Origin: Providencia huaxiensis
GTDB taxonomy: Bacteria; Pseudomonadota; Gammaproteobacteria; Enterobacterales; Enterobacteriaceae
NCBI RefSeq assembly: GCF_002843235.3
Contig: NZ_CP031123.2
Coordinates: forward strand, 62,001-126,000
Direction of reading: 5' to 3'
DNA length: 64,000 bases
Each line of letters begins with the position of its first letter. Positions within the stretch are counted from its first letter, which is position 1. The notes under the pieces are model-generated. The model made no database searches, was not told the DNA's origin, and was given only the letters and a program-made list of their open reading frames with translations. The translations under genes and the position numbers were made by a program. Of the stretch, positions 1 through 64,000 are shown piece after piece.

Positions 1-449
1 ATGGCCGTGACTACGTATTTAGCCACCTTGGTGGTGATGAGATGGCATTGCAATATTCTGATTACGACAAAATTGCTTTAGGGCATGCCCAGTATATTGA
101 TTTTGCAGTAAAATATGCCAATAAAGTGGCATTTATTGATACCGACTTTGTCACGACCCAAGCCTTCTGTTTGCGCTATGAAGGTAAAGAACACCCATTT
201 GTTCAGGCACTGATTGATGAGTACCGATTCGATTTGGTGATAGTTTTGGAAAACAACACCCCTTGGGTGGCTGATGGGTTACGCAGTTTAGGAAGTGATA
301 AAGACAGGAAAGCTTTCCAAAACTTACTTATTGAAATGCTTAAGAAAAATAATATTGAGTTTGTCCGTGTAGAATCTTCTGATTACGATACGCGCTTCTT
401 AGAGTGTGTCACCCTCGTTCAGCAGCTATTGATGTTGGATGACTTATAA
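1..449 (+). CDS. nadR: NadR, C-terminal part (5' end outside window)
   Basis: NadR is the trifunctional NAD regulator: DNA-binding repressor, NMN adenylyltransferase and nicotinamide riboside kinase. Only the C-terminal kinase domain is here. The reading frame is open from base 3, upstream of the first ATG at 42 (residues GRDYVFSHLGGDEM), so the gene enters the window from the left and the ATG is internal. Segments such as AFIDTDFVTTQAFC and VIVLENNTPWVADGLRSLG match the conserved ribosylnicotinamide kinase domain. It ends at TAA 447-449 and is followed by a good hairpin terminator. Its position next to ettA and slt is the usual enterobacterial order. The assignment is secure; the start is not visible. 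Confidence 0.95.
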   Translation, partial: GRDYVFSHLGGDEMALQYSDYDKIALGHAQYIDFAVKYANKVAFIDTDFVTTQAFCLRYEGKEHPFVQALIDEYRFDLVIVLENNTPWVADGLRSLGSDKDRKAFQNLLIEMLKKNNIEFVRVESSDYDTRFLECVTLVQQLLMLDDL

Positions 450-462
450 AGCCTCACAATAA

Positions 463-489
463 AAAACGGCATCGAATGATGCCGTTTTG
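463..489 (+). terminator. Rho-independent terminator of nadR
   Basis: A 10-bp perfect stem, AAAACGGCAT pairing with ATGCCGTTTT around a 6-nt loop, starts 13 bases after the nadR stop. A-rich and T-rich flanks suggest it could also work for leftward transcription from ettA. Confidence 0.8.
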
Positions 490-506
490 ATTCTATCTAT
501 ATGATA

Positions 507-634
507 TCGATCCCTTAAATAATTTGAATTATAGGTAGGCGGCAAGAGAGTGAGTCCCTAGGAGCATACACCAGTATGTGACTAGGGCTCACGAAAGCAG
601 CCAACACCGCTATAATTCTAAATTATGACAGGGA
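507..634. repeat. ERIC (IRU) element between nadR and ettA
   Basis: About 127 bp with the ERIC layout: an AT-rich end, GGCGGCAAG, the central imperfect palindrome (GTCCCTAGGAGCATAC paired with GTATGTGACTAGGG), GCAGCCAAC and an end resembling TATGACGGGTATA. It directly abuts the stop codon of ettA, which reads leftward and ends at 635. Identified by recall of the ERIC consensus, not by alignment. Confidence 0.85.
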
Positions 635-2302
635 TTATTTGGTCATACGCTTATACTTCATCCGGTGCGGTTGAAGTGCTTCCGCACCTAACGTCCGTTT
701 TTTGTAATCTTCATATTCAGAGAAGTTACCTTCGAAGAACGTAATATTACCTTCGTCTTGGTAATCAATGATATGAGTTGCAATACGGTCAAGGAACCAA
801 CGGTCATGGGAAATAACCATAGCACAGCCCGGGAACTCTAACAGGGCGTTTTCCAACGCACGTAAAGTTTCAACGTCGAGGTCGTTGGTTGGTTCATCGA
901 GTAACAGGACGTTACCGCCCACTTGCAGTAGTTTGGCTAAGTGTAAACGGCCGCGTTCACCACCAGATAACTCACCAACACGTTTACCTTGGTCTACGCC
1001 TTTAAAGTTAAAGCGACCGACGTAAGCGCGGCTTGGAATTTCAAAGTTACCAATACGCATGATGTCTTGGCCGTTGGAAATTTCTTCCCAGACAGTTTTG
1101 CTGTCGTCCATCGCATCACGGAACTGGTCAACAGAGGCAATTTTCACGGTATCGCCTAATGTGATGGAGCCAGAGTCCGGTTGCTCTTGGCCTGAAATCA
1201 TACGGAACAGGGTGGATTTACCCGCACCGTTAGGGCCGATGATCCCGACAATCGCCCCTTTAGGGATTGAGAAATTCAGGTTATCAATCAGAACGCGGTC
1301 ACCATAAGATTTACTTAGGTTTTCAACCTCGATAACTTTATCCCCTAAACGCGGTCCAGGTGGAATAAAGAGTTCGCTGGTTTCATTACGTTTTTGATAT
1401 TCCACGCTATTAAGCTCTTCAAAACGAGCAAGACGCGCTTTACCTTTAGCCTGACGGCCTTTTGGATTTTGGCGGATCCACTCAAGCTCTTTCTCGATAG
1501 ATTTACGACGAGCGGCTTCTGTAGAGGCTTCTTGCGCCAGACGTTCATCTTTTTGCTCAAGCCAAGAAGAGTAGTTGCCTTCCCAAGGAATACCTTCACC
1601 ACGGTCAAGTTCGAGGATCCAACCCGCGACGTTATCTAAGAAGTAACGGTCATGCGTGATAGCCACAACAGTCCCTTCGTAGTCGTGTAAGAAACGCTCT
1701 AACCAAGCAACAGACTCGGCATCCAAGTGGTTGGTTGGCTCATCGAGCAGTAACATGTCTGGTTTTTCTAATAGCAGACGGCAAATTGCCACACGGCGGC
1801 GTTCACCCCCTGAAAGGTTCTCGATTTTGGCATCCCAAGCTGGCAGGCGTAGGGCATCTGCTGCACGCTCCAGTTGGTTATCAAGGTTATGGCCATCTTG
1901 CGCGGAAATAATCGCTTCTAACTCGCCTTGCTCTTTTGCGAGTTTATCAAAGTCTGCACCTTCTTCCGCGTAAGCCGCATAAACTTCGTCTAAGCGCGTT
2001 AATGCATTTTTCACTTCGCTAACCGCTTCTTCAACAGCTTCGCGTACGGTGTGCTCAAGGTTTAGCTTCGGTTCTTGCGGAAGATAGCCGATTTTCAGAC
2101 CTGGTTGTGGACGTGCTTCACCTTCGATATCGGTATCAATACCCGCCATAATACGCAGTAACGTTGATTTACCGGCACCATTAAGACCTAAAACACCGAT
2201 CTTAGCCCCCGGAAAGAAGCTCAGAGAGATATTTTTTAAAATATGACGTTTCGGTGGAACAATTTTTCCAACCCGATACATACTGTAGACGTATTGAGCC
2301 AA
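635..2302 (-). CDS. ettA: Energy-dependent translational throttle protein EttA (ABC-F)
   Basis: EttA is a cytoplasmic ABC-F ATPase that binds the ribosomal E site and gates entry into elongation according to the ATP/ADP ratio. The 555 residues equal the E. coli length. Two ABC cassettes are seen: Walker A GLNGAGKST at 39-47, signature LSGGE at 163 and Walker B LLLDEPTNHLD with catalytic Glu188; then Walker A GPNGAGKST at 356-364, a second LSGGE and LLLDEPTNDLD. The charged linker around 245-300 (EASTEAARRKSIEKELEWIR) is the P-site tRNA interaction motif typical of EttA. There are no membrane segments. It is transcribed alone, away from higBA and slt, with its stop next to an ERIC element. Confidence 0.97.
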   Translation of the reverse strand: MAQYVYSMYRVGKIVPPKRHILKNISLSFFPGAKIGVLGLNGAGKSTLLRIMAGIDTDIEGEARPQPGLKIGYLPQEPKLNLEHTVREAVEEAVSEVKNALTRLDEVYAAYAEEGADFDKLAKEQGELEAIISAQDGHNLDNQLERAADALRLPAWDAKIENLSGGERRRVAICRLLLEKPDMLLLDEPTNHLDAESVAWLERFLHDYEGTVVAITHDRYFLDNVAGWILELDRGEGIPWEGNYSSWLEQKDERLAQEASTEAARRKSIEKELEWIRQNPKGRQAKGKARLARFEELNSVEYQKRNETSELFIPPGPRLGDKVIEVENLSKSYGDRVLIDNLNFSIPKGAIVGIIGPNGAGKSTLFRMISGQEQPDSGSITLGDTVKIASVDQFRDAMDDSKTVWEEISNGQDIMRIGNFEIPSRAYVGRFNFKGVDQGKRVGELSGGERGRLHLAKLLQVGGNVLLLDEPTNDLDVETLRALENALLEFPGCAMVISHDRWFLDRIATHIIDYQDEGNITFFEGNFSEYEDYKKRTLGAEALQPHRMKYKRMTK

Positions 2303-2488
2303 TTTATTTACCTTTTGATTTGTAAAGGGAATTTTAGTTTTTTAGTCTATTTTTGCTTTAACAAGCTTAGGCTGAAAAGCATTTAATAAACAGCTATATA
2401 ATTTTCTAGAACTATACCTGAACATCAGAAGATCATCCATCCCTCTCAGTGATACAAGCTTGATGACTTTCTATTATTAATTCGTGGG

Positions 2489-2514
2489 TGTATAGTGTGT
2501 CTATACGCTATACA
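2489..2514. promoter_or_regulatory. Inverted-repeat operator upstream of higBA
   Basis: GTATAG-TGTGT-CTATAC is a perfect 6-bp inverted repeat (2490-2506), directly followed by a further GCTATAC half-site (2507-2513). It lies 12-37 bases before the toxin start. Type II antitoxins of the HigA/XRE class usually repress their own promoter through such sites, so this is the likely autoregulatory operator. Position and symmetry are seen; function is inferred. Confidence 0.6.
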
Positions 2515-2525
2515 TGTAGTTGGCC

Positions 2526-2807
2526 ATGATAAAAAGTTTTAAACATAAAGGAATTGAACACTTTTTTAAAATGGGCATTACGTCTGGTATTCAATCGAAG
2601 CACATAACAAAGTTACGGGTACAACTGACTGCGCTCAATGTTGCTAAAAAACCACAAGATATGTTTGCACCAAGTTGGAATCTCCATCAATTAAAACGGG
2701 GAGATTTGCAGCATCATTGGGCAATATCAGTGAATGGAAACTGGCGACTCACATTTAAATTTGAGGGTGAAGATGCCATTCTCGTTGATTATCAAGATTA
2801 TCATTAA
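2526..2807 (+). CDS. higB: HigB-like toxin of a type II toxin-antitoxin pair
   Basis: A 93-residue basic protein beginning [15 protein letters not shown], with the pattern of the RelE/ParE superfamily HigB (plasmid Rts1 type) ribosome-dependent mRNA interferases: a central [25 protein letters not shown] strand region (shown here as family pattern) and a terminal DYQDYH motif. The ATG at 2526 is preferred over the in-frame TTG at 2520 because family members begin MIKSF. The toxin gene precedes the antitoxin gene, the order typical of hig loci, with 14 bases between them. The pair sits between ettA and slt, where E. coli has no such genes, so it is probably an acquired module. Confidence 0.9.
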
Positions 2808-2821
2808 GTAAGGTGAACATA

Positions 2822-3127
2822 ATGAGCAAAATGCATAATCCAGTACATCCGGGTATCGTTTTACGTGAATATTTAGAGGGTATTTCAGTCACTGAAGCTG
2901 CAAAAGCATTGGAGGTAACACGTACAACTCTCTCGCGTATTCTCAACGGTAATAGCGGTATTTCGGCAGATATGGCGATACGATTAGAAATGGCACTCGG
3001 AACCAGTGCTGAAATGTGGGTTGAGATGCAAGCCCAGTATGAACTTTGGCAAGCTTCTTTGGAAAAACGCCCCGCCATTAAACCTTTATTTTCGCGGAAG
3101 GAAGGTTTTAAGTCATTCATGGACTGA
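2822..3127 (+). CDS. higA: HigA-like antitoxin, XRE-family repressor
   Basis: A 101-residue antitoxin with an XRE helix-turn-helix ([21 protein letters not shown], roughly residues 21-41) and the [12 protein letters not shown] start typical of the HigA/VapI family. It should neutralise HigB by complex formation and repress the operon through the inverted repeat at about 2490. An in-frame GTG at 2813 is possible, but ATG 2822 is chosen because an AAGG ribosome-binding site lies 8 bases upstream and the protein then starts at the conserved MHNPVHPG region. Intact, with no sign of decay. Confidence 0.9.
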
Positions 3128-3226
3128 ATGATACGTAAAAGACTGTAAAGTCGAAAAATTCAAGAACTCTCTGCTGTTACTAAATAAAAACTTTCGGTAG
3201 CATTCATAGTATTGATATATGTTTAA

Positions 3227-3293
3227 TATATCCATGATCCTTCAAGTTGCAGCGCTTTTCGCCTACCTGCAACTCGAATTATTTGGGGTATAT
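3227..3293. repeat. Internally deleted ERIC-like element
   Basis: A short palindromic repeat with both ERIC ends (CTTCAAGTTGCAG and CCTGCAACTCGAATTATTT) separated by only about 13 bases, lacking the central CACATAC palindrome. Its size, about 67 bp, fits an ERIC with a deletion of roughly 60 bp. It lies upstream of slt. Confidence 0.6.
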
Positions 3294-3349
3294 TTAGGTT
3301 AAGGCTTTTCCTGTATTTTGACTTTAGTTTAGCGATGGAGCGAGTGAAT

Positions 3350-5263
3350 ATGAAAGGTTGGTTAGCGGCAGTACCTGTGACAATGTTGCTGGTTTCCAGC
3401 ACCGTATGGGCGGATTCCTTACAGGCACAACGGGAGCGTTATCAGGCAATTAAGGTTGCATGGGATGCCAATAAAATGGATGAAGTCGAGCGCTTGCTAC
3501 CGACCTTGCATGATTATCCACTTTACCCTTATCTCGCTTATCGTGAGTTAACTCAAGACTTAGATATTATCTCGCCACGCCAAGTTCAGGAGTTTATTAA
3601 TACCTATCCAACCTTGCCTGTCGCTAAAAACCTGAAAACACGCTTTGTCAACGAATTAGCTCGCCGCCAAGAGTGGAAATCGCTGCTTGAATTTAGCCCT
3701 GAAGCGCCAAAACCTGCCGAAGCACAATGTAATTTTTATTTTGCTAATTGGGCGGTGGGAAATAAGCAAATTGCTTGGCAAGGGGCAGAAAAAGCCTGGT
3801 TAAATGGCCGTTCAATGCCGAGTGCCTGTGATAAATTATTTAACGAATGGGAAAAAGCGGGTTATTTAACCCCTGAGATGACCCTTGAGCGTATTAACTT
3901 AGCCATAAAAGAGGGCAATACCTCGATTGCGAGTTATTTAGCGAAACGCTTACCGCCAAGCTATAAAACGATTGGTGATGCGTTAGTGAAATTACAAAAT
4001 GACCCTGCCTCAGTTGTGACATTCGCCAAAACGATGACGCCAACAGATTTTACTCGTCAAGCCACCATCGCGGCTTTTAGCCGTTATGCACGCCAATCCC
4101 CTGATGCGGCTCGTACAGTACTGAATAGCATCAGTTCTGCCCAAAAAATGAATATGGCAGAAAAGCAGTTACTTAAAGACAGTGTTGCTTGGCAATATAT
4201 GGGAGATGTGACCCCAGAGCAGGCTCAATGGCGTGATGAAACTATTCAAGAAAGTAATTCATCGTCATTGAAAGAGCGTCGTGTTCGTTTAGCGTTAGGA
4301 GCTGGTGATAAAATCGGTGTTGCGTCATGGCTAAAACGCTTGCCAGCAGATGTCAAAAATAAAGAAGAGTGGCAGTATTGGCAGGCTATCACGTTAATTG
4401 ATGCAGGCAAAAAAGCGGAAGGAGAGGCATTACTTCGCCAATTAACGGAGAAGCGCGGCTTCTACCCAATGGTGGCCGCACAGGTGCTAGAAATTGACTA
4501 TCCGGTGTATGTAAAAAGTGCGGTTAAGCCTGATTCAAGTATTGATCAATTGCCTGAAGTGCAACGTGTTCGTGAGTTAATGTACTGGGAAATGGATAAC
4601 CTTGCCCGTTCTGAGTGGGTGAGTTTAGTGGCATCTCTGCCAGCAAACCAGAAAGAGCAATTGGCGCGTTATGCGTTTGATCATAAATGGGCAGATCTCA
4701 GTGTCCAAGCGACCATCACAGCCAAACTTTGGGATCACCTAGAAGAGCGTTTCCCATTAGCGTGGGACAAAGAATTCAATCTATATACCAAGTCGAAAGA
4801 TATTCAAAAGAGTTATGCAATGGCGATCGCTCGCCAAGAAAGTGCGTGGAATCCACAGGCTCGTTCACCGGTTGGAGCGACAGGTTTGATGCAGTTGATG
4901 CCTGCAACAGCAAAACATACCGCACAGAAGCAGGGTATTAATTATGTGAATACGAGCCAACTGACTAACCCGACAACCAATATTGAGCTAGGAACAGCTT
5001 ATTTGGAAGATGTTTATCAGCAATTTGGTAATAACCGTATTTTAGCTAGTGCGGCTTATAATGCAGGCCCATCTCGTGTGACTCGCTGGTTAGGTAACAG
5101 CGGGGGGCGCATTGATGCGGTCGCATTTGTTGAAAGTATTCCGTTCTCAGAAACTCGCGGTTATGTGAAAAATGTGTTGTCGTATGACTTATTCTATAGG
5201 CACTTTATGGGGCAGAAAAATAGTAAGATATTGCTTCCTAATGAGTGGAATATGAAATACTAA
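3350..5263 (+). CDS. slt: Soluble lytic murein transglycosylase Slt70
   Basis: Slt cleaves peptidoglycan glycan strands in the periplasm, releasing 1,6-anhydro-muropeptides. The 637 residues (E. coli 645) comprise a signal peptide (MKGWLAAVPVTMLLVSSTVWA), a long alpha-helical superhelix (about 25-450) and a C-terminal lysozyme-like SLT domain with the catalytic Glu in RQESAWNP and the GATGLMQLMPATA and AYNAGPSRV motifs. ATG 3350 is chosen over ATG 3335 because GGAG lies 9 bases upstream and the protein then begins at a clean signal sequence. slt-trpR adjacency is conserved, but here the two are separated by a 1-kb ERIC array. Confidence 0.96.
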   Translation: MKGWLAAVPVTMLLVSSTVWADSLQAQRERYQAIKVAWDANKMDEVERLLPTLHDYPLYPYLAYRELTQDLDIISPRQVQEFINTYPTLPVAKNLKTRFVNELARRQEWKSLLEFSPEAPKPAEAQCNFYFANWAVGNKQIAWQGAEKAWLNGRSMPSACDKLFNEWEKAGYLTPEMTLERINLAIKEGNTSIASYLAKRLPPSYKTIGDALVKLQNDPASVVTFAKTMTPTDFTRQATIAAFSRYARQSPDAARTVLNSISSAQKMNMAEKQLLKDSVAWQYMGDVTPEQAQWRDETIQESNSSSLKERRVRLALGAGDKIGVASWLKRLPADVKNKEEWQYWQAITLIDAGKKAEGEALLRQLTEKRGFYPMVAAQVLEIDYPVYVKSAVKPDSSIDQLPEVQRVRELMYWEMDNLARSEWVSLVASLPANQKEQLARYAFDHKWADLSVQATITAKLWDHLEERFPLAWDKEFNLYTKSKDIQKSYAMAIARQESAWNPQARSPVGATGLMQLMPATAKHTAQKQGINYVNTSQLTNPTTNIELGTAYLEDVYQQFGNNRILASAAYNAGPSRVTRWLGNSGGRIDAVAFVESIPFSETRGYVKNVLSYDLFYRHFMGQKNSKILLPNEWNMKY

Positions 5264-5265
5264 TA

Positions 5266-6243
5266 AATACTCTTCATATTTCGAATTGTAGGGGTGTTGG
5301 CTACGTTCGCTAACCCTAGTCACATACTTGTGTATGCTCCTAGGGCTTAGCATCACTTGCCGCCTACCTACAATCCGAACTATTTTGAGTATTTATCTTT
5401 ATTATATTTCGATTTATAGGGGCTTCGTATGTAAGCTCTAGTCACATACTTGTGTATGCTCCTAGGGCTTAGCATCACTTGCCGCCTACCTACAATCCGA
5501 ACTATTTTGAGTATTTATCTTTATTATATTTCGATTTATAGGGGCTTCGTATGTAAGCTCTAGTCACATACTTGTGTATGCTCTTAGGGCTTAGCATCAC
5601 TTGCCGTCTACCTACAATCCGAACTATTTTGAGTATTCATCTTTATTATATTTCGATTTATAGGGGCTTCGTATGTAAGCTCTAGTCACATACTTGTGTA
5701 TGCTCTTAGGGCTTAGCATCACTTGCCGCCTACCTACAATCCGAACTATTTTGAGTATTTATCTTTATTATATTTCGATTTATAGGGGCTTCGTATGTAA
5801 GCTCTAGTCACATACTTGTGTATGCTCTTAGGGCTTAGCATCACTTGCCGTCTACCTACAATCCGAACTATTTTGAGTATTCATCTTTATTATATTTCGA
5901 TTTATAGGGGCTTCGTATGTAAGCTCTAGTCACATACTTGTGTATGCTCTTAGGGCTTAGCATCACTTGCCGCCTACCTACAATCCGAACTATTTTGAGT
6001 ATTTATCTTTATTATATTTCGATTTATAGGGGCTTCGTATGTAAGCTCTAGTCACATACTTGTGTATGCTCCTAGGGCTTAGCATCACTTGCCGCCTACC
6101 TACAATCCGAACTATTTTGAGTATTTATCTTTATTATATTTCGATTTATAGGGGCCTCGTATGTAAGCCCTAGTCACATATTTGTGTATGCTCCCCGAGC
6201 TATCCTCGCTGGTCGCCTAGTCACAACTCAAACTATTTAGCAT
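5266..6243. repeat. Tandem array of eight ERIC elements between slt and trpR
   Basis: Eight head-to-tail copies of an ERIC-like unit. The GGGG after the TTGTA/TTATA motif begins at 5291, 5419, 5541, 5663, 5785, 5907, 6029 and 6151. The first step is 128 bp and the other six are exactly 122 bp. Each unit has the central palindrome around CACATACTTGTGTATG. The first and last copies are the most divergent and the inner copies are nearly identical, which points to expansion by unequal recombination or slippage. There are no unique spacers, so this is not a CRISPR array. It starts just after the slt stop. Confidence 0.9.
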
Positions 6244-6310
6244 ATTAACGCAGTAACTAAATGAAAATGGTGTTTGGTTGATGATTTCTAATAAGAGTGT
6301 GTTATTATTT

Positions 6311-6328
6311 GTACTAGTTAAATAGTAT
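6311..6328. promoter_or_regulatory. TrpR operator of trpR
   Basis: GTACTAGTTAAATAGTAT matches the trp operator consensus (GTACTAGTTAACTAGTAC) at 16 of 18 positions and keeps the CTAG core of the left arm. It sits 14 bases before the trpR start, as expected for the autoregulated trpR promoter. A possible -10 (TATTAT) lies just upstream. Confidence 0.85.
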
Positions 6329-6341
6329 GGGTGGATAAACG

Positions 6342-6659
6342 ATGACAGCAAATCAACAACATGACCCGGCACTGACTGCTGATGAAAACGCTGACTGGCT
6401 GCGCTTTGTGAATTTATTACAATTGGCATTTGAACAAGATATTCATCTGCCAGTTCTTCAGTTATTACTCACGCCAGATGAGCGCACAGCGTTAGCGACT
6501 CGCGTTAAAATTGTGCAAGAGTTGATGCGCGGTGAAATGAGCCAAAGAGAACTGAAAAATGAGCTCGGCGTGGGGATAGCAACTATTACTCGGGGTTCGA
6601 ATAGCTTAAAGTCAGCGCCTATTCCTGTGAAGGAGTGGTTGGAGCAACAACTTCTCTAA
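6342..6659 (+). CDS. trpR: Trp operon repressor TrpR
   Basis: TrpR is a dimeric cytoplasmic repressor that binds operators of trp, aroH, mtr and its own gene when loaded with L-tryptophan. The 105 residues (E. coli 108) are all-helical. The tryptophan-pocket residues Thr44, Arg54 and Arg84 are all present at the E. coli numbering, and the helix-turn-helix spans about 68-90 ([20 protein letters not shown]). The start ATG at 6342 follows GTGGATAAACG, a moderate ribosome-binding site. The trp operator 14 bases upstream indicates autoregulation. The stop is followed at once by an ERIC element. Confidence 0.97.
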
Positions 6660-6660
6660 A

Positions 6661-6785
6661 ATACGCGTCATATTTTGCTCTGTGGCGTTGTTGGCTGCAT
6701 TTGGTTACCCGAATCACATACTTGTGTATGCTCATCGGGATAACCTCACTTGCCGCCTAGCCACAATCCAAACTATTTAGCGTAT
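6661..6785. repeat. ERIC element downstream of trpR
   Basis: About 125 bp, beginning ATACGCGTCATATT one base after the trpR stop and ending ACTATTTAGCGTA. The central palindrome (CCCGAATCACATACTTG with GTATGCTCATCGGG) carries compensatory changes relative to the other copies, so the hairpin is kept although its base sequence differs. Confidence 0.8.
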
Positions 6786-6787
6786 TG

Positions 6788-6939
6788 GTATTTATCGTAT
6801 TTCAAATTGTAGGGGGGTTCAGGCTTCGCTCATTCGCCCTAGTCACATACTTGTGTATGCTCCTAGGGCTTAGCACCACTTGCCAGCTACTTATAATCCG
6901 AACTATTTATCGTATTGGTATTTATCGTATTTCAAATTA
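6788..6939. repeat. ERIC element plus partial end, downstream of trpR
   Basis: A second ERIC copy (about 127 bp) follows the previous one almost directly and is itself followed by a further partial end (TGGTATTTATCGTATTTCAAATT). Central palindrome CCCTAGTCACATACTTG with GTATGCTCCTAGGG. Together with the previous entry it fills the trpR-yjjX interval. Confidence 0.8.
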
Positions 6940-6950
6940 ATAGTCACAAA

Positions 6951-6975
6951 AAAAGTATGGTTTCCCATACTTTAG
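6951..6975 (-). terminator. Terminator of yjjX
   Basis: AAAGTATGG pairs with CCATACTTT around a 4-base loop. On the minus strand the stem is followed by a run of T, so it fits termination of yjjX, whose stop lies 55 bases away. Confidence 0.65.
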
Positions 6976-7029
6976 TGTGAAAAGAGTGGTGTTTAATCGC
7001 ACATGCAATTTTAATTATTTTAAGTATAA

Positions 7030-7566
7030 TTAATCTTCTACTTGGTTTAGCTCTTTATAAATTTCATGCTTAATGGGAACCAAGGCCAATATCAAGGCTT
7101 GTTGGTAAACACTGGTGCGAGTTAATACCCCGTCAGTGAAAAAACCAATGGCACCACCTTGTTGTTTGATATTATCGATGCCTGTTAAAAAGGCCATTTC
7201 ATCGCCGAGTTCACGGCCTTCACGAATACCCGCCAGAATTTTTTCTGGGATCATAATACTGGCAGAGCGGGATTCACCACGTATTTGCTTATGTTCAATT
7301 ACTATCCAAGCAAATGTCATATCGTCTTCGATACCCGCTTCAATACCAACCCAAAAATCCGCTTCAGGGCGAACTTGCCTAGAGGCCATCACGCGTTGTC
7401 TAGCCCCAGTACGGGTTTCATTATTACCGATAGGTTGCTGTGGAACACTGCTATCGACATTAATATCTTCAATTTGATAACTGCCAGCCCCAAAAACAGC
7501 ATCGAAAGCAAGATGGATCGCTTTAATTTTGGCAGGATTAGTCGTTGCAGCTATAACTTGGTACAT
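7030..7566 (-). CDS. yjjX: Inosine/xanthosine triphosphatase YjjX
   Basis: YjjX hydrolyses non-canonical purine nucleoside triphosphates (ITP, XTP), keeping them out of nucleic acids. The 178 residues (E. coli about 170) begin [17 protein letters not shown], the nucleotide-binding start of the ITPase-like fold. Conserved stretches are [21 protein letters not shown] and [13 protein letters not shown]. It is cytoplasmic and has no signal peptide. It is divergent from gpmB with 52 bp between the starts, so the two promoters must overlap or be very close. This order is the same as in E. coli. Confidence 0.93.
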
Positions 7567-7618
7567 TAATTATTTTCCTTTGAACACATACTTCGAAAAG
7601 TAATAACGGAACACATCT

Positions 7619-8266
7619 ATGTTACAGGTTTATCTTGTTCGCCATGGCGAAACTGAATGGAATTTAGCTCGTCGCATCCAGGGACAATCCGATAGCCCTC
7701 TGACCGCCACTGGACGACTGCAAGCAAGGCAGGTGGCTGAGAGGATAAAGTCAGAAGGCATTACCCATATTATCACTAGTGATATGGGACGCACACTGGA
7801 AACTGCACAAATAATTGCAAGTGTGTGCGGGTGTGAAATTACCACAGAACCGCGTCTACGTGAACTAAATATGGGCGTTCTTGAGCAAAGAGCAATAGAG
7901 TCGTTAACGCCAGAGGAAGAACAGTGGCGTAAAAGCTTAATTGATGGCACACGTGGAGGACGAATTCCAGAGGGTGAATCAATGGAGGAGCTGTATACAC
8001 GCATGTTTGCAGCACTAAATAGTTGTTTAGATTTGCCTGAAGGTAGCCGCCCGTTGATTGTTAGCCATGGGATTGCGTTAAGTACGTTAATTAGTCGTAT
8101 TATGGGGGTTCCGGCTTATTCAGAACGTCGCCTTCGTTTACGTAACTGTTCGTTATCTCGTGTTGATTACCAAAACAGTCCATGGTTGGCGAATGGTTGG
8201 ATAGTTGAAACGGCAGGTGAGGTCACACATTTATCGCAACCGGCTCTTGACGAACAGCAAGGCTAA
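7619..8266 (+). CDS. gpmB: Histidine phosphatase family protein GpmB (YtjC)
   Basis: A 215-residue member of the phosphoglycerate mutase/histidine phosphatase branch, the same length as E. coli GpmB. The N-terminal VRHGETEWN holds the phospho-accepting His9, QGQSDSPLT is the substrate loop, and IVSHGIAL supplies the second catalytic His. Despite the gene name, true phosphoglycerate mutase activity of this branch is doubtful, and a phosphatase role is more likely. It is convergent with rob and shares with it a bidirectional terminator. Confidence 0.93.
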   Translation: MLQVYLVRHGETEWNLARRIQGQSDSPLTATGRLQARQVAERIKSEGITHIITSDMGRTLETAQIIASVCGCEITTEPRLRELNMGVLEQRAIESLTPEEEQWRKSLIDGTRGGRIPEGESMEELYTRMFAALNSCLDLPEGSRPLIVSHGIALSTLISRIMGVPAYSERRLRLRNCSLSRVDYQNSPWLANGWIVETAGEVTHLSQPALDEQQG

Positions 8267-8276
8267 CGATTTAGAA

Positions 8277-8306
8277 AAAGGAGTTTCAACAAACTGAAAC
8301 TCCTTT
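8277..8306. terminator. Bidirectional terminator between gpmB and rob
   Basis: A 12-bp perfect stem (AAAGGAGTTTCA with TGAAACTCCTTT) with a 6-base loop, flanked by A-run and T-rich sequence. It lies in the 43-bp gap between two convergent genes and can serve both. Confidence 0.85.
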
Positions 8307-8309
8307 GCT

Positions 8310-9224
8310 TTAAGGGGTCGCGGCCGAACCTGTTTTGATAGGAACATAATAATCAAAGGTATCGATATGTGTTTTGGGGTCATCATCTTCAGGGGTGATA
8401 TGACGTAAATCGATGTTTTTTAATCGATAATGTTCGATGTCATAACCTGGTCGACGTGTTAAATTCAGCTTAGGCAGATATACACCATAAATTTGGTATA
8501 AAAACTCTTGTAATGCATCTCGAGTTGGCGTCCCATTGAATGAAAATTTAACATAATGGCCACTTGGTAACGTTAAGCTTGAGTATTGGTCTGTGTTAAA
8601 ACTCGCATCTTCAGGTTTTACCGCCGTGGTATAGAACACCGTTTGTTCATCTTCTTTTTCTGGATTATGAATGGCATGGTGCAAGCCAAAAACTTCAGAC
8701 GCAATCGTCGTCGTATTATCCAAATAGTAGTGCCAAAATGTTTGGCGCATTTGCGAACAAGCGGTCGACCACTCTTCTAACGCATAAGAACAACTTTGTT
8801 CCAAGCCAACCAGTTCTTGCTCTGGCATTTGTAGGAATTCATGTTCAATATTGGTGTGATTATCTAAAATAATCGGTGGGCAAATACCTGCCGCACACCA
8901 CTCTTCACTCCGGCGGTAAAAAGCAGGGGTTAGGTTAAATTGCTTTTTAAAGGCTCGAGTAAAAGTTTGTTGCGAATCAAAGCGATACTGCAACGCAATA
9001 TCAAGAATTGGTCGGCTTGTTAGCCGCAATGCCACAGCAGCTCGAGAAAGCCTTCTGGCTCGAATATAAGCACCAATCGCTTGGTCAGTCACCTCTTTGA
9101 ACATTCGTTGTAAATGCCACTTTGAGTAGCCCGCTTTTGCGGCAACATTATCTAGCGAGAGTGGTTTATCTAGGTTGTCATCTATCCAGCGAAGCAAGTC
9201 GCGAATAATATTAGTTTGATCCAT
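8310..9224 (-). CDS. rob: Right origin-binding protein Rob, AraC/XylS family
   Basis: Rob activates mar/sox/rob regulon promoters (efflux, organic solvent and bile tolerance) and binds the right border of oriC. Of the 304 residues (E. coli 289), about 1-105 form the AraC-type double helix-turn-helix (LSLDNVAAKAGYSKWHLQRMFK and ILDIALQYRFDSQQTFTRAFKKQF), followed by a GyrI-like effector domain. The C-terminus is about 15 residues longer than in E. coli and ends in a short Gly-Ser-Ala tail. It lies divergent from creA in the conserved gpmB-rob-creA order. Confidence 0.95.
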   Translation of the reverse strand: MDQTNIIRDLLRWIDDNLDKPLSLDNVAAKAGYSKWHLQRMFKEVTDQAIGAYIRARRLSRAAVALRLTSRPILDIALQYRFDSQQTFTRAFKKQFNLTPAFYRRSEEWCAAGICPPIILDNHTNIEHEFLQMPEQELVGLEQSCSYALEEWSTACSQMRQTFWHYYLDNTTTIASEVFGLHHAIHNPEKEDEQTVFYTTAVKPEDASFNTDQYSSLTLPSGHYVKFSFNGTPTRDALQEFLYQIYGVYLPKLNLTRRPGYDIEHYRLKNIDLRHITPEDDDPKTHIDTFDYYVPIKTGSAATP

Positions 9225-9409
9225 GTATATCCCCAGCCAATGCGACTTATAGAACAGATATAATCTATCAATGAATGGCTATTCTATATCAAGTTATCTT
9301 TTTCGTTTATAGTAAATGAGTTGTATTTGATAATTAGTTAAGAAAGTGAATAATAAGTCTTGTTTTACTACGAGGTTTTACCGATTTTTAGTTGAATAGG
9401 AAATTCAGT

Positions 9410-9886
9410 ATGCGTTGTTCCAGATTAAAAAATATCGCACTTACAGCATTATTATTAGCGTTGCCGAGCATGACATTTGCTGAAGAAATCGGTTCAGTCG
9501 ATACTGTTTTTAAAATTTTCGGCCCTGACCATAAAATTGTCGTTGAAGCATTTGATGACCCTGATGTTGAGAATGTCACTTGCTATTTAAGTCGTTCAAA
9601 AACAGGGGGGATCAAAGGGGGTTTAGGGTTAGCGGAAGACACCTCTGATGCTGCAATTTCATGCCAGCAAGTTGGACCGATTGAGTTAAGCGACCGTGTC
9701 AAACGCAAACCGACGAAAGGGCAAGTTGTCTTTCAAAAACGAACGTCTTTAGTCTTCAAAAAATTACAAGTTGTACGTTTTTACGATCCAAAACGTAATG
9801 CATTAATTTATTTGACTTATTCAGACAAGATGATCGACGGTTCACCAAAGAATGCGCTAAGTGCAGTGCCGATTATGCCTTGGTGA
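9410..9886 (+). CDS. creA: CreA family periplasmic protein
   Basis: A 158-residue exported protein of unknown molecular function (E. coli CreA 157). It has a signal peptide ([24 protein letters not shown]) and the conserved CreA core with [50 protein letters not shown] and KTGQ-like VFQKRTS regions, plus two cysteines that may pair. ATG 9410 is chosen over the upstream in-frame TTG 9392 because AGGA lies 8 bases before it and the signal peptide then starts correctly. In E. coli creA heads creABCD; here creB, creC and creD are absent and arcA follows in the opposite direction. Confidence 0.93.
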
Positions 9887-9939
9887 TAACAAAAAACGGT
9901 TGAGTCGATGTACTCGCAATAAAAATGGCTCGCCAATAA

Positions 9940-9970
9940 AAAATCCGTTGCCTAAAAGACAACGGATTTT
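9940..9970. terminator. Bidirectional terminator between creA and arcA
   Basis: An 11-bp perfect stem (AAAATCCGTTG with CAACGGATTTT) around a 9-base loop, with A-rich left and T-rich right flanks, lies between the convergent creA and arcA stops. Confidence 0.85.
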
Positions 9971-9998
9971 GATAATCAGTAAATAATTAGCTTGCTAA

Positions 9999-10715
9999 TT
10001 ATTCGTCTAAATCACCGCAGAAGCGATAGCCTTCACCGTGGATGGTTGCAATGATTTCTGGTGTGTCAGGTGTCGATTCAAAATGTTTACGAATACGACG
10101 GATCGTGACGTCAACAGTTCTGTCGTGTGGTTTTAATTCACGGCCAGTCATTTTCTTCAGCAGGTCTGCACGAGTCTGAATTTTTCCTGGGTTTTCACAG
10201 AAATGCAGCATCGCACGGAATTCACTACGGGGTAATTTGTAGTGCTCACCCGCAGGGCTGACTAATGAACGGCTATTGATGTCTAATTCCCAACCATTAA
10301 ATTTATAGCTTTCTACTAAACGACGCTCTTCAGTACCGCCCGCTAAATTCATTGTACGGGACAGTAAGTTGCGCGCACGAATAGTCAGTTCGCGTGGGTT
10401 AAATGGTTTAGTGATATAGTCGTCAGCACCAATTTCAAGGCCAAGGATTTTATCCACTTCGTTATCGCGTCCTGTTAGGAACATTAACGCAATGCTTTCT
10501 TGCTCACGAAGTTCACGAGCAAGTAATAAACCGTTTTTACCTGGTAAGTTAATATCCATGATGACTAAATTGATGTCATGTTCAGAGAGAACATTATTCA
10601 TCTCTTCGCCATCAGTTGCCTCATGAACCACATAGCCTTCCGCTTCAAAGATGCTTTTCAGCGTATTGCGTGTGACAATTTCATCTTCAACAATCAAAAT
10701 GTGTGGGGTCTGCAT
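9999..10715 (-). CDS. arcA: Aerobic respiration control response regulator ArcA
   Basis: ArcA is the OmpR-family regulator phosphorylated by ArcB under low respiratory activity; it represses TCA-cycle and respiratory genes. The 238 residues match E. coli in length. The receiver domain has Asp10-Asp11, phospho-acceptor Asp54 (VIMDINLPG) and the Lys in ITKPFNP; the C-terminal winged helix contains [14 protein letters not shown] and ends HGEGYRF. The start is ATG 10715 after a weak AG-rich site. A perfect FNR box lies 256-269 bases upstream of the start codon, which fits the known FNR-dependent anaerobic induction of arcA. Confidence 0.98.
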
Positions 10716-10970
10716 AGTTGCTACCTAAAGTATTAAAATAAGAATACTGAACTCACAATCCGTTTCCAGTTAGGTGGTTTTAATATTGTTCTCTGGAAAA
10801 ACACGTTTATGAGTATAAATTTGTTTTGAAATTCAACAGTGACATTATGTTGCCATTTCAGGCAAAAGACTTTAACAACAAGTCAAAATATAAGCACTTT
10901 CCCAATATTGTACTGTTAACAGCAATATAACAGCTAATACTGCATTTACCACCTAAAAAACTAACTTTTG

Positions 10971-10984
10971 TTGATACATATCAA
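10971..10984. promoter_or_regulatory. FNR binding site upstream of arcA
   Basis: TTGATACATATCAA matches the FNR consensus TTGATNNNNATCAA exactly. FNR is known to activate arcA anaerobically in E. coli, so this is the likely site. A GTTAAC...TTGTTA pair at 10999-11015 nearby resembles ArcA direct repeats but is too degenerate to call. Confidence 0.75.
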
Positions 10985-11084
10985 AATCAATTGTAGCACG
11001 TTAACAAAAATTGTTAGGTAGATAATTATATAAATTAATGCGGTGTTTAGGAATCAGATAGCGTCTAAAAAAAGGGAGCAGTTG

Positions 11085-11153
11085 ATGCATAGGGGATGCT
11101 TCGGATTGGTATTAATGAATATAGTCTTCAATGAGTTAAATATACCATTATAA
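11085..11153 (+). CDS. Candidate small ORF (22 codons) in arcA-thrL gap
   Basis: An ATG-started ORF of 22 codons ending at TAA 11151-11153, preceded by GGGAG with 6 bases spacing. The product would begin MHRGCFGLVLMN and is mildly hydrophobic. No homologue is recognised and no promoter is clear. It may be chance; listed because the ribosome-binding site is better than usual for a random ATG in AT-rich DNA. Confidence 0.2.
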   Translation: MHRGCFGLVLMNIVFNELNIPL

Positions 11154-11670
11154 ATAATGTTTAATTTGTGACTTACCTCCGATTTCGAAATGTTATTTTA
11201 ATACAAAAAAAGGTGAAAAATTTATCTTGTTAGCGATAACGGGATGCAAATATTCAGTTTGTGAGCTTTTATGTTATTTAATTAGGAAAGATACTTATTT
11301 TATTTTGTCGCGGGTGGTTTTTAACAATCACCTAGCATTTGTTTGTAATTTAACCAGATGAAGAAGTATGGGTTTTAAGTGTAAGTACTTACTTTGCAAT
11401 TTATTGCATTAGTGGTTGTAGGCTGATGACTATGAATGGTAAGTGGTAAGAAATATATGAGCTAAATACGTGGGGTGAGTGGGTCATTTTTACGCATTTT
11501 TTCACCTTGGTCCTCTTCACAAGAAATGGCTAAAGGTCATCTGTGTTGTCTGTTTTATAGGCAATTTCGTTTTTTGTTGGTTAAAAAATTATTCATCTTG
11601 AAATTTTAATTATTTTAGTTTTTAAAACCAATATTGGTGTGATGGATATCTTTTTGGGGAGGTGTTTTTC

Positions 11671-11730
11671 ATGCTGGTAGATAATTTATCAAGTAAAAAA
11701 AGGGTTTTAAAAGGGATGTTTTACAAATAA
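11671..11730 (+). CDS. Candidate small ORF (19 codons) before the thr promoter
   Basis: An ATG-started ORF of 19 codons ending at TAA 11728-11730, with a strong GGGGAGG ribosome-binding site 8 bases upstream. The product is basic and begins MLVDNLSSKKRV. It ends 2 bases before the -35 box of thrL. No homologue is recognised. It could be a small protein or a chance match. Confidence 0.25.
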   Translation: MLVDNLSSKKRVLKGMFYK

Positions 11731-11732
11731 AT

Positions 11733-11761
11733 TTGACAAAATATACCAATTGCTTTAACCG
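11733..11761 (+). promoter_or_regulatory. Promoter of the thr operon
   Basis: TTGACA (11733-11738), a 17-bp spacer and TAACCG (11756-11761), followed by TATAGGG. The arrangement CTTTAACC-n-TATAGG resembles the E. coli thrL promoter. It lies about 43 bases before the leader-peptide start. Confidence 0.65.
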
Positions 11762-11803
11762 TATAGGGAGAAACTTAAAGAATCTAAGAGACAGACAGAA
11801 TCT

Positions 11804-11872
11804 ATGCGTAATATCAGCCTGACTATTATTATTACCACCACCACCGTAACCACAGGAAACGGGGCGGGCTGA
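11804..11872 (+). CDS. thrL: thr operon leader peptide ThrL
   Basis: A 22-codon leader peptide in which 7 codons are Thr and 4 are Ile, including ATTATTATT followed by four ACC codons, ending TTGNGAG as in E. coli ThrL. Ribosome stalling at these codons when charged tRNA-Thr or tRNA-Ile is scarce would favour an antiterminator and allow thrABC transcription. The ORF is followed by the attenuator hairpin 21 bases downstream. It is too short for ordinary gene calling but clearly real by sequence pattern and position. Confidence 0.95.
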   Translation: MRNISLTIIITTTTVTTGNGAG

Positions 11873-11893
11873 CGCATCCAAAAAATAAAAATG

Positions 11894-11930
11894 AAAAAGC
11901 CCGCATACTTAACCGATGCGGGCTTTTTTT
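11894..11930 (+). terminator. thr operon attenuator
   Basis: A 13-bp stem (AAAAAGCCCGCAT with ATGCGGGCTTTTT), 9-base loop and a run of T, between thrL and thrA. It is the Rho-independent attenuator. An ATG inside the left arm (11891) opens a reading frame into thrA but is not the thrA start. Confidence 0.93.
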
Positions 11931-11956
11931 TGGTGTTAATTCAGGAGAGAAATACC

Positions 11957-14416
11957 ATGCGTGTGCTTAAATTTGGCGGTACTTCGGTTGCAAATGACGA
12001 ACGAGTACTGAATGTTGCTGACATCGCTGAAGGCAAATTAGCAGATGGACAAGTGGCTTTGGTGTTATCCGCGCCAGCAAAAATCACTAACCATTTGGTT
12101 GCTATGATTGAAAAAACGGTTGCAGGACAAGATGTCATCACGCATGTTAATGATGCTGAAATGATTTTTGCTAACCTTTTAAAAGGATTAAAAGAAAAAC
12201 AACCTGGTTTTGAATATGACCGGTTAAAAAAACTGACAGAGCACGAATTCGCGCAAATCAAACAAGTACTGCATGGTATTACTCTTCTCGGACAGTGTCC
12301 AGACAGCATTAACGCATCAATTATCTGCCGTGGTGAGAAACTCTCTATCGCAATTATGGAGTCTGTGCTAAAAGCACGCGGTCATAATGTGACCGTCATT
12401 AACCCTGTTGAGAGCTTACTCGCGAAAGGCCACTACCTTGAATCTACAGTTGATATAAATGAGTCAACAAAACGCATTTCTGATTTAAATATACCGAAAG
12501 AGCATTTTGTCCTAATGGCAGGCTTCACCGCAGGTAATGAGAAGGGTGAATTAGTGGTATTAGGCCGTAATGGGTCTGATTATTCAGCCGCAGTGCTAGC
12601 GGCTTGCTTACGTGCCGACTGTTGTGAAATTTGGACTGATGTTGATGGCGTCTATACATGTGACCCGCGTTTAGTGCCTGACGCTCGTTTATTGAAAGGC
12701 ATGTCATACCAAGAGGCCATGGAGTTATCCTATTTTGGTGCCAAAGTTCTCCATCCTCGTACCATCGCCCCAATTGCTCAATTCCAAATCCCTTGCCTGA
12801 TAAAAAACACCACTAATTTAAGCGCGCCTGGCACTTTAATTGGTGATGGCCAAACTGACGACAGCACGCCAGTGAAAGGGATCACCAACCTGAATAATAT
12901 GGCGATGATCAACGTATCTGGCCCCGGTATGAAGGGGATGGTCGGTATGGCTGCACGTATTTTCTCCGTCATGTCTCGTCGAGGGATCTCGGTTGTTCTG
13001 ATCACGCAATCTTCATCAGAATACAGTATTAGTTTTTGTGTCCCACAAAATGAGTTAGTCAGAGCCCGTGCAGCACTGGAAGAAGAGTTTTACTTAGAGT
13101 TGAAAGATGGCGTACTTGAGCCACTGGATGTGATGGAGCAGTTAGCGATCATTTCTGTGGTGGGCGACGGTATGCGTACTTTGAAAGGCATTTCGGCTCG
13201 TTTCTTCTCTGCGTTAACTCGTGGCAACATTAACATTGTCGCTATTGCGCAGGGGTCTTCTGAGCGTTCTATTTCTGCCGTTATTGCCAATGACGCTGCC
13301 ACAACTGCGGTACGCTTATGCCACCAAATGCTATTTAATGCAGAACAAGTTATTGAAGCCTTTGTCATTGGTGTTGGTGGGGTTGGTAATGCGTTAATTG
13401 AACAAATTCATCGCCAGCAACAATGGCTAAAACAAAAGCATATCGACTTACGTGTCTGTGGTATTGCGAATTCACGTGCAATGCTCACGGATATGCAAGG
13501 GATCGATTTAGGTAACTGGAAAGCGGAACTGGCGGAAGCGAAAGAGCCATTTAGCTTAAGCCGTTTAATTCGTTTAGAGCGTGAATACCATTTCTTGAAC
13601 CCTGTCATTATCGATTGCACATCAAATCAGGAAATTGCAGAGCAGTATGTTAATTTCTTGAAAGATGGCTTTAATGTGGTCACACCGAATAAAAAAGCCA
13701 ACACTTTGTCGATGGATTACTACCATCAGTTACGTGCGGCAAGTGAAACATCGAAACGTAAATTCCTCTATGACACCAACGTAGGTGCAGGTTTACCCGT
13801 TATCGAGAACCTACAAAACTTACTGAATGCAGGGGATGAACTAGTTCACTTTAGTGGAATTTTATCGGGTTCTTTATCATTCATCTTTGGGAAATTAGAC
13901 GAGGGCATGTCTTTATCGGAAGCCACAACACTGGCTAAAGAAAAAGGTTTCACAGAGCCAGACCCTCGTGATGATTTATCAGGTATGGATGTGGCGCGTA
14001 AATTATTAATTTTAGCCCGTGAAGCGGGTTACAATTTAGAACTACAAGATATTGAAATTGAACCTGTTTTACCTGCTGATTTTGATAGCAGTGGTTCTGT
14101 TCCTGAGTTTATGGCTCGTTTACCACAACTGGATGCACAATTTGCACAGCGTATAAAAGCCGCAGAAGCGGAAGAAAAAGTGTTACGCTATGTTGGGTTA
14201 ATTGAAGAAGGGCGCTGTCGGGTGAAAATCGTTGCTGTGGATGGTAATGACCCTCTCTTCAAGGTTAAAAATGGTGAAAATGCACTGGCCTTCTATACAC
14301 GTTACTACCAGCCAATTCCTTTAGTATTAAGAGGTTATGGTGCAGGTAATGATGTTACTGCAGCTGGTGTATTTGCGGATGTGCTGCGTACCCTTTCATG
14401 GAAACTGGGAGTTTAA
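11957..14416 (+). CDS. thrA: Bifunctional aspartokinase I / homoserine dehydrogenase I
   Basis: ThrA catalyses the first and third steps from aspartate to threonine and is feedback-inhibited by threonine. The 819 residues (E. coli 820) contain an N-terminal aspartokinase ([13 protein letters not shown], then [15 protein letters not shown]), two ACT-type regulatory segments (about 315-460), an NAD(P)-binding motif [15 protein letters not shown] near 466 and the homoserine dehydrogenase catalytic part ([33 protein letters not shown]). The start is ATG 11957, with GGAGAG 8 bases upstream; the frame opens earlier inside the attenuator, but that ATG has no ribosome-binding site. Three bases separate its stop from thrB. 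Confidence 0.98.
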
Positions 14417-14419
14417 TAA

Positions 14420-15349
14420 GTGATTAAAGTTTATGCACCGGCTTCAATTGGTAATGTGAGCGTCGGGTTTGATGTTCTTGGCGCTGCAGTTTCTCCAGCG
14501 GATGGTTCATTGTTAGGTGATTGTGTAACAGTTGAAGCGGCGGACACTTTTTCGTTGACGAATAAAGGCAAATTCGTTGCTAAACTTCCGAAAAAAAATG
14601 AACACAATATTGTTTACCAGTGCTGGCAATTGTTTTGTGAGCGCCTTGGTCGACCATTAAATGTCGCTATGACGCTCGAAAAAAATATGCCAATTGGTTC
14701 AGGGCTCGGTTCTAGTGCGTGTTCTGTTGTTGCAGCACTGATGGCGCTAAACGAATTTGCAGAGAAACCCTTCGATGATACCCAATTGCTTGGCATGATG
14801 GGGGAGTTAGAGGGGCGTATTTCAGGAAGTGTGCACTATGATAACGTCGCACCGTGCTTTTTAGGTGGTTTACAGCTGATTATCGAACAAAATGGCATTA
14901 TTTCTCAGCCTGTGCCTGCATTCGAAAACTGGTATTGGGTCATGGCCTATCCTGGCATTAAAGTATCGACAGCGGAAGCGCGTGCGATCCTTCCTAATAG
15001 CTATCCCCGCCATGATATTGTAAATCATGGTCGATACCTATCAGGGTTCATTCATGCTTGTCATACAAACCAATCGTTACTTGCAGCAACGATGATCCAA
15101 GATGTTGTGGCTGAACCTTATCGTACACAACTATTACCCGGTTTTGCGGCAGCACGCCAGAATGCAAAAGAAATCGGTGCATTAGCTTGTGGCATTTCTG
15201 GCTCTGGGCCAACACTGTTCGCTATTTGCGATGAGAAGCATATCGCTGAAAAAATGGCGAGCTACTTGCAACAACATTATATTCAGAATGATGAAGGCTT
15301 TGTGCATATCTGCCGTTTGGATCTGGCCGGGGCAAGGACAATAGGGTAA
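14420..15349 (+). CDS. thrB: Homoserine kinase
   Basis: ThrB phosphorylates homoserine using ATP, the fourth step of threonine synthesis. The 309 residues match the E. coli length. It is a GHMP kinase with the ATP-binding motif [17 protein letters not shown] (about 91-107) and the C-terminal [12 protein letters not shown] glycine loop. It starts with GTG at 14420, three bases after the thrA stop, with GGGAG upstream inside thrA, which indicates translational coupling. The next gene, thrC, starts three bases after its stop, so thrABC is one tight operon. Confidence 0.98.
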
Positions 15350-15352
15350 ATA

Positions 15353-16648
15353 ATGAAACTGTATAATTTAAAAGATAACAACGAACAAGTAAGTTTTGCG
15401 CAAGCGGTTAAGCAAGGTTTAGGCAAGCAACAAGGTTTATTTTTTCCTCAAGACTTACCTGAATTCACTGCGACTGAAATCGACGAATTATTAAAATTAG
15501 ATTTTGTCACTCGTAGCAGTCGTATTTTAAGTGCTTTTATTGGTGATGAGATCCCTCATGAGGAGCTCGCTGCAAGGGTCGAAGCCGCGTTTGCTTTTCC
15601 TGCGCCAGTTTCTAAGGTTGAAGATGATATCGCGACACTGGAGCTATATCATGGGCCAACACTCGCATTTAAAGACTTCGGTGGTCGCTTTATGGCTCAG
15701 GCACTGGGGCAAGTCGCTGGTGAGCAGCCAGTGACCATTTTGACTGCCACTTCTGGGGATACAGGAGCAGCTGTTGCACACGCATTCTATCGTCTTAAGA
15801 ACGTCCAAGTTGTCATTCTCTACCCAGAAGGAAAAATTAGCCCGCTGCAAGAAAAACTCTTCTGCACGCTGGGTGAAAATATTCATACGGTTGCGATTAA
15901 AGATGACTTCGATGCATGCCAAGCATTAGTAAAACAATCGTTTGATGATGAAGAACTAAAAAAAGCGCTGTATTTAAATTCGGCTAACTCGATCAATATC
16001 AGCCGTTTATTAGCGCAAATTTGTTATTACTTTGAAGCTGTCGCACAGATCCCAGCAGAAAAACGGGATCAATTAGTGATCTCGGTTCCGAGTGGTAATT
16101 TTGGCGATCTTACAGCGGGTTTATTAGCTAAATCAATGGGCTTACCTGTTAAGCGCTTCATTGCAGCTACTAACGTCAATGATACTGTGCCACGTTACCT
16201 CGTTGATGGGCAATGGAAGCCAAAACAAACGGTAGCAACCCTATCGAACGCGATGGATGTTAGTCAGCCAAACAACTGGCCTCGTATAGAAGAGCTATTC
16301 CGTCGTAAAGGTTGGTCTCTTGATGAATTAGGGCATGGGGCTGTGAGTGACGAAGTGACTAAAGAAGCAGTACGTGAATTAGATAAAAAAGGGTATTTAT
16401 CTGAGCCACATGCTGCAGTTGCTTATCGTGTGCTTCGTGACCAATTGCAAGAAGGCGAGTTCGGGCTGTTTTTAGGTACGGCACACCCGGCTAAATTTAA
16501 AGAGAGTGTTGAAGAAATTCTTAATAAGGCAATACCTTTACCTAAAGAGTTAGCAGAGCGTGCGGAACTACCACTACTCTCACACTTTTTACCCTCTGAT
16601 TTTGTACAATTACGCACATTTTTAATGAAGTTAGCACCTAAGCAGTAA
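15353..16648 (+). CDS. thrC: Threonine synthase
   Basis: ThrC is a pyridoxal-phosphate enzyme converting O-phosphohomoserine to threonine. It has 431 residues (E. coli 428). The PLP-binding Lys107 is in TLAFKDFGGR, the phosphate-binding region is TATSGDTGAAVAHAF, and SVPSGNFGDLTAG is another signature. It is the last gene of thrLABC and is followed by a strong terminator 15 bases after the stop. Beyond it the gene order departs from E. coli. Confidence 0.98.
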   Translation: MKLYNLKDNNEQVSFAQAVKQGLGKQQGLFFPQDLPEFTATEIDELLKLDFVTRSSRILSAFIGDEIPHEELAARVEAAFAFPAPVSKVEDDIATLELYHGPTLAFKDFGGRFMAQALGQVAGEQPVTILTATSGDTGAAVAHAFYRLKNVQVVILYPEGKISPLQEKLFCTLGENIHTVAIKDDFDACQALVKQSFDDEELKKALYLNSANSINISRLLAQICYYFEAVAQIPAEKRDQLVISVPSGNFGDLTAGLLAKSMGLPVKRFIAATNVNDTVPRYLVDGQWKPKQTVATLSNAMDVSQPNNWPRIEELFRRKGWSLDELGHGAVSDEVTKEAVRELDKKGYLSEPHAAVAYRVLRDQLQEGEFGLFLGTAHPAKFKESVEEILNKAIPLPKELAERAELPLLSHFLPSDFVQLRTFLMKLAPKQ

Positions 16649-16663
16649 ATATTGCTAGAGTAC

Positions 16664-16692
16664 AAAAAACGGAAGCGAAAGCTTCCGTTTTT
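16664..16692. terminator. Terminator after thrC
   Basis: A 12-bp perfect stem (AAAACGGAAGC plus flanks with GCTTCCGTTTT) and a GAAA tetraloop, T-run on the plus strand and A-run on the left. It ends the thr operon and can also stop leftward transcription from the Gly-rich genes. Confidence 0.9.
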
Positions 16693-16774
16693 ATTGGTAA
16701 TACCATCTTTTATTAAGATAATTATAGGGTTTCATATTGCCACATCACTTATACACTTTTAACGGATTGGTTTG

Positions 16775-17428
16775 TCACATTGAGCTAATGCCATCGTGCC
16801 CGTCTCTACCGCCATCAGGTCCACCGCGTCCTCCTTTTCCTCCTTGGCTACCATTACCCCCATTGCCGCCATTACCACTACCAGAGCCGTTGCCCCCATT
16901 ACCCCCGTTACCGCCATTAGTTCCACCATGCCCTCCATTACCCCCATTGCCATTTACCGTTCCATTACCGCCATTCCCACCACTACCACCACCATCGCCA
17001 TCACCGCCATTTCCACCATCACCTCCAGTTATACTGCCATTGCCGCCATTTCCTCCATTGCCATTACTGCCTTCTTCTGCGTTACCACCATTGCTACCAT
17101 TACCGTTATTTGATCCCGTTCCGCCATTTCCACCATTTTGACCATCACCCCCATGGCCACCGTGACCCCCATGGCCACCATGACCACCTTGACTATCATT
17201 TCCAGCTTGGCCCGAATTCCCATTTTGTCCATAGCTTACAAAGCTAAAAAATTTAGAATAGTAATATTGGCCATGGAGTTTCGAACATACCTTATTATTA
17301 ATTTCATTAATATTAAATTCATTTTTTAATAAACAATTAGATGCAGTATTAAATAAGGAGTGAGAGTATGCTGAAAATGAAATAGAACTCATTAATAAGA
17401 CACCAAGTGAGATGTAATTTTTATACAT
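16775..17428 (-). CDS. Secreted Gly-Asn-rich repeat protein with GGH run, function unknown
   Basis: Function is not recognised. The 217 residues comprise a Sec-type signal peptide (about 1-22, MYKNYISLGVLLMSSISFSAYS), a short N-terminal domain (23-66) with only two cysteines, Cys32 and Cys48, that could form a disulfide, and a long low-complexity tract (about 69-210) of GGN, GNG and GGD triplets. At 81-93 there are four consecutive GGH units. A GGAGG ribosome-binding site lies 8 bases before ATG 17428. It follows the related 73-codon gene by 61 bases on the same strand, with a hairpin between, so the two form an operon. Glycine tracts with His could bind metal or form an extended surface polymer; both are guesses. 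Confidence 0.75.
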   Translation of the reverse strand: MYKNYISLGVLLMSSISFSAYSHSLFNTASNCLLKNEFNINEINNKVCSKLHGQYYYSKFFSFVSYGQNGNSGQAGNDSQGGHGGHGGHGGHGGDGQNGGNGGTGSNNGNGSNGGNAEEGSNGNGGNGGNGSITGGDGGNGGDGDGGGSGGNGGNGTVNGNGGNGGHGGTNGGNGGNGGNGSGSGNGGNGGNGSQGGKGGRGGPDGGRDGHDGISSM

Positions 17429-17443
17429 TATAAATTCCTCCGT

Positions 17444-17467
17444 TCCCCCCTCATCGAGTGAGGAGGG
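17444..17467 (-). other. Intercistronic hairpin between the two Gly-rich genes
   Basis: CCCCCTCA and TGAGGAGGG flank a short loop in the 61-bp gap between the two genes. There is no T-run, so it is more likely an mRNA-processing or stability element than a terminator. Confidence 0.4.
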
Positions 17468-17489
17468 AAATATTTAGTGACTAGTTAAA

Positions 17490-17711
17490 TTATCTACCGT
17501 TGCCGCCATTACCGCCATTACCGCCGTTGCCGCCATTACCACCATTGCCACCATTACCACCATGACCGCCATTCCCACCATTTCCTCCATGGCTTTGTTC
17601 GTAAACAGTAGAATAAGTAGAAATATTGTCAGAATGTTTTTCTTGGAAAGAAGTTGCAGATGATAGAATTGGGAATAATAAAGATACTATGACAATAGAT
17701 GCTTTATACAT
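17490..17711 (-). CDS. Small secreted GGN-repeat protein, function unknown
   Basis: Function is not recognised. The 73 residues have a signal peptide (MYKASIVIVSLLFPILSSAT, cleavage likely near residue 19-20), a 20-residue polar stretch, then about ten Gly-Gly-Asn/His triplets to the C-terminus (HGGNGGNGGHGGNGG...). The leader closely resembles that of the 64-residue gene at 18158-18352, and the 5' untranslated regions of the two genes are alike too, indicating duplication. The tract is encoded by nearly perfect 9-bp DNA repeats, which could change length by slippage. It might be a shortened copy of the larger Gly-rich gene downstream, but the reading frame and ribosome-binding site (AGGATC) look intact. 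Confidence 0.65.
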   Translation of the reverse strand: MYKASIVIVSLLFPILSSATSFQEKHSDNISTYSTVYEQSHGGNGGNGGHGGNGGNGGNGGNGGNGGNGGNGR

Positions 17712-18157
17712 ATAAGATCCTCGTTTAAAAGTTTAAATTAAAATGAACTGCAATGAAATTGTAATTCATGGTTTTGAATAAGCAATTAGTTATTTATCTA
17801 TGTGTGTAATTAAATTTATTTTACGATAAATATAAAGTATTATGGCTTTTTTTTATTTTTTTGTTTTATATTAATAACAAATATTTAATTAGTTATATAA
17901 CTAATAAACCCTTAGTGATTAAAGTAATTAATTAGCAATTGATGATGTAATATTTTATTTTCTAATTAATTTTATAGTTGTGTTTGGGGTATTTTTTGAA
18001 AAAAAGGGTAAAGTGGGGCTTTTTAAATTTGGTCCCACTTTACTTTTGATTTAACCGCATATAGACCAGTATTTCCGAAGAGAGTATATTAAATGGATAT
18101 AGGGCTATACATTATGAGGGAAATATTCTTTAAATTTTATTTGGTATCTTATTGCTT
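17712..18157. other. AT-rich intergenic stretch in the secreted-peptide cluster
   Basis: 446 bp, very AT-rich, with no coding potential seen on either strand. It contains the upstream region of the GGN-repeat gene (with the motif GCAGTTCATTTTAAT on the minus strand, shared with the next gene) and the hairpin at 18008-18043. Confidence 0.6.
18008..18043 (-). terminator. Terminator of the GDDDDVW-repeat gene
   Basis: A 10-bp perfect stem (GTAAAGTGGG with CCCACTTTAC). On the minus strand the stem is followed by CCTTTTTTT, which suits the gene ending at 18158. Confidence 0.65.
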
Positions 18158-18352
18158 TTATTCGATGTTCAGCCAAACATCATCATCATCTCCATTTTTT
18201 ACTTGAAACCAAACATCATCATCATCTCCGTTATAGGCTATTTTTAAGTCTATACTTAGGATAGGTGGCTCTGGCGGGAAGGGAAGAATAGGGGTAGCCA
18301 AAGAGAGTGCTGGAAATAATAAAGATGCAAGTATGATTGATTTTTTAAACAT
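18158..18352 (-). CDS. Small secreted protein with NGDDDDVW repeats, function unknown
   Basis: Function is not recognised. The 64 residues have a signal peptide (MFKKSIILASLLFPALSLAT) nearly the same as that of the 73-residue GGN protein, a proline-rich segment (PILPFPPEPP) and two 12-residue repeats each starting NGDDDDVW (41-48 and 53-60). The repeats are encoded by near-identical 36-bp DNA units. The acidic tetra-Asp clusters are obvious candidate cation-binding sites, but no known family matches. An AAAGG ribosome-binding site precedes ATG 18352. It probably has its own promoter and terminator. Confidence 0.6.
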   Translation of the reverse strand: MFKKSIILASLLFPALSLATPILPFPPEPPILSIDLKIAYNGDDDDVWFQVKNGDDDDVWLNIE

Positions 18353-18509
18353 ATAATCGCCTTTTAAAGTTAATATTAAAATGAACTGCCTAGAAATAAT
18401 AAACTATTTTTTTTGATGTTCAATAAATAGCTTTATTTGTTTTTAATAAAAAATGAAATGGGTTTAATAAAATTGAATGCGAGGGGGTTAGGCTTATTTT
18501 GATTGATTT

Positions 18510-18546
18510 AAAACCATATTAATTAGTTATTTGATAATATGGTTTT
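18510..18546 (-). terminator. Possible terminator of the periplasmic repeat-protein gene
   Basis: AAAACCATATT pairs perfectly with AATATGGTTTT (11 bp) across a 15-base loop, 11 bases past the stop of the gene at 18557. The T-tract is short, so efficiency is uncertain. Confidence 0.5.
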
Positions 18547-18556
18547 AAAATTTCAA

Positions 18557-19021
18557 TTAATTATTTTTTAAATTTTCTATTATTTTACTTTGAATCGATT
18601 CTGATGAGCTGTTTTTATGAAAGCTTAACATAGTGACTGCTTTTTCATTTTCATTCATTTCGGAAAATGATTTCGCAACTTTTACTGCCGGTTGTTTATA
18701 GTTAGGTGATAGGCTTTGGTGGCGACTGATCATACTTTGCATTATTGGTGATGTATTGTTTTGCGTAAAACTCAATGCAGCAGCAGCTTGGGCGTGTTCA
18801 TCTAACTCAAGGAATGACTGAGTTGAATTGATATCATTATTGGTCGAAATACCCGCTTTACTTAAATGGCTATTAATCGATTTTAAATTAGAATAAGAAG
18901 TATTGTTTTCAGTGAAATTTAATGCATTTGCAGCATTATAATGTATTTCTTTTTCAGTTTGAGCGGCAGATACATGTCCTGTTACAGCTACAAGTGTTAA
19001 AGCAAAAATAAATTTTTTCAT
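18557..19021 (-). CDS. Periplasmic three-repeat protein under a predicted CusR box, function unknown
   Basis: No family is recognised. The 154 residues have a clear signal peptide (MKKFIFALTLVAVTGHVSA). The mature part is three degenerate repeats of about 45 residues, each with an acidic helix followed by an AA-AL-F-NNTS-like motif: NAANALNFTENNTSYSNLKS, then AAAALSFTQNNTSPIMQS, then AVTMLSFHKNSSSESIQS. It has no cysteine, scattered His and Met, and many Ser/Asn. An AAGGG ribosome-binding site lies 6 bases upstream. A near-perfect CusR box lies 76-97 bases before the start, and cusS lies upstream on the same strand, so it is probably a copper- or silver-induced periplasmic protein. The repeats and box are seen; the role is inferred. 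Confidence 0.75.
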   Translation of the reverse strand: MKKFIFALTLVAVTGHVSAAQTEKEIHYNAANALNFTENNTSYSNLKSINSHLSKAGISTNNDINSTQSFLELDEHAQAAAALSFTQNNTSPIMQSMISRHQSLSPNYKQPAVKVAKSFSEMNENEKAVTMLSFHKNSSSESIQSKIIENLKNN

Positions 19022-19096
19022 TGTGAACCCTTATTAAGTTAAATAGTTTATCTTATAACTATAATAAGGCTTTATTTCTGTCTGAATACTGACAAC

Positions 19097-19118
19097 AAAA
19101 TGACAAAATTGCCATTTA
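19097..19118. promoter_or_regulatory. Second CusR box, upstream of the periplasmic repeat protein
   Basis: The left arm AAAATGACAA is identical to the E. coli CusR box; after 2 bases the right arm is TTGCCATTTA instead of TTGTCATTTT. That is 18 of 20 conserved positions. It lies in the 107-bp gap after cusS, oriented to serve the leftward gene at 18557-19021. On the minus strand a TATTAT -10-like sequence follows. Confidence 0.75.
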
Positions 19119-19128
19119 TGGTAGACAT

Positions 19129-20520
19129 TCAATTTGGTTTCATAGGTAAAAATACAGTAAAGCGTGTTGAAAAATCATCTGATTTTACAGAGATCCTGCC
19201 TTTATGCGCTAATATAATTGATTTGACGATTGCCAACCCAATTCCACTTCCTTCATTTTTTCTTTGTCTTGATTTATCTACTCGATAAAATCTATCAAAG
19301 AGTTTTTCTAAGTGTTCTTCGGGTATTTTTATACCGGGATTGCTGATGATTAATTCAATACCCTCTTTTACATTTGAAATGTTAATGCTGACAGAGTCAC
19401 CCCTTGGGGTGTAGCGGATAGCATTTGATAATAAATTAGTAATCGCTCTTCTTAACATGTCTTTATCGGCCATAATAGGACTAGTGTCCCCAATTAGCTT
19501 AAGTTTTATTTCATTCTCTTCAGCGAGATATTCAAAATAATCAAATATGAGCTCTATTTCAGTTTTAATATTAATGATTTTTTTCTCTGGGATAAGCCTA
19601 TTATCATCTGCTTGAGCAAGAAAAAGCATATCAGAGATCATTCGTGATAGTCGGTTATATTCTTCCAAATTAGAATATAACACTTCAGCTAGCTCTTCTT
19701 TACTGCGGTTTTTACTCAAAGATATTTGAGTTTCAGTCATTAAATTAGTGATTGGTGTACGCATTTCATGAGCAATATCTGCCGAAAAATTTGTTTGCCT
19801 TACGAAAACATCTTCAATTTTTACTAACATCTGATTAAATGATTTTGTTAATTGCTTCAATTCATTAGGTACAGAATCAGGATCTAAACGGACGCTTAAG
19901 TTTTCGGATGTGACATTTTTTATTTCATCGCTTACATCTTTAAGGGGTTTTAATCCCTTTATCACAAGGAAATAAACGACAAGAATAGTAAATAAGCACA
20001 GTATAATTGCACTGATAATCAAACTGTTTATTAATGAGCTCAGATAATCATGATGAAAATTTAATGATAGCGCAGTAACTAATCGATATTGTTTAGGCTC
20101 TGAAGGAGGGCCCACCTGAATAAGACTTTCTGATAGACGATAATCTTTGAGCTCTACGTCTTGGTTATTTTTATCAGGATCATAATTTTTTAAGTGCGTA
20201 ATAAGTTTATCTGTTGCATTGGGAGATACTAATGTATTTCCTTTATTATCAATGAGATAAATGGTAGCATCTTGATGCTCATTAATAATGGTTTTAATTC
20301 GTGCGTATTGCTCACTTTGTGGATCTGAATTGCCATTTAATAAGCTTCGGATCGTTAAATTCAACTGGTTAAGTGTGTATTCATCTTGCTGCTTAAAATG
20401 TAACATAACTGAGTTGATCATGATCGAGCTAAATAATAGTAAGGCGAGGGAGAGAGTAATACTAATCAAAACAATAAGACGAATTGAAATAGAGACAGGA
20501 GATCGAAACAGCTTAATCAT
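19129..20520 (-). CDS. cusS: Copper/silver sensor histidine kinase CusS-like
   Basis: A 463-residue inner-membrane sensor kinase. It has a transmembrane helix at about 15-38, a periplasmic sensor domain (39-160), a second transmembrane helix (162-187), HAMP, a HisKA domain with phospho-accepting His251 ([16 protein letters not shown]) and an ATPase domain ending [11 protein letters not shown]. The layout is that of heavy-metal sensor kinases, and the neighbours cusR and cusCFBA identify it as CusS. Its start overlaps the cusR stop by 8 bases, so the pair is co-translated. E. coli CusS senses periplasmic Cu(I)/Ag(I). Its own 3' end is followed by a second CusR box. Confidence 0.9.
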
Positions 20521-21196
20521 TTTCAGGGATCTCGAGTAAATAGCCCATCCCTCTAATGGTATGAATCAATTTAGGTTCATAGCCTTGATCTATTTTAGCC
20601 CTCAGCCTTTTAACTGCAACATCAATGACATTGGTATCACTATCAAAATTCATATCCCAAACTTTTGAGGCGATAAGAGAACGAGAAAGAACTTCGCCTT
20701 GGTGAAGAATAAAAAATTCCAATAATGAAAATTCTTTACTGGTGAGTATAATTTTATCATTTTCACGTGTAACGCGTCGTTTGATCAGGTCAACATGCAA
20801 ATTAGCAATGGTAAATTGTGTTTTTTGGATGCTGTTATTGCCTCTGCGTAATAAAGTTCTTACTCGAGCAAGTAGCTCAGAAAAATCAAATGGCTTAACA
20901 AGATAATCGTCAGCACCTATCTCTAACCCTTTGACTCGATGTTCAACATTACCTAAAGCAGTAAGCATGAGGATTGGCGTATTTTTTCCTGTATTGCGTA
21001 AGTTTTTAGCAATCTCCCAGCCATTAATATCTGGCAACATCACATCAAGAATAATTAAATCATAGTCTTCAGTTGTCGCCATATGCAGGCCTGTAATGCC
21101 ATTTTCGATTGCATCAACAATAAACCCGGACTCACTTAAGCCTTTAGATAAGTATTCTCTCGTTTTATGTTCATCTTCAACAATAAGTAGTTTCAT
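20513..21196 (-). CDS. cusR: Copper/silver response regulator CusR-like
   Basis: A 227-residue OmpR-family regulator, the same length as E. coli CusR. The receiver domain has Glu7-Asp8, phospho-acceptor Asp51 (IILDVMLPD) and the Lys in [21 protein letters not shown]; the C-terminal winged helix contains [18 protein letters not shown] and ends [10 protein letters not shown]. It should activate cusCFBA and its own operon through the perfect palindrome in the 154-bp divergent region, and probably also the gene at 18557. It is transcribed with cusS. Confidence 0.92.
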
Positions 21197-21256
21197 CTCA
21201 GGCCCTGCAGTCAGGAAAACAATGTAATCATTCTAAGCACTATGGCAACGAAATGT

Positions 21257-21278
21257 AAAATGACAAATTTGTCATTTT
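21257..21278. promoter_or_regulatory. CusR box in the cusR-cusC divergent region
   Basis: A perfect 22-bp palindrome: AAAATGACAAA followed directly by its exact reverse complement. It matches the E. coli CusR box AAAATGACAANNTTGTCATTTT at every fixed position. It lies 61-82 bases before cusR and about 73 bases before cusC. Confidence 0.95.
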
Positions 21279-21350
21279 CATGTCATGAATCTAACAGGAG
21301 GCCTTTTTTACTATAGTGACAATTTTAATCACTAGAGGCATGGCTATACC

Positions 21351-22760
21351 ATGTATTCCCCTAAAATATTAATAATAGCTTATGCCCTAATTTTGACTGG
21401 TTGTGTTTCGCTTGCCCCTGAATATCAACGCCCTAATTTTAATTTGCCTCATCAATTCAGTGGCAATGTTTCTGATGTAGTAACGCGGGATAAAACAGCG
21501 CGGGATAAAACAGAATTAGCAATACCAAGTTGGTCTCAATTTATTCAAGACCCACAAATGAAAAGCGTGATAGAAATTGCGCTTGAGAAAAACAGTGATT
21601 TATATCTTGCGGCCTTAGATGTAGAAGAAGCTCGTGTGCGTTTTGGGCTAGCAGGAGCAGAAAAATATCCTCAAATTAGTTCATCGATGAGCGGCGATTA
21701 TGGCCAATCATTAGAGTCTGGGTCATCCTTCAATAAGAAATACAGTGCAGGCGTTGATATCAGTTATGAACTGGACTTTTTTGGGCGTATTAAAAATTTA
21801 TCTGATGCCGATAAAGCAAAGTTTATTGCTTCTCAAGAGATGAAGCGTGCGACACAAATTATCACAATCAAAACGGTAGCAGAGGCGTATTTAGATGTGG
21901 TGTATAACCAGAAATTATTATTAATTGCGCAAGAGACGAAGCAAAGCTACCTCAATAGTCAATCGATTGTAATGCAAAAAGTGGCGGCAGGAAAAGCCGC
22001 GCTATCAGACCTAGAACAAGCTAAAGGGCAAGTACAGTCTATTTCTATTAATATCGAAAAAATTGAAAGTGAAATTGCAAAAAATGAAAATTTACTGAAT
22101 TTTTTGACAAATGACTATGTAACAAAAATAAATTTAGATCTAGGACGCTACGAGCCAAACTATCCTTTAATTACAACTCCTTCAGATATTCCCTCTGAAA
22201 TATTATTAAAACGCCCAGATATTATGGCTGCGGAGCAAAATATTATTTCTGAGAATGCCAGTATAGGTGTAGCAAGAGCCGCTTTCTTTCCTTCTATTTC
22301 CTTTAATACAGGAATTGAAAACAGTAATGATTCTTTAACAGGGTTATTTGACTCTTCAAATGGTATTTGGAATTTTATTCCTAAAATTACGCTACCTATT
22401 TTTACTGGTGGCACAAATAGCCGAAATTTAGAATTAGCAAATATCAGAAAAAATAAAGCAATAGCTAATTACGAAAAAAGTATTCAAGTAGCATTTCGAG
22501 AAGTGAAAGATGCCTTAGTGATCAAATCGAGTTTAGAAAAACAACTCATCTCCCAAGTACAATATGTCAACACGCTGCAAAACGTCTTAACACAGAAACA
22601 AGCGAGTTATCGATATGGCAGTTTGAGCTATCTCGATGTTCTTGAAGCACAGCGTAGCTTATTTACCGAACAACAAAATTTATTGATGTTGAAAATTGAA
22701 CAGCAGAAGAATGAAATAAATTTATTCTCTGCATTAGGTGGCGGATTAATAAAATCATGA
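21351..22760 (+). CDS. cusC: Outer-membrane copper/silver efflux lipoprotein CusC
   Basis: CusC is the trimeric outer-membrane channel of the CusCBA RND efflux pump. The 469 residues have a lipoprotein signal with lipobox LTGC (Cys18), followed by VSLAPEYQRP, typical of the TolC/NodT family, and two OEP domains with internal similarity (AEAYLDVVYNQKLLL and ...LEAQRSLFTEQQNLL). ATG 21351 is used; the ribosome-binding site AGAGG is 12 bases away, which is rather long. cusF starts 8 bases after its stop. It is the first gene of the cusCFBA operon, controlled by the upstream CusR box. Confidence 0.92.
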   Translation: MYSPKILIIAYALILTGCVSLAPEYQRPNFNLPHQFSGNVSDVVTRDKTARDKTELAIPSWSQFIQDPQMKSVIEIALEKNSDLYLAALDVEEARVRFGLAGAEKYPQISSSMSGDYGQSLESGSSFNKKYSAGVDISYELDFFGRIKNLSDADKAKFIASQEMKRATQIITIKTVAEAYLDVVYNQKLLLIAQETKQSYLNSQSIVMQKVAAGKAALSDLEQAKGQVQSISINIEKIESEIAKNENLLNFLTNDYVTKINLDLGRYEPNYPLITTPSDIPSEILLKRPDIMAAEQNIISENASIGVARAAFFPSISFNTGIENSNDSLTGLFDSSNGIWNFIPKITLPIFTGGTNSRNLELANIRKNKAIANYEKSIQVAFREVKDALVIKSSLEKQLISQVQYVNTLQNVLTQKQASYRYGSLSYLDVLEAQRSLFTEQQNLLMLKIEQQKNEINLFSALGGGLIKS

Positions 22761-22768
22761 GGGTAACA

Positions 22769-23110
22769 ATGAAAAAATTAAATACAGTATTTTTTGCAAT
22801 TTCAATGGCGATGTTAACAGCAACTAGTTATGCAAATGCTGCTGAACATAACCACTCTATTTATCCAGAAAAAGTCGCAGAGCCGACAATCAATACCGAA
22901 GGAACGCTAATCTCGATTGATAAAGATAATAAAAAGTTAACAATAAATCATAAAGAAATTCAAAGTATTGGCTGGCCACCAATGACGATGCGTTTTACCT
23001 ATGAAGATGAAAATATGATTAACGGCTTACAAGAAAATGATGAATTAAAATTTTCATTTGTACAACAAGGCAATCTTTCAATGTTGAAATCCGTCGAAAA
23101 GATAAACTAA
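22769..23110 (+). CDS. cusF: Periplasmic copper/silver chaperone CusF
   Basis: CusF binds Cu(I)/Ag(I) in the periplasm and delivers it to CusB. From ATG 22769 it is 113 residues with a signal peptide (MKKLNTVFFAISMAMLTATSYA). The metal site is intact: His61, Trp69, Met72 and Met74 in the GWPPMTMRF motif, corresponding to the His/Trp/Met/Met cluster of E. coli CusF. ATG 22769 is chosen over ATG 22757, which overlaps the cusC stop, because GAGGG lies 5 bases upstream and the protein then starts at its signal peptide. Confidence 0.94.
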   Translation: MKKLNTVFFAISMAMLTATSYANAAEHNHSIYPEKVAEPTINTEGTLISIDKDNKKLTINHKEIQSIGWPPMTMRFTYEDENMINGLQENDELKFSFVQQGNLSMLKSVEKIN

Positions 23111-23127
23111 ATAGGTAGAGAGATGTT

Positions 23128-24396
23128 ATGTCATTAGTTAACCTGACCAAATTGCTATTGGTAATTATTTTATCGAGCGTTATTTCAATTTTATTTTACC
23201 GATATTTTTTCGTTGTAGAAAATAATAACCAACCAGTTGAAAAACAAGAACGCACCGTATTGTATTGGTATGACCCGATGTATCCCAATACCAAGTTTGA
23301 TCAACCAGGGAAATCCCCGTTTATGGACATGGATCTTGTTCCTAAATATGCGGATGAAAACTTGGCTTCAGCGAATAGCAAAGGGATAACAATTAACCCA
23401 ACACAGACACAAAATTTAGGACTTAAAACGGTGGATGTAAAGTGGGGGAAATTAAGCTATGACTTAACATTTCCAGGCGAAATTGCATTTAATGATCATC
23501 AATTCGCTATCGTGCAAGCGCGAGAAAATGGTTTCGTTGAAAAAGTTTACCCATTCACCGTTGGTGAGAGGATCCAAAAAGGGGGTCCTATTGCTGATCT
23601 AACGATCCCTGCATGGGTTGAAGCGCAAAGTGAATATCTTGCACTCAAGCAGATGAATGCGAGCCAGCAAGATCTTAATAGCGTCATTGAGCGTTTACGT
23701 TTAAATGGCATGCCAGAGGGAGCACTTTCTCAGTTTATTAAAACAGGAAAAGTCCAATCACGTTTTACGATCCAAGCACCTATTTCAGGGGTAATTACTG
23801 CACTTAATCTACGTTTAGGGATGAACGTATCTAAAGAAGTTGTTATTGCACAAATACAAGGAACAGATCCATTATGGATTAATGCCTCTGTTCCTCAGTC
23901 AGTTGCTGAATTACTGAATAAACAAACAGAATTTACAGTTTCTATTCCCGCTTATCCTTCACAGTTATTTACTGTAAAAAACTGGCTGATATTACCTAGC
24001 GCAGACCAAGCAAGTCGTACAATTAATATTCGTACAGAAATTGCGGACCCTAGCCATTTATTAAAACCGGGTATGACTGCATATTTGAATTTAGTTGCAG
24101 AAGGTAATGAAAGTTTATTGATCCCTTCACAAGCCATTGTGGATTCAGGGAAAGAACAACATGTTATTGCTGTTGGTGAGAATGGTGAATTTATTCCGAA
24201 AAGAGTACGAGTGCTCAGTGAATCTCAACAAATGACGGCAATATCTGAAGGGCTACAAGTGGGTGAGCATATTGTGACTCAGGGGATTTTCCTGATTGAT
24301 TCCGAAGCGAATATTGCGGGAGCATTAGCCAAGATGGAAGCACTTCCTGAGCCTTCAGCGTCATCTAATCATTCATCACATAAATCTCAGGAGTAG
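23128..24396 (+). CDS. cusB: Copper/silver efflux membrane fusion protein CusB
   Basis: CusB is the periplasmic adaptor linking CusA to CusC and receives metal from CusF. The 422 residues begin with one transmembrane segment (about 5-28), followed by the heavy-metal domain WYDPMYPNTKFDQPGKSPF-M-DMDLVP with its conserved Met residues, a lipoyl-like barrel (ENGFVEKVYPFTVGERIQKG), a helical hairpin, and the second half (SRFTIQAPISGVITAL). The C-terminus is His/Ser-rich. It lies 17 bases after cusF and 3 bases before cusA, so the genes are tightly coupled. Confidence 0.95.
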   Translation: MSLVNLTKLLLVIILSSVISILFYRYFFVVENNNQPVEKQERTVLYWYDPMYPNTKFDQPGKSPFMDMDLVPKYADENLASANSKGITINPTQTQNLGLKTVDVKWGKLSYDLTFPGEIAFNDHQFAIVQARENGFVEKVYPFTVGERIQKGGPIADLTIPAWVEAQSEYLALKQMNASQQDLNSVIERLRLNGMPEGALSQFIKTGKVQSRFTIQAPISGVITALNLRLGMNVSKEVVIAQIQGTDPLWINASVPQSVAELLNKQTEFTVSIPAYPSQLFTVKNWLILPSADQASRTINIRTEIADPSHLLKPGMTAYLNLVAEGNESLLIPSQAIVDSGKEQHVIAVGENGEFIPKRVRVLSESQQMTAISEGLQVGEHIVTQGIFLIDSEANIAGALAKMEALPEPSASSNHSSHKSQE

Positions 24397-24399
24397 AGT

Positions 24400-27300
24400 A
24401 TGTTGGAATGGATTATAAGACGCTCAGTCGCTAATCGCTTTTTAGTCCTAATGGGAGTCATGTTTTTAGTTATTGCGGGTATTTGGAGTATCCGCAGTAC
24501 ACCTGTTGATGCATTACCTGACTTATCTGATGTACAAGTGATCATCAAAACCACTTATCCAGGGCAAGCGCCCCAACTGGTCGAAAACCAAGTCACATAC
24601 CCAATAACGACGACGATGTTATCTGTGCCGGGAGCAAAAACGGTACGGGGTTTTTCTGCATTTGGTGACTCATATGTTTATGTTATTTTTGAAGATAATA
24701 CAGATTTATACTGGGCTCGTTCACGCGTTTTAGAATATTTAAATCAAGTCCAAAACCAATTGCCAAAAGGTGCGGTAGCCTCTATTGGCCCGGATGCGAC
24801 AGGGGTTGGCTGGGTTTTTGAATATGCTTTAGTGGACAAAACAGGAAAGCATAATCTAGCTGAACTGCGCTCATTACAAGATTGGTTTTTGAAATATGAA
24901 TTGAAGGCTTTGCCAAATGTTTCCGAAGTTGCAACCGTCGGAGGTGTGGTTAAATCTTATCAAATCTTAGTTGACCCGCTCAAGCTCAGCCAATTTTCCG
25001 TGACATTACCTGAAATAAAACAGGCAGTTGAAATGGCTAACCAAGAAGCGGGTGGCTCATCGATTGAAATTGCTGAAGCTGAATATATGGTTAGAGCGAG
25101 TGGCTATCTTCAATCTATTGATGATTTCAATAAAATCTACCTAAAAACTCCCGAAAATGGCGTGCCAATTTACCTACAAGATGTTGCTCGAATACAGGAA
25201 GGCCCCGAAATGCGTCGTGGGGTTGCTGAGCTAAATGGGGAAGGCGAGGTAGTTGGTGGTATTATCTTGCTTCGCTCAGGTGAAAATGCACGTAATGTGA
25301 TCCATGATGTAAAACAGAAACTTGAAGATTTAAGTGCCAGTTTACCGGAAGGCATCGAAATTATCACAACTTATGATAGAAGTATTCTTATTGATAACGC
25401 GATTGATAATTTAAGCTATAAGTTGCTAGAAGAATTTATTGTTGTCGCATTGGTGTGCGCTATCTTCCTATGGCATTTCCGTTCTGCATTAGTCGCAATT
25501 ATTTCCTTGCCTCTCGGATTATTTATTGCCTTTATTGTCATGCGTTATCAAGGAATAAATGCAAATATTATGTCATTGGGGGGGATTGCAATTGCTATCG
25601 GGGCAATGGTAGATGCCGCCATTGTGATGATCGAAAATGCGCATAAAAAATTAGAAAAATGGCAACATGAAAATGAAGGTAAAGCCATTGATAATACCCA
25701 GCGTTGGAAAGTTATTACTGACTCTGCTGTTGAAGTTGGGCCGGCATTATTTATCAGTTTATTAATTATCACATTGTCTTTTATTCCTATCTTTACGTTG
25801 GAAGGACAAGAAGGCCGTTTATTTGGCCCACTCGCATTTACAAAAACCTATGCCATGGCGGGGGCTGCAGCGTTAGCGTTAATTGTGATTCCAATCCTAA
25901 TGGGGTATTGGATCCGCGGTAATATTCCAAATGAAAATAAAAATCCACTGAATCGTTGGTTGATTGCTCTCTACAGTCCTATTCTAATTAAGGTATTAGC
26001 ATGGCCGAAGACCACCTTATTAATTGGTTTCTTATCTTTATTTACCGTGATATGGCCATTAAAACATTTAGGGGGGGAATTTCTTCCTGCGATTAATGAA
26101 GGTGACTTACTTTATATGCCTTCAACACTGCCGGGAGTTTCGCCTGCCCAAGCGGCATTTTTACTACAAAATACAGATAAGCTAATCAAAACTATTCCTG
26201 AGGTCGATACGGTATTTGGTAAAGTCGGTAAAGCTGAAACGGCAACGGACTCAGCCCCTATGGAGATGATTGAAACAACGATACGTTTGAAGCCGCAAGC
26301 AGAGTGGCGAGAAGGGATGACACTTGAAAAAATTATTGATGAGCTTGATGAAACCGTGCGTTTGCCCGGGGTTGCAAACTTATGGGTTCCGCCTATTCGC
26401 AATCGTATTGACATGTTATCTACGGGAGTCAAAAGCCCTATAGGCATCAAAGTGTCAGGAAGAGATCTTGATGAGATCGATGCATTAGCCCAAGAAATTG
26501 AAAAAGTGACAAAATCGGTTCCCGGGGTTGTTTCTGTTTTGGCTGAGCGATTGGTTGGTGGGCGTTATATTGATGTCAAAATTGACAGAGAAAAAGCGGC
26601 ACGTTTTGGCATGAGTATCAGTGATGTACAAGTTTATATTTCAATGGCGACTGGTGGGGAAATGATCGGGGAAACGGTTGAAGGGATTGAGCGTTACCCA
26701 ATTAGCATAAGATATCCTCAAGATTACCGAAATAGCGTATCTGCGATGAAATTATTGCCAATTTTAACGCCGAGCAAACAGCAAATTGTACTTAGTGATG
26801 TTGCTGATGTATCTGTGAATATGGGCGCTCCAATGTTGAAAACAGAGAACGCAAGACCGACTAGCTGGATTTATATTGATGCGCGTGATCGCGATATGGT
26901 CTCTGTTATTAAAGATATTGATGCCGCAATAAAAGATAACATCCAAATGAAGCCGGGCTTGAGTTATTCCTTTACGGGACAATTTGAATTGCTCGAAAGA
27001 GCCAACCAAAAATTAATGTTAATGGTTCCTGCTACCATACTGATTATTTTTGTCCTGCTTTATTTAGCATTCAGACGATTTAGTGAAGCATTACTGATTT
27101 TATTAAGCTTACCTTTTGCTTTAGTGGGCGCTATTTGGTTCCTTTATTGGATGAACTTTAATTTATCGGTTGCAACAGGGACTGGGTTTATTGCATTGGC
27201 AGGTGTCGCCGCTGAATTTGGCGTAGTTATGTTGATTTATTTACGCCATGCAATCGAAGATAAAGAAAAACAGCAAGGAATAAGCAAGTTATCAAACCAA

Positions 27301-27537
27301 GATTTAGACCATGCATTATATGAAGGTGCTGTTTTACGTGTCCGTCCTAAAGCCATGACAGTTGCCGTAATTTTAGCGGGTTTATTGCCAATATTACTTG
27401 GGACAGGAGTCGGTTCGGAAGTCATGAGCCGTATAGCAGCACCGATGATTGGCGGCATGATCACCGCGCCATTATTGTCCCTATTTATTATTCCTGCAGC
27501 TTATAAATTAATCTGCCAGTTACGCCATAAAAAATAG
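24400..27537 (+). CDS. cusA: Copper/silver efflux RND transporter CusA
   Basis: CusA is the proton-driven inner-membrane pump of the heavy-metal-efflux RND family, exporting Cu(I)/Ag(I). The 1045 residues (E. coli 1047) show 12 transmembrane segments in the RND pattern, with two large periplasmic loops. The signature [19 protein letters not shown] near the N-terminus and [23 protein letters not shown] in TM4 mark the HME branch. Met residues in the porter domain ([26 protein letters not shown]) correspond to the metal-binding Met cluster. The operon continues into the copG-like gene 45 bases downstream. Confidence 0.96.
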
Positions 27538-27582
27538 ACACTTTTTAAGTACTCGTCATTATTATTGATAAGGTAAATAGCA

Positions 27583-28005
27583 ATGAAAAAGATAATTTTA
27601 GGTGGAATGTTTTTACTCTCATTTTCTGCATTTTCTCAAAACCAGAGCGTGCAATTGTATAAAGATGCAAATTGTGGCTGCTGCCAATTATGGGGAGAAG
27701 GAGTTAAAAAAGCAGGGTATGACGTTGTGGTCAATGAAATCAGTTATGATGACTTGAACAAACTGAATGATGAGCTGAATGTGCCATACAACTTACGCAG
27801 TTGCCATATCGCTAAATACAAAGGTAAGGTGATTGTTGGTCATGTTCCTGTCAGCAGTCTTGATGCGATTGATACCTTACCGGCGGATGTGGTAGGAATT
27901 TCTGTTCCGGGTATGCCAATTGGTAGCCTAGGGATGGAGCAGCCGGATGGCCGTACTCAGCCTTATTCTGTGGTGCAGTTTAAAGCAAATGGGGAATATC
28001 GTTAA
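27583..28005 (+). CDS. copG: CopG-like periplasmic copper protein (DUF411)
   Basis: A 140-residue exported protein of the DUF411 family, whose Pseudomonas/Vibrio member CopG is a thioredoxin-like periplasmic copper protein. It has a signal peptide (about 1-18), the conserved motif CGCC (Cys31, Cys33, Cys34), Cys74-His75 in LRSCH and His87 in VGHVP, all likely metal ligands, and the C-terminal family motif GMPIGSLGMEQPDG. It lies 45 bases after cusA on the same strand with no terminator between, so it probably belongs to the cus operon. E. coli cusCFBA has no such gene. The symbol is by family and not proven. Confidence 0.85.
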   Translation: MKKIILGGMFLLSFSAFSQNQSVQLYKDANCGCCQLWGEGVKKAGYDVVVNEISYDDLNKLNDELNVPYNLRSCHIAKYKGKVIVGHVPVSSLDAIDTLPADVVGISVPGMPIGSLGMEQPDGRTQPYSVVQFKANGEYR

Positions 28006-28022
28006 TTAAGATAAAATTTATT

Positions 28023-28046
28023 AAGTTGCAGGGTTATCTGCAACTT
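28023..28046. terminator. Terminator between the cus operon and the aldo/keto reductase gene
   Basis: A 9-bp perfect stem (AAGTTGCAG with CTGCAACTT) and a 6-base loop between two convergent genes. The T-tract is broken on the plus strand; the minus strand has AATAAATTTT. Moderate. Confidence 0.55.
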
Positions 28047-28053
28047 ATTGGTT

Positions 28054-29046
28054 TTATTCGCTTTCGAATATTAATTCGATGGCTTTGAGTTCTTCTTGCG
28101 TAAAATTACGATTTTTTAGGATCCCCATTGCATCATCAATTTGGCTAATACGGCTTGCACCGATGAGAACGGAAGTGATCCTATCATGTCTAAGTAACCA
28201 GGCTAAGGCCATTTGGTTTAACTTCTGCCCTCTTTTTACCGCCAATTCATTCAATTGTTTAACTTTTGATAAAATGGTTGAGGTGAGCCTTTCAGGGGGT
28301 AAAGAAGGGTTGCCTGCCGCGCGTGAATCAGCAGGAATGCCATTAAGGTAGCGATCAGTTAAAATTCCACCGGCTAGCGGAGAATACGCAATAGAGCCCA
28401 CCCCTTCTTCTTCCAGTAAATCGAGTAAATCTTCTTCGGGAGTGCGTTCTAGCATGGAGTATTTAGGCTGGTGGATCAGGCAAGGGGTCCCCAATTCATT
28501 GAGAATACCAATTGCTTCTTTGGCTAAATTGGTTGGGTAATTAGAAATCCCTACATACAGGGCCTTTCCTTGGCGAACAATGAGATCTAGCGCTCCCATG
28601 GTTTCTTCTAATGGGGTATTGGGGTCAGGTCGATGATGATAAAAGATATCCACATAATCCAAGCCCATTCGCTTCAAGCTTTGGTTAAGGCTTGCAACCA
28701 AATATTTTTTACTTCCCCAGTCACCATAAGGGCCATCCCACATAGTGAAACCCGCTTTTGATGAAATGATCATTTCATCACGATAAGGCAGAAAATCTTG
28801 TTGCATGATTTGGCCAAATGTACTCTCGGCAGATCCAGGAGGTGGCCCATAATTATTAGCCAGATCGAAATGGGTGATCCCAAGGTCAAAAGCATGACGA
28901 AGCATGGCTTGGCAGTTATCAACGGGTTTGTTATTACCAAAGTTGTGCCATAACCCTAATGAAATGAGTGGTAATCGTAACCCGCTACGGCCACATAAAC
29001 GATATTCCATTTCGTTATAGCGCTTTGATGATGCAACATAAGGCAT
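28054..29046 (-). CDS. Aldo/keto reductase, YghZ/Gpr-like
   Basis: A 330-residue NADPH-dependent aldo/keto reductase resembling E. coli YghZ (Gpr, L-glyceraldehyde 3-phosphate reductase; also methylglyoxal detoxification). The catalytic tetrad is visible: Asp61, Tyr66 (DLANNYGPPPGSAE), Lys97 (SSKAG) and His138 (DIFYHHRPD). GPYGDWGSKKYL and the C-terminal IGASRISQIDDA region, which binds the cofactor phosphate, are typical of this subgroup. The start ATG 29046 has GGAGG 6 bases upstream. It is cytoplasmic and convergent with the cus operon. It is not at this place in E. coli. Confidence 0.88.
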   Translation of the reverse strand: MPYVASSKRYNEMEYRLCGRSGLRLPLISLGLWHNFGNNKPVDNCQAMLRHAFDLGITHFDLANNYGPPPGSAESTFGQIMQQDFLPYRDEMIISSKAGFTMWDGPYGDWGSKKYLVASLNQSLKRMGLDYVDIFYHHRPDPNTPLEETMGALDLIVRQGKALYVGISNYPTNLAKEAIGILNELGTPCLIHQPKYSMLERTPEEDLLDLLEEEGVGSIAYSPLAGGILTDRYLNGIPADSRAAGNPSLPPERLTSTILSKVKQLNELAVKRGQKLNQMALAWLLRHDRITSVLIGASRISQIDDAMGILKNRNFTQEELKAIELIFESE

Positions 29047-29197
29047 ACTTCACCTCCAAAATAGTGGGTAAAACCTCAACTTATACTGTCATAAAGCTAA
29101 AAAGCAGGCTGAGGAATCAATGCTAATTTGTTATTGGCTAGAAAGTTTATAAATAAACTGTGATAGAGCTGGAAAAAAGAATGAAGTATTTTGAAAT

Positions 29198-29230
29198 ACG
29201 TGGGTATCGGCTGTGCGCCAGTCCCCACGT
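29198..29230 (-). terminator. Possible terminator of yaaA
   Basis: ACGTGGG pairs with CCCACGT across a 19-base loop just past the yaaA stop. The loop is long and the T-tract weak, so this is a tentative call. Confidence 0.4.
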
Positions 29231-29245
29231 TTTATGTATTAAGAA

Positions 29246-30022
29246 TTAAGCTTGTTCTGAACGAGTAAATACCAGCTCGTTACCTTTAGATTGGCTTTCA
29301 TCAAATTGATAGCCTTCCAAATTAAAATCAGCCAGTTGGTCTGTTGTCGTCAATTTATTTTGGATAATAAAGCGGCTCATTAAACCCCGCGCTTTTTTTG
29401 CATAAAAACTGATAACTTTATATTTACCATTCTTTTCATCAAGGAAAACAGGTTTGATGATTTGACCATCCAATTTCTTCGTATTCACGGATTTGAAGTA
29501 CTCATCAGAAGCTAGGTTGATCAATATTTGGTCTTTCTGTTCTGCTAAGGTGTGATTTAACTGTTTGGTGATAATGTCTCCCCAAAACTCATACAAATCT
29601 TTTCCGCGGGTATTTTTTAAACGAATTCCCATTTCTAAGCGATAAGGCTGCATTAAATCTAGCGGTCTTAAAATACCGTAAAGACCTGATAATATGCGTA
29701 AATGGGATTGGGCAAACGCAAAATCGTCTTGCGAAAAGGTTTCAGCTTGCATGCCAGTATAAACATCCCCCTTGAAAGCGAGGATCGCTTGGCGTGCATT
29801 TTCTGGGGTAAAGTCCGCATGCCATTCTTCAAAACGAGCAGCGTTGAGCCCTGCAAGTTTGTCACTAATTTTCATTAAACTGGCGATATCCGCAGGGGTT
29901 AACTTACGACAGACATTAATTAATTTTTGAGACTCAGTGAGTAATTCAGGCTGAGTAAATTGCTGCGTCGCAAGTGGGCTTTCGTAGTCTAATGTTTTTG
30001 CAGGTGAAATTGTAATAAGCAT
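29246..30022 (-). CDS. yaaA: Peroxide stress protein YaaA
   Basis: YaaA is a cytoplasmic DUF328/UPF0246 protein that lowers free iron during peroxide stress in E. coli. The 258 residues (E. coli 258) begin [16 protein letters not shown], the invariant start of the family, and keep [39 protein letters not shown] and the basic C-terminal [15 protein letters not shown]. It marks the return of the conserved gene order after the cus region (thrC, then yaaA and talB). In E. coli it is induced by OxyR; no OxyR site was identified here. Confidence 0.95.
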
Positions 30023-30304
30023 GACTTGACCCTTTATAAAGAATGATACTGCTTACTTTAGCAAAAATTCTTCCTAATTGGGTAATTGATACGATAAGCC
30101 AAACCAATATTATTCTTTATTACAATAAGGGCGCAGTATAACTTGCTAAAAGGATTCAGTTTCTAATTGGCTAGCGAAACCGATTGCCAATCAAATAGTT
30201 GCTTTTGACTAGATTTACTTGCTTGCAGCAATATGGATGCATGATATTATCTGTAGACGGTGCGGCGATAGCCACAATTCCTTTATAACAACGAGATTAA
30301 AGAA

Positions 30305-31258
30305 ATGACCGATAAACTAACCTCACTACGTAGTCTGACAACCGTTGTTGCTGATACTGGCGACATCGAAGCGATGAAGCTTTATAAACCACAAGACGCG
30401 ACCACAAATCCATCGCTGATCTTAAATGCTGCACAAATTCCTGAGTACCGTAAATTAATTGATGAAGCGGTAGAATGGGCACGTAAGCAAAGCAGTAATC
30501 GTGAGCAACAAATTGTTGATGCTTGTGACAAACTGGCTGTTAATATCGGTCTGGAAATTCTGAAATTAGTTCCAGGTCGTATTTCTACTGAAGTTGATGC
30601 GCGCCTTTCTTATGATGAAGAAGCTTGTATTACTAAAGCGCGTCACTTAATTAAAATGTATAACGATGCAGGCATCAGTAATGACCGTATTCTGATTAAA
30701 CTAGCTTCGACTTGGCAGGGTATCCGTGCTGCAGAGAAACTGGAAAAAGAAGGCATTAACTGTAACCTGACCTTATTATTCTCTTTTGCTCAAGCACGCG
30801 CTTGTGCGGAAGCAGGTGTATACCTGATTTCTCCATTTGTGGGCCGTATCCTTGACTGGTACAAAGCGAATACAGATAAAAAAGAATTCGCACCACATGA
30901 AGATCCAGGTGTAGTTTCTGTTACTGAAATCTACAATTACTACAAAGCTCACGGTTATAAAACTGTGGTTATGGGCGCAAGCTTCCGTAACGTGGGTGAA
31001 ATCATTGAGTTAGCAGGTTGTGACCGCTTAACTATCTCCCCAGGCTTATTGAAAGAACTGTCTGAGTCACAAGGTGAATTAGTCCGTAAACTGACTGATA
31101 CAGGTAAAACTCAAGAGCCAGGCGCTAAGTTAACTGAAGCTGAGTTCTACTGGCAGCACAACCAAGATCCAATGGCGGTTGATAAACTGTCTGACGGTAT
31201 CCGTAAGTTTGCAGTAGACCAAGAAAAACTGGAAAAAATGATTGCAGATTTACTGTAA
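30305..31258 (+). CDS. talB: Transaldolase B
   Basis: TalB transfers a dihydroxyacetone unit between sedoheptulose 7-phosphate and glyceraldehyde 3-phosphate in the pentose phosphate pathway. It has 317 residues, as in E. coli. The Schiff-base Lys132 ([12 protein letters not shown]) and catalytic Asp17 (TVVADTGD) are at the E. coli positions, with [14 protein letters not shown] and [11 protein letters not shown] also conserved. A 282-bp intergenic region upstream gives room for a divergent promoter with yaaA. A hairpin terminator follows. Confidence 0.98.
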
Positions 31259-31276
31259 TTTATTTCGTTTTTTCTT

Positions 31277-31305
31277 AAAACCCAGCCAGTTGGTTGGGTT
31301 TTTTT
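31277..31305 (+). terminator. Rho-independent terminator of talB
   Basis: AACCCAGCC pairs with GGTTGGGTT (one G-T pair) and is followed by seven T. It starts about 20 bases after the talB stop. Confidence 0.85.
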
Positions 31306-31448
31306 ATACCTATTTTTCATTGAGTTAGTTCTCAATTTCAAGATATAAAATTGAGGTCGCTGTATGCAAAAGCGCATCATGCTATGATAATGCTCCTGTT
31401 TATCCATTAGTAGACAGTTTCTGAATTGATCAATTTTTTGAGGTTTGT

Positions 31449-32030
31449 ATGAATGAATTGCGCATAGGTCTGGTTTCTGTTTCTGATCGTGCTTCGAGTG
31501 GTATTTATGAAGACAAAGGTATTCCAGCACTAGAAGAGTGGTTAGCAAAAACGCTGACAACCCCTTTTCGTATCGAAACTCGCCTGATCCCTGATGAGCA
31601 AATCATGATAGAGCAAACATTATGTGAGCTGGTGGATGAATTTGCTTGCCATTTAGTCCTCACTACTGGTGGCACAGGGCCCGCTCGTCGCGATGTCACA
31701 CCTGATGCAACCCTTGCGATTGCTGACCGCGAGATGCCGGGTTTTGGTGAGCAAATGCGCCAAATTAGCCTGAAATTCGTCCCTACTGCGATACTATCAC
31801 GTCAAGTGGGGGTAATACGTAACCAAGCTCTGATTTTAAATTTACCTGGACAGCCTAAAGCGATTGCGGAAACTCTGGAAGGTTTAAAAGACAAAGAAGG
31901 GAATGTGGTAGTTTCTGGTATTTTTGCCAGTGTTCCTTATTGCATTCAATTACTTGATGGCCCTTATGTAGAAACAGACCCTACAATTGTGAAAGCGTTC
32001 AGGCCTAAATCGGCTATTCGCTCTGAGTAG
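31449..32030 (+). CDS. mog: Molybdopterin adenylyltransferase MogA
   Basis: MogA activates molybdopterin by adenylylation before molybdate insertion in molybdenum cofactor synthesis. It has 193 residues (E. coli 195). The MoaB/Mog fold is marked by the N-terminal RIGLVSVSDRASSGIYEDKG and by LTTGGTGPARRDVTPDAT, plus the acidic motif REMPGFGE. ATG 31449 is preceded by GAGG. It lies between talB and satP as in E. coli, with a candidate -10 (TATGAT or GATAAT) near 31383. Confidence 0.97.
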   Translation: MNELRIGLVSVSDRASSGIYEDKGIPALEEWLAKTLTTPFRIETRLIPDEQIMIEQTLCELVDEFACHLVLTTGGTGPARRDVTPDATLAIADREMPGFGEQMRQISLKFVPTAILSRQVGVIRNQALILNLPGQPKAIAETLEGLKDKEGNVVVSGIFASVPYCIQLLDGPYVETDPTIVKAFRPKSAIRSE

Positions 32031-32040
32031 TCTTTTAATG

Positions 32041-32070
32041 TAATCAGGTGAGACTTAACTCACCTGATTA
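32041..32070. terminator. Bidirectional terminator between mog and satP
   Basis: A 12-bp perfect stem (TAATCAGGTGAG with CTCACCTGATTA) with a 6-base loop, between convergent genes. The T-tracts are interrupted. Confidence 0.7.
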
Positions 32071-32109
32071 ATAATATTTAATGCATAAAATCACATACGT
32101 TAGTTAAAT

Positions 32110-32676
32110 TTAACCACGCTGGCCAATCGGTAATACTGTTTTGCCATATTGCTCATTTAATATTTCCGCAACTGCTAAATAAAATGCGCTAGCACCACAG
32201 ATAATTCCTTCAAAACCTGCAAATTTTAGTAATGCTGCATTTCCTGTAATATTACCGATTGCTAATAAAGCGAATAATACAGTTAAGCTACCGAAGACAA
32301 ATTGCAAAACAAAATTAGCTTTGAACGTTCCTAAAAACATGAAAAAGGTAAAAATTCCCCAAATAGCGAGGAAAACACCTAAAAATTCAGGTGAAGTTGC
32401 TTCGGCTAATCCCATTGATGGTAAAAATAATAAACCCACTAATGCAATCCAAAACATACCGTAAGAGGTAAATGCAGTTGCACCGAATGTGTTGCCTTTT
32501 TTGTATTCAATCAGACCCGCAATAAATTGAGCAATACCACCATAAAAAATGCCCATACTTAAAATAACGGATGAAAGAGGGAAAAAACCTGCGTTATGAA
32601 TATTCAGCAGGATGGTTGTCATACCAAAGCCTAGTAAACCAAGTGGGCCTGGATTTGCAAGAGAGCTAGACTGCAT
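32110..32676 (-). CDS. satP: Acetate/succinate-proton symporter SatP
   Basis: SatP is an inner-membrane transporter of the AceTr family taking up acetate and succinate. From the chosen start it has 188 residues, exactly the E. coli length, with six transmembrane segments and the family signature NPGPLGLLGFGMTT (NPAPLGL in E. coli). The frame is open further upstream to 32721, but ATG 32676 is preferred: AGAGG lies just upstream and the protein then begins MQSSSLANPGPLG. The C-terminus, EILNEQYGKTVLPIG, is conserved. Confidence 0.95.
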   Translation of the reverse strand: MQSSSLANPGPLGLLGFGMTTILLNIHNAGFFPLSSVILSMGIFYGGIAQFIAGLIEYKKGNTFGATAFTSYGMFWIALVGLLFLPSMGLAEATSPEFLGVFLAIWGIFTFFMFLGTFKANFVLQFVFGSLTVLFALLAIGNITGNAALLKFAGFEGIICGASAFYLAVAEILNEQYGKTVLPIGQRG

Positions 32677-32830
32677 ATAACCTCTGGTAAAATATAAATA
32701 ATTCAAATAGATAAGAAACAAAAAGTTTTGCCAAAGTGACAGCGGCGGCGCATCATACGCAGTTTTAATTGTTTAAACAATGATCACAAGACAGGTTTTT
32801 TTGCAATAAATGCAAATTTTTTTGATTCTC

Positions 32831-32863
32831 CCCCTTGATGAATGAATTTGTGACCCCATCTTA
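32831..32863 (+). promoter_or_regulatory. Sigma-32 heat-shock promoter of dnaK
   Basis: -35 element CCCCTTGATG (32831-32840) and -10 element CCCCATCTTA (32854-32863), separated by 13 bases. Both closely match the E. coli dnaK P1 promoter read by RpoH. It lies about 150 bases upstream of the dnaK start. Confidence 0.92.
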
Positions 32864-33011
32864 AAAGCATCAACTGATATCAATCCAAATTATTGCGTAT
32901 TGAAAAATAATTTAGGCTCTGAGTGAAAACTCCCTTGAAAATGAAATATTGAGCCTCATATAGATTGATATCGAAATCATAGTGAAAAGAATTCCTTTGG
33001 AGGCGTTTTAG

Positions 33012-34922
33012 ATGGGTAAAATCATTGGTATCGACTTGGGTACAACTAACTCATGCGTTGCAATTATGGATGGTACTACAGCTCGTGTTCTGGAGAACAG
33101 CGAAGGTGATAGAACGACTCCTTCCATCATTGCGTACACTCAAGATGGTGAAATTTTAGTTGGTCAGCCAGCAAAACGTCAGGCTGTGACTAACCCAGAA
33201 AATACTTTATTTGCAATCAAACGTTTGATTGGTCGTCGTTTCCAAGACGAAGAAGTTCAGCGCGACGTTTCTATCATGCCATATAAAATCATTGCGGCTG
33301 ATAACGGCGATGCTTGGTTAGATGTGAAAGGCCAAAAAATGGCTCCACCACAAGTTTCAGCTGAAGTTCTGAAAAAAATGAAGAAAACAGCAGAAGACTA
33401 TTTAGGTGAGCCAGTAACAGAAGCGGTTATTACTGTTCCTGCTTACTTTAACGATGCTCAGCGTCAAGCAACTAAAGATGCTGGCCGTATCGCGGGTCTA
33501 GAAGTAAAACGTATCATTAACGAACCAACAGCTGCGGCATTAGCATATGGTTTAGACCGAGAAATTGGTAACCGTACTATCGCGGTATATGACTTAGGTG
33601 GTGGTACCTTTGACTTATCAATCATCGAAATCGATGAAGTTGATGGTGAAAAAACCTATGAAGTTCTGGCTACTAATGGTGACACACACTTAGGTGGTGA
33701 AGACTTTGATACACGTTTAATTAACTATTTAGTTGAAGAATTTAAGAAAGAACAAGGTGTTGACCTGCGTAACGACCCGTTAGCAATGCAACGTCTGAAA
33801 GAAGCTGCAGAAAAAGCGAAAATTGAGCTGTCTTCTGCACAACAAACAGATGTTAACCTGCCGTATATTACAGCAGATGCAACAGGTCCTAAACACATGA
33901 ATATCAAAGTGACTCGTGCGAAATTAGAGTCACTGGTAGAAGATTTAGTTAAGCGTTCTATGGAGCCAGTTAAAGTTGCTCTGCAAGACGCAGGCTTAAG
34001 CGTGAGCGAAATCAACGACGTTATCTTAGTTGGTGGCCAAACACGTATGCCAATGGTTCAAAAAGTTGTTGCTGATTTCTTTGGTAAAGAGCCACGTAAA
34101 GACGTGAACCCAGATGAAGCAGTTGCAATGGGTGCAGCAGTTCAAGGTGGTGTTTTAGCCGGTGATGTTAAAGACGTTCTGTTACTTGACGTAACTCCTC
34201 TGTCTTTAGGTATCGAAACCATGGGTGGCGTGATGACTTCGTTAATCTCGAAGAACACCACTATCCCAACTAAACATAGCCAAGTGTTCTCAACAGCGGA
34301 AGATAACCAAGCAGCGGTAACTATCCATGTTCTGCAAGGTGAGCGTAAACGTGCAAGTGATAACAAATCACTGGGTCAGTTTAACTTAGACGGTATTCAA
34401 GCTGCTCCACGTGGTATGCCACAAATCGAAGTGACTTTTGATATCGATGCTGATGGTATCTTGCATGTGTCTGCTAAAGATAAAAATAGTGGACGTGAGC
34501 AAAACATCACCATTAAGGCTTCTTCAGGCCTGAATGATGAGGAAATCGAAAAAATGGTACGTGACGCAGAAGCAAACGCTGAAGCTGACCGTAAATTTGA
34601 AGAGCTAGTTCAGGTTCGTAATCAAGCTGACCAATTAGTTCACGGTACTCGTAAACAAATCGAAGAAGCCGGTGATAAATTACCAGCTGAAGATAAAGCA
34701 AATATCGAAAAAGCAACTTCTGAATTAGAAGTGGCATCAAAAGGTGAAGATAAAGCGGATATCGAAGCGAAAATCCAAGCTTTAGTCACTGCATCTGCAA
34801 AACTGTTGGAAATCGCACAGCAACAAGCTCAAGCGGGCGGTGCAGCTGGCGCAGAAGCGAAGAAAGATGATGACGTTGTTGATGCTGAATTCGAAGAAGT
34901 TAACGACAAAGATAAAAAATAA
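33012..34922 (+). CDS. dnaK: Chaperone protein DnaK (Hsp70)
   Basis: DnaK is the cytoplasmic ATP-dependent Hsp70 chaperone and also a negative regulator of sigma-32. It has 636 residues (E. coli 638). The ATPase domain carries [30 protein letters not shown] and [15 protein letters not shown]; the linker VLLLDVTPL leads to the substrate-binding domain; the tail [16 protein letters not shown] is typical of the family. GGAG lies 7 bases before ATG 33012. It is followed by dnaJ after 110 bases containing a conserved hairpin, and is driven by the sigma-32 promoter. Confidence 0.99.
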
Positions 34923-34981
34923 TGCCCTTAGCGGGCGCAGTAGCTGTAGCAAATGATAGTTAATGGTTACTGATACCGGAT

Positions 34982-35009
34982 ACGGGCGTCGAGGGAACTC
35001 TACGCCCGT
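34982..35009 (+). other. dnaK-dnaJ intercistronic hairpin
   Basis: ACGGGCGT pairs with ACGCCCGT across GAGGGAACTC-type loop sequence, with no T-run. A very similar hairpin lies between dnaK and dnaJ in E. coli. It probably affects mRNA stability or relative dnaJ expression, and is not a full terminator. Confidence 0.65.
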
Positions 35010-35032
35010 TCCGCATGTTAAGGGTAAATTAA

Positions 35033-36166
35033 ATGGCCAAAAGAGATTTTTATGAGGTATTAGGCCTCGAGAGAAATGCTTCTGAGAAAGATATTAAGCG
35101 TGCTTATAAGCGTTTAGCGATGAAGCACCACCCTGACCGTAATCAGGGAGATAAAGAGTCAGAAGATAAATTTAAAGAAATTAAAGAAGCTTACGAAGTA
35201 CTTTCTGACGAGCAAAAACGTGCTGCTTATGACCAATATGGTCATGCTGCGTTTGAGCAAGGCGGAATGGGGGGCGGTGGCTTCGGTGGTGGTGCTGACT
35301 TCAGTGATATCTTTGGTGACGTCTTCGGTGATATTTTTGGCGGTGGCCGTAGACAGCAGCGCCCAAGCCGTGGTTCTGACCTACAGTACAACATGGAACT
35401 GACTCTCGAAGAGGCTGTCCGTGGAGTGACCAAAGAAATCCGTATTCCGACCTTGGAAACCTGTGACGTCTGTCATGGTAATGGTGCGAAGCCTGGGACG
35501 AGTGCAGATACGTGCTCTACCTGTCACGGTATGGGCCAAGTCCATATGCGCCAAGGCTTTTTCTCTGTACAACAACCTTGTCCAACGTGTCATGGTCGCG
35601 GTAAAGTTATCAAAGATCCATGCAACAAATGTCATGGTCATGGCCGTGTTGAAAGATATAAAACCCTGTCAGTCAAAATTCCTGCAGGGGTAGATACAGG
35701 TGACCGTGTTCGTTTATCAGGAGAAGGTGAGGCCGGAGAAAACGGAGCACCAGCAGGCGATTTATTCGTTCAGGTTCATGTATTACCTCATAACATTTTT
35801 GAGCGTGATGGTAATAACCTGCATTGTGAGGTTCCGATTAACTTTGCTGATGCAGCATTGGGGGGCGAAATTGAAGTGCCAACCCTTGATGGCCGTGTGA
35901 AACTGAAAATCCCAGCAGAAACTCAAACCGGTAAAATTTTCCGCATGAAAGGAAAAGGTGTGAAATCGGTACGTGGTGGTTTGCAAGGTGACTTAATGTG
36001 CCACATTGTTGTTGAAACCCCTGTAAAACTGAATGAAAAACAGAAAGAGTTACTCAAAGAATTTGGTGAGTCACTAGGTGGAAAGAGTGGTGAGAAGAAT
36101 AGCCCGCGCTCTAAAAGCTTTTTAGATGGCGTGAAAAAATTCTTTGATGATTTAACTAATAAATAA
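35033..36166 (+). CDS. dnaJ: Co-chaperone protein DnaJ (Hsp40)
   Basis: DnaJ delivers substrates to DnaK and stimulates its ATPase. It has 377 residues (E. coli 376). The J domain (1-70) has His33-Pro34-Asp35, followed by a Gly/Phe-rich region (about 76-110). The zinc domain has four CxxCxGxG motifs ([32 protein letters not shown]), and a C-terminal peptide-binding domain follows. ATG 35033 follows AAGGG at 10 bases. It is the second gene of the heat-shock operon and ends before a strong hairpin. Confidence 0.99.
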
Positions 36167-36190
36167 TTAGTTAATAATTGGTAATGTTAG

Positions 36191-36235
36191 AATGGCTGAC
36201 TGAGCATATTGCCAAGTCAGCCATTTTTTTATCTT
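36191..36235. terminator. Terminator after dnaJ
   Basis: AATGGCTGACT pairs with AGTCAGCCATT (11 bp), followed by seven T on the plus strand. It overlaps the stop region of the convergent amidohydrolase gene. Confidence 0.85.
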
Positions 36236-37634
36236 ATTTTACGACTTCACCACTCGCAACTACGGTTTCACGGACTTTGTTAGCAAAATCTTGAGCTTCT
36301 TTAATAATGGTGCCTTCATCTGCGGTCAGCAACTGGCGGTCTTGCATCAATACCTTGCCATCAACAATAGTATGGCGAACATTAGCTCCATTTGCACCAT
36401 AGACTAATGCGGCATAGGGGCTATACATAGGAACCATGTTTGGTGATTTAGTATCAATAACAATGATGTCAGCTAATTTCCCTGCTTCGAGAGAGCCTAA
36501 TTTGTCTTCCATGTGTAACACGCGTGCAGAACCCATGGTTGCCATATCGACAACCGTGATCGGTGGCATTGCGGCTCTATCTTTATTGGCTAGTTTGTGA
36601 ATTTTACCCACTAAGTTTAGCTCATTTAACGTCGTTAATGTATTACTCGACATCGGGCCATCCGTTCCTAAACCAACACGAATACCTTTTTCAAGCATGG
36701 TTGTGACCGGGGCGACCCCTTTAGCAGATTTCGTGTTTGCACTGATATTATGTGCGACACCAACATCATACTGTTTGAGGAGATCCATATCTTTTTCATC
36801 AACCATAATGGCATGAGCTGCAATAACTTTATTATTCAGTGCTCCAATATCAGCCATATATTGTACAGGGCTTTTCCCTCCCGTACGTTTGGCTATTTCT
36901 TCTTGCTCACGATCAGTTTCAGCCAGGTGGATCATCACTGGCACATTAAGTTCTTGAGACAATTTTGCGATTTTCTGTAAATGCTCTGTGGTATTGGTAT
37001 AAGGTGCATGAGGCGCAAAAGCGGGTGTGATACGAGGGTGATCTTTGTATTGGTTGATAAAATTCACTGCATAATTGATACCTTCATCTGCATTTTTTGC
37101 ATCAGCGACAGGAAATTGAATGACAGATTCCCCAAGGACAGCCCTCAATCCAATTTTATCAACGGTTTTAGCCACTTCATCTTCAAAATAATACATATCA
37201 ACGTAAGTTGTGACACCACCTTTAATCATTTCAATATTAGCAAGGTTTGCTCCAACTCGTACCATTTCACGGGAGACCATTTTGTTTTCTAATGGGAAGA
37301 TATAACGGTGTAAACGGTCTGGTACATCATCGGCCAAAGAACGGAACACGGTCATAGATGCATGTGTGTGAGTGTTAATTAACCCAGGCATGACAATGTC
37401 GCCATCAACCTTCAGGATATTAGGTGCTTGATAACTTTGAGCTAGTTCAGGGCCACCAACGGCAATGATTTTATTGCCTTTGATGACAACAGTACCATGG
37501 TCAATAATTTGTTTCTGGGCATCCATTGTTAAGATGGTTCCATCGACAATAATGATGTCAGCAGATGTAGCTGCAAAGCTAGAAAAAGAAGCACTAATAA
37601 TGGAAACAGCCAGTAAAGATTTTAAAAACGACAT
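36234..37634 (-). CDS. Exported amidohydrolase of the TRZ/ATZ (MtaD-like) family
   Basis: A 466-residue metal-dependent hydrolase of the amidohydrolase superfamily, close to the 5-methylthioadenosine/S-adenosylhomocysteine deaminase group by motif. The metal ligands are visible: HTH at 89-91 (GLINTHTHASM), His in MIHLAETDREQEE, His in AHAIMVDEKD and Asp in GLGTDGPMSSN. The first 21 residues (MSFLKSLLAVSIISASFSSFA) form a signal peptide, unusual for this mostly cytoplasmic family, so the protein should be periplasmic. The substrate cannot be told from sequence. GAGG precedes ATG 37634. It may be co-transcribed with the upstream EamA transporter gene 114 bases away. Confidence 0.85.
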   Translation of the reverse strand: MSFLKSLLAVSIISASFSSFAATSADIIIVDGTILTMDAQKQIIDHGTVVIKGNKIIAVGGPELAQSYQAPNILKVDGDIVMPGLINTHTHASMTVFRSLADDVPDRLHRYIFPLENKMVSREMVRVGANLANIEMIKGGVTTYVDMYYFEDEVAKTVDKIGLRAVLGESVIQFPVADAKNADEGINYAVNFINQYKDHPRITPAFAPHAPYTNTTEHLQKIAKLSQELNVPVMIHLAETDREQEEIAKRTGGKSPVQYMADIGALNNKVIAAHAIMVDEKDMDLLKQYDVGVAHNISANTKSAKGVAPVTTMLEKGIRVGLGTDGPMSSNTLTTLNELNLVGKIHKLANKDRAAMPPITVVDMATMGSARVLHMEDKLGSLEAGKLADIIVIDTKSPNMVPMYSPYAALVYGANGANVRHTIVDGKVLMQDRQLLTADEGTIIKEAQDFANKVRETVVASGEVVK

Positions 37635-37748
37635 TTTGGCCTCATATCTGGTGAGAAAATATAAAAATTATGAGTAAAAAATATTAATACTATTTCTGAT
37701 AAAATTAAGTTTGCTGCTTACTGATTGAATATTCAAATAATAATTTTA

Positions 37749-38597
37749 TTAATGACTTAATTTTGCTAATAAAATACCAAAAACAATAACGACACAGGCA
37801 ACGACTCGCATTACGTTGAATTTTTCTTTGAGAAAGGCAATGGATAGGAACATGGCGAAAAGTACACTCGTTTCTCTAATCGCTGCGACCATGACAATTG
37901 GCGCTTGGCTCATCGCCCATATAGCAATGCCATAGCTAATGAGCTGCATTAGCCCACCGAGTAACCCTGAACGCCAGTATTGTTGAATTCCAACAATGAA
38001 GGTACCTCGGTATTTGATAAAACCGGGTATAGCTAACACCATTCCGTTCAATAAAAATAGCCAAAGTGTATATGTCACGGGATCTTCACTTGCTCTGGCT
38101 CCATAACCATCAGATAAGGTATAACAGGCAGTAAAGAAGGCAGTTGATATGGCAAAAGCTAGAGCTTTCCCATTGATATTTAATGTGAACTTTTTCCCAG
38201 CAAAGGCAATGAGCACGACACCACTAATAATAAATAAAACACCAATAAGACCCATCAATGGAATTAATTCATTAAATAGCAACACACCTAGTAGTGCCGT
38301 TATTAATGGGGCGGACCCGCGTGATATTGGATAAATCTGGCTTAAGTCACCGTGTGTATAAGCCTGACTTAAAAAATAGGTGTATCCAATATGAAAAAGT
38401 ACGGATAGGGCTAACCAATGAATAGCTTCTGGTGACGGTAGGCCAAACCAAAATATTGCGGGTACCGCTAAGACGCCAGAAAAAACAGAAATCATGACTA
38501 GGCCGAAAAAACGGTCATTGCCAAATTTAACTATGGCGTTCCAGCTTGCATGGCAGAAAGCTGCAAACAGCACAGAAAGTAATACGTAAGTTGTCAT
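37749..38597 (-). CDS. EamA/DMT-family transporter
   Basis: A 282-residue inner-membrane protein with about ten transmembrane segments arranged as two EamA repeats, the drug/metabolite transporter layout. The first half includes AFCHASWNAIVKFG and YPISRGSAPLITALLG; the second has MSQAPIVMVAAIRETSVLFAMFLSIAFLKEKF, the usual end-of-repeat motif. The substrate is unknown. It lies directly upstream of the exported amidohydrolase on the same strand, so one may take up what the other releases; this is only an inference from position. Confidence 0.85.
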   Translation of the reverse strand: MTTYVLLSVLFAAFCHASWNAIVKFGNDRFFGLVMISVFSGVLAVPAIFWFGLPSPEAIHWLALSVLFHIGYTYFLSQAYTHGDLSQIYPISRGSAPLITALLGVLLFNELIPLMGLIGVLFIISGVVLIAFAGKKFTLNINGKALAFAISTAFFTACYTLSDGYGARASEDPVTYTLWLFLLNGMVLAIPGFIKYRGTFIVGIQQYWRSGLLGGLMQLISYGIAIWAMSQAPIVMVAAIRETSVLFAMFLSIAFLKEKFNVMRVVACVVIVFGILLAKLSH

Positions 38598-38985
38598 TGT
38601 TAAATTGTAATCATTAGTATTTTATTAGCAATCCAAACACATTTTTTTGCGAAGCGCTTGGCAGATATCTTGTGGATAGTCTTCCATATTTAAAATTTTT
38701 ACGAAAGGTATCGAAGAAAGAAATATATGTTTTTTGCCTGCGAAGATAAAAAGTGTAGATTTTTGATACCAAAAAAATTGAATTTATAAAGTCCGTTTAT
38801 CACAAAATTTATTATTTGTTTTTATAAAAATTGTCTATAGTAAGATTAACGTTTTTTTCTCATTTGCCGTGATCTCTAACCTAAATTGATCGGTAATTTC
38901 GAGTGTTAAGCGATAAATAAACGATTTTTTACGAATTAATAATTAGCATAGTATTAACATTCAAAAAAACATTGAGGTTAAATAT
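38598..38985. other. Intergenic region between the EamA gene and nhaA
   Basis: 388 bp, AT-rich, between divergent genes. It must hold both promoters. TATAGTAAGAT near 38834 is a plausible -10 region for nhaA, but no regulator site could be supported. Confidence 0.4.
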
Positions 38986-40161
38986 ATGACAGCAATTATT
39001 CGTAAATTTTTAAGGTTAGAAGCAGCAGGGGGCTTACTTCTGATTATTGCTGCCATAGTCGCTTTAGTGATGGCAAATTCGCCATTGCAGGGGGCTTATC
39101 AGCAATTTTTAGATATCCCTATATCAATTAAAATATCAGAATTTGGTTTGGATAAGCCTTTGATATTATGGGTTAATGACTTCTTAATGGCGATTTTCTT
39201 TTTGGTGGTTGGCCTTGAAGTAAAACGTGAATTATTGGAAGGATCCCTCGCAGGACGTGACAAAGCGATATTTCCAGCAATTGCGGCACTAGGTGGAATG
39301 ATTGCTCCTGCATTAATCTATTTATTATTTAATGGTGGAGATGCAGTTACCCAGCAAGGTTGGGCAATACCTGCCGCTACAGACATTGCTTTCGCGTTAG
39401 GTGTGATGGCGTTACTAGGTAAGCGAGTACCCACAGAGCTAAAAGTGTTCTTATTGGCATTGGCTATCATTGATGATTTAGGCGTTATCGTAATTATTGC
39501 ATTTTTCTATACCAGCTCAGTTTCTTTGGTTGCATTGGGGTTATCAGCACTGTGTATTGCGATCCTTTGTATGATGAATTGGCGTAGAGTAGAGAATACA
39601 GCCGCTTACTTAGTTATTGGGTTAATATTGTGGGTGTGTATTTTGAAATCTGGTGTTCATGCCACATTAGCTGGGGTAATTGTCGGCTTCTTGATCCCTT
39701 TACGTGGTACTAACCAGACTAAGCCTTCAGAAGAATTGGAGCACGTCTTACATCCATGGGTTGTTTACTTAATTCTACCTATTTTTGCATTTGCTAATTC
39801 AGGTGTGCAACTTCAAGGTGTGACTTTTGACGGTTTATTAAGCCCACTGCCATTAGGGGTAGCCGCTGGCTTGATCTTAGGTAAGCCTATTGGGATTTTT
39901 CTGTTTAGTTGGGTTTCGGTAAAACTTGGGTTTGCAAAATTACCGGAGTCGATTAACTTAAAACAAGTATTTGCAGTTTCTGTACTGTGTGGGATCGGTT
40001 TTACTATGTCTATTTTTATCACTGGCCTCGCATTTGATGGGCTTGATGAGGTGTATAGTACCTATTCACGCCTAGGTATTTTGATTGGTTCGACGTTAGC
40101 CGCGTTTTTAGGGTATTTTATGTTAAGAGTAGTGTTACCGAAACAAAAAGAACCAATCTAA
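38986..40161 (+). CDS. nhaA: Na+/H+ antiporter NhaA
   Basis: NhaA exchanges two protons for one sodium across the inner membrane and is the main Na+ and alkaline-pH tolerance system. It has 391 residues (E. coli 388) and 12 transmembrane segments. The ion-binding pair Asp163-Asp164 ([11 protein letters not shown]) and Asp133 ([11 protein letters not shown]) are at the E. coli numbering. The start ATG 38986 follows TTGAGG. The regulator gene nhaR lies downstream on the same strand after 194 bases, as in E. coli. Confidence 0.98.
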
Positions 40162-40355
40162 TACAAGCTTATTGTGTAGTTTTGCAAATTATTAGTAAGA
40201 ATTTCCGAGCTAATAATCTATGATATACCGTAGTGTGTTTATTAATACACTACGGTATTCATTTTAAAGGCCCTGAAAATATAGGGTACAGGTAAATGTG
40301 TATGGTCAATAGTAGTTACCATAACTAGACTAGCGACGGTACAAAAGGAATCGAT

Positions 40356-41279
40356 ATGCGGGTTTCACATCTTAATTTTAACCATCTTTACTACTTCTGG
40401 CATGTATGTAAAGAGGGCTCTGTTGTCGGAGCAGCAGAAGCGCTTTACCTGACTCCTCAGACAATTACAGGGCAAATAAAAGCACTAGAAGAGCGTTTAG
40501 GTGGCAAATTGTTTAAAAGGCAGGGGCGAGGTTTAGTGCCATCTGAGCTTGGACAATTAATTTTCCGCTATGCAGACAAAATGTTTATGCTTAGCCAAGA
40601 AATGCTCGATATTGTCAATTACAGCCGCGAATCTAACTTACTGTTTGATGTCGGGGTTGCGGATACGCTATCAAAACAGCTAGTAAGTAAAATATTAGAA
40701 ACTACGGTTGTTGAGCATGAACAGATTCATTTACGTTGTTTTGAATCAACCCATGAACTGCTATTAGAACAGCTCAGCCAACATAAATTAGATATGATTT
40801 TATCTGACTGCCCAGTTGACTCATCGCAGCAGGAAGGCTTGTTTTCGGTGAAATTGGGCGAGTGTAATATGAGTTTCTTTTGCCGTCAGCCTATCCCTAA
40901 AAAGCCATTTCCTGAATGTTTAGAGGAACGTCGCTTATTGATCCCTGGTCGGCGATATTTGTTAGGTAGGCATATACTCGCTTGGATCCGCAATAAAAAC
41001 TTGCAGGTTGAAGTATTAGGTGAATTCGATGATGCCGCACTTATGAAAGCATTCGGCATGCATTATAACGCAATTTTTGTTGCTCCTTCGCAATATACAC
41101 CTGATCTTTTAGGTGGAGAAGATATTGTGGAGTTAGGGCGTTTAGAGAGCGTTAAAGAAGAATATTACGTTATTTTTGCAGAGAGAATGATCCAGCACCC
41201 AGCAGTACAGCGAGTGTGTAATAAAGATTTTTCAGATTTATTTTCAGTTCCGCTTGATAGCCTAGATAAAAAACAATAA
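40356..41279 (+). CDS. nhaR: LysR-family transcriptional activator NhaR
   Basis: NhaR activates nhaA in response to sodium, and osmC and pgaABCD in E. coli. It has 307 residues (E. coli 301). The N-terminal winged helix-turn-helix is [37 protein letters not shown] (shown as the family region, about 9-44), nearly the same as E. coli, followed by the LysR effector-binding domain. AAAGGA lies 6 bases before ATG 40356. It is convergent with rpsT and shares a terminator with it. Confidence 0.96.
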
Positions 41280-41286
41280 TAAATAA

Positions 41287-41310
41287 AAAAACCGGCATAA
41301 GCCGGTTTTT
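41287..41310. terminator. Bidirectional terminator between nhaR and rpsT
   Basis: A 10-bp perfect stem (AAAAACCGGC with GCCGGTTTTT) and an ATAA loop, with T-runs on both strands, between convergent genes. Confidence 0.92.
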
Positions 41311-41333
41311 TTTAAGCTAATCAAGAAGCAAAA

Positions 41334-41594
41334 TTACATTGCTTTGATTTGAGCAACTAAGTTAGCTTTATGACGTGCTGCTTTATTTTTGTGGATCAGG
41401 CCTTTAGTAGCATGGCGATCAACAATAGGTTGCATGTCATTGAATGCTTTCTGAGCAGCTTCTTTATCGCCTGCAGCGATAGCAAGGTAAACTTTCTTGA
41501 TAAAAGTACGTACCATAGAGCGACGGCTAGCGTTATGCTGGCGACGTTTCTCTGACTGAACGGCACGTTTCTTAGCTGATTTGATATTAGCCAA
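41334..41594 (-). CDS. rpsT: 30S ribosomal protein S20
   Basis: S20 is a primary 16S rRNA-binding protein of the small subunit. The 86 residues (E. coli 87) begin [19 protein letters not shown] and are rich in Lys, Arg and Ala. The start codon is TTG at 41594, as in E. coli, where the weak UUG start is part of S20 autoregulation; GGGAG lies 7 bases upstream. Transcription from the 587-bp upstream region runs away from ribF. The gene is monocistronic, with a strong terminator shared with nhaR. Confidence 0.98.
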
Positions 41595-42181
41595 GGTCCA
41601 ACTCCCAAATGTATTCTATTGAGGACAATTCAAAGGTCGAGGAATATGCCCTTTCGCCCTTCATTTGTCAATGGATTTGTGCAAATAAACATCGTGTACT
41701 TCGATGTTCATGCGCTGTGAATGGTGCAAGATTCTATCAGCAAATATGAGAAGAATACAGATCTTCGCGTGAAAAAATGCGTAATTGATGGCAGAAATTT
41801 AAAAAGAACTAAGACGAAAAATAATTTTTAGCTTATCAATCAATATAGAGTATGAAAATTAATCATGATATGGTTGTTTTTTGTTCTTTTTAACCGTTCG
41901 GTTATAACCATTGAAGTATAAAACATAAAAATATAATATTTTTAGAGACCTTGGAACAAATTTGTTGTATTGATAATCCATTGGTTACCCCAAAGTTTTT
42001 GATGTTCGAATGCAATAGCTCTGTTGGGGAGCGTAATAACCCACTAATTGCATAAAATAGTGGGGAATAAGTCGTGTAGAGATCAAAAAAATAGGGTTTA
42101 ATGAAACCTTTTGCGAACTAAGGTTAACCTTATGCGTCGTACAAGGTATAATCCTGCAATTTCCTCGGTATTGAGCCTGTT
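41595..42181. other. Intergenic region between rpsT and ribF
   Basis: 587 bp between divergent genes with no coding potential seen. It contains the rpsT promoters (not resolved) and, near its right end, the candidate ribF promoter. The rest is AT-rich. Confidence 0.5.
42124..42152 (+). promoter_or_regulatory. Candidate promoter of the ribF-ileS-lspA operon
   Basis: TTAACC (42124-42129), 17-bp spacer, TATAAT (42147-42152), 30 bases before the ribF start. The -10 box is perfect and the -35 moderate. Confidence 0.6.
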
Positions 42182-43120
42182 ATGGAGCTAATTCGCGGTA
42201 TACAGAATATCCGGGCGTGCCATCATGGTTGCGTGCTGACTATCGGTAATTTTGATGGTGTCCATCGTGGGCATCAGGTTTTACTTCAAAATTTGAAACT
42301 TAAGGGGGCTCAGTTAGGGCTACCAACTGTTGTGATGATATTTGAGCCACAGCCCCTTGAATTTTTTATTGGTGACAAGGCGCCTGCGCGTTTGACACGC
42401 CTGCGAGACAAAGTTAAATATCTCGCAGATAGTGGTATCGATTACCTCTTATGTGTTGAATTTAACCAGCACTTTGCATCATTAACACCTGCTGAGTTTG
42501 TTTCTGACTTACTCGTCAATAAGCTTGGTGTAAAGTATCTCGCTATAGGTGATGATTTCCGCTTTGGGAAAAATCGCATGGGGGACTTTGCTTTTTTACA
42601 ACAAGCGGGTGATGAATTTGGTTTTGAAGTTGCAGATACAGAAAGCTTCTGTGATTCAGGGCTACGTATCAGCAGTACAGCGATACGTAAGGCAATTCAA
42701 GAAAATAATCTTGAATTAGCTGAAAGCCTATTGGGGCACTCTTATCGTATTAGCGGGCGAGTGGTTCATGGTAATCAACTTGGCAGAACAATAGGTTTTC
42801 CGACAGCAAACCTACCGTTAAAACGTTTAGTCACACCCGTTACTGGTGTGTATGCTGTAGAAGTTTACGGTTTAGGTGATAAGCCTTTACCGGGTGTGGC
42901 AAATATTGGCACACGTCCGACTGTATCTGGAAAAGGAACACAGTTAGAAGTTCATCTGATTGATGCAAATATGGATTTATATGGGCGTCATATCGATGTA
43001 GTGTTACGTAAGAAATTACGTGATGAGCAGCGGTTTGCTTCGTTGGAAGCGCTTAAGGAGCAAATTGCTAATGATGTAATTGCAGCGAGAGAGTATCTTA
43101 CTGCAATAGGAATCAGATAA
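42182..43120 (+). CDS. ribF: Bifunctional riboflavin kinase / FAD synthetase
   Basis: RibF converts riboflavin to FMN and then FAD in the cytoplasm. It has 312 residues (E. coli 313). The N-terminal nucleotidyltransferase domain has GNFDGVHRGHQ and the ISSTAIRKAI region; the C-terminal kinase domain has GRVVHGNQLGRTIGFPTANL and LEVHLIDANMDLYG. The ATG at 42182 follows GAGCCTGTT, only a weak ribosome-binding site. It is the first gene of the conserved ribF-ileS-lspA-fkpB-ispH run; ileS starts 28 bases after its stop. Confidence 0.97.
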   Translation: MELIRGIQNIRACHHGCVLTIGNFDGVHRGHQVLLQNLKLKGAQLGLPTVVMIFEPQPLEFFIGDKAPARLTRLRDKVKYLADSGIDYLLCVEFNQHFASLTPAEFVSDLLVNKLGVKYLAIGDDFRFGKNRMGDFAFLQQAGDEFGFEVADTESFCDSGLRISSTAIRKAIQENNLELAESLLGHSYRISGRVVHGNQLGRTIGFPTANLPLKRLVTPVTGVYAVEVYGLGDKPLPGVANIGTRPTVSGKGTQLEVHLIDANMDLYGRHIDVVLRKKLRDEQRFASLEALKEQIANDVIAAREYLTAIGIR

Positions 43121-43148
43121 TTTAGCGGAAAATTGGAACTGAGAATCG

Positions 43149-45959
43149 ATGAGTGACTATAAAAATACCCTGAATCTACCAGAAACAGGGTTCCCAATGC
43201 GTGGCGATCTCGCTAAACGCGAACCACAGATGTTAGAGCGCTGGTACAAAGAAGGTTTGTATCAGGCAATCCGTAAAGCAAAATCGGGCAAAAAAACCTT
43301 TATTCTGCACGATGGCCCTCCATATGCTAACGGCAGTATTCATATTGGTCACTCAGTTAACAAAATTCTCAAAGACATTATTATTAAGTCCAAAGGGTTG
43401 GCGGGCTATGACTCCCCATACATCCCAGGTTGGGACTGCCATGGATTACCGATTGAACACAAAGTTGAACAAATCGTCGGTAAGCCAGGGGAAAAAGTTT
43501 CCGCTGCTGAATTTCGTGCACAATGCCGTCAATACGCTAAAGAGCAAATTGAAGGCCAAAAAGCTGATTTCATGCGTCTAGGTGTATTAGGTGAGTGGGA
43601 TAAACCTTATCTAACAATGGATTTTAAAACCGAAGCTCACATCATTCGAGCATTGGCGAAAACTATTGCAAACGGCCATTTAGTGAAAGGGGCAAAACCT
43701 GTTCACTGGTGTACTGCCTGTGGTTCTTCATTAGCAGAAGCTGAAGTTGAATATTATGATAAAACTTCACCATCTATCTATGTTCGCTTCCCAGCCGTAG
43801 ATGGTAAAGCTGTGTGTGAAAAATTTGGCATTGTTAGCGAAAAAACACCTTCGTTAGTCATCTGGACAACAACGCCTTGGACTTTGCCTGCTAACCGTGC
43901 GATTTCTTTAAACCCTGAGTTTAAATATGATTTAATCGAAGTAAATGGTGAGTTACTCATTTTAGCTGCCGACCTTGTCGAAGTGGTGATGAAAACGGTA
44001 GGGGTTGAGGCATGGGCCGTTTTAGGTGAATGTGAAGGTTCTGCACTTGAGCTTTTACGTTTCCAGCATCCATTTATGGGCTTTGATGTGCCTGCAATTT
44101 TGGGTGACCACGTGACATTAGACGCCGGTACGGGGGCTGTTCATACTGCACCGGGCCATGGTCCTGAAGACTATGTTGTTGGCCAAAAATATGGTTTAGA
44201 AACAGCGAACCCTGTGGGCCCTGATGGCTGCTTCTTACCAAATACTTATCCAACATTAGATGGTGTATTTATTTTCAAAGCGAATGACCTTATCGTTGAA
44301 TTATTGAACGAAAAAGGCGCGTTACTATACAAACAAGCGATTCAACACAGCTACCCATGCTGCTGGCGCCATAAGACTCCAGTTATCTTCCGTGCTACGC
44401 CACAGTGGTTTATCGGTATGGATAAAAACGGCTTACGTGAACAATCTCTGAAAGAAATTGATATTGTTCAATGGATCCCGGGTTGGGGGCGCGCACGTAT
44501 TGAGTCAATGGTTGAAAACCGTCCAGACTGGTGTATTTCTCGTCAACGTACTTGGGGTACCCCAATGTCGTTATTTGTTCATAAAGACACTGAAGAACTG
44601 CACCCTCGTACATTAGAATTAATGGAAGAAGTGGCTAAGCGTGTTGAAGTGGATGGCATCCAAGCATGGTGGGATCTTGACCCTGCTGAGCTGTTGGGTG
44701 ATGAAGCCGAAACATATCGTAAAGTACCTGACACCTTAGATGTATGGTTTGACTCTGGCTCAACGCACTTTGCGGTTGTGGATGCACGCCCTGAATTCCA
44801 TGGTAATTCAGCGGATATGTACCTCGAAGGGTCGGACCAACACCGCGGCTGGTTTATGTCATCATTGATGTTATCAACAGCAATGAAAGGTAAAGCACCT
44901 TATCGCCAAGTATTGACACATGGCTTCACTGTTGATGGCCAAGGCCGCAAAATGTCTAAATCTTTAGGCAACACAGTGAGCCCTCAAGATGTCATGAATA
45001 AACTGGGTGCTGACATCTTACGTTTATGGGTTGCATCAACGGATTACACCGGTGAAATCGCAGTTTCAGATGAAATTTTAAAACGTGCTGCGGACTCATA
45101 CCGCCGTATTCGTAATACCGCGCGTTTCTTACTGGCTAACCTGAGTGGCTTCAATCCTGAAACCGACATGGTGAAACCAGAAGATATGGTGGTTTTAGAC
45201 CGCTGGGCGGTGAGCCGTGCTTTAGAAGCTCAGCAAGAGATTGCTAAAGCTTATGATGAATACGACTTCTTGTCTGTGATCCAGAGACTAATGCATTTCT
45301 GCTCCATTGAAATGGGGTCATTCTATCTGGATATCATCAAAGACCGTCAGTATACCGCGAAAAGTGATAGCTTAGCGCGTCGTAGCTGCCAAACTGCATT
45401 ATTCCATATTGTTGAAGCGTTAGTGCGTTGGATGGCTCCAGTTCTGTCATTCACTTCTGATGAAATTTGGAATGAATTACCAGGAAAACGTGCTCAATTC
45501 GTTCTTACAGAAGAGTGGTATGACGGTTTATTTGGTTTAGATGAATCAAATGAAATGAACAACAGTTTCTGGACTGAGCTACTGGCTGTTCGTGGTGAAG
45601 TGAATAAGGTCTTAGAACAAGCGCGTACTGATAAACTCATCGGGGGCTCATTAGAAGCTGCTGTGACATTGTATGCCGATAAAGCTCTGGCCGAAAAACT
45701 GCAAAGCCTTGGTGATGAATTACGCTTTGTTTTACTGACATCACAAGCCCATGTAGCTGATATCGCAACAGCTCCTGCAGATGCGCAAGAAAGCGAATTA
45801 AAAGGCCTGAAAATTGCGTTCAGTAAAGCTGCGGGTGAAAAATGTCCTCGCTGCTGGCACTACGCAAGTGATATTGGCTCTTCGAGCGAGCAACCAGAAA
45901 TTTGTGGTCGCTGTGTTACTAACGTAGCCGGTAACGGCGAAACGCGTAAGTTTGCTTGA
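43149..45959 (+). CDS. ileS: Isoleucyl-tRNA synthetase
   Basis: IleS charges tRNA-Ile and edits misactivated valine. It has 936 residues (E. coli 938). Class I motifs are present: HIGH at 65-68 ([12 protein letters not shown]) and KMSKS near 600 ([10 protein letters not shown]). The CP1 editing domain lies between, and the C-terminal zinc ribbon has CPRCWHY and CGRC. It starts at ATG 43149 after a GGAACTGAG site. Its TGA overlaps the ATG of lspA, so the two are translationally coupled. Confidence 0.99.
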
Positions 45960-46462
45960 TGAAGACGCCAGTTTGTTCCACCGGTTTGCGTTGGTTATGG
46001 TTGACCATTGTGATCATCGTTGCGGATTTAGGCATTAAGCAGTTAGTGCTTAGTGACCTAAATCTGTACGAGCCACATCCGATAATGCCATTTTTCAACA
46101 TAATGTACGCACAAAATTTTGGAGCGGCATTTAGTTTCTTGGCTGATGAAGGTGGCTGGCAACGTTGGTTCTTTGCAGGTATTGCAATTGGGATATCCAT
46201 TATCCTAATGGTCATGATGTATCGTCAAAGCGCACAAAAACGCCTATCAAATATTGCTTATGCATTGATTATTGGTGGTGCTATCGGTAATTTAAGCGAT
46301 CGTTTAGTTCATGGCTTTGTTATTGATTATCTTGATTTTTACGTTGGTAATTGGCATTGGCCAACATTCAACCTAGCAGATATGGCGATATGTATTGGTG
46401 CGGCCCTTGTCATTTTTGAAGGTTTCTTACCTGATAAATCAAAGCAAGAAAAAGCCAAATAA
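45959..46462 (+). CDS. lspA: Lipoprotein signal peptidase (signal peptidase II)
   Basis: LspA cleaves the signal peptide of diacylglyceryl-modified prolipoproteins at the inner membrane. It has 167 residues (E. coli 164) and four transmembrane segments. The catalytic Asp pair is Asp123 (FVIDYLDFY) and Asp141 (FNLADMAI); [12 protein letters not shown] and [10 protein letters not shown] are also conserved. ATG 45959 overlaps the ileS stop in a TGATG junction and is preferred over the TTG three bases earlier. A weak hairpin separates it from fkpB. Confidence 0.97.
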
Positions 46463-46497
46463 GATGGCAGCGTACTAGGTTAGAATGTAATAACTCA

Positions 46498-46524
46498 CAG
46501 CCCAGATTTTCTGGGCTGAATTTT
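46498..46524 (+). terminator. Hairpin between lspA and fkpB
   Basis: CAGCCCAGA pairs with TCTGGGCTG around three T, followed by AATTTT. The short T-tract suggests partial termination inside the operon. Confidence 0.5.
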
Positions 46525-46544
46525 ATGATAAATAGGTTTGGTTT

Positions 46545-47015
46545 ATGTCTACTCAAATACAGACGCAGAGCTCTGTTTTACTGCATTTCACATTGAAATT
46601 GGAAGATGGCTCTACGGCTGACTCCTCGCACGCACAAGGAAAGCCTGCGTTATTTGTTTTAGGGAATGACTCCTTATCGCCAGAACTTGAAGCCCAATTG
46701 ATTGGCCTTAATGAAGGTGAAAAGAAAAGTTTCTCGCTGCCCGGAGATACTGTTTTTGGGAAACATAACCCTGACTTAGTTCAATATTTTTCATTGCGTG
46801 ATTTTATAGAAACAGGCATTCCTGAAATTGGTACGATAATGCTATTTACGGCGATGAATGGCAGTGAAATGCCAGGTGTAGTAAAATCAATTGAAGGTGA
46901 GTCGATTACTATTGATTTTAATCACCCTCTCGCAGAGCAGCAGATTAGTTTTGATATCGAAGTGCTTGAAGTAGATCCGCAATTGGAGAATCACAATGCA
47001 AATATTAATGGCTAA
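46545..47015 (+). CDS. fkpB: FKBP-type peptidyl-prolyl cis-trans isomerase FkpB (SlpA)
   Basis: FkpB is a cytoplasmic SlyD-like prolyl isomerase. It has 156 residues (E. coli 149). The FKBP part has the start [18 protein letters not shown], and an inserted flap domain lies between [17 protein letters not shown] and [28 protein letters not shown]. The C-terminus runs 20 bases into ispH, a longer overlap than in E. coli. It lies in the ileS-lspA-fkpB-ispH order. Confidence 0.95.
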
Positions 47016-47949
47016 CCCTCGTGGGTTTTGTGCAGGCGTAGACCGCGCAATTAGCATCGTAGAAAGGGCGTTAGAAATATATGGTGCTCCGATTTACGTT
47101 CGTCACGAAGTGGTTCATAACCGTTATGTTGTTGATGATTTACGTCAACGTGGTGCTATCTTTATTGAGGAAATCTCAGAAGTACCAGATGGGTCTATTT
47201 TGATTTTTTCTGCGCATGGCGTTTCCCAAGCTATTCGTCAAGAAGCTCGCTCTCGCGATCTAACAATGTTATTTGATGCGACTTGTCCTTTAGTGACGAA
47301 AGTTCATATGGAAGTTGCACGAGCGAGCCGCAAAGGCAAAGAAGCCATTTTAATTGGCCACGCTGGGCACCCAGAAGTCGAAGGTACGATGGGGCAATAT
47401 AGCAACCCTGAAGGTGGGATGTATCTTGTTGAAAGCCCAGAAGATGTTTGGAAACTGAAAGTGAAAGATGAAAATAATCTCTCTTTCATGACACAAACGA
47501 CGCTTTCTGTTGATGATACTTCTGATGTCATTGATGCGCTGACATCTCGCTTTCCAAGTATCGTTGGGCCTCGTAAAGACGATATTTGTTATGCAACGAC
47601 TAACCGCCAAGAAGCGGCGAGAGAGCTTGCAGAACGTGCTGACATTGTTTTAGTCGTCGGTTCTAAAAACTCATCGAACTCAAACCGTCTTGCGGAGTTA
47701 GCTTCGCGTATGCAAAAACCTGCCTATTTAATTGATGGTGCGGAAGATATTAAAACGGAATGGTTAGCGGATAAAAATATTATCGGCTTGACAGCAGGGG
47801 CATCTGCGCCAGACATTTTAGTTCGACAAGTTATTGATAGACTTAAAGAATTGGGAGCTGATTCTGTTGTTGAATTGCAAGGCCGTGAAGAAAATATCGT
47901 CTTCGAAGTTCCTAAAGAATTAAGGGTTGAAGTCAAAGAGATTAATTAA
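46996..47949 (+). CDS. ispH: 4-hydroxy-3-methylbut-2-enyl diphosphate reductase IspH
   Basis: IspH is the iron-sulfur enzyme of the last step of the MEP isoprenoid pathway, giving IPP and DMAPP. It has 317 residues (E. coli 316). The three cluster cysteines are visible: Cys12 ([12 protein letters not shown]), Cys97 ([10 protein letters not shown]) and Cys near 198 ([11 protein letters not shown]). ATG 46996 is inside the fkpB 3' end, with GGAG 8 bases upstream; the frame starts [11 protein letters not shown] as in E. coli. A hairpin follows about 20 bases after the stop. Confidence 0.98.
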
Positions 47950-47968
47950 TCATTTGATTTTAATTACG

Positions 47969-48007
47969 GAAACAGCCGCTTTATGATCCCGATCTCGCGG
48001 CTGTTTT
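47969..48007 (+). terminator. Terminator after ispH
   Basis: AAACAGCCGC pairs with GCGGCTGTTT across a 17-base loop, ending in TTTT. It closes the ribF-ispH operon. Confidence 0.75.
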
Positions 48008-48235
48008 AACCTTTCCATTCAAATAGTTCCTTTCGAATATCCTCTGAATTAAAACTTTTACTGATAATCCTTTCTCTCTCTACGCTTTTGTTAATAACGA
48101 TACATTTTTGCTAGCAGAATATGGTCAGGATAGTTAATCTGTATCACAATCATTTCTAAACTGTGGGTAAAAATAGTCTTTTTATCCTAAGCAACAGTTC
48201 AAATTTATCTATTTGCATTAATTAAAAAAGGATAA

Positions 48236-49060
<825 letters not shown>

Positions 49061-49256
49061 TTTTTTTATTTTTATTTTCAATTATAAATTAGTTAGTTGT
49101 GATTTGTTTTTTGTATTTTTAATATCGATTTAAATTATTTCATTTTAAATCGATATTAATTCATGTTTTATGTGTTTTTCTCTTCTTTTTTGGTCGTTAA
49201 TTATCCTTTTCTCCCTCTTCTAGCTGGGTTATTATCAATAAACTAGTTATCTTGCT

Positions 49257-49272
49257 TTGCAACCGTTTACTT
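49257..49272. promoter_or_regulatory. PurR box upstream of carAB
   Basis: TTGCAACCGTTTACTT matches the PurR consensus ANGCAANCGNTTNCNT at all fixed positions except the first. It is centred about 138 bases upstream of the predicted P1 start; E. coli carAB has a PurR site at a similar distance. Confidence 0.65.
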
Positions 49273-49367
49273 ATTCATTTTTACTATGGTTTATACTGAT
49301 CATCCAACTAAAAATGAGGTAGTTAAGTAAAAAAGTAAGATAAAAGTGAAAAAAATGCATTTTTTTC

Positions 49368-49396
49368 TAGACAAGACTCCATCTCATCATTAGAAT
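49368..49396 (+). promoter_or_regulatory. carAB promoter P1
   Basis: TAGACA (49368-49373), 17-bp spacer, TAGAAT (49391-49396), followed by GCGCGCAATTTGCC, closely resembling the E. coli pyrimidine-regulated carAB P1. Confidence 0.75.
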
Positions 49397-49457
49397 GCGC
49401 GCAATTTGCCAAAAATTTGCTTAAAAACTCATTTTGGCATTGATTTAGATCGCAAAA

Positions 49458-49496
49458 TCTGAATTAATATGCATAAAACGTGATTTATTATTCTCC
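49458..49496. promoter_or_regulatory. Tandem ArgR boxes at carAB P2
   Basis: Two 18-bp ARG boxes, TCTGAATTAATATGCATA (49458-49475) and CGTGATTTATTATTCTCC (49479-49496), separated by exactly 3 bp, the usual spacing for hexameric ArgR. They end at the carA ribosome-binding site, as in E. coli. Confidence 0.85.
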
Positions 49497-49506
49497 GGAG
49501 GGTGTT

Positions 49507-50670
49507 TTGATTAAGTCAGCTATATTGGTTCTGGAAGACGGAACCCAATTCCACGGGCGTGCTATCGGTGCAGAAGGCGCTGCTGTTGGAGAAGTCGTTT
49601 TCAACACGTCGATGACCGGATATCAAGAAATAATTACAGACCCTTCCTATTCCCGCCAAATTGTTACTCTCACTTATCCCCATATTGGTAATGTCGGCAC
49701 TAATGCTGATGACGAAGAATCTCCAAATGTTCATGCGCAAGGCTTAGTCATTCGTGACTTACCATTGGTTTACAGTAACTTCCGCGGGCAAGAAGGGTTA
49801 TCCGAATATCTAAAACGCCATAACGTCGTGGCGATTGCGGATATCGATACACGTAAATTGACACGTTTACTGAGAGAAAAAGGCGCACAAAACGGTTGTA
49901 TCATTGCGGGTGATAACCCTGATGTTGCACTCGCATTGGAAAAAGCGCGTAGTTTTTCAGGTTTGAATGGGTTGGATTTGGCAAAAGAAGTCTGCACTAA
50001 AGAGATTTATAACTGGTCCCAAGGTTCATGGACGCTGGAAAATGGCCAGCAAGGCGCGAAAACCGCGGAAGAACTCCCTTTACATGTTGTCGCTTATGAC
50101 TTCGGTGCGAAGCGTAATATCTTACGTATGTTAGTTGATCGCGGCTGTCGTTTAACGGTGGTGCCAGCAGCAACATCCGCAGAAACCGTATTGGCGATGA
50201 ACCCCGATGGTATTTTCTTATCGAATGGTCCTGGTGACCCGGCCCCTTGTGATTATGCAATCAAAGCAATTGAAACCTTTTTAACCACAGAAATCCCCGT
50301 ATTTGGTATTTGTTTAGGTCACCAATTACTTGCTCTGGCTAGCGGAGCCAATACCATGAAAATGAAGTTTGGCCATCATGGTGCTAACCATCCTGTTAAA
50401 GATTTAGACAAAGATGTGGTGATGATCACGGCGCAAAACCATGGTTTTGCGGTTGATGAATCGACACTTCCCGACACACTGCGCGTGACTCACAAGTCAC
50501 TGTTTGATGGAACATTGCAAGGTATTCACCGTACGGATAAACCTGCATTTAGTTTTCAAGGCCACCCAGAAGCAAGTTCAGGGCCACATGATGCGGCAAA
50601 TTTATTCGACCATTTTATTGAGTTAATTAATGAATACCGCCAAAACACCCCTCGTCAAAACGCACAATAA
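49507..50670 (+). CDS. carA: Carbamoyl-phosphate synthase small subunit
   Basis: CarA is the glutamine amidotransferase subunit that passes ammonia to CarB for carbamoyl phosphate, the shared precursor of arginine and pyrimidines. From TTG 49507 it has 387 residues (E. coli 382). Conserved parts are [16 protein letters not shown] at the start and the class I GATase nucleophile in [12 protein letters not shown], with the His/Glu pair in [13 protein letters not shown]. The TTG start is chosen because GGAGG lies 5 bases upstream and E. coli carA uses the same codon; the frame opens earlier but inside the ArgR box. carB starts 15 bases downstream. Confidence 0.97.
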
Positions 50671-50685
50671 TCGGGAGCAAGAGAA

Positions 50686-53600
50686 ATGGCAAAACGTACT
50701 GATATAAAAAGCATTCTGATTTTAGGTGCCGGCCCAATTGTGATTGGCCAGGCATGTGAATTTGACTACTCAGGTGCTCAAGCGTGTAAAGCATTGCGTG
50801 AAGAAGGCTATCGCGTAATCTTAGTTAACTCGAACCCTGCGACTATTATGACTGACCCAGAAATGGCAGATGCAACTTACATCGAGCCGATTCACTGGGA
50901 AGTTGTGCGTAAAATCATTGAAAAAGAGCGCCCTGATGCCGTTCTACCGACTATGGGCGGCCAAACGGCATTAAACTGTGCGCTTGAATTAGAACGTAAA
51001 GGTGTTTTGGCTGAGTTTGGCGTGACCATGATTGGGGCGACCGCTGATGCAATTGATAAAGCAGAAGATCGCCAACGTTTTGATAAAGCAATGAAAAAAA
51101 TCGGCTTGGGCACAGCACGCTCAGGTATCGCACATAATATGGAAGAAGCTTATGCCGTTGCAGATGCGGTCGGCTTTCCCTGTATTATTCGCCCATCATT
51201 TACGATGGGGGGGACCGGTGGCGGTATCGCCTATAACCGCGAAGAGTTTGAAGAAATCTGTACTCGCGGTTTAGATTTATCCCCGACTAACGAGTTATTG
51301 ATTGATGAGTCGCTGATTGGTTGGAAAGAATATGAAATGGAAGTTGTCCGCGATAAAAAAGACAACTGTATTATCGTCTGTTCCATTGAAAACTTCGATG
51401 CGATGGGGATCCACACGGGTGACTCTATCACCGTCGCGCCAGCTCAAACATTGACCGATAAAGAATACCAAATCATGCGTGACGCATCGATGGCCGTATT
51501 GCGTGAAATCGGCGTTGAAACAGGTGGCTCTAACGTTCAGTTCGCGGTTAACCCTAAAGATGGGCGCTTAATTGTTATTGAAATGAACCCGCGGGTTTCA
51601 CGTTCATCGGCACTTGCCTCTAAAGCGACAGGCTTCCCAATCGCTAAAATTGCAGCGAAATTAGCTGTCGGTTATACCCTTGATGAGTTAATGAATGACA
51701 TCACCGGTGGCCGTACCCCTGCATCATTCGAACCTTCCATTGACTACGTTGTGACAAAAATTCCGCGCTTTAACTTTGAAAAATTTGCGGGCACGAATGA
51801 CCGGCTCACAACGCAAATGAAATCGGTTGGCGAAGTGATGGCTATTGGTCGCACATTCCAAGAATCAATGCAAAAAGCGTTACGTGGGTTAGAAGTGGGG
51901 GCAACAGGCTTCGACCCGAAAGTGGCTCAAGAAGACCCTGAAGCACTGACTCGTATCCGTCGTGAACTAAAAGATGCCGGTGGAGAGCGTATTTGGTTCG
52001 TTGCGGATGCATTCCGTGCGGGTCTTTCTGTTGATGGTGTTTTCAATTTAACCAATATTGACCGCTGGTTCTTAGTGCAAATCGAAGAACTGGTACGTTT
52101 AGAAGAAGAAGTGGCTGAATTAGGTATCAATGGCCTGACTAAAGACTTCTTACGTGTACTCAAACGGAAAGGTTTTGCAGATGCCCGTTTAGCTAGTCTA
52201 GTAGGGGTTTCTGAAGCAGAACTGCGTAAATTACGTCAAGGTTATGATTTACATCCTGTATATAAACGTGTTGATACCTGTGCGGCAGAATTTGCAACAG
52301 ATACGGCTTATATGTATTCCACTTATGAAGATGAGTGCGAGTCAAACCCAAATAATGCTAAACCGAAGGTGATGGTATTAGGTGGTGGGCCAAACCGGAT
52401 TGGGCAAGGGATTGAATTTGACTATTGCTGCGTGCATGCATCTTTAGCGTTACGCGAAGACGGCTATGAAACCATCATGGTCAACTGTAATCCTGAAACC
52501 GTTTCAACTGACTATGACACCTCAGACCGTCTCTATTTCGAACCTGTCACCCTTGAAGATGTGCTGGAAATTGTGCGTATCGAGCAGCCAAAAGGTGTGA
52601 TTGTGCAATATGGTGGCCAAACACCATTAAAATTAGCTAGAGCGTTGGAAGCAGCAGGTGTTCCTGTTATTGGTACGAGCCCAGATGCCATTGACCGCGC
52701 AGAAGATCGTGAACGTTTCCAGCAAGCCGTTAATCGCTTGAACTTGAAGCAACCAGAGAACGCAACTGTCACAGCGATTGAGCAAGCTGTTGAAAAAGCG
52801 GCAGGGATCGGTTACCCACTGGTGGTTCGCCCATCCTATGTGTTAGGTGGTCGTGCGATGGAAATTGTATATGACGAAATCGATTTACGTCGCTATTTCC
52901 AAACCGCGGTAAGTGTCTCTAACGATGCGCCAGTACTACTTGACCGCTTTTTAGACGATGCCATTGAAGTTGACGTAGATGCGATTTGTGACGGTGAGAT
53001 GGTGCTGATTGGCGGTATCATGGAGCACATTGAGCAAGCTGGCGTACACTCTGGTGACTCTGCATGTTCACTCCCTGCATATACACTTAGCCAAGAAATC
53101 CAAGATGTGATGCGCGAACAAGTTCGCAACCTTGCCTTCGAGTTACGTGTGCGTGGCTTGATGAACGTGCAGTTTGCCGTCAAAAATAACGAAGTTTATT
53201 TAATCGAAGTCAATCCACGTGCCGCAAGGACAGTACCTTTCGTGTCTAAAGCAACAGGTGTGCCATTAGCGAAGGTTGCCGCGCGTGTGATGGTGGGGCA
53301 AACCTTGACACAGCAAGGGGTGACGGAAGAAGTTATTCCACCATACTACTCTGTGAAAGAGGTGGTACTGCCATTCAATAAATTCCCTGGTGTTGACCCA
53401 ATTCTTGGGCCTGAAATGCGTTCAACAGGCGAAGTCATGGGTGTCGGCCGGACATTTGCAGAAGCATTCGCTAAAGCGATGTTAGGTAGCAGCTCGACCA
53501 TGAAAAAATCTGGTCGCGCGCTGTTGTCTGTTCGTGAAGGTGATAAAACAAAAGTTGTCGATTTAGCCGCTAAGTTGTTAAAACATGGCTTTGAGCTAGA

Positions 53601-53907
53601 TGCGACTCACGGTACTGCGATTGTGCTAGGAGAGGCTGGTATTAACCCGCGCCTCGTCAATAAGGTTCATGAAGGTCGTCCACACATTCAAGATAGAATT
53701 AAGAATGGTGAATATGACTACATTGTGAATACTACTGCTGGCCGCCAAGCCATTGAGGACTCAAAATTAATTCGCCGCAGTGCATTGCGTTATAAAGTTC
53801 ATTATGACACGACGTTGAATGGCGGGTTTGCCACTACGATGTCGCTCAGTGCAGACCCAACCGATACGGTGATCTCTGTACAAGAAATGCATAAATTAAT
53901 TAAGTAA
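50686..53907 (+). CDS. carB: Carbamoyl-phosphate synthase large subunit
   Basis: CarB makes carbamoyl phosphate from bicarbonate, ammonia and two ATP. It has 1073 residues, as in E. coli. The two homologous synthetase halves each have an ATP-grasp domain: [22 protein letters not shown] with [16 protein letters not shown], and [19 protein letters not shown] with [16 protein letters not shown]. The C-terminal allosteric domain ends [25 protein letters not shown] precedes ATG 50686. It is the second gene of carAB and is followed by a terminator. Confidence 0.99.
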
Positions 53908-53927
53908 TTATTTAAAGTCATCTACAT

Positions 53928-53960
53928 AAGCCTCAGTATTCAATCTACTGGGGCTTTTTT
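53928..53960 (+). terminator. Terminator of carAB
   Basis: AAGCCTCAGTA pairs with TACTGGGGCTT (one wobble pair), followed by six T, 20 bases after the carB stop. Confidence 0.85.
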
Positions 53961-54055
53961 ATTGCTATTCTATAAAGCCATCTCCTGACGAGAGGGAAAT
54001 TGTCTGCTGATATAATGGATAAAATGGAATTTTAATAAAAAGTGCAAAGTGGTGA

Positions 54056-54086
54056 TTGACTCTCACGTAACGTGAGGCACTAACCT
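54056..54086 (+). promoter_or_regulatory. MerR-type promoter with palindromic operator
   Basis: TTGACT (54056-54061) and TAACCT (54081-54086) are 19 bp apart, the long spacer typical of MerR-activated promoters. The spacer carries the palindrome CTCACGTAACGTGAG (54062-54076). The downstream gene is itself a MerR-family regulator, so autoactivation is expected. Confidence 0.8.
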
Positions 54087-54110
54087 TAGTCGCAATTACA
54101 GGGGGAACAT

Positions 54111-55136
54111 ATGCTATTTCAAGTTGGTGAGATCGCGGAAAAAACAGGATTAACCATCCGTACACTTCATCATTATGAAGAAATTGGCTTATTGGTACCA
54201 ACTGCAAGAACCGATGCAGGTTATCGGCTTTACAACATGCAATGCATAGAGCGTTTAACGCAAATTCAATTGTTACGGCAAGTTGGAGTCAAACTGAAAA
54301 ACATCGGTGAATTATTGGATGGCCAGAGTGGAGATATGACGAGTTTGCTGCAAGAGCGAATTGCATTATTAACGGAACAAATGGAGCAAATGGCGATATT
54401 ACGTAATCGATTAGAGCAATTACACAGGCAAATGCAAACGGGGAATACTTTAACTCAGGCTGATTGGTTTTCTGTATTGGAGATGATGTCGATGTTTGAT
54501 AAATATTTTACCCCTCAAGAATTGGAACAATTGCCATTATATACAGCGCATACGCTGAAAAACCAAGAGTGGCAACAGCGCGTAGCAACGGTAAGCAAAC
54601 TGATGGAACAAGGTGCAACACCTCAATCTACAGAGGTACAACAAATTGCACATGAATGGATGACAGCGTTAGAAAGAGATACTGGAGGAAATCCTGATTT
54701 TTTTGCACGACTGAATCAAATTCATTTATCGGATAACACGTTAGCTTATTCATCAGGCATTTCTGTTGCAATGATCCAATTTGTTGCAGAGGGTTTTAGT
54801 GAATACCAATTATCACTGTTTAAACCCCATTTAACAGCGGAGCAATTTGCTTTTGTTCAGCAACATTATTTTGCTTCAGGGCAGGTGTGGCCTGAGTTAA
54901 TTGCGGGTTTATATAATGCATTAAAAGCCCAAAAATCCCCAGATTCACCTGAAGTACAACAATTAGCGCAAACATGGTTAACGATGTTCAACCAGTTTAC
55001 GGGGGAAGATCCTGAGCTACAAGAGAGAATTCGGGCTATTTATCGTGAAGATCCCAAAATTTCTCAAGGGACATGGATGACTGCAGAAATTGGTCAGTAC
55101 TTATTTTTTGCTATTAGTAGTTTGGTGACGGAATAA
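54111..55136 (+). CDS. MerR-family regulator with two TipAS-like ligand-binding domains
   Basis: A 341-residue regulator. The N-terminal MerR winged helix (FQVGEIAEKTGLTIRTLHHYEEIGLL, about 3-28) and coiled coil (about 75-110) are followed by two similar helical TipAS-like halves: PQSTEVQQIAHEWMTALERDTGGNP and PDSPEVQQLAQTWLTMFNQFTGEDP align with each other. TipAS domains trap peptide antibiotics; the Klebsiella albicidin-binding protein AlbA has such a duplicated form, so a role in drug binding and self-induction is plausible. GGGGGA lies 6 bases before ATG 54111, and the MerR-type operator lies immediately upstream. No target gene is adjacent other than itself. The ligand is unknown. Confidence 0.85.
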   Translation: MLFQVGEIAEKTGLTIRTLHHYEEIGLLVPTARTDAGYRLYNMQCIERLTQIQLLRQVGVKLKNIGELLDGQSGDMTSLLQERIALLTEQMEQMAILRNRLEQLHRQMQTGNTLTQADWFSVLEMMSMFDKYFTPQELEQLPLYTAHTLKNQEWQQRVATVSKLMEQGATPQSTEVQQIAHEWMTALERDTGGNPDFFARLNQIHLSDNTLAYSSGISVAMIQFVAEGFSEYQLSLFKPHLTAEQFAFVQQHYFASGQVWPELIAGLYNALKAQKSPDSPEVQQLAQTWLTMFNQFTGEDPELQERIRAIYREDPKISQGTWMTAEIGQYLFFAISSLVTE

Positions 55137-55141
55137 ACCAA

Positions 55142-55163
55142 ATGGCCGCTAACTAGCGGCCAT
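55142..55163. terminator. Bidirectional hairpin between the MerR gene and yghB
   Basis: ATGGCCGCT pairs perfectly with AGCGGCCAT around an AACT loop between convergent genes. T-tracts are weak on both sides. Confidence 0.6.
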
Positions 55164-55175
55164 TACTCGGTTATA

Positions 55176-55853
55176 TTATGATTTCTCTTTGCTACTCGAG
55201 AGCGCCTTGCGGTGTTTCCAATACATTACAATTGAACCAATTAGGCCACTAATCAGTAGGATAACTGGGATAATCATCAGCGCACTAATCACGATTTGCT
55301 CGTGTTCTTTCACAAAAGGAATTTGGTTTAGGGCATAGCCTAAGGTGACAATCAAACCAACCCATAGCAAACCACTTAGCCAGTTAAAAAACTGGAAACG
55401 GCGATGACTCAACTCAGATAACCCAGCGAGTAAAGGCAATATTGTTCTTACGAATGCGAGGAAGCGTCCTATAAGTAGGGCGTATAAGCCTTGCTTGTTA
55501 AACATATTGTTTGCTTTGGTGTGATATTCCTCTGGAATTTGGGCAAGCCAGCGCTTCACAACCTGAGTTTCACTTAGCCATCGGCCTTGTAGAAAACCTA
55601 TCCAACACCCTAAGCTTGCAGCGACTGTTAGTAACAATATAGTCGGAATAAAGTGTAAGACTCCCTTAGCAATCAATGCACCTGAAAGGATCAGCAAGGT
55701 ATCACCAGGTAGGAAAGCAGCGGGCAAAACGCCATTTTCTAAGACAATGACGACAAAAAGTACGGTATAAATAACCCAAAGTACTTCAGGGTTGGAGAGT
55801 TTAAGGAAATCGTGGTGCCAAAGCGCCAGTACGATTTCGCGTAGGACTTCCAT
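55176..55853 (-). CDS. yghB: DedA-family inner-membrane protein YghB
   Basis: A 225-residue DedA/SNARE-associated membrane protein (E. coli YghB 219), linked to lipid flipping, proton-motive force and cell division in E. coli, where yghB and yqjA are redundant. It has the signature [23 protein letters not shown], the F-x-R-x-x-P motif [18 protein letters not shown], and [14 protein letters not shown], closer to YghB than to YqjA. The neighbour metC supports YghB, since yghB-metC-exbBD is the E. coli order. The C-terminal tail is longer and Ser/Lys-rich. Confidence 0.9.
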
Positions 55854-55956
55854 AATTATTCCTGTATCTGCATAAAAGCGAATTTCTTTATCATCTATAT
55901 TACAGGAAAAAAAGAGCTCAAGTTTGATTTGTTTGAAGAATTAATCATTTAGTGAA

Positions 55957-55993
55957 AAAATTGCAGGAAACATTTAACGCAGCTCCTGCAATT
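55957..55993 (-). terminator. Terminator of metC
   Basis: AATTGCAGGA pairs with TCCTGCAATT (10 bp). On the minus strand the stem is followed by TTTTTT, suiting metC, which ends at 56012. Confidence 0.75.
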
Positions 55994-56011
55994 AATATAT
56001 TGATTTTTAAT

Positions 56012-57196
56012 TTAAATTCTTTCGAAAGCTAATTGTAAGTCGTGAATTAAATCATCGGTGTGCTCTAGGCCTATATGCACTCGGAAGAAGGTTCCTTCTT
56101 TTGGTGAAAAATCATACTGCCGCATATTGAGTAAATCTTCTTTTTGGTATCCCAAAATTAGCGACTCAAAACCACCCCATGAATAACCCATTTTAAAATG
56201 ATTAAAATTATCAAGAAAAGCGGTAAATTGCTCAGTGGTTAAGCGTGATTTTAGTTGGAAAGAGAAAAGGCCATTAGCACCTGTAAAATCACGGATAAAG
56301 AATTCATGGCCAGGTGAATTCTCTAGTGCAGGGTGAAATACCTGTTCAACTTCAGGGCGTTGTTGTAACCAGTTAGCGACTTGTAAGCTATTAATTTGAT
56401 GCTGCTTTAAGCGAGTCGGCAATGTATGTAGTCCTCGATTAGCCATATAAACGGTGTCTGGATCAGCCGTTTGGCCTAAGAGATATGAATTTTCGCGCAA
56501 TGTTTCAATACAGCGTTGGTTTGCCACAGCAAGGCCGAGCATACCGTCGGAATGGCCATTGATATATTTAGTTGCTGATTGGATTGATACGTCAACATCA
56601 AATAATAAAGGTTTAAGTAAAACACCAGCAGCCCAGGTGTTATCAATCATAATCACAATTTCAGGGGATTTCGCACGTATTGTCTTTACGATTGTCGGTA
56701 AATCATGAACTTCCATGGTGATAGAACCGGGGGACTCTAAGAATACAATACGCGTATTGGGCTGAATTAAATCAGCAATATTCATTCCTATGAGTGGGTC
56801 AAAATACGTGGTTTGGATATTTAGCTTAGTAAGGATATTGTCGCAAAAATTTTGGGTTGGATCATAAGCTGACCCTGTCACAAGGATATGTTCGCCAGCA
56901 GAAATAAAGGACAAAATGGCATTGGTAATTGCGGCAGCACCTGATGGGTAAAGGACACACCCTGCACCCGCTTCTAATTCAGTCATTGCTTCTTGAAAAG
57001 CGAAATGTGTTTGTGTCCCGCGACGCCCATAAAATAGTACGTTATTTGCGCGATGACGAGTTGCATGACGCTTTTCTTCAAGCGAATCAAAAATAATCGA
57101 AGAGGCTCGCTGAATAACAGGGTTTACCCCTTTTTGTGTGTATTTCGGGTTTCGCCCAATATGGACTAATTGTGTTTCAGGTTTTATGTCTGCCAT
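56012..57196 (-). CDS. metC: Cystathionine beta-lyase
   Basis: MetC is a PLP enzyme splitting cystathionine into homocysteine, pyruvate and ammonia in methionine synthesis. It has 394 residues (E. coli 395). The PLP Lys is in [18 protein letters not shown], and other family features are [18 protein letters not shown] and [14 protein letters not shown]. It starts at ATG 57196. Upstream a single weak met-box-like octamer (AGACGTTA) is seen near 57253, not enough to claim MetJ control. It is divergent from exbB, with a 412-bp gap. Confidence 0.96.
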
Positions 57197-57608
57197 GATT
57201 TTTCCCTACACAGAATATGAACTGGTTAAACTTAGAGGTGATTTATACTAAGACGTTAAATGATCCTGATAGAAATGTAACTTGAGTATTCTTCAACTTT
57301 CAAACTGTAGGTAAATTTTATTTGTAAGATTGGGAATGAACATTTAATTGAACCGCGAATTATTAAGGAAAATAACCGCATAGTAGAGAAGGTCATGTTT
57401 GTCTAAACGCAAAAAAATATAAAAAAATCGCGAATACTAATGATAATTACTATCAATTCGCGCTGTGTTTGATATCATCAGCACCGTCTTTTTGAAAAGA
57501 GACGGACAGCGCGAGTCAAATTTCGCTTTTAAAGGTTAGTCGATGAATGGCACAATCATCGATATGAATTTTTTTATACAACACTAAAAAGAGAGTAAAG
57601 GCCAACTG
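57197..57608. other. metC-exbB divergent regulatory region
   Basis: 412 bp without a gene. It contains a Fur box nested in a larger inverted repeat (57429-57462), listed separately, and the divergent promoters of metC and exbB. Confidence 0.7.
57429..57462. promoter_or_regulatory. Fur box upstream of exbBD within a larger palindrome
   Basis: TGATAATTACTATCA (57441-57455) is a 7-1-7 Fur site with one mismatch between its arms. Perfect outer arms CGCGAAT (57429-57435) and ATTCGCG (57456-57462) surround the region. Iron control of exbBD by Fur is well known in enterics. Confidence 0.8.
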
Positions 57609-58550
57609 ATGCGTAAACTAACAGCTTCTATTCTATTGGCGTTCGGCTTGATGGGTACGGCAGTCGCTGAAACCACACCTGCAACAACACCAGCTGCGTC
57701 TCAAAATACACCATCAACACAACCAGCAGCAAATCCGGCTGCACCAACAACAACACCAAGTGCTGAAGTTTCATCAGTACCCGCTGAACCTGCACAAGGC
57801 GAAGCCGTGAACACAACTGTTGTTAATGAAAATATTGAAATTGCAACAGAAGCACCAACGGGTGGCTTTGACCAAGACTTATCTGTTTGGGGAATGTACC
57901 AAGGCGCAGATAACATTGTTAAAACAGTCATGATAGGGCTTGTTATTGCTTCTGTTATTACTTGGGCAATATTTTTCTCAAAAGGTTTAGAGATTTTAGT
58001 GGCTCGCCGCCGCTTAAAAGCAGAAGCGAAAGCAATTGCTGAGGTGAAGTCACTTGATGAAGCTGTCAGTATCGCAGAAGGTTTCAAAGCAAATAGCATT
58101 ACTCGTATGTTATTAAACGAAGCCGTTACTGAGCGAGCGTTATCAGCAAATAGCTCTGATTTATCAGGCACAAAAGAGCGCACATCATTCCGTCTAGAAA
58201 GGGCAGTTGCTGCTATTAGTCGTTATATGGGGCGTGGAAATGGTTATTTAGCTACTATTGGTGCGATTTCTCCATTCGTCGGTTTATTTGGAACTGTCTG
58301 GGGGATCATGAACAGCTTTATCGGGATTGCTCACTCACAAACGACTAACCTTGCGGTTGTTGCGCCAGGTATTGCAGAAGCGTTATTGGCGACAGCAATT
58401 GGTCTTATTGCCGCTATCCCTGCGGTTGTGATTTATAATATTTTTGCTCGAATGATTAACAACTATCGTGGTCAAGTAGGGGATGTCGCTGCTCAGTCTG
58501 CGTTGTTGCTGGGGCGTGATCTTGATCTGGCAAATAGCAAAGCAAGGTAA
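57609..58550 (+). CDS. exbB: TonB-system proton channel subunit ExbB, long form
   Basis: ExbB forms with ExbD the inner-membrane proton channel that energises TonB for uptake of siderophores and cobalamin. It has 313 residues, about 70 longer than E. coli ExbB (244). The extra part is a signal peptide (about 1-20) followed by a Pro/Ala/Thr-rich periplasmic segment (21-85). The core then has three transmembrane segments with the conserved MotA/TolQ region YLATIGAISPFVGLFGTVWGIMNSF (shown as the family motif) and AIGLIAAIPAVVIYN. It starts at ATG 57609. exbD follows after 5 bases. A Fur box lies about 150 bases upstream. Confidence 0.95.
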   Translation: MRKLTASILLAFGLMGTAVAETTPATTPAASQNTPSTQPAANPAAPTTTPSAEVSSVPAEPAQGEAVNTTVVNENIEIATEAPTGGFDQDLSVWGMYQGADNIVKTVMIGLVIASVITWAIFFSKGLEILVARRRLKAEAKAIAEVKSLDEAVSIAEGFKANSITRMLLNEAVTERALSANSSDLSGTKERTSFRLERAVAAISRYMGRGNGYLATIGAISPFVGLFGTVWGIMNSFIGIAHSQTTNLAVVAPGIAEALLATAIGLIAAIPAVVIYNIFARMINNYRGQVGDVAAQSALLLGRDLDLANSKAR

Positions 58551-58555
58551 TTATT

Positions 58556-58981
58556 ATGGCAATGCGTTTAGGTGACGAACAAGACGATAGCGGTGAAATG
58601 CATGAAATTAACGTAACACCTTTTATTGATGTTATGTTGGTTTTATTGATTATCTTTATGGTTGCAGCACCATTGGCAACAGTTGATATTAAAGTCGACT
58701 TACCCGCCTCGACAGCGAAGCCGCAACCACGTCCAGAAAAACCTGTATTTTTAACGGTGAAATCGGACAGCCAGCTTTTTATTGGTGACCAAGCTGTGAC
58801 AAAAGAACAGCTTGCTTCTACACTTGACCAAGCAACAAGTTCTAATAAGGAAACAACAATCTTTTTCCAAGCGGACAAGAGTGTTGATTATGAAACGATG
58901 ATGGATGTAATGAATGCATTGCGTCAATCAGGGTACTTGAAGATTGGTTTAGTCGGAATGGAAGCAACATCCTCAAAATAA
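58556..58981 (+). CDS. exbD: TonB-system proton channel subunit ExbD
   Basis: ExbD is the second subunit of the TonB-energising channel. It has 141 residues, as in E. coli. It has a short cytoplasmic N-terminus, one transmembrane segment (about 23-43) with the essential Asp25 (NVTPFIDVMLVLL), and a periplasmic domain. ATG 58556 lies 5 bases after the exbB stop, so they form one operon. A terminator follows about 20 bases downstream. Confidence 0.98.
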   Translation: MAMRLGDEQDDSGEMHEINVTPFIDVMLVLLIIFMVAAPLATVDIKVDLPASTAKPQPRPEKPVFLTVKSDSQLFIGDQAVTKEQLASTLDQATSSNKETTIFFQADKSVDYETMMDVMNALRQSGYLKIGLVGMEATSSK

Positions 58982-58998
58982 GCTAATTAAATCCTATA

Positions 58999-59036
58999 AG
59001 CGCGTTTTATCATTAAGGGTAAAACGCGTTTTTTAT
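58999..59036 (+). terminator. Terminator of exbBD
   Basis: CGCGTTTTA pairs with TAAAACGCG (9 bp), followed by six T. Confidence 0.85.
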
Positions 59037-59929
59037 TATCTAATGGTACCCAAAGTTATATCTGTCGCTTTTTAAACTCTCTTTCGGCACTCTTTTTGGA
59101 TATTCCATCGCATTTATTTACCTAATTAAATTTTTTTTAAAGAATTTTATTCTTATTTGACGCTCTTTATTCGTTATTTGATAAGATGAGTTGGCTATTG
59201 TATTCATTTTTTCACACTATTTTGGATACTTTTGTTTGTATTTCCTATAAATAATGATGAATCATATTAATTTTTATAATCAATATCTGTGTGTTCTTCA
59301 TTTTTCACCATAGTTTCTTCTATGGATATTACCTTTTTATTTATGTATACATTAGTTAGATTAATTTATTTCGCTGGTTTTTTCGTTCTAAAATGCGAGT
59401 TAAATAGCATATAAATACTGATTATTTTATCAATAACGATGCAATAAGATGGGAAACTTAATGAAAAATAAACCATGTTTCTAATAAGGATTTATAAAAA
59501 ATATCATTTTTAATCGATTTAGTGTATTCCATTATTTATTTTGTGGTTATTTTGTGTGGGAATATTAATCAAAAAGTGATTGTTTATCATAGAGCTGGTT
59601 ATTTTTGCTTTGATTTTTTAGAATAATAAAATTAAATTAAGTAAATACTACTAATAATTATAATTAAATAATATGTAAACATTATTAATGTTAAAGTGGT
59701 TTTATTATATTCAGAAAATATATTTGTAAAATTACTTAGTATATTCAATTAATATTAAATTTATTTTCAAGATTAAAATGAATTATTTTTTAGGAACAAT
59801 GTAAATTGTTTGTAATAACTTAATGATAGGTTAAATATTTTGCTGTCTTTTTGTGGTTTAACCTTATACTGTTGATTTTAATGGGTTTTTCATTCAATCC
59901 TGCATTGTTAAGTGAAAATAAAAAAACAC

Positions 59930-59957
59930 TTGCGCAACAAAGGTGTTTCGCTATAAT
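59930..59957 (+). promoter_or_regulatory. Orphan promoter with overlapping inverted repeat
   Basis: TTGCGC (59930-59935), 16-bp spacer and a perfect TATAAT (59952-59957). The arms AAACAC (59924-59929) and GTGTTT (59943-59948) flank the -35 region and could be an operator. No ORF follows directly. Confidence 0.55.
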
Positions 59958-59963
59958 GCAATC

Positions 59964-60304
59964 AATAACATTTAGAAACACTTTTAAATACTTTATTATA
60001 TTGAGTTATCTATTTTTATAATTTACTTAGCTAGGGAATCAATAAGGCCAATACTAATTTGGAAATAATACAAAGTTAGTGAATATTTAGGTCTTTGAAT
60101 TAAAAATAGATATAATTACTTAACAGGTAACTCAGTGAGTGTATTTATACCGTGATATAAGTGTTATTACTGGAGTCAAATGGGCTGACTACAGACTACG
60201 CATAGCAAGCGTCGCCGTAATACGGCAATTTCATATTATACTTTTTTATAGATAAAATAAGACTACACTTCCAGCGTTATCATTGAGATAACGCTTTTTT
60301 TTTA
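59964..60304 (+). ncRNA. Candidate small non-coding RNA
   Basis: Bounded by the promoter at 59930-59957 and the terminator at 60273-60304, with no open reading frame of note. Near its 3' part (60176-60235) base composition rises sharply and a short hairpin GCCGTAATACGGC (60212-60224) occurs. No known sRNA family was recognised. The actual 5' end could be nearer to the terminator. Confidence 0.35.
60273..60304 (+). terminator. Strong orphan terminator upstream of yedE
   Basis: AGCGTTATC pairs perfectly with GATAACGCT around a 5-base loop, followed by nine T. No gene ends nearby, since exbD ends 1.3 kb upstream with its own terminator, so it closes a non-coding transcript or acts as an attenuator for yedE. 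Confidence 0.85.
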
Positions 60305-60399
60305 TTCTAATCTACCTCTTTGGATCTTGAGTAGCACAAGGTCAATCTGTCTCTCGTTTTATGATGAAATAACTTCACGAAAAAATTTATCGGAGTATG

Positions 60400-60489
60400 A
60401 TGTGCCTCTTCGCTGTGGGGATCGATATAAATACTTATAACGATAATTATACAACGGCGAGCTTCTCTGCCAAGGTCTGGCGTGAATGA
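60400..60489 (+). CDS. Candidate 29-residue leader ORF upstream of yedE
   Basis: An ORF of 29 codons from ATG 60400 (a second in-frame ATG lies at 60397) to TGA 60487-60489. GGAG (60392-60395) lies just upstream of the ATGs. The product begins MCLFAVGIDINTYND and ends with AKVWRE. Its stop lies 13 bases before the yedE ATG, the arrangement of a translationally coupled leader or a small protein. No known family is recognised. It has a single Cys at position 2. Whether it is translated is unknown. Confidence 0.45.
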   Translation: MCLFAVGIDINTYNDNYTTASFSAKVWRE

Positions 60490-60502
60490 ATTGGAAGTAA
60501 CA

Positions 60503-61717
60503 ATGACTTGGTCTGATTTTAAATCTCGCTATCTCATCGGTTTTTGGAAACCATTACCTGCAGTTATTGCCGCAGGTATCTTATCAACCTATTACTTTGG
60601 TTTGACTGGCACGTTTTGGGCAGTTACGGGTGAGTTTACGCGTTGGGGCGGGCACATCATGCAATTATTTGGCGCTGAACCAGAGACATGGGGCTATTTC
60701 AAAGTTATTGGTTTCGAAGGTACACCACTAGATCGCATTGATGGTGTGATGATTATTGGCATGTTTGCTGGCTGTTTTGCCGCGGCATTATGGGCCAATA
60801 ATATTAAATTACGAATGCCTCAGCATAGGATCCGGATTTTTCAAGCTATTTTGGGCGGTATTATCGCTGGATTTGGTGCTCGTTTAGCAATGGGGTGTAA
60901 TTTAGCCGCATTCTTTACTGGGATCCCTCAATTCTCATTACACGCGTGGTATTTTGCTGTTGCTACTGCGGCAGGGTCATATTTTGGTGCGAAATTCACA
61001 CTAATGCCAATGTTCCGCATTCCAGTGAAATTGAAAAAAGTTAGCACCGCATCACCATTAACACAAAATCATGATGCGGCAAAAAGACGCTTTAAACTGG
61101 GAATGGTGATTTTCACATTAGCGCTGGCTTGGGGCTTTTATACTTTATTAGATTCCCCTGTGATGGGCTTCGCCATTTTATGTGGTATTGGTTTCGGGCT
61201 ATTAATTGAAAGAGCACAAATTTGTTTTACCTCTGCATTTCGTGACTTGTGGATCACCGGACGCACACATATGGCGAAAGCTATCATTATAGGTATGGCA
61301 GTCAGTGCGATTGGTATTTTTAGCTATGTCCAGCTAGGTGCAACGCCAAAAATTTTATGGGCTGGGCCGAATGCGGTCATTGGTGGATTACTGTTTGGCT
61401 TTGGTATTGTGCTCGCCGGTGGTTGTGAAACGGGCTGGATGTACCGCGCGGTAGAGGGCCAAGTCCATTATTGGTGGGTCGGTTTTGGTAATATTATTGG
61501 CGCTACGGTACTGGCTTATTATTGGGATGATTTAGGCCCTTGGCTAGCGACTGATTTCGACAAAGTCAATCTACTGGAAACCTTTGGGCCAGAAGGTGGG
61601 TTACTGGTCACTTATGGATTACTAGCGGTAGCATTCGTGTTGATGTTGGTCTGGGAAAAACACTTTTTCCGTAAACGTTCTCAAAAAGCATCTAATGTAT
61701 CCGTGGAGGTAGTATGA
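60503..61717 (+). CDS. yedE: YedE-family inner-membrane transporter
   Basis: A 404-residue YeeE/YedE (Sulf_transp) membrane protein with about ten transmembrane segments, close to E. coli YedE (401). Relatives transport thiosulfate, and YedE has been linked to selenium metabolism; the substrate is not proven. Conserved parts are GFGARLAMGCNLAAFFTGIPQ, FGLLIERAQICFTSAFRD and GIVLAGGCETGWMYRA, whose cysteines are the presumed sulfur-relay residues. ATG 60503 is chosen over GTG 60482 because it matches the E. coli start (MSWQQFK/MTWSDFK) and has GGAAG upstream. It overlaps yedF by 4 bases. Confidence 0.93.
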   Translation: MTWSDFKSRYLIGFWKPLPAVIAAGILSTYYFGLTGTFWAVTGEFTRWGGHIMQLFGAEPETWGYFKVIGFEGTPLDRIDGVMIIGMFAGCFAAALWANNIKLRMPQHRIRIFQAILGGIIAGFGARLAMGCNLAAFFTGIPQFSLHAWYFAVATAAGSYFGAKFTLMPMFRIPVKLKKVSTASPLTQNHDAAKRRFKLGMVIFTLALAWGFYTLLDSPVMGFAILCGIGFGLLIERAQICFTSAFRDLWITGRTHMAKAIIIGMAVSAIGIFSYVQLGATPKILWAGPNAVIGGLLFGFGIVLAGGCETGWMYRAVEGQVHYWWVGFGNIIGATVLAYYWDDLGPWLATDFDKVNLLETFGPEGGLLVTYGLLAVAFVLMLVWEKHFFRKRSQKASNVSVEVV

Positions 61718-61953
61718 GTAAGAAAGACATTATCCCTGATTATCGTTTAGATATGGTTGGAGAACCGTGCCCATATCCCGCAGTCGCGACACTAGAAGCG
61801 ATGCCATCGTTGAAAAAAGGCGAAATATTAGAAGTGGTAAGTGATTGCCCGCAGTCGATTAATAATATTCCTCTAGATGCGAAAAACTACGGTTATACGG
61901 TGTTGGATATTCAGCAAGATGGGCCGACTATTCGCTATCTTATCCAAAAATAA
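61714..61953 (+). CDS. yedF: TusA-like sulfurtransferase YedF
   Basis: A 79-residue SirA/TusA-family protein, very close to E. coli YedF (77 residues). The conserved persulfide site is Cys19 in EPCPYPAVATLEAM (CPxP motif), and the second half, SDCPQSINNIPLDAKNYGYTVL, is also kept. It should carry sulfur (or selenium) as a persulfide from the YedE transporter to a cytoplasmic acceptor. Its ATG overlaps the yedE stop (ATGA), showing translational coupling. Directly after its stop a tandem ERIC array begins. Confidence 0.96.
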   Translation: MSKKDIIPDYRLDMVGEPCPYPAVATLEAMPSLKKGEILEVVSDCPQSINNIPLDAKNYGYTVLDIQQDGPTIRYLIQK

Positions 61954-61955
61954 CG

Positions 61956-62600
61956 GATACGCGTCATATTTTGCACTGTCGCGGTGTTGGCTTCATGCAT
62001 TAGCCCTAGTCACATACTTGTGTATGCTCCTAGGGTCTAACGCATTTGCCGCCTTGCGACAGCACAAACTATTTAGCGTATTGGTGTTGGTCATATTTTG
62101 CACTGTCGCGGTGTTGGCTTCATGCATTAGCCCTAGTCACATACTTGTGTATGCTCCTAGGGTCTAACGCATTTGCCGCCTTGCGACAGCACAAACTATT
62201 TAGCGTATTGGTGTTGGTCATATTTTGCACTGTCGCGGTGTTGGCTTCATGCATTAGCCCTAGTCACATACTTGTGTATGCTCCTAGGGTCTAACGCATT
62301 TGCCGCCTTGCGACAGCACAAACTATTTAGCGTATTGGTATTGGTCATATTTTGCACTGTCGCGGTGTTGGCTTCATGCATTAGCCCTAGTCACATACTT
62401 GTGTATGCTCCTAGGGTCTAACGCATTTGCCGCCTTGCGACAGCACAAACTATTTAGCGTATTGGTGTTGGTCATATTTTGCACTGTCGCGGTGTTGGCT
62501 TCATGCGTTAGCCCTAGTCACATACTTGTGTATGCTCCTAGGGTCTAACGCATTTGCCGCCTTGCGACAGCATAAACAATTTAGCGTATTGGCAATACAC
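61956..62600. repeat. Tandem array of five ERIC elements after yedF
   Basis: Five near-identical 127-bp units. The motif CGCGGTGTTGG begins at 61980, 62107, 62234, 62361 and 62488, exactly 127 bases apart. Each carries the palindrome CCCTAGTCACATACTTG with GTATGCTCCTAGGG. Only a few substitutions separate the copies, mostly in the last one. Because 127 is not a multiple of 3, the array creates overlapping spurious ORFs of 82 codons, which are not genes. The array runs from the yedF stop to the stop of the convergent GNAT gene. Confidence 0.92.
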
Positions 62601-63116
62601 TTACTCTTCTTGTTCTTGCCAATTAGTAATATCTAGAACTAGTTCACATTCATCATCCATATAAGCGCCTGTTGGGACAAAACCCAGCTTCTTGTAGAAT
62701 TCAAATGGGCTCTCTTCCCCTTCACCACAGCTATTATAAAGGCGTGGATAACCTTTTCTTTTTAAATACTGAATGACTTGTACCAAGGCTTCTCGGCCAA
62801 ATCCTAGCTTTTGGTAGGGCTCTGCAATCATGAAACGCCAAAGCATAATGCCATCATATTCTAATTCATCATCATCTAGCCCTGAATGGAGCATGATGAA
62901 ACCGACAGGGACATCATCAGCGTAAATGCCTCGGTACCATGCACAATCAGAAAATTGGGCTTCCACCATGGAATAGGCATTGTCAGCCACCATATTACGC
63001 TGTGCTTCACTAAGTGTATGACTTAGTAAGCAAATTTCAGAAAAATTATCTGCGGTGACTTTTTGTAGGGTAACCAGTGAATTTTCATCTAATTCGGGTT
63101 CGATGAGCTCTTTCAT
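62601..63116 (-). CDS. GNAT-family N-acetyltransferase
   Basis: A 171-residue cytoplasmic acetyltransferase of the GNAT fold. The acetyl-CoA-binding motif is MIAEPYQKLGFGREALVQVIQYL (about 97-119; Q-x-x-G-x-G), and the C-terminal EFYKKLGFVPTG is the usual strand-helix ending. The overall pattern recalls spermine/spermidine or other small-amine acetyltransferases of the PaiA/BltD type, but the substrate cannot be assigned. The ATG at 63116 has GGAAATG upstream. It is alone on its strand between rdgC and the ERIC array. Confidence 0.85.
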   Translation of the reverse strand: MKELIEPELDENSLVTLQKVTADNFSEICLLSHTLSEAQRNMVADNAYSMVEAQFSDCAWYRGIYADDVPVGFIMLHSGLDDDELEYDGIMLWRFMIAEPYQKLGFGREALVQVIQYLKRKGYPRLYNSCGEGEESPFEFYKKLGFVPTGAYMDDECELVLDITNWQEQEE

Positions 63117-63292
63117 AACATTTCCTTCGACAGAATATTGACCATAATCATCAGTGATGGGCTATTTTTATTATTGTTGTTGAACATAATTAAATATTAG
63201 AAATTTGCGATATGGATATAAATCAATCAACCAGAGATTTCACGACCAGTCAATGACTTAATTGTGGCTATGTAAGCGGGGTCTAAAAAGTG

Positions 63293-63322
63293 ATGGCAAC
63301 TTACTTAAGTGTCAGTTGCCAT
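63293..63322 (-). terminator. Terminator of rdgC
   Basis: ATGGCAACT pairs with AGTTGCCAT (9 bp) across a 12-base loop, followed on the minus strand by CACTTTTT. It lies about 30 bases past the rdgC stop. Confidence 0.6.
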
Positions 63323-63353
63323 TGTGAGAGCAATAGGGGATATGAAGAAAAAT

Positions 63354-64000
63354 TTAGTGTTCGGCTTCGCCACCTAATACATCAATCAAGCGAGCGATTA
63401 ATGCACTAAGTTCACTTGTCATTAAGACGTAATCAGCATCAAATTTTTGAGCGTAGTCTTCTTTAGCGATGTCATCATTTTGGTCTTTTAATGTATCACT
63501 AAATTTGAGGCGTTTTAGAGAACCATCGTCAGATAACATAAACTGGATACGCTCTTCCCAATCTAAGGCCAGTTTGGTTACGAGTTTACCTGCTTCAATA
63601 TGGGTGGCGATTTCATCAGAAATTAGCTCTTGCTTCTTACAGCGGATAATACCACCTTCTTCTAAGATAGCTTTTAGCTCCGCTTCATCCATAACTGCAA
63701 AACCTTGTGGTAATGAACCAGAACGGATCCACTCCGTGAGTGTTAGCTCAATGGGGTCTTTAAAAGTAAGAGGGACGACGGGTAAAGAACCTAAGCTTTT
63801 ACGTAGTAAGGCTAAATTGTCTTCTGCGCGTTTTGCGCTTGCAGCATCAACAATAATTAATTGATTTACAGTATCAATCCAAATGTAGGTTTTGCTAAAT
63901 TTACTGAATGCGCGAGGAAGGAGAGCATGAACGACTTCATCTTTTAATGAATCTTTTTCAGTTTTCTTCAGCTTACGGCCTTGCTCAGCTTCTAATTTTT
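63354..64000 (-). CDS. rdgC: Recombination-associated protein RdgC, C-terminal part (5' end outside window)
   Basis: RdgC is a ring-forming, nucleoid-associated DNA-binding protein that limits RecA activity. About 215 C-terminal residues are in the window (E. coli RdgC 303). The minus-strand frame is open from 63998 to the stop at 63354 with no interruption. Conserved parts are [68 protein letters not shown] and [16 protein letters not shown], ending LGGEAEH. The ATG at 63692 (MDEAEL) is internal, not the start. The gene continues beyond the right edge. Confidence 0.96.

Follow-up and report, generated by a model that had tools for sequence, protein, structure and literature searches.

Organization of the locus

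The window, which is the whole 64,000-nucleotide stretch of Providencia huaxiensis DNA analysed here, carries a cus locus with divergent cusRS and cusCFBA genes and a DUF411 gene after cusA (Table 1). An ATG-started open reading frame, which is real and encodes a protein of 154 residues, begins 107 nt beyond the cusS stop codon on the same strand. The order silC, silRS, silE is common to three plasmid sil-type loci, and the Providencia gene sits in the corresponding SilE position by cusS. A DUF411 gene beside silA is visible only in the Leclercia plasmid L031, the sole plasmid stretch long enough to include it.

Table 1. Features of the P. huaxiensis cus locus, numbered from the first position of the window.
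Feature	Position	Strand	Remarks
A+T-rich terminator-like hairpin	18502..18557	-	immediately 3' of the stop codon
SilE/PcoE-family CDS, ligand-poor form, signal-like leader	18557..19021	-	154 aa, ATG start
Repeat 3, residues 122-149	18575..18658	-	predicted helix-loop-helix; M122, M131, H135
Repeat 2, residues 73-101	18719..18805	-	predicted helix-NNTS-helix; His pair H76/H101, plus M94/M97
Repeat 1, residues 27-52	18866..18943	-	NNTS-type loop; His pair H27/H52; helix prediction of very low confidence
Putative N-terminal signal peptide region, residues 1-20	18962..19021	-	from alignment with the SilE leader
-10 element TATTAT	19061..19066	-	31-36 nt past the box
ACAG element	19078..19081	-	16-19 nt past the box; cusC and plasmid silE promoters have it at the same distance
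Accessory TGTCA	19090..19094	-	3-7 nt past the box; same distance in the promoters of cusC and of silE on plasmids L031 and L033
CusR-type palindrome	19097..19118	-	18/20 fixed letters (2 mismatches)
cusS, sensor kinase	19129..20520	-	
cusR, response regulator	20513..21196	-	
CusR box at cusC, perfect match	21257..21278	+	between cusR and cusC
cusC	21351..22760	+	
cusF	22757..23110	+	
cusB	23128..24396	+	
cusA	24400..27537	+	
DUF411 protein gene after cusA	27583..28005	+	likewise adjoins silA in the Leclercia plasmid L031

The N-terminus of the 154-residue protein is hydrophobic and signal-like by eye and aligns with the leader of SilE, to which PMC5008109 assigns 20 residues; cysteine is absent past residue 21. 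Both features had been described in an earlier note on this DNA. The three repeats of that note also stand, but their period is 49 residues (N39, N88 and N137) rather than 45, and the third loop reads KNSSS instead of an NNTS motif. An SFTENNTS-type motif is conserved. In the P. huaxiensis lineage the His pair of repeat 3 is missing; M122, M131 and H135 are found in this repeat of the protein. The hairpin 3' of the gene has a folding energy of -16 kcal/mol (z -5.6), which none of 200 shuffles equalled. Pairwise comparison of 13 orthologues, with the shortened L018 omitted, gave a median dN/dS of 0.26 for the gene versus 0.08 for cusS (dS was usable in 30 of the 78 pairs); the protein is thus under purifying selection, maintained yet fast-evolving. 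The orthologue in genome G009 is shortened, with further stops downstream.

Just downstream of the gene, a 64-residue open reading frame (18158-18352, minus strand) begins with a signal-like segment and contains NGDDDDVW as a doubled motif; it is kept in three close relatives (L006-L008), and the matches found elsewhere are just 17-22 residues long. Two adjoining Gly-rich frames with GGNGG repeats and signal-like starts follow at 16775-17428 and 17490-17711 on the same strand.

The 154-residue protein as a divergent SilE/PcoE homologue

The HMM search that the earlier note had proposed for the protein found the NCBIfam SilE model (NF047789) with an E-value of 4.3e-8 and 33.6 bits, far under the 200-bit equivalog cut-off. 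A Pfam library without PF27346 gave no match above cut-off, and PF27346.1 is precomputed on all six homologues of the first search, on 72 SilE relatives and on 13 matches of the profile search. Profile-profile comparison with SilE (hhalign, leaders included) yielded a probability of 99.3 and an E-value of 1.5e-20. Against a SilE model stripped of signal peptides, the protein scored 50.7 bits, its 14 orthologues 44.1-66.3 bits and a paralogue in its own genome 82.6 bits; the reversed protein scored 0.4 bits, and 2000 shuffles of the mature sequence at most 9.4 bits. In 392 genomes drawn from the family, the SilE model had matches in 49 and matches above the cut-off in 24, compared with none in 14 controls. 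The relation lies beyond the reach of plain tblastn, since a search of the plasmids with the protein found no silE at E<=0.01; its sole weak match, on an annotated IS5 transposase, was disregarded. Among solved structures no relative was found (best E=0.82).

These comparisons support well the view that the protein is a divergent member of the SilE/PcoE family, encoded where SilE would be expected. The earlier note had found no known Cus component and had seen a candidate new factor, a view that this homology and the SilE position overturn. The paralogue of the same genome lies at C6:2543717-2544208 (L034 5718-6209, plus strand) and scores 53.5 bits with the SilE model, against 27.8 bits for the 154-residue protein; by eye, its surroundings contain no recognisable metal genes. 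Short SilE-like proteins of 56-156 residues also occur in other genera (L080-L091), and some of their genes (among them L083, L085, L088 and L089) are preceded, by eye, by a degenerate version of the promoter layout described below, with 5-9 box mismatches. As judged from L080-L091, the SilE-like family seems to be wider than the plasmid sil and pco systems.

Named database entries of the Providencia family are mostly "hypothetical protein". Among titles from the literature on SilE or on cusS in Providencia, in a search mostly outside the subscription journals, none names the gene. The word "Providencia" is absent from the portion of PMC3548706 that was searched, and that portion reports no PcoE homologues beyond the PcoE orthologue set.

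A CusR-type promoter shared with cusC and plasmid silE

The CusR box consensus, as used both here and in the earlier note, is matched perfectly in 14 of 14 cusR-cusC spacers. The two boxes that the note had reported, one agreeing at 18 of 20 fixed letters ahead of the gene and a perfect one between cusR and cusC, were both recovered (Table 1). They are the only two matches with at most three mismatches in the window, where 0.05 would be expected per shuffled window, and none of 100 shuffles had two. The 4.8-Mb genome has seven such sites, one perfect, two with two mismatches and four with three; the reversed pattern gave two sites on the forward strand. The two sites with two mismatches belong to the gene and to hprRS-msrPQ. 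The latter, at L035 4380-4401, is a CusR/HprR-type palindrome that faces msrP by hprRS and is without ACAG; gene names around it were assigned by eye from the reading frames.

Similarity extends past the box. The promoters of cusC, of the gene and of silE on the Leclercia plasmid share one layout, box-2 nt-TGTCA-8 nt-ACAG-11 nt-TANNAT. All 13 fixed letters 3' of the box are present in 12 of the 14 promoters of the gene and in 10 of the 14 cusC promoters, and the other two and four, respectively, have 12 of 13. The plasmid boxes are weaker (3, 3 and 4 mismatches for silE; 2, 3 and 2 for silC). The silE promoter of the Salmonella sp. plasmid (L032) is one letter off (GGTCA), that of Pantoea (L033) is one letter off in the -10 element, and the three plasmid silC promoters retain TGTCA and ACAG with poorer -10 elements. 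Scored with a 33-letter signature, the window gave 33 for cusC, 31 for the gene and 26 for the next match (the cusC box read in reverse), and 120 random order-1 strands gave at most 24; the matches of these promoters themselves are not independent, because the signature was drawn from them. The plasmid promoter and the genome count offer more independent support. Searched in the whole genome with up to three mismatches, TTGTCATN5TGTCAN8ACAGN11TANNAT has two exact sites, namely the cusC promoter and that of the gene, plus one site with two mismatches and none for the reversed control. The two-mismatch site resembles a Pho box.

In the 14 orthologues, aligned on their best box match, the fixed signature columns have a mean majority of 94.6% (30 of 33 columns agree in at least 12 sequences), compared with 64.8% for the other columns of the same stretch (12 of 65); the 25 nt upstream of the box reach 53%. 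The box ends 73-82 nt before the ATG in all 14 cus-linked orthologues, with one mismatch in two of them, two in six, three in four and four in two. The earlier note had said that its proposal would be contradicted by related genomes with the gene but no box. None was observed; 14 of 14 keep the box, G009 and G013 with four mismatches. In 7 of 7 cus-unlinked paralogues tested there is no CusR box, the best sites having 6-8 mismatches.

Co-occurrence with cusRS

Sixty genomes were searched, 24 of the genus (its own included) and 36 of other genera. The protein has a match in 15 of them, all within the genus; 14 of these have the cus-linked orthologue, and G010 has the paralogue type only. That ligand-poor paralogue stands in a genome without cus. 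CusA and CusS (each at E<=1e-100) occur in exactly the same 14 of 24 genomes as the cus-linked gene, the co-occurrence with cusRS that the earlier note had asked about; belonging to one locus, the three count as one linked unit and not as three independent facts. In G011, cusA (C1:732392-735528) is spread over several frames and the gene and box are still kept; the HprS gene of that genome is likewise in pieces.

In E. coli, the DNA recognised by CusR is recognised by HprR as well (PMC8249747), and therefore the tracking of the gene with HprS was tested. HprS (E<=1e-60) occurs in 16 of the 24 genomes of the genus: nine, G011 with its fragmented HprS gene among them, have both HprS and the gene, five have cus and the gene without HprS, seven have HprS without cus, and three have neither. 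The gene tracks cusRS; HprS does not track the gene. Promoter anatomy, the box in 14 of 14 orthologues and co-occurrence with cusRS rather than hprRS together give strong support to membership of the gene in the Cus regulon, as the earlier note had suggested.

Loss and retention of metal ligands

After residue 21, the protein has 5 His and 4 Met; in 15 SilE-type proteins the numbers are 10-14 and 8-16, respectively. In published peptide work, silver is placed in HxxM sites, and MX2H binding is mentioned too (PMC10080550). HxxM motifs number 3-7 in each of the 15 SilE-type proteins and are absent from all 14 orthologues and all 7 paralogues; MxxH is left in eight of these orthologues and six of these paralogues, and the 154-residue protein has none.

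Nine His and four Met of SilE have been tested by mutation (PMC5008109). Each of the nine His sites is occupied by His in 15 of 15 SilE-type proteins. Among the 14 orthologues, His is found at SilE position 62 in 11, at 87 in 14, at 111 in 8 and at 136 in 8 of 13, and at positions 38, 69, 80, 118 and 129 in none; of the tested Met, M108 is kept in 13, M83 in 10, and M72 and M90 in none. When the positions are placed on the predicted hairpin, this pattern separates into two tiers. At the open end (mouth), where helix 1 starts and helix 2 ends, His survives in 69 of 83 orthologue cells and 38 of 40 paralogue cells; near the turn it survives in 0 of 83 and 0 of 40. The turn-near His are replaced in orthologues by Leu (41), Ile (17), Asn (12), Met (8) and others (5), and on the turn side of helix 1 the change is to Leu in 41 of 42 cells. 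Met occupies 14 of 83 mouth cells and 10 of 83 turn cells of the orthologues; six further turn Met cells, in repeat 3, hold a new His. Met is variable in the SilE-type proteins too (61 of 77 mouth and 51 of 90 turn cells).

Invariant residues are enriched in His. In a 16-sequence alignment, 3 of 5 His are invariant, compared with 6 among the 129 remaining mature residues (p=0.002), and within columns filled in every row 3 of 4 versus 6 of 83 (p=0.003), both p values ignoring kinship. In repeat 3, eight of the 14 orthologues have both mouth His and six have neither (five of one clade plus the shortened L018), so that at most two loss events are needed. In repeat 2, L013-L015 have lost one mouth His and retained the other, which disfavours strict pairing. 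The share of ILVFWY in the mature protein is 0.18-0.23, against 0.07-0.12 in six SilE proteins scored; with Ala and Met added there is no difference (0.32-0.37 and 0.31-0.39).

Ancestry and predicted structure

A tree of 35 proteins (11 of the 14 orthologues, 9 of the paralogue type, 8 of the SilE type and 7 others; midpoint root) groups the Providencia proteins, whether linked to cus or not, into a single clade (100/100) on a long stem of 1.53. Next to this clade (86/91) stands a SilE-like protein with three repeats from a Salmonella sp. plasmid, and 16 of the 32 inner branches are open. Among the family members examined outside the genus, HxxM is scarce only in L080 and L081 (one each) and in the 74-residue L091 (none). 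The simplest reading would be a single ligand loss in the Providencia lineage, because nearly all examined family members of other genera keep HxxM; its direction depends on the midpoint root.

AlphaFold predicted the same helix-loop-helix layout for repeats 2 and 3 of the protein and for the SilE protein P0013, at low confidence in both cases (pLDDT 51.3 and 56.8, respectively). The predicted helices span residues 75-84 and 92-104, which contain H76 and H101, and 124-133 and 141-152. From these limits, and at the low confidence of both models, the mouth His may pair across the hairpin. The expectation that the ligand-poor form would model better than SilE failed, and the models therefore lend no support to the idea of a pre-folded protein; they neither support nor exclude such a form. 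Charge-hydropathy values range from -0.047 to 0.05 for 13 cus-linked proteins and from -0.171 to 0.019 for six SilE proteins; of five paralogues, four fall between 0.10 and 0.117 and a short one at -0.002.

Proposed role and alternatives

We propose that the protein buffers Cu(I)/Ag(I) in the periplasm, under the control of CusR and with a lower capacity than SilE, a role that we regard as rather probable. Under copper or silver stress, CusS-CusR would switch on cusCFBA together with the gene, CusR binding to two promoters of identical geometry. The product would be exported to the periplasm, where its three helix-NNxS-helix repeats keep mainly the open-end His, the turn-near His having been replaced, mostly by Leu and Ile. 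With mainly the open-end His kept, it is proposed to hold a small number of Cu(I)/Ag(I) ions, roughly one in each hairpin, with two His pairs left in P. huaxiensis, and thus to buffer the metal at lower capacity until export by CusF/CusCBA. The metal buffer of the earlier note is still the likeliest role, but the loss of most SilE metal ligands weakens the case for it, and the patterned loss of half of the SilE His suggests that metal is probably handled unlike in the classic "sponge". A more specific reading is a tentative possibility: Providencia may have turned the SilE sponge into a pre-organised metal carrier, in which the turn tier forms a hydrophobic core, so that the protein would fold without need for silver, and each hairpin mouth keeps a single bis-His site for Cu(I)/Ag(I), adapted to passing the metal on to CusF/CusB and not to storing it.

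The buffer role has to be weighed against other explanations. Ligand-poor paralogues without a CusR box exist, and metal handling therefore need not be the role of the protein. It might have lost metal binding altogether and be a pre-folded helical-repeat protein of the periplasm, for example in envelope or protein protection, that merely still belongs to the CusR regulon. Replacement of the turn-side His mostly by Leu and Ile, the raised ILVFWY share, the conserved SFTENNTS-type motif and the paralogues away from the cus locus would all fit; nevertheless we judge it rather unlikely, as His is over-represented among the invariant residues, hydrophobic content is equal once Ala and Met are included, and AlphaFold confidence does not exceed that of SilE. 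At the opposite extreme, a full SilE/PcoE equivalent, acting as a disordered sponge with many metal sites, would accord with position, promoter, family and the low-confidence models of both proteins, but is improbable for a protein with 5 His and 4 Met, where SilE-type proteins have 10-14 and 8-16, and with no HxxM.

The remaining doubts concern the box. That it serves HprR, and hence oxidative stress, instead of CusR is suggested by the shared DNA recognition in E. coli (PMC8249747) and by the similar box at hprRS-msrPQ in the same genome; five genomes have the gene and box without HprS (E<=1e-60), seven have HprS without cus and the cus-linked gene, and the msrP box is without the ACAG element, all of which makes this explanation very improbable. 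Mere chance resemblance could invoke the 2 of 20 differing letters, and up to four in orthologues, but it is hardly credible for a box kept in 14 of 14 orthologues at 73 to 82 nt before the ATG, within signature columns that are 95% conserved versus 65% for the others and with a geometry identical in the cusC and L031 silE promoters.

PMC5008109 describes SilE as indispensable for silver resistance, its precise role being unconfirmed at the time. A homologue in which the promoter, the locus and one His tier are kept and the second tier is gone allows "sponge" to be told apart from "fold" and "hand-over", and which SilE ligands matter becomes testable by comparison. The Providencia family of mostly "hypothetical" proteins gains a concrete regulon and family. 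If the carrier reading is true, the sponge and its stripped form would constitute a natural experiment of a disordered metal protein becoming folded.

Comparison with known SilE and PcoE systems

Control of a family member by CusRS is already known in print: PcoE is CusRS-controlled and copper-induced (PMC7558416), and SilE is expressed from its own silver-induced promoter (PMC5008109). What appears from the sequences to be new is a SilE/PcoE relative in which a consistent half of the metal-gripping His is lost and the other half mostly kept.

The protein resembles SilE in its family, the M[ND]EHE-A and NNxxS landmarks of the repeats, the signal-like leader, the lack of Cys, the position after the silRS-type genes and a CusR-type promoter of its own with the same geometry (L031). 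They differ in the ligands: 15 aligned SilE-type proteins have 10-14 His, 8-16 Met and 3-7 HxxM, whereas the Providencia branch is without HxxM and without the turn-nearest His. In addition, the first repeat is incomplete in classic SilE, compared to three repeats in the Providencia protein. The link to PcoE runs through SilE, with which PcoE shares 48% identity; PcoE has ten His and fifteen Met (both from PMC5008109) and is part of pco, not of a chromosomal cus locus. Nearest in the midpoint-rooted tree (86/91) is the SilE-like protein of Salmonella sp. 14 plasmid p14-120 (L032 5529-6026), which likewise has three repeats and a gene after a sensor kinase gene, but carries the full ligand set of 14 His, 16 Met after residue 21 and 7 HxxM. 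Moreover, the cus-unlinked Providencia paralogues (L019-L025; own genome L034 5718-6209) belong to the same ligand-poor clade (100/100), and differ in having no CusR box (7/7) and, at the L034 locus, no cus neighbours by eye.
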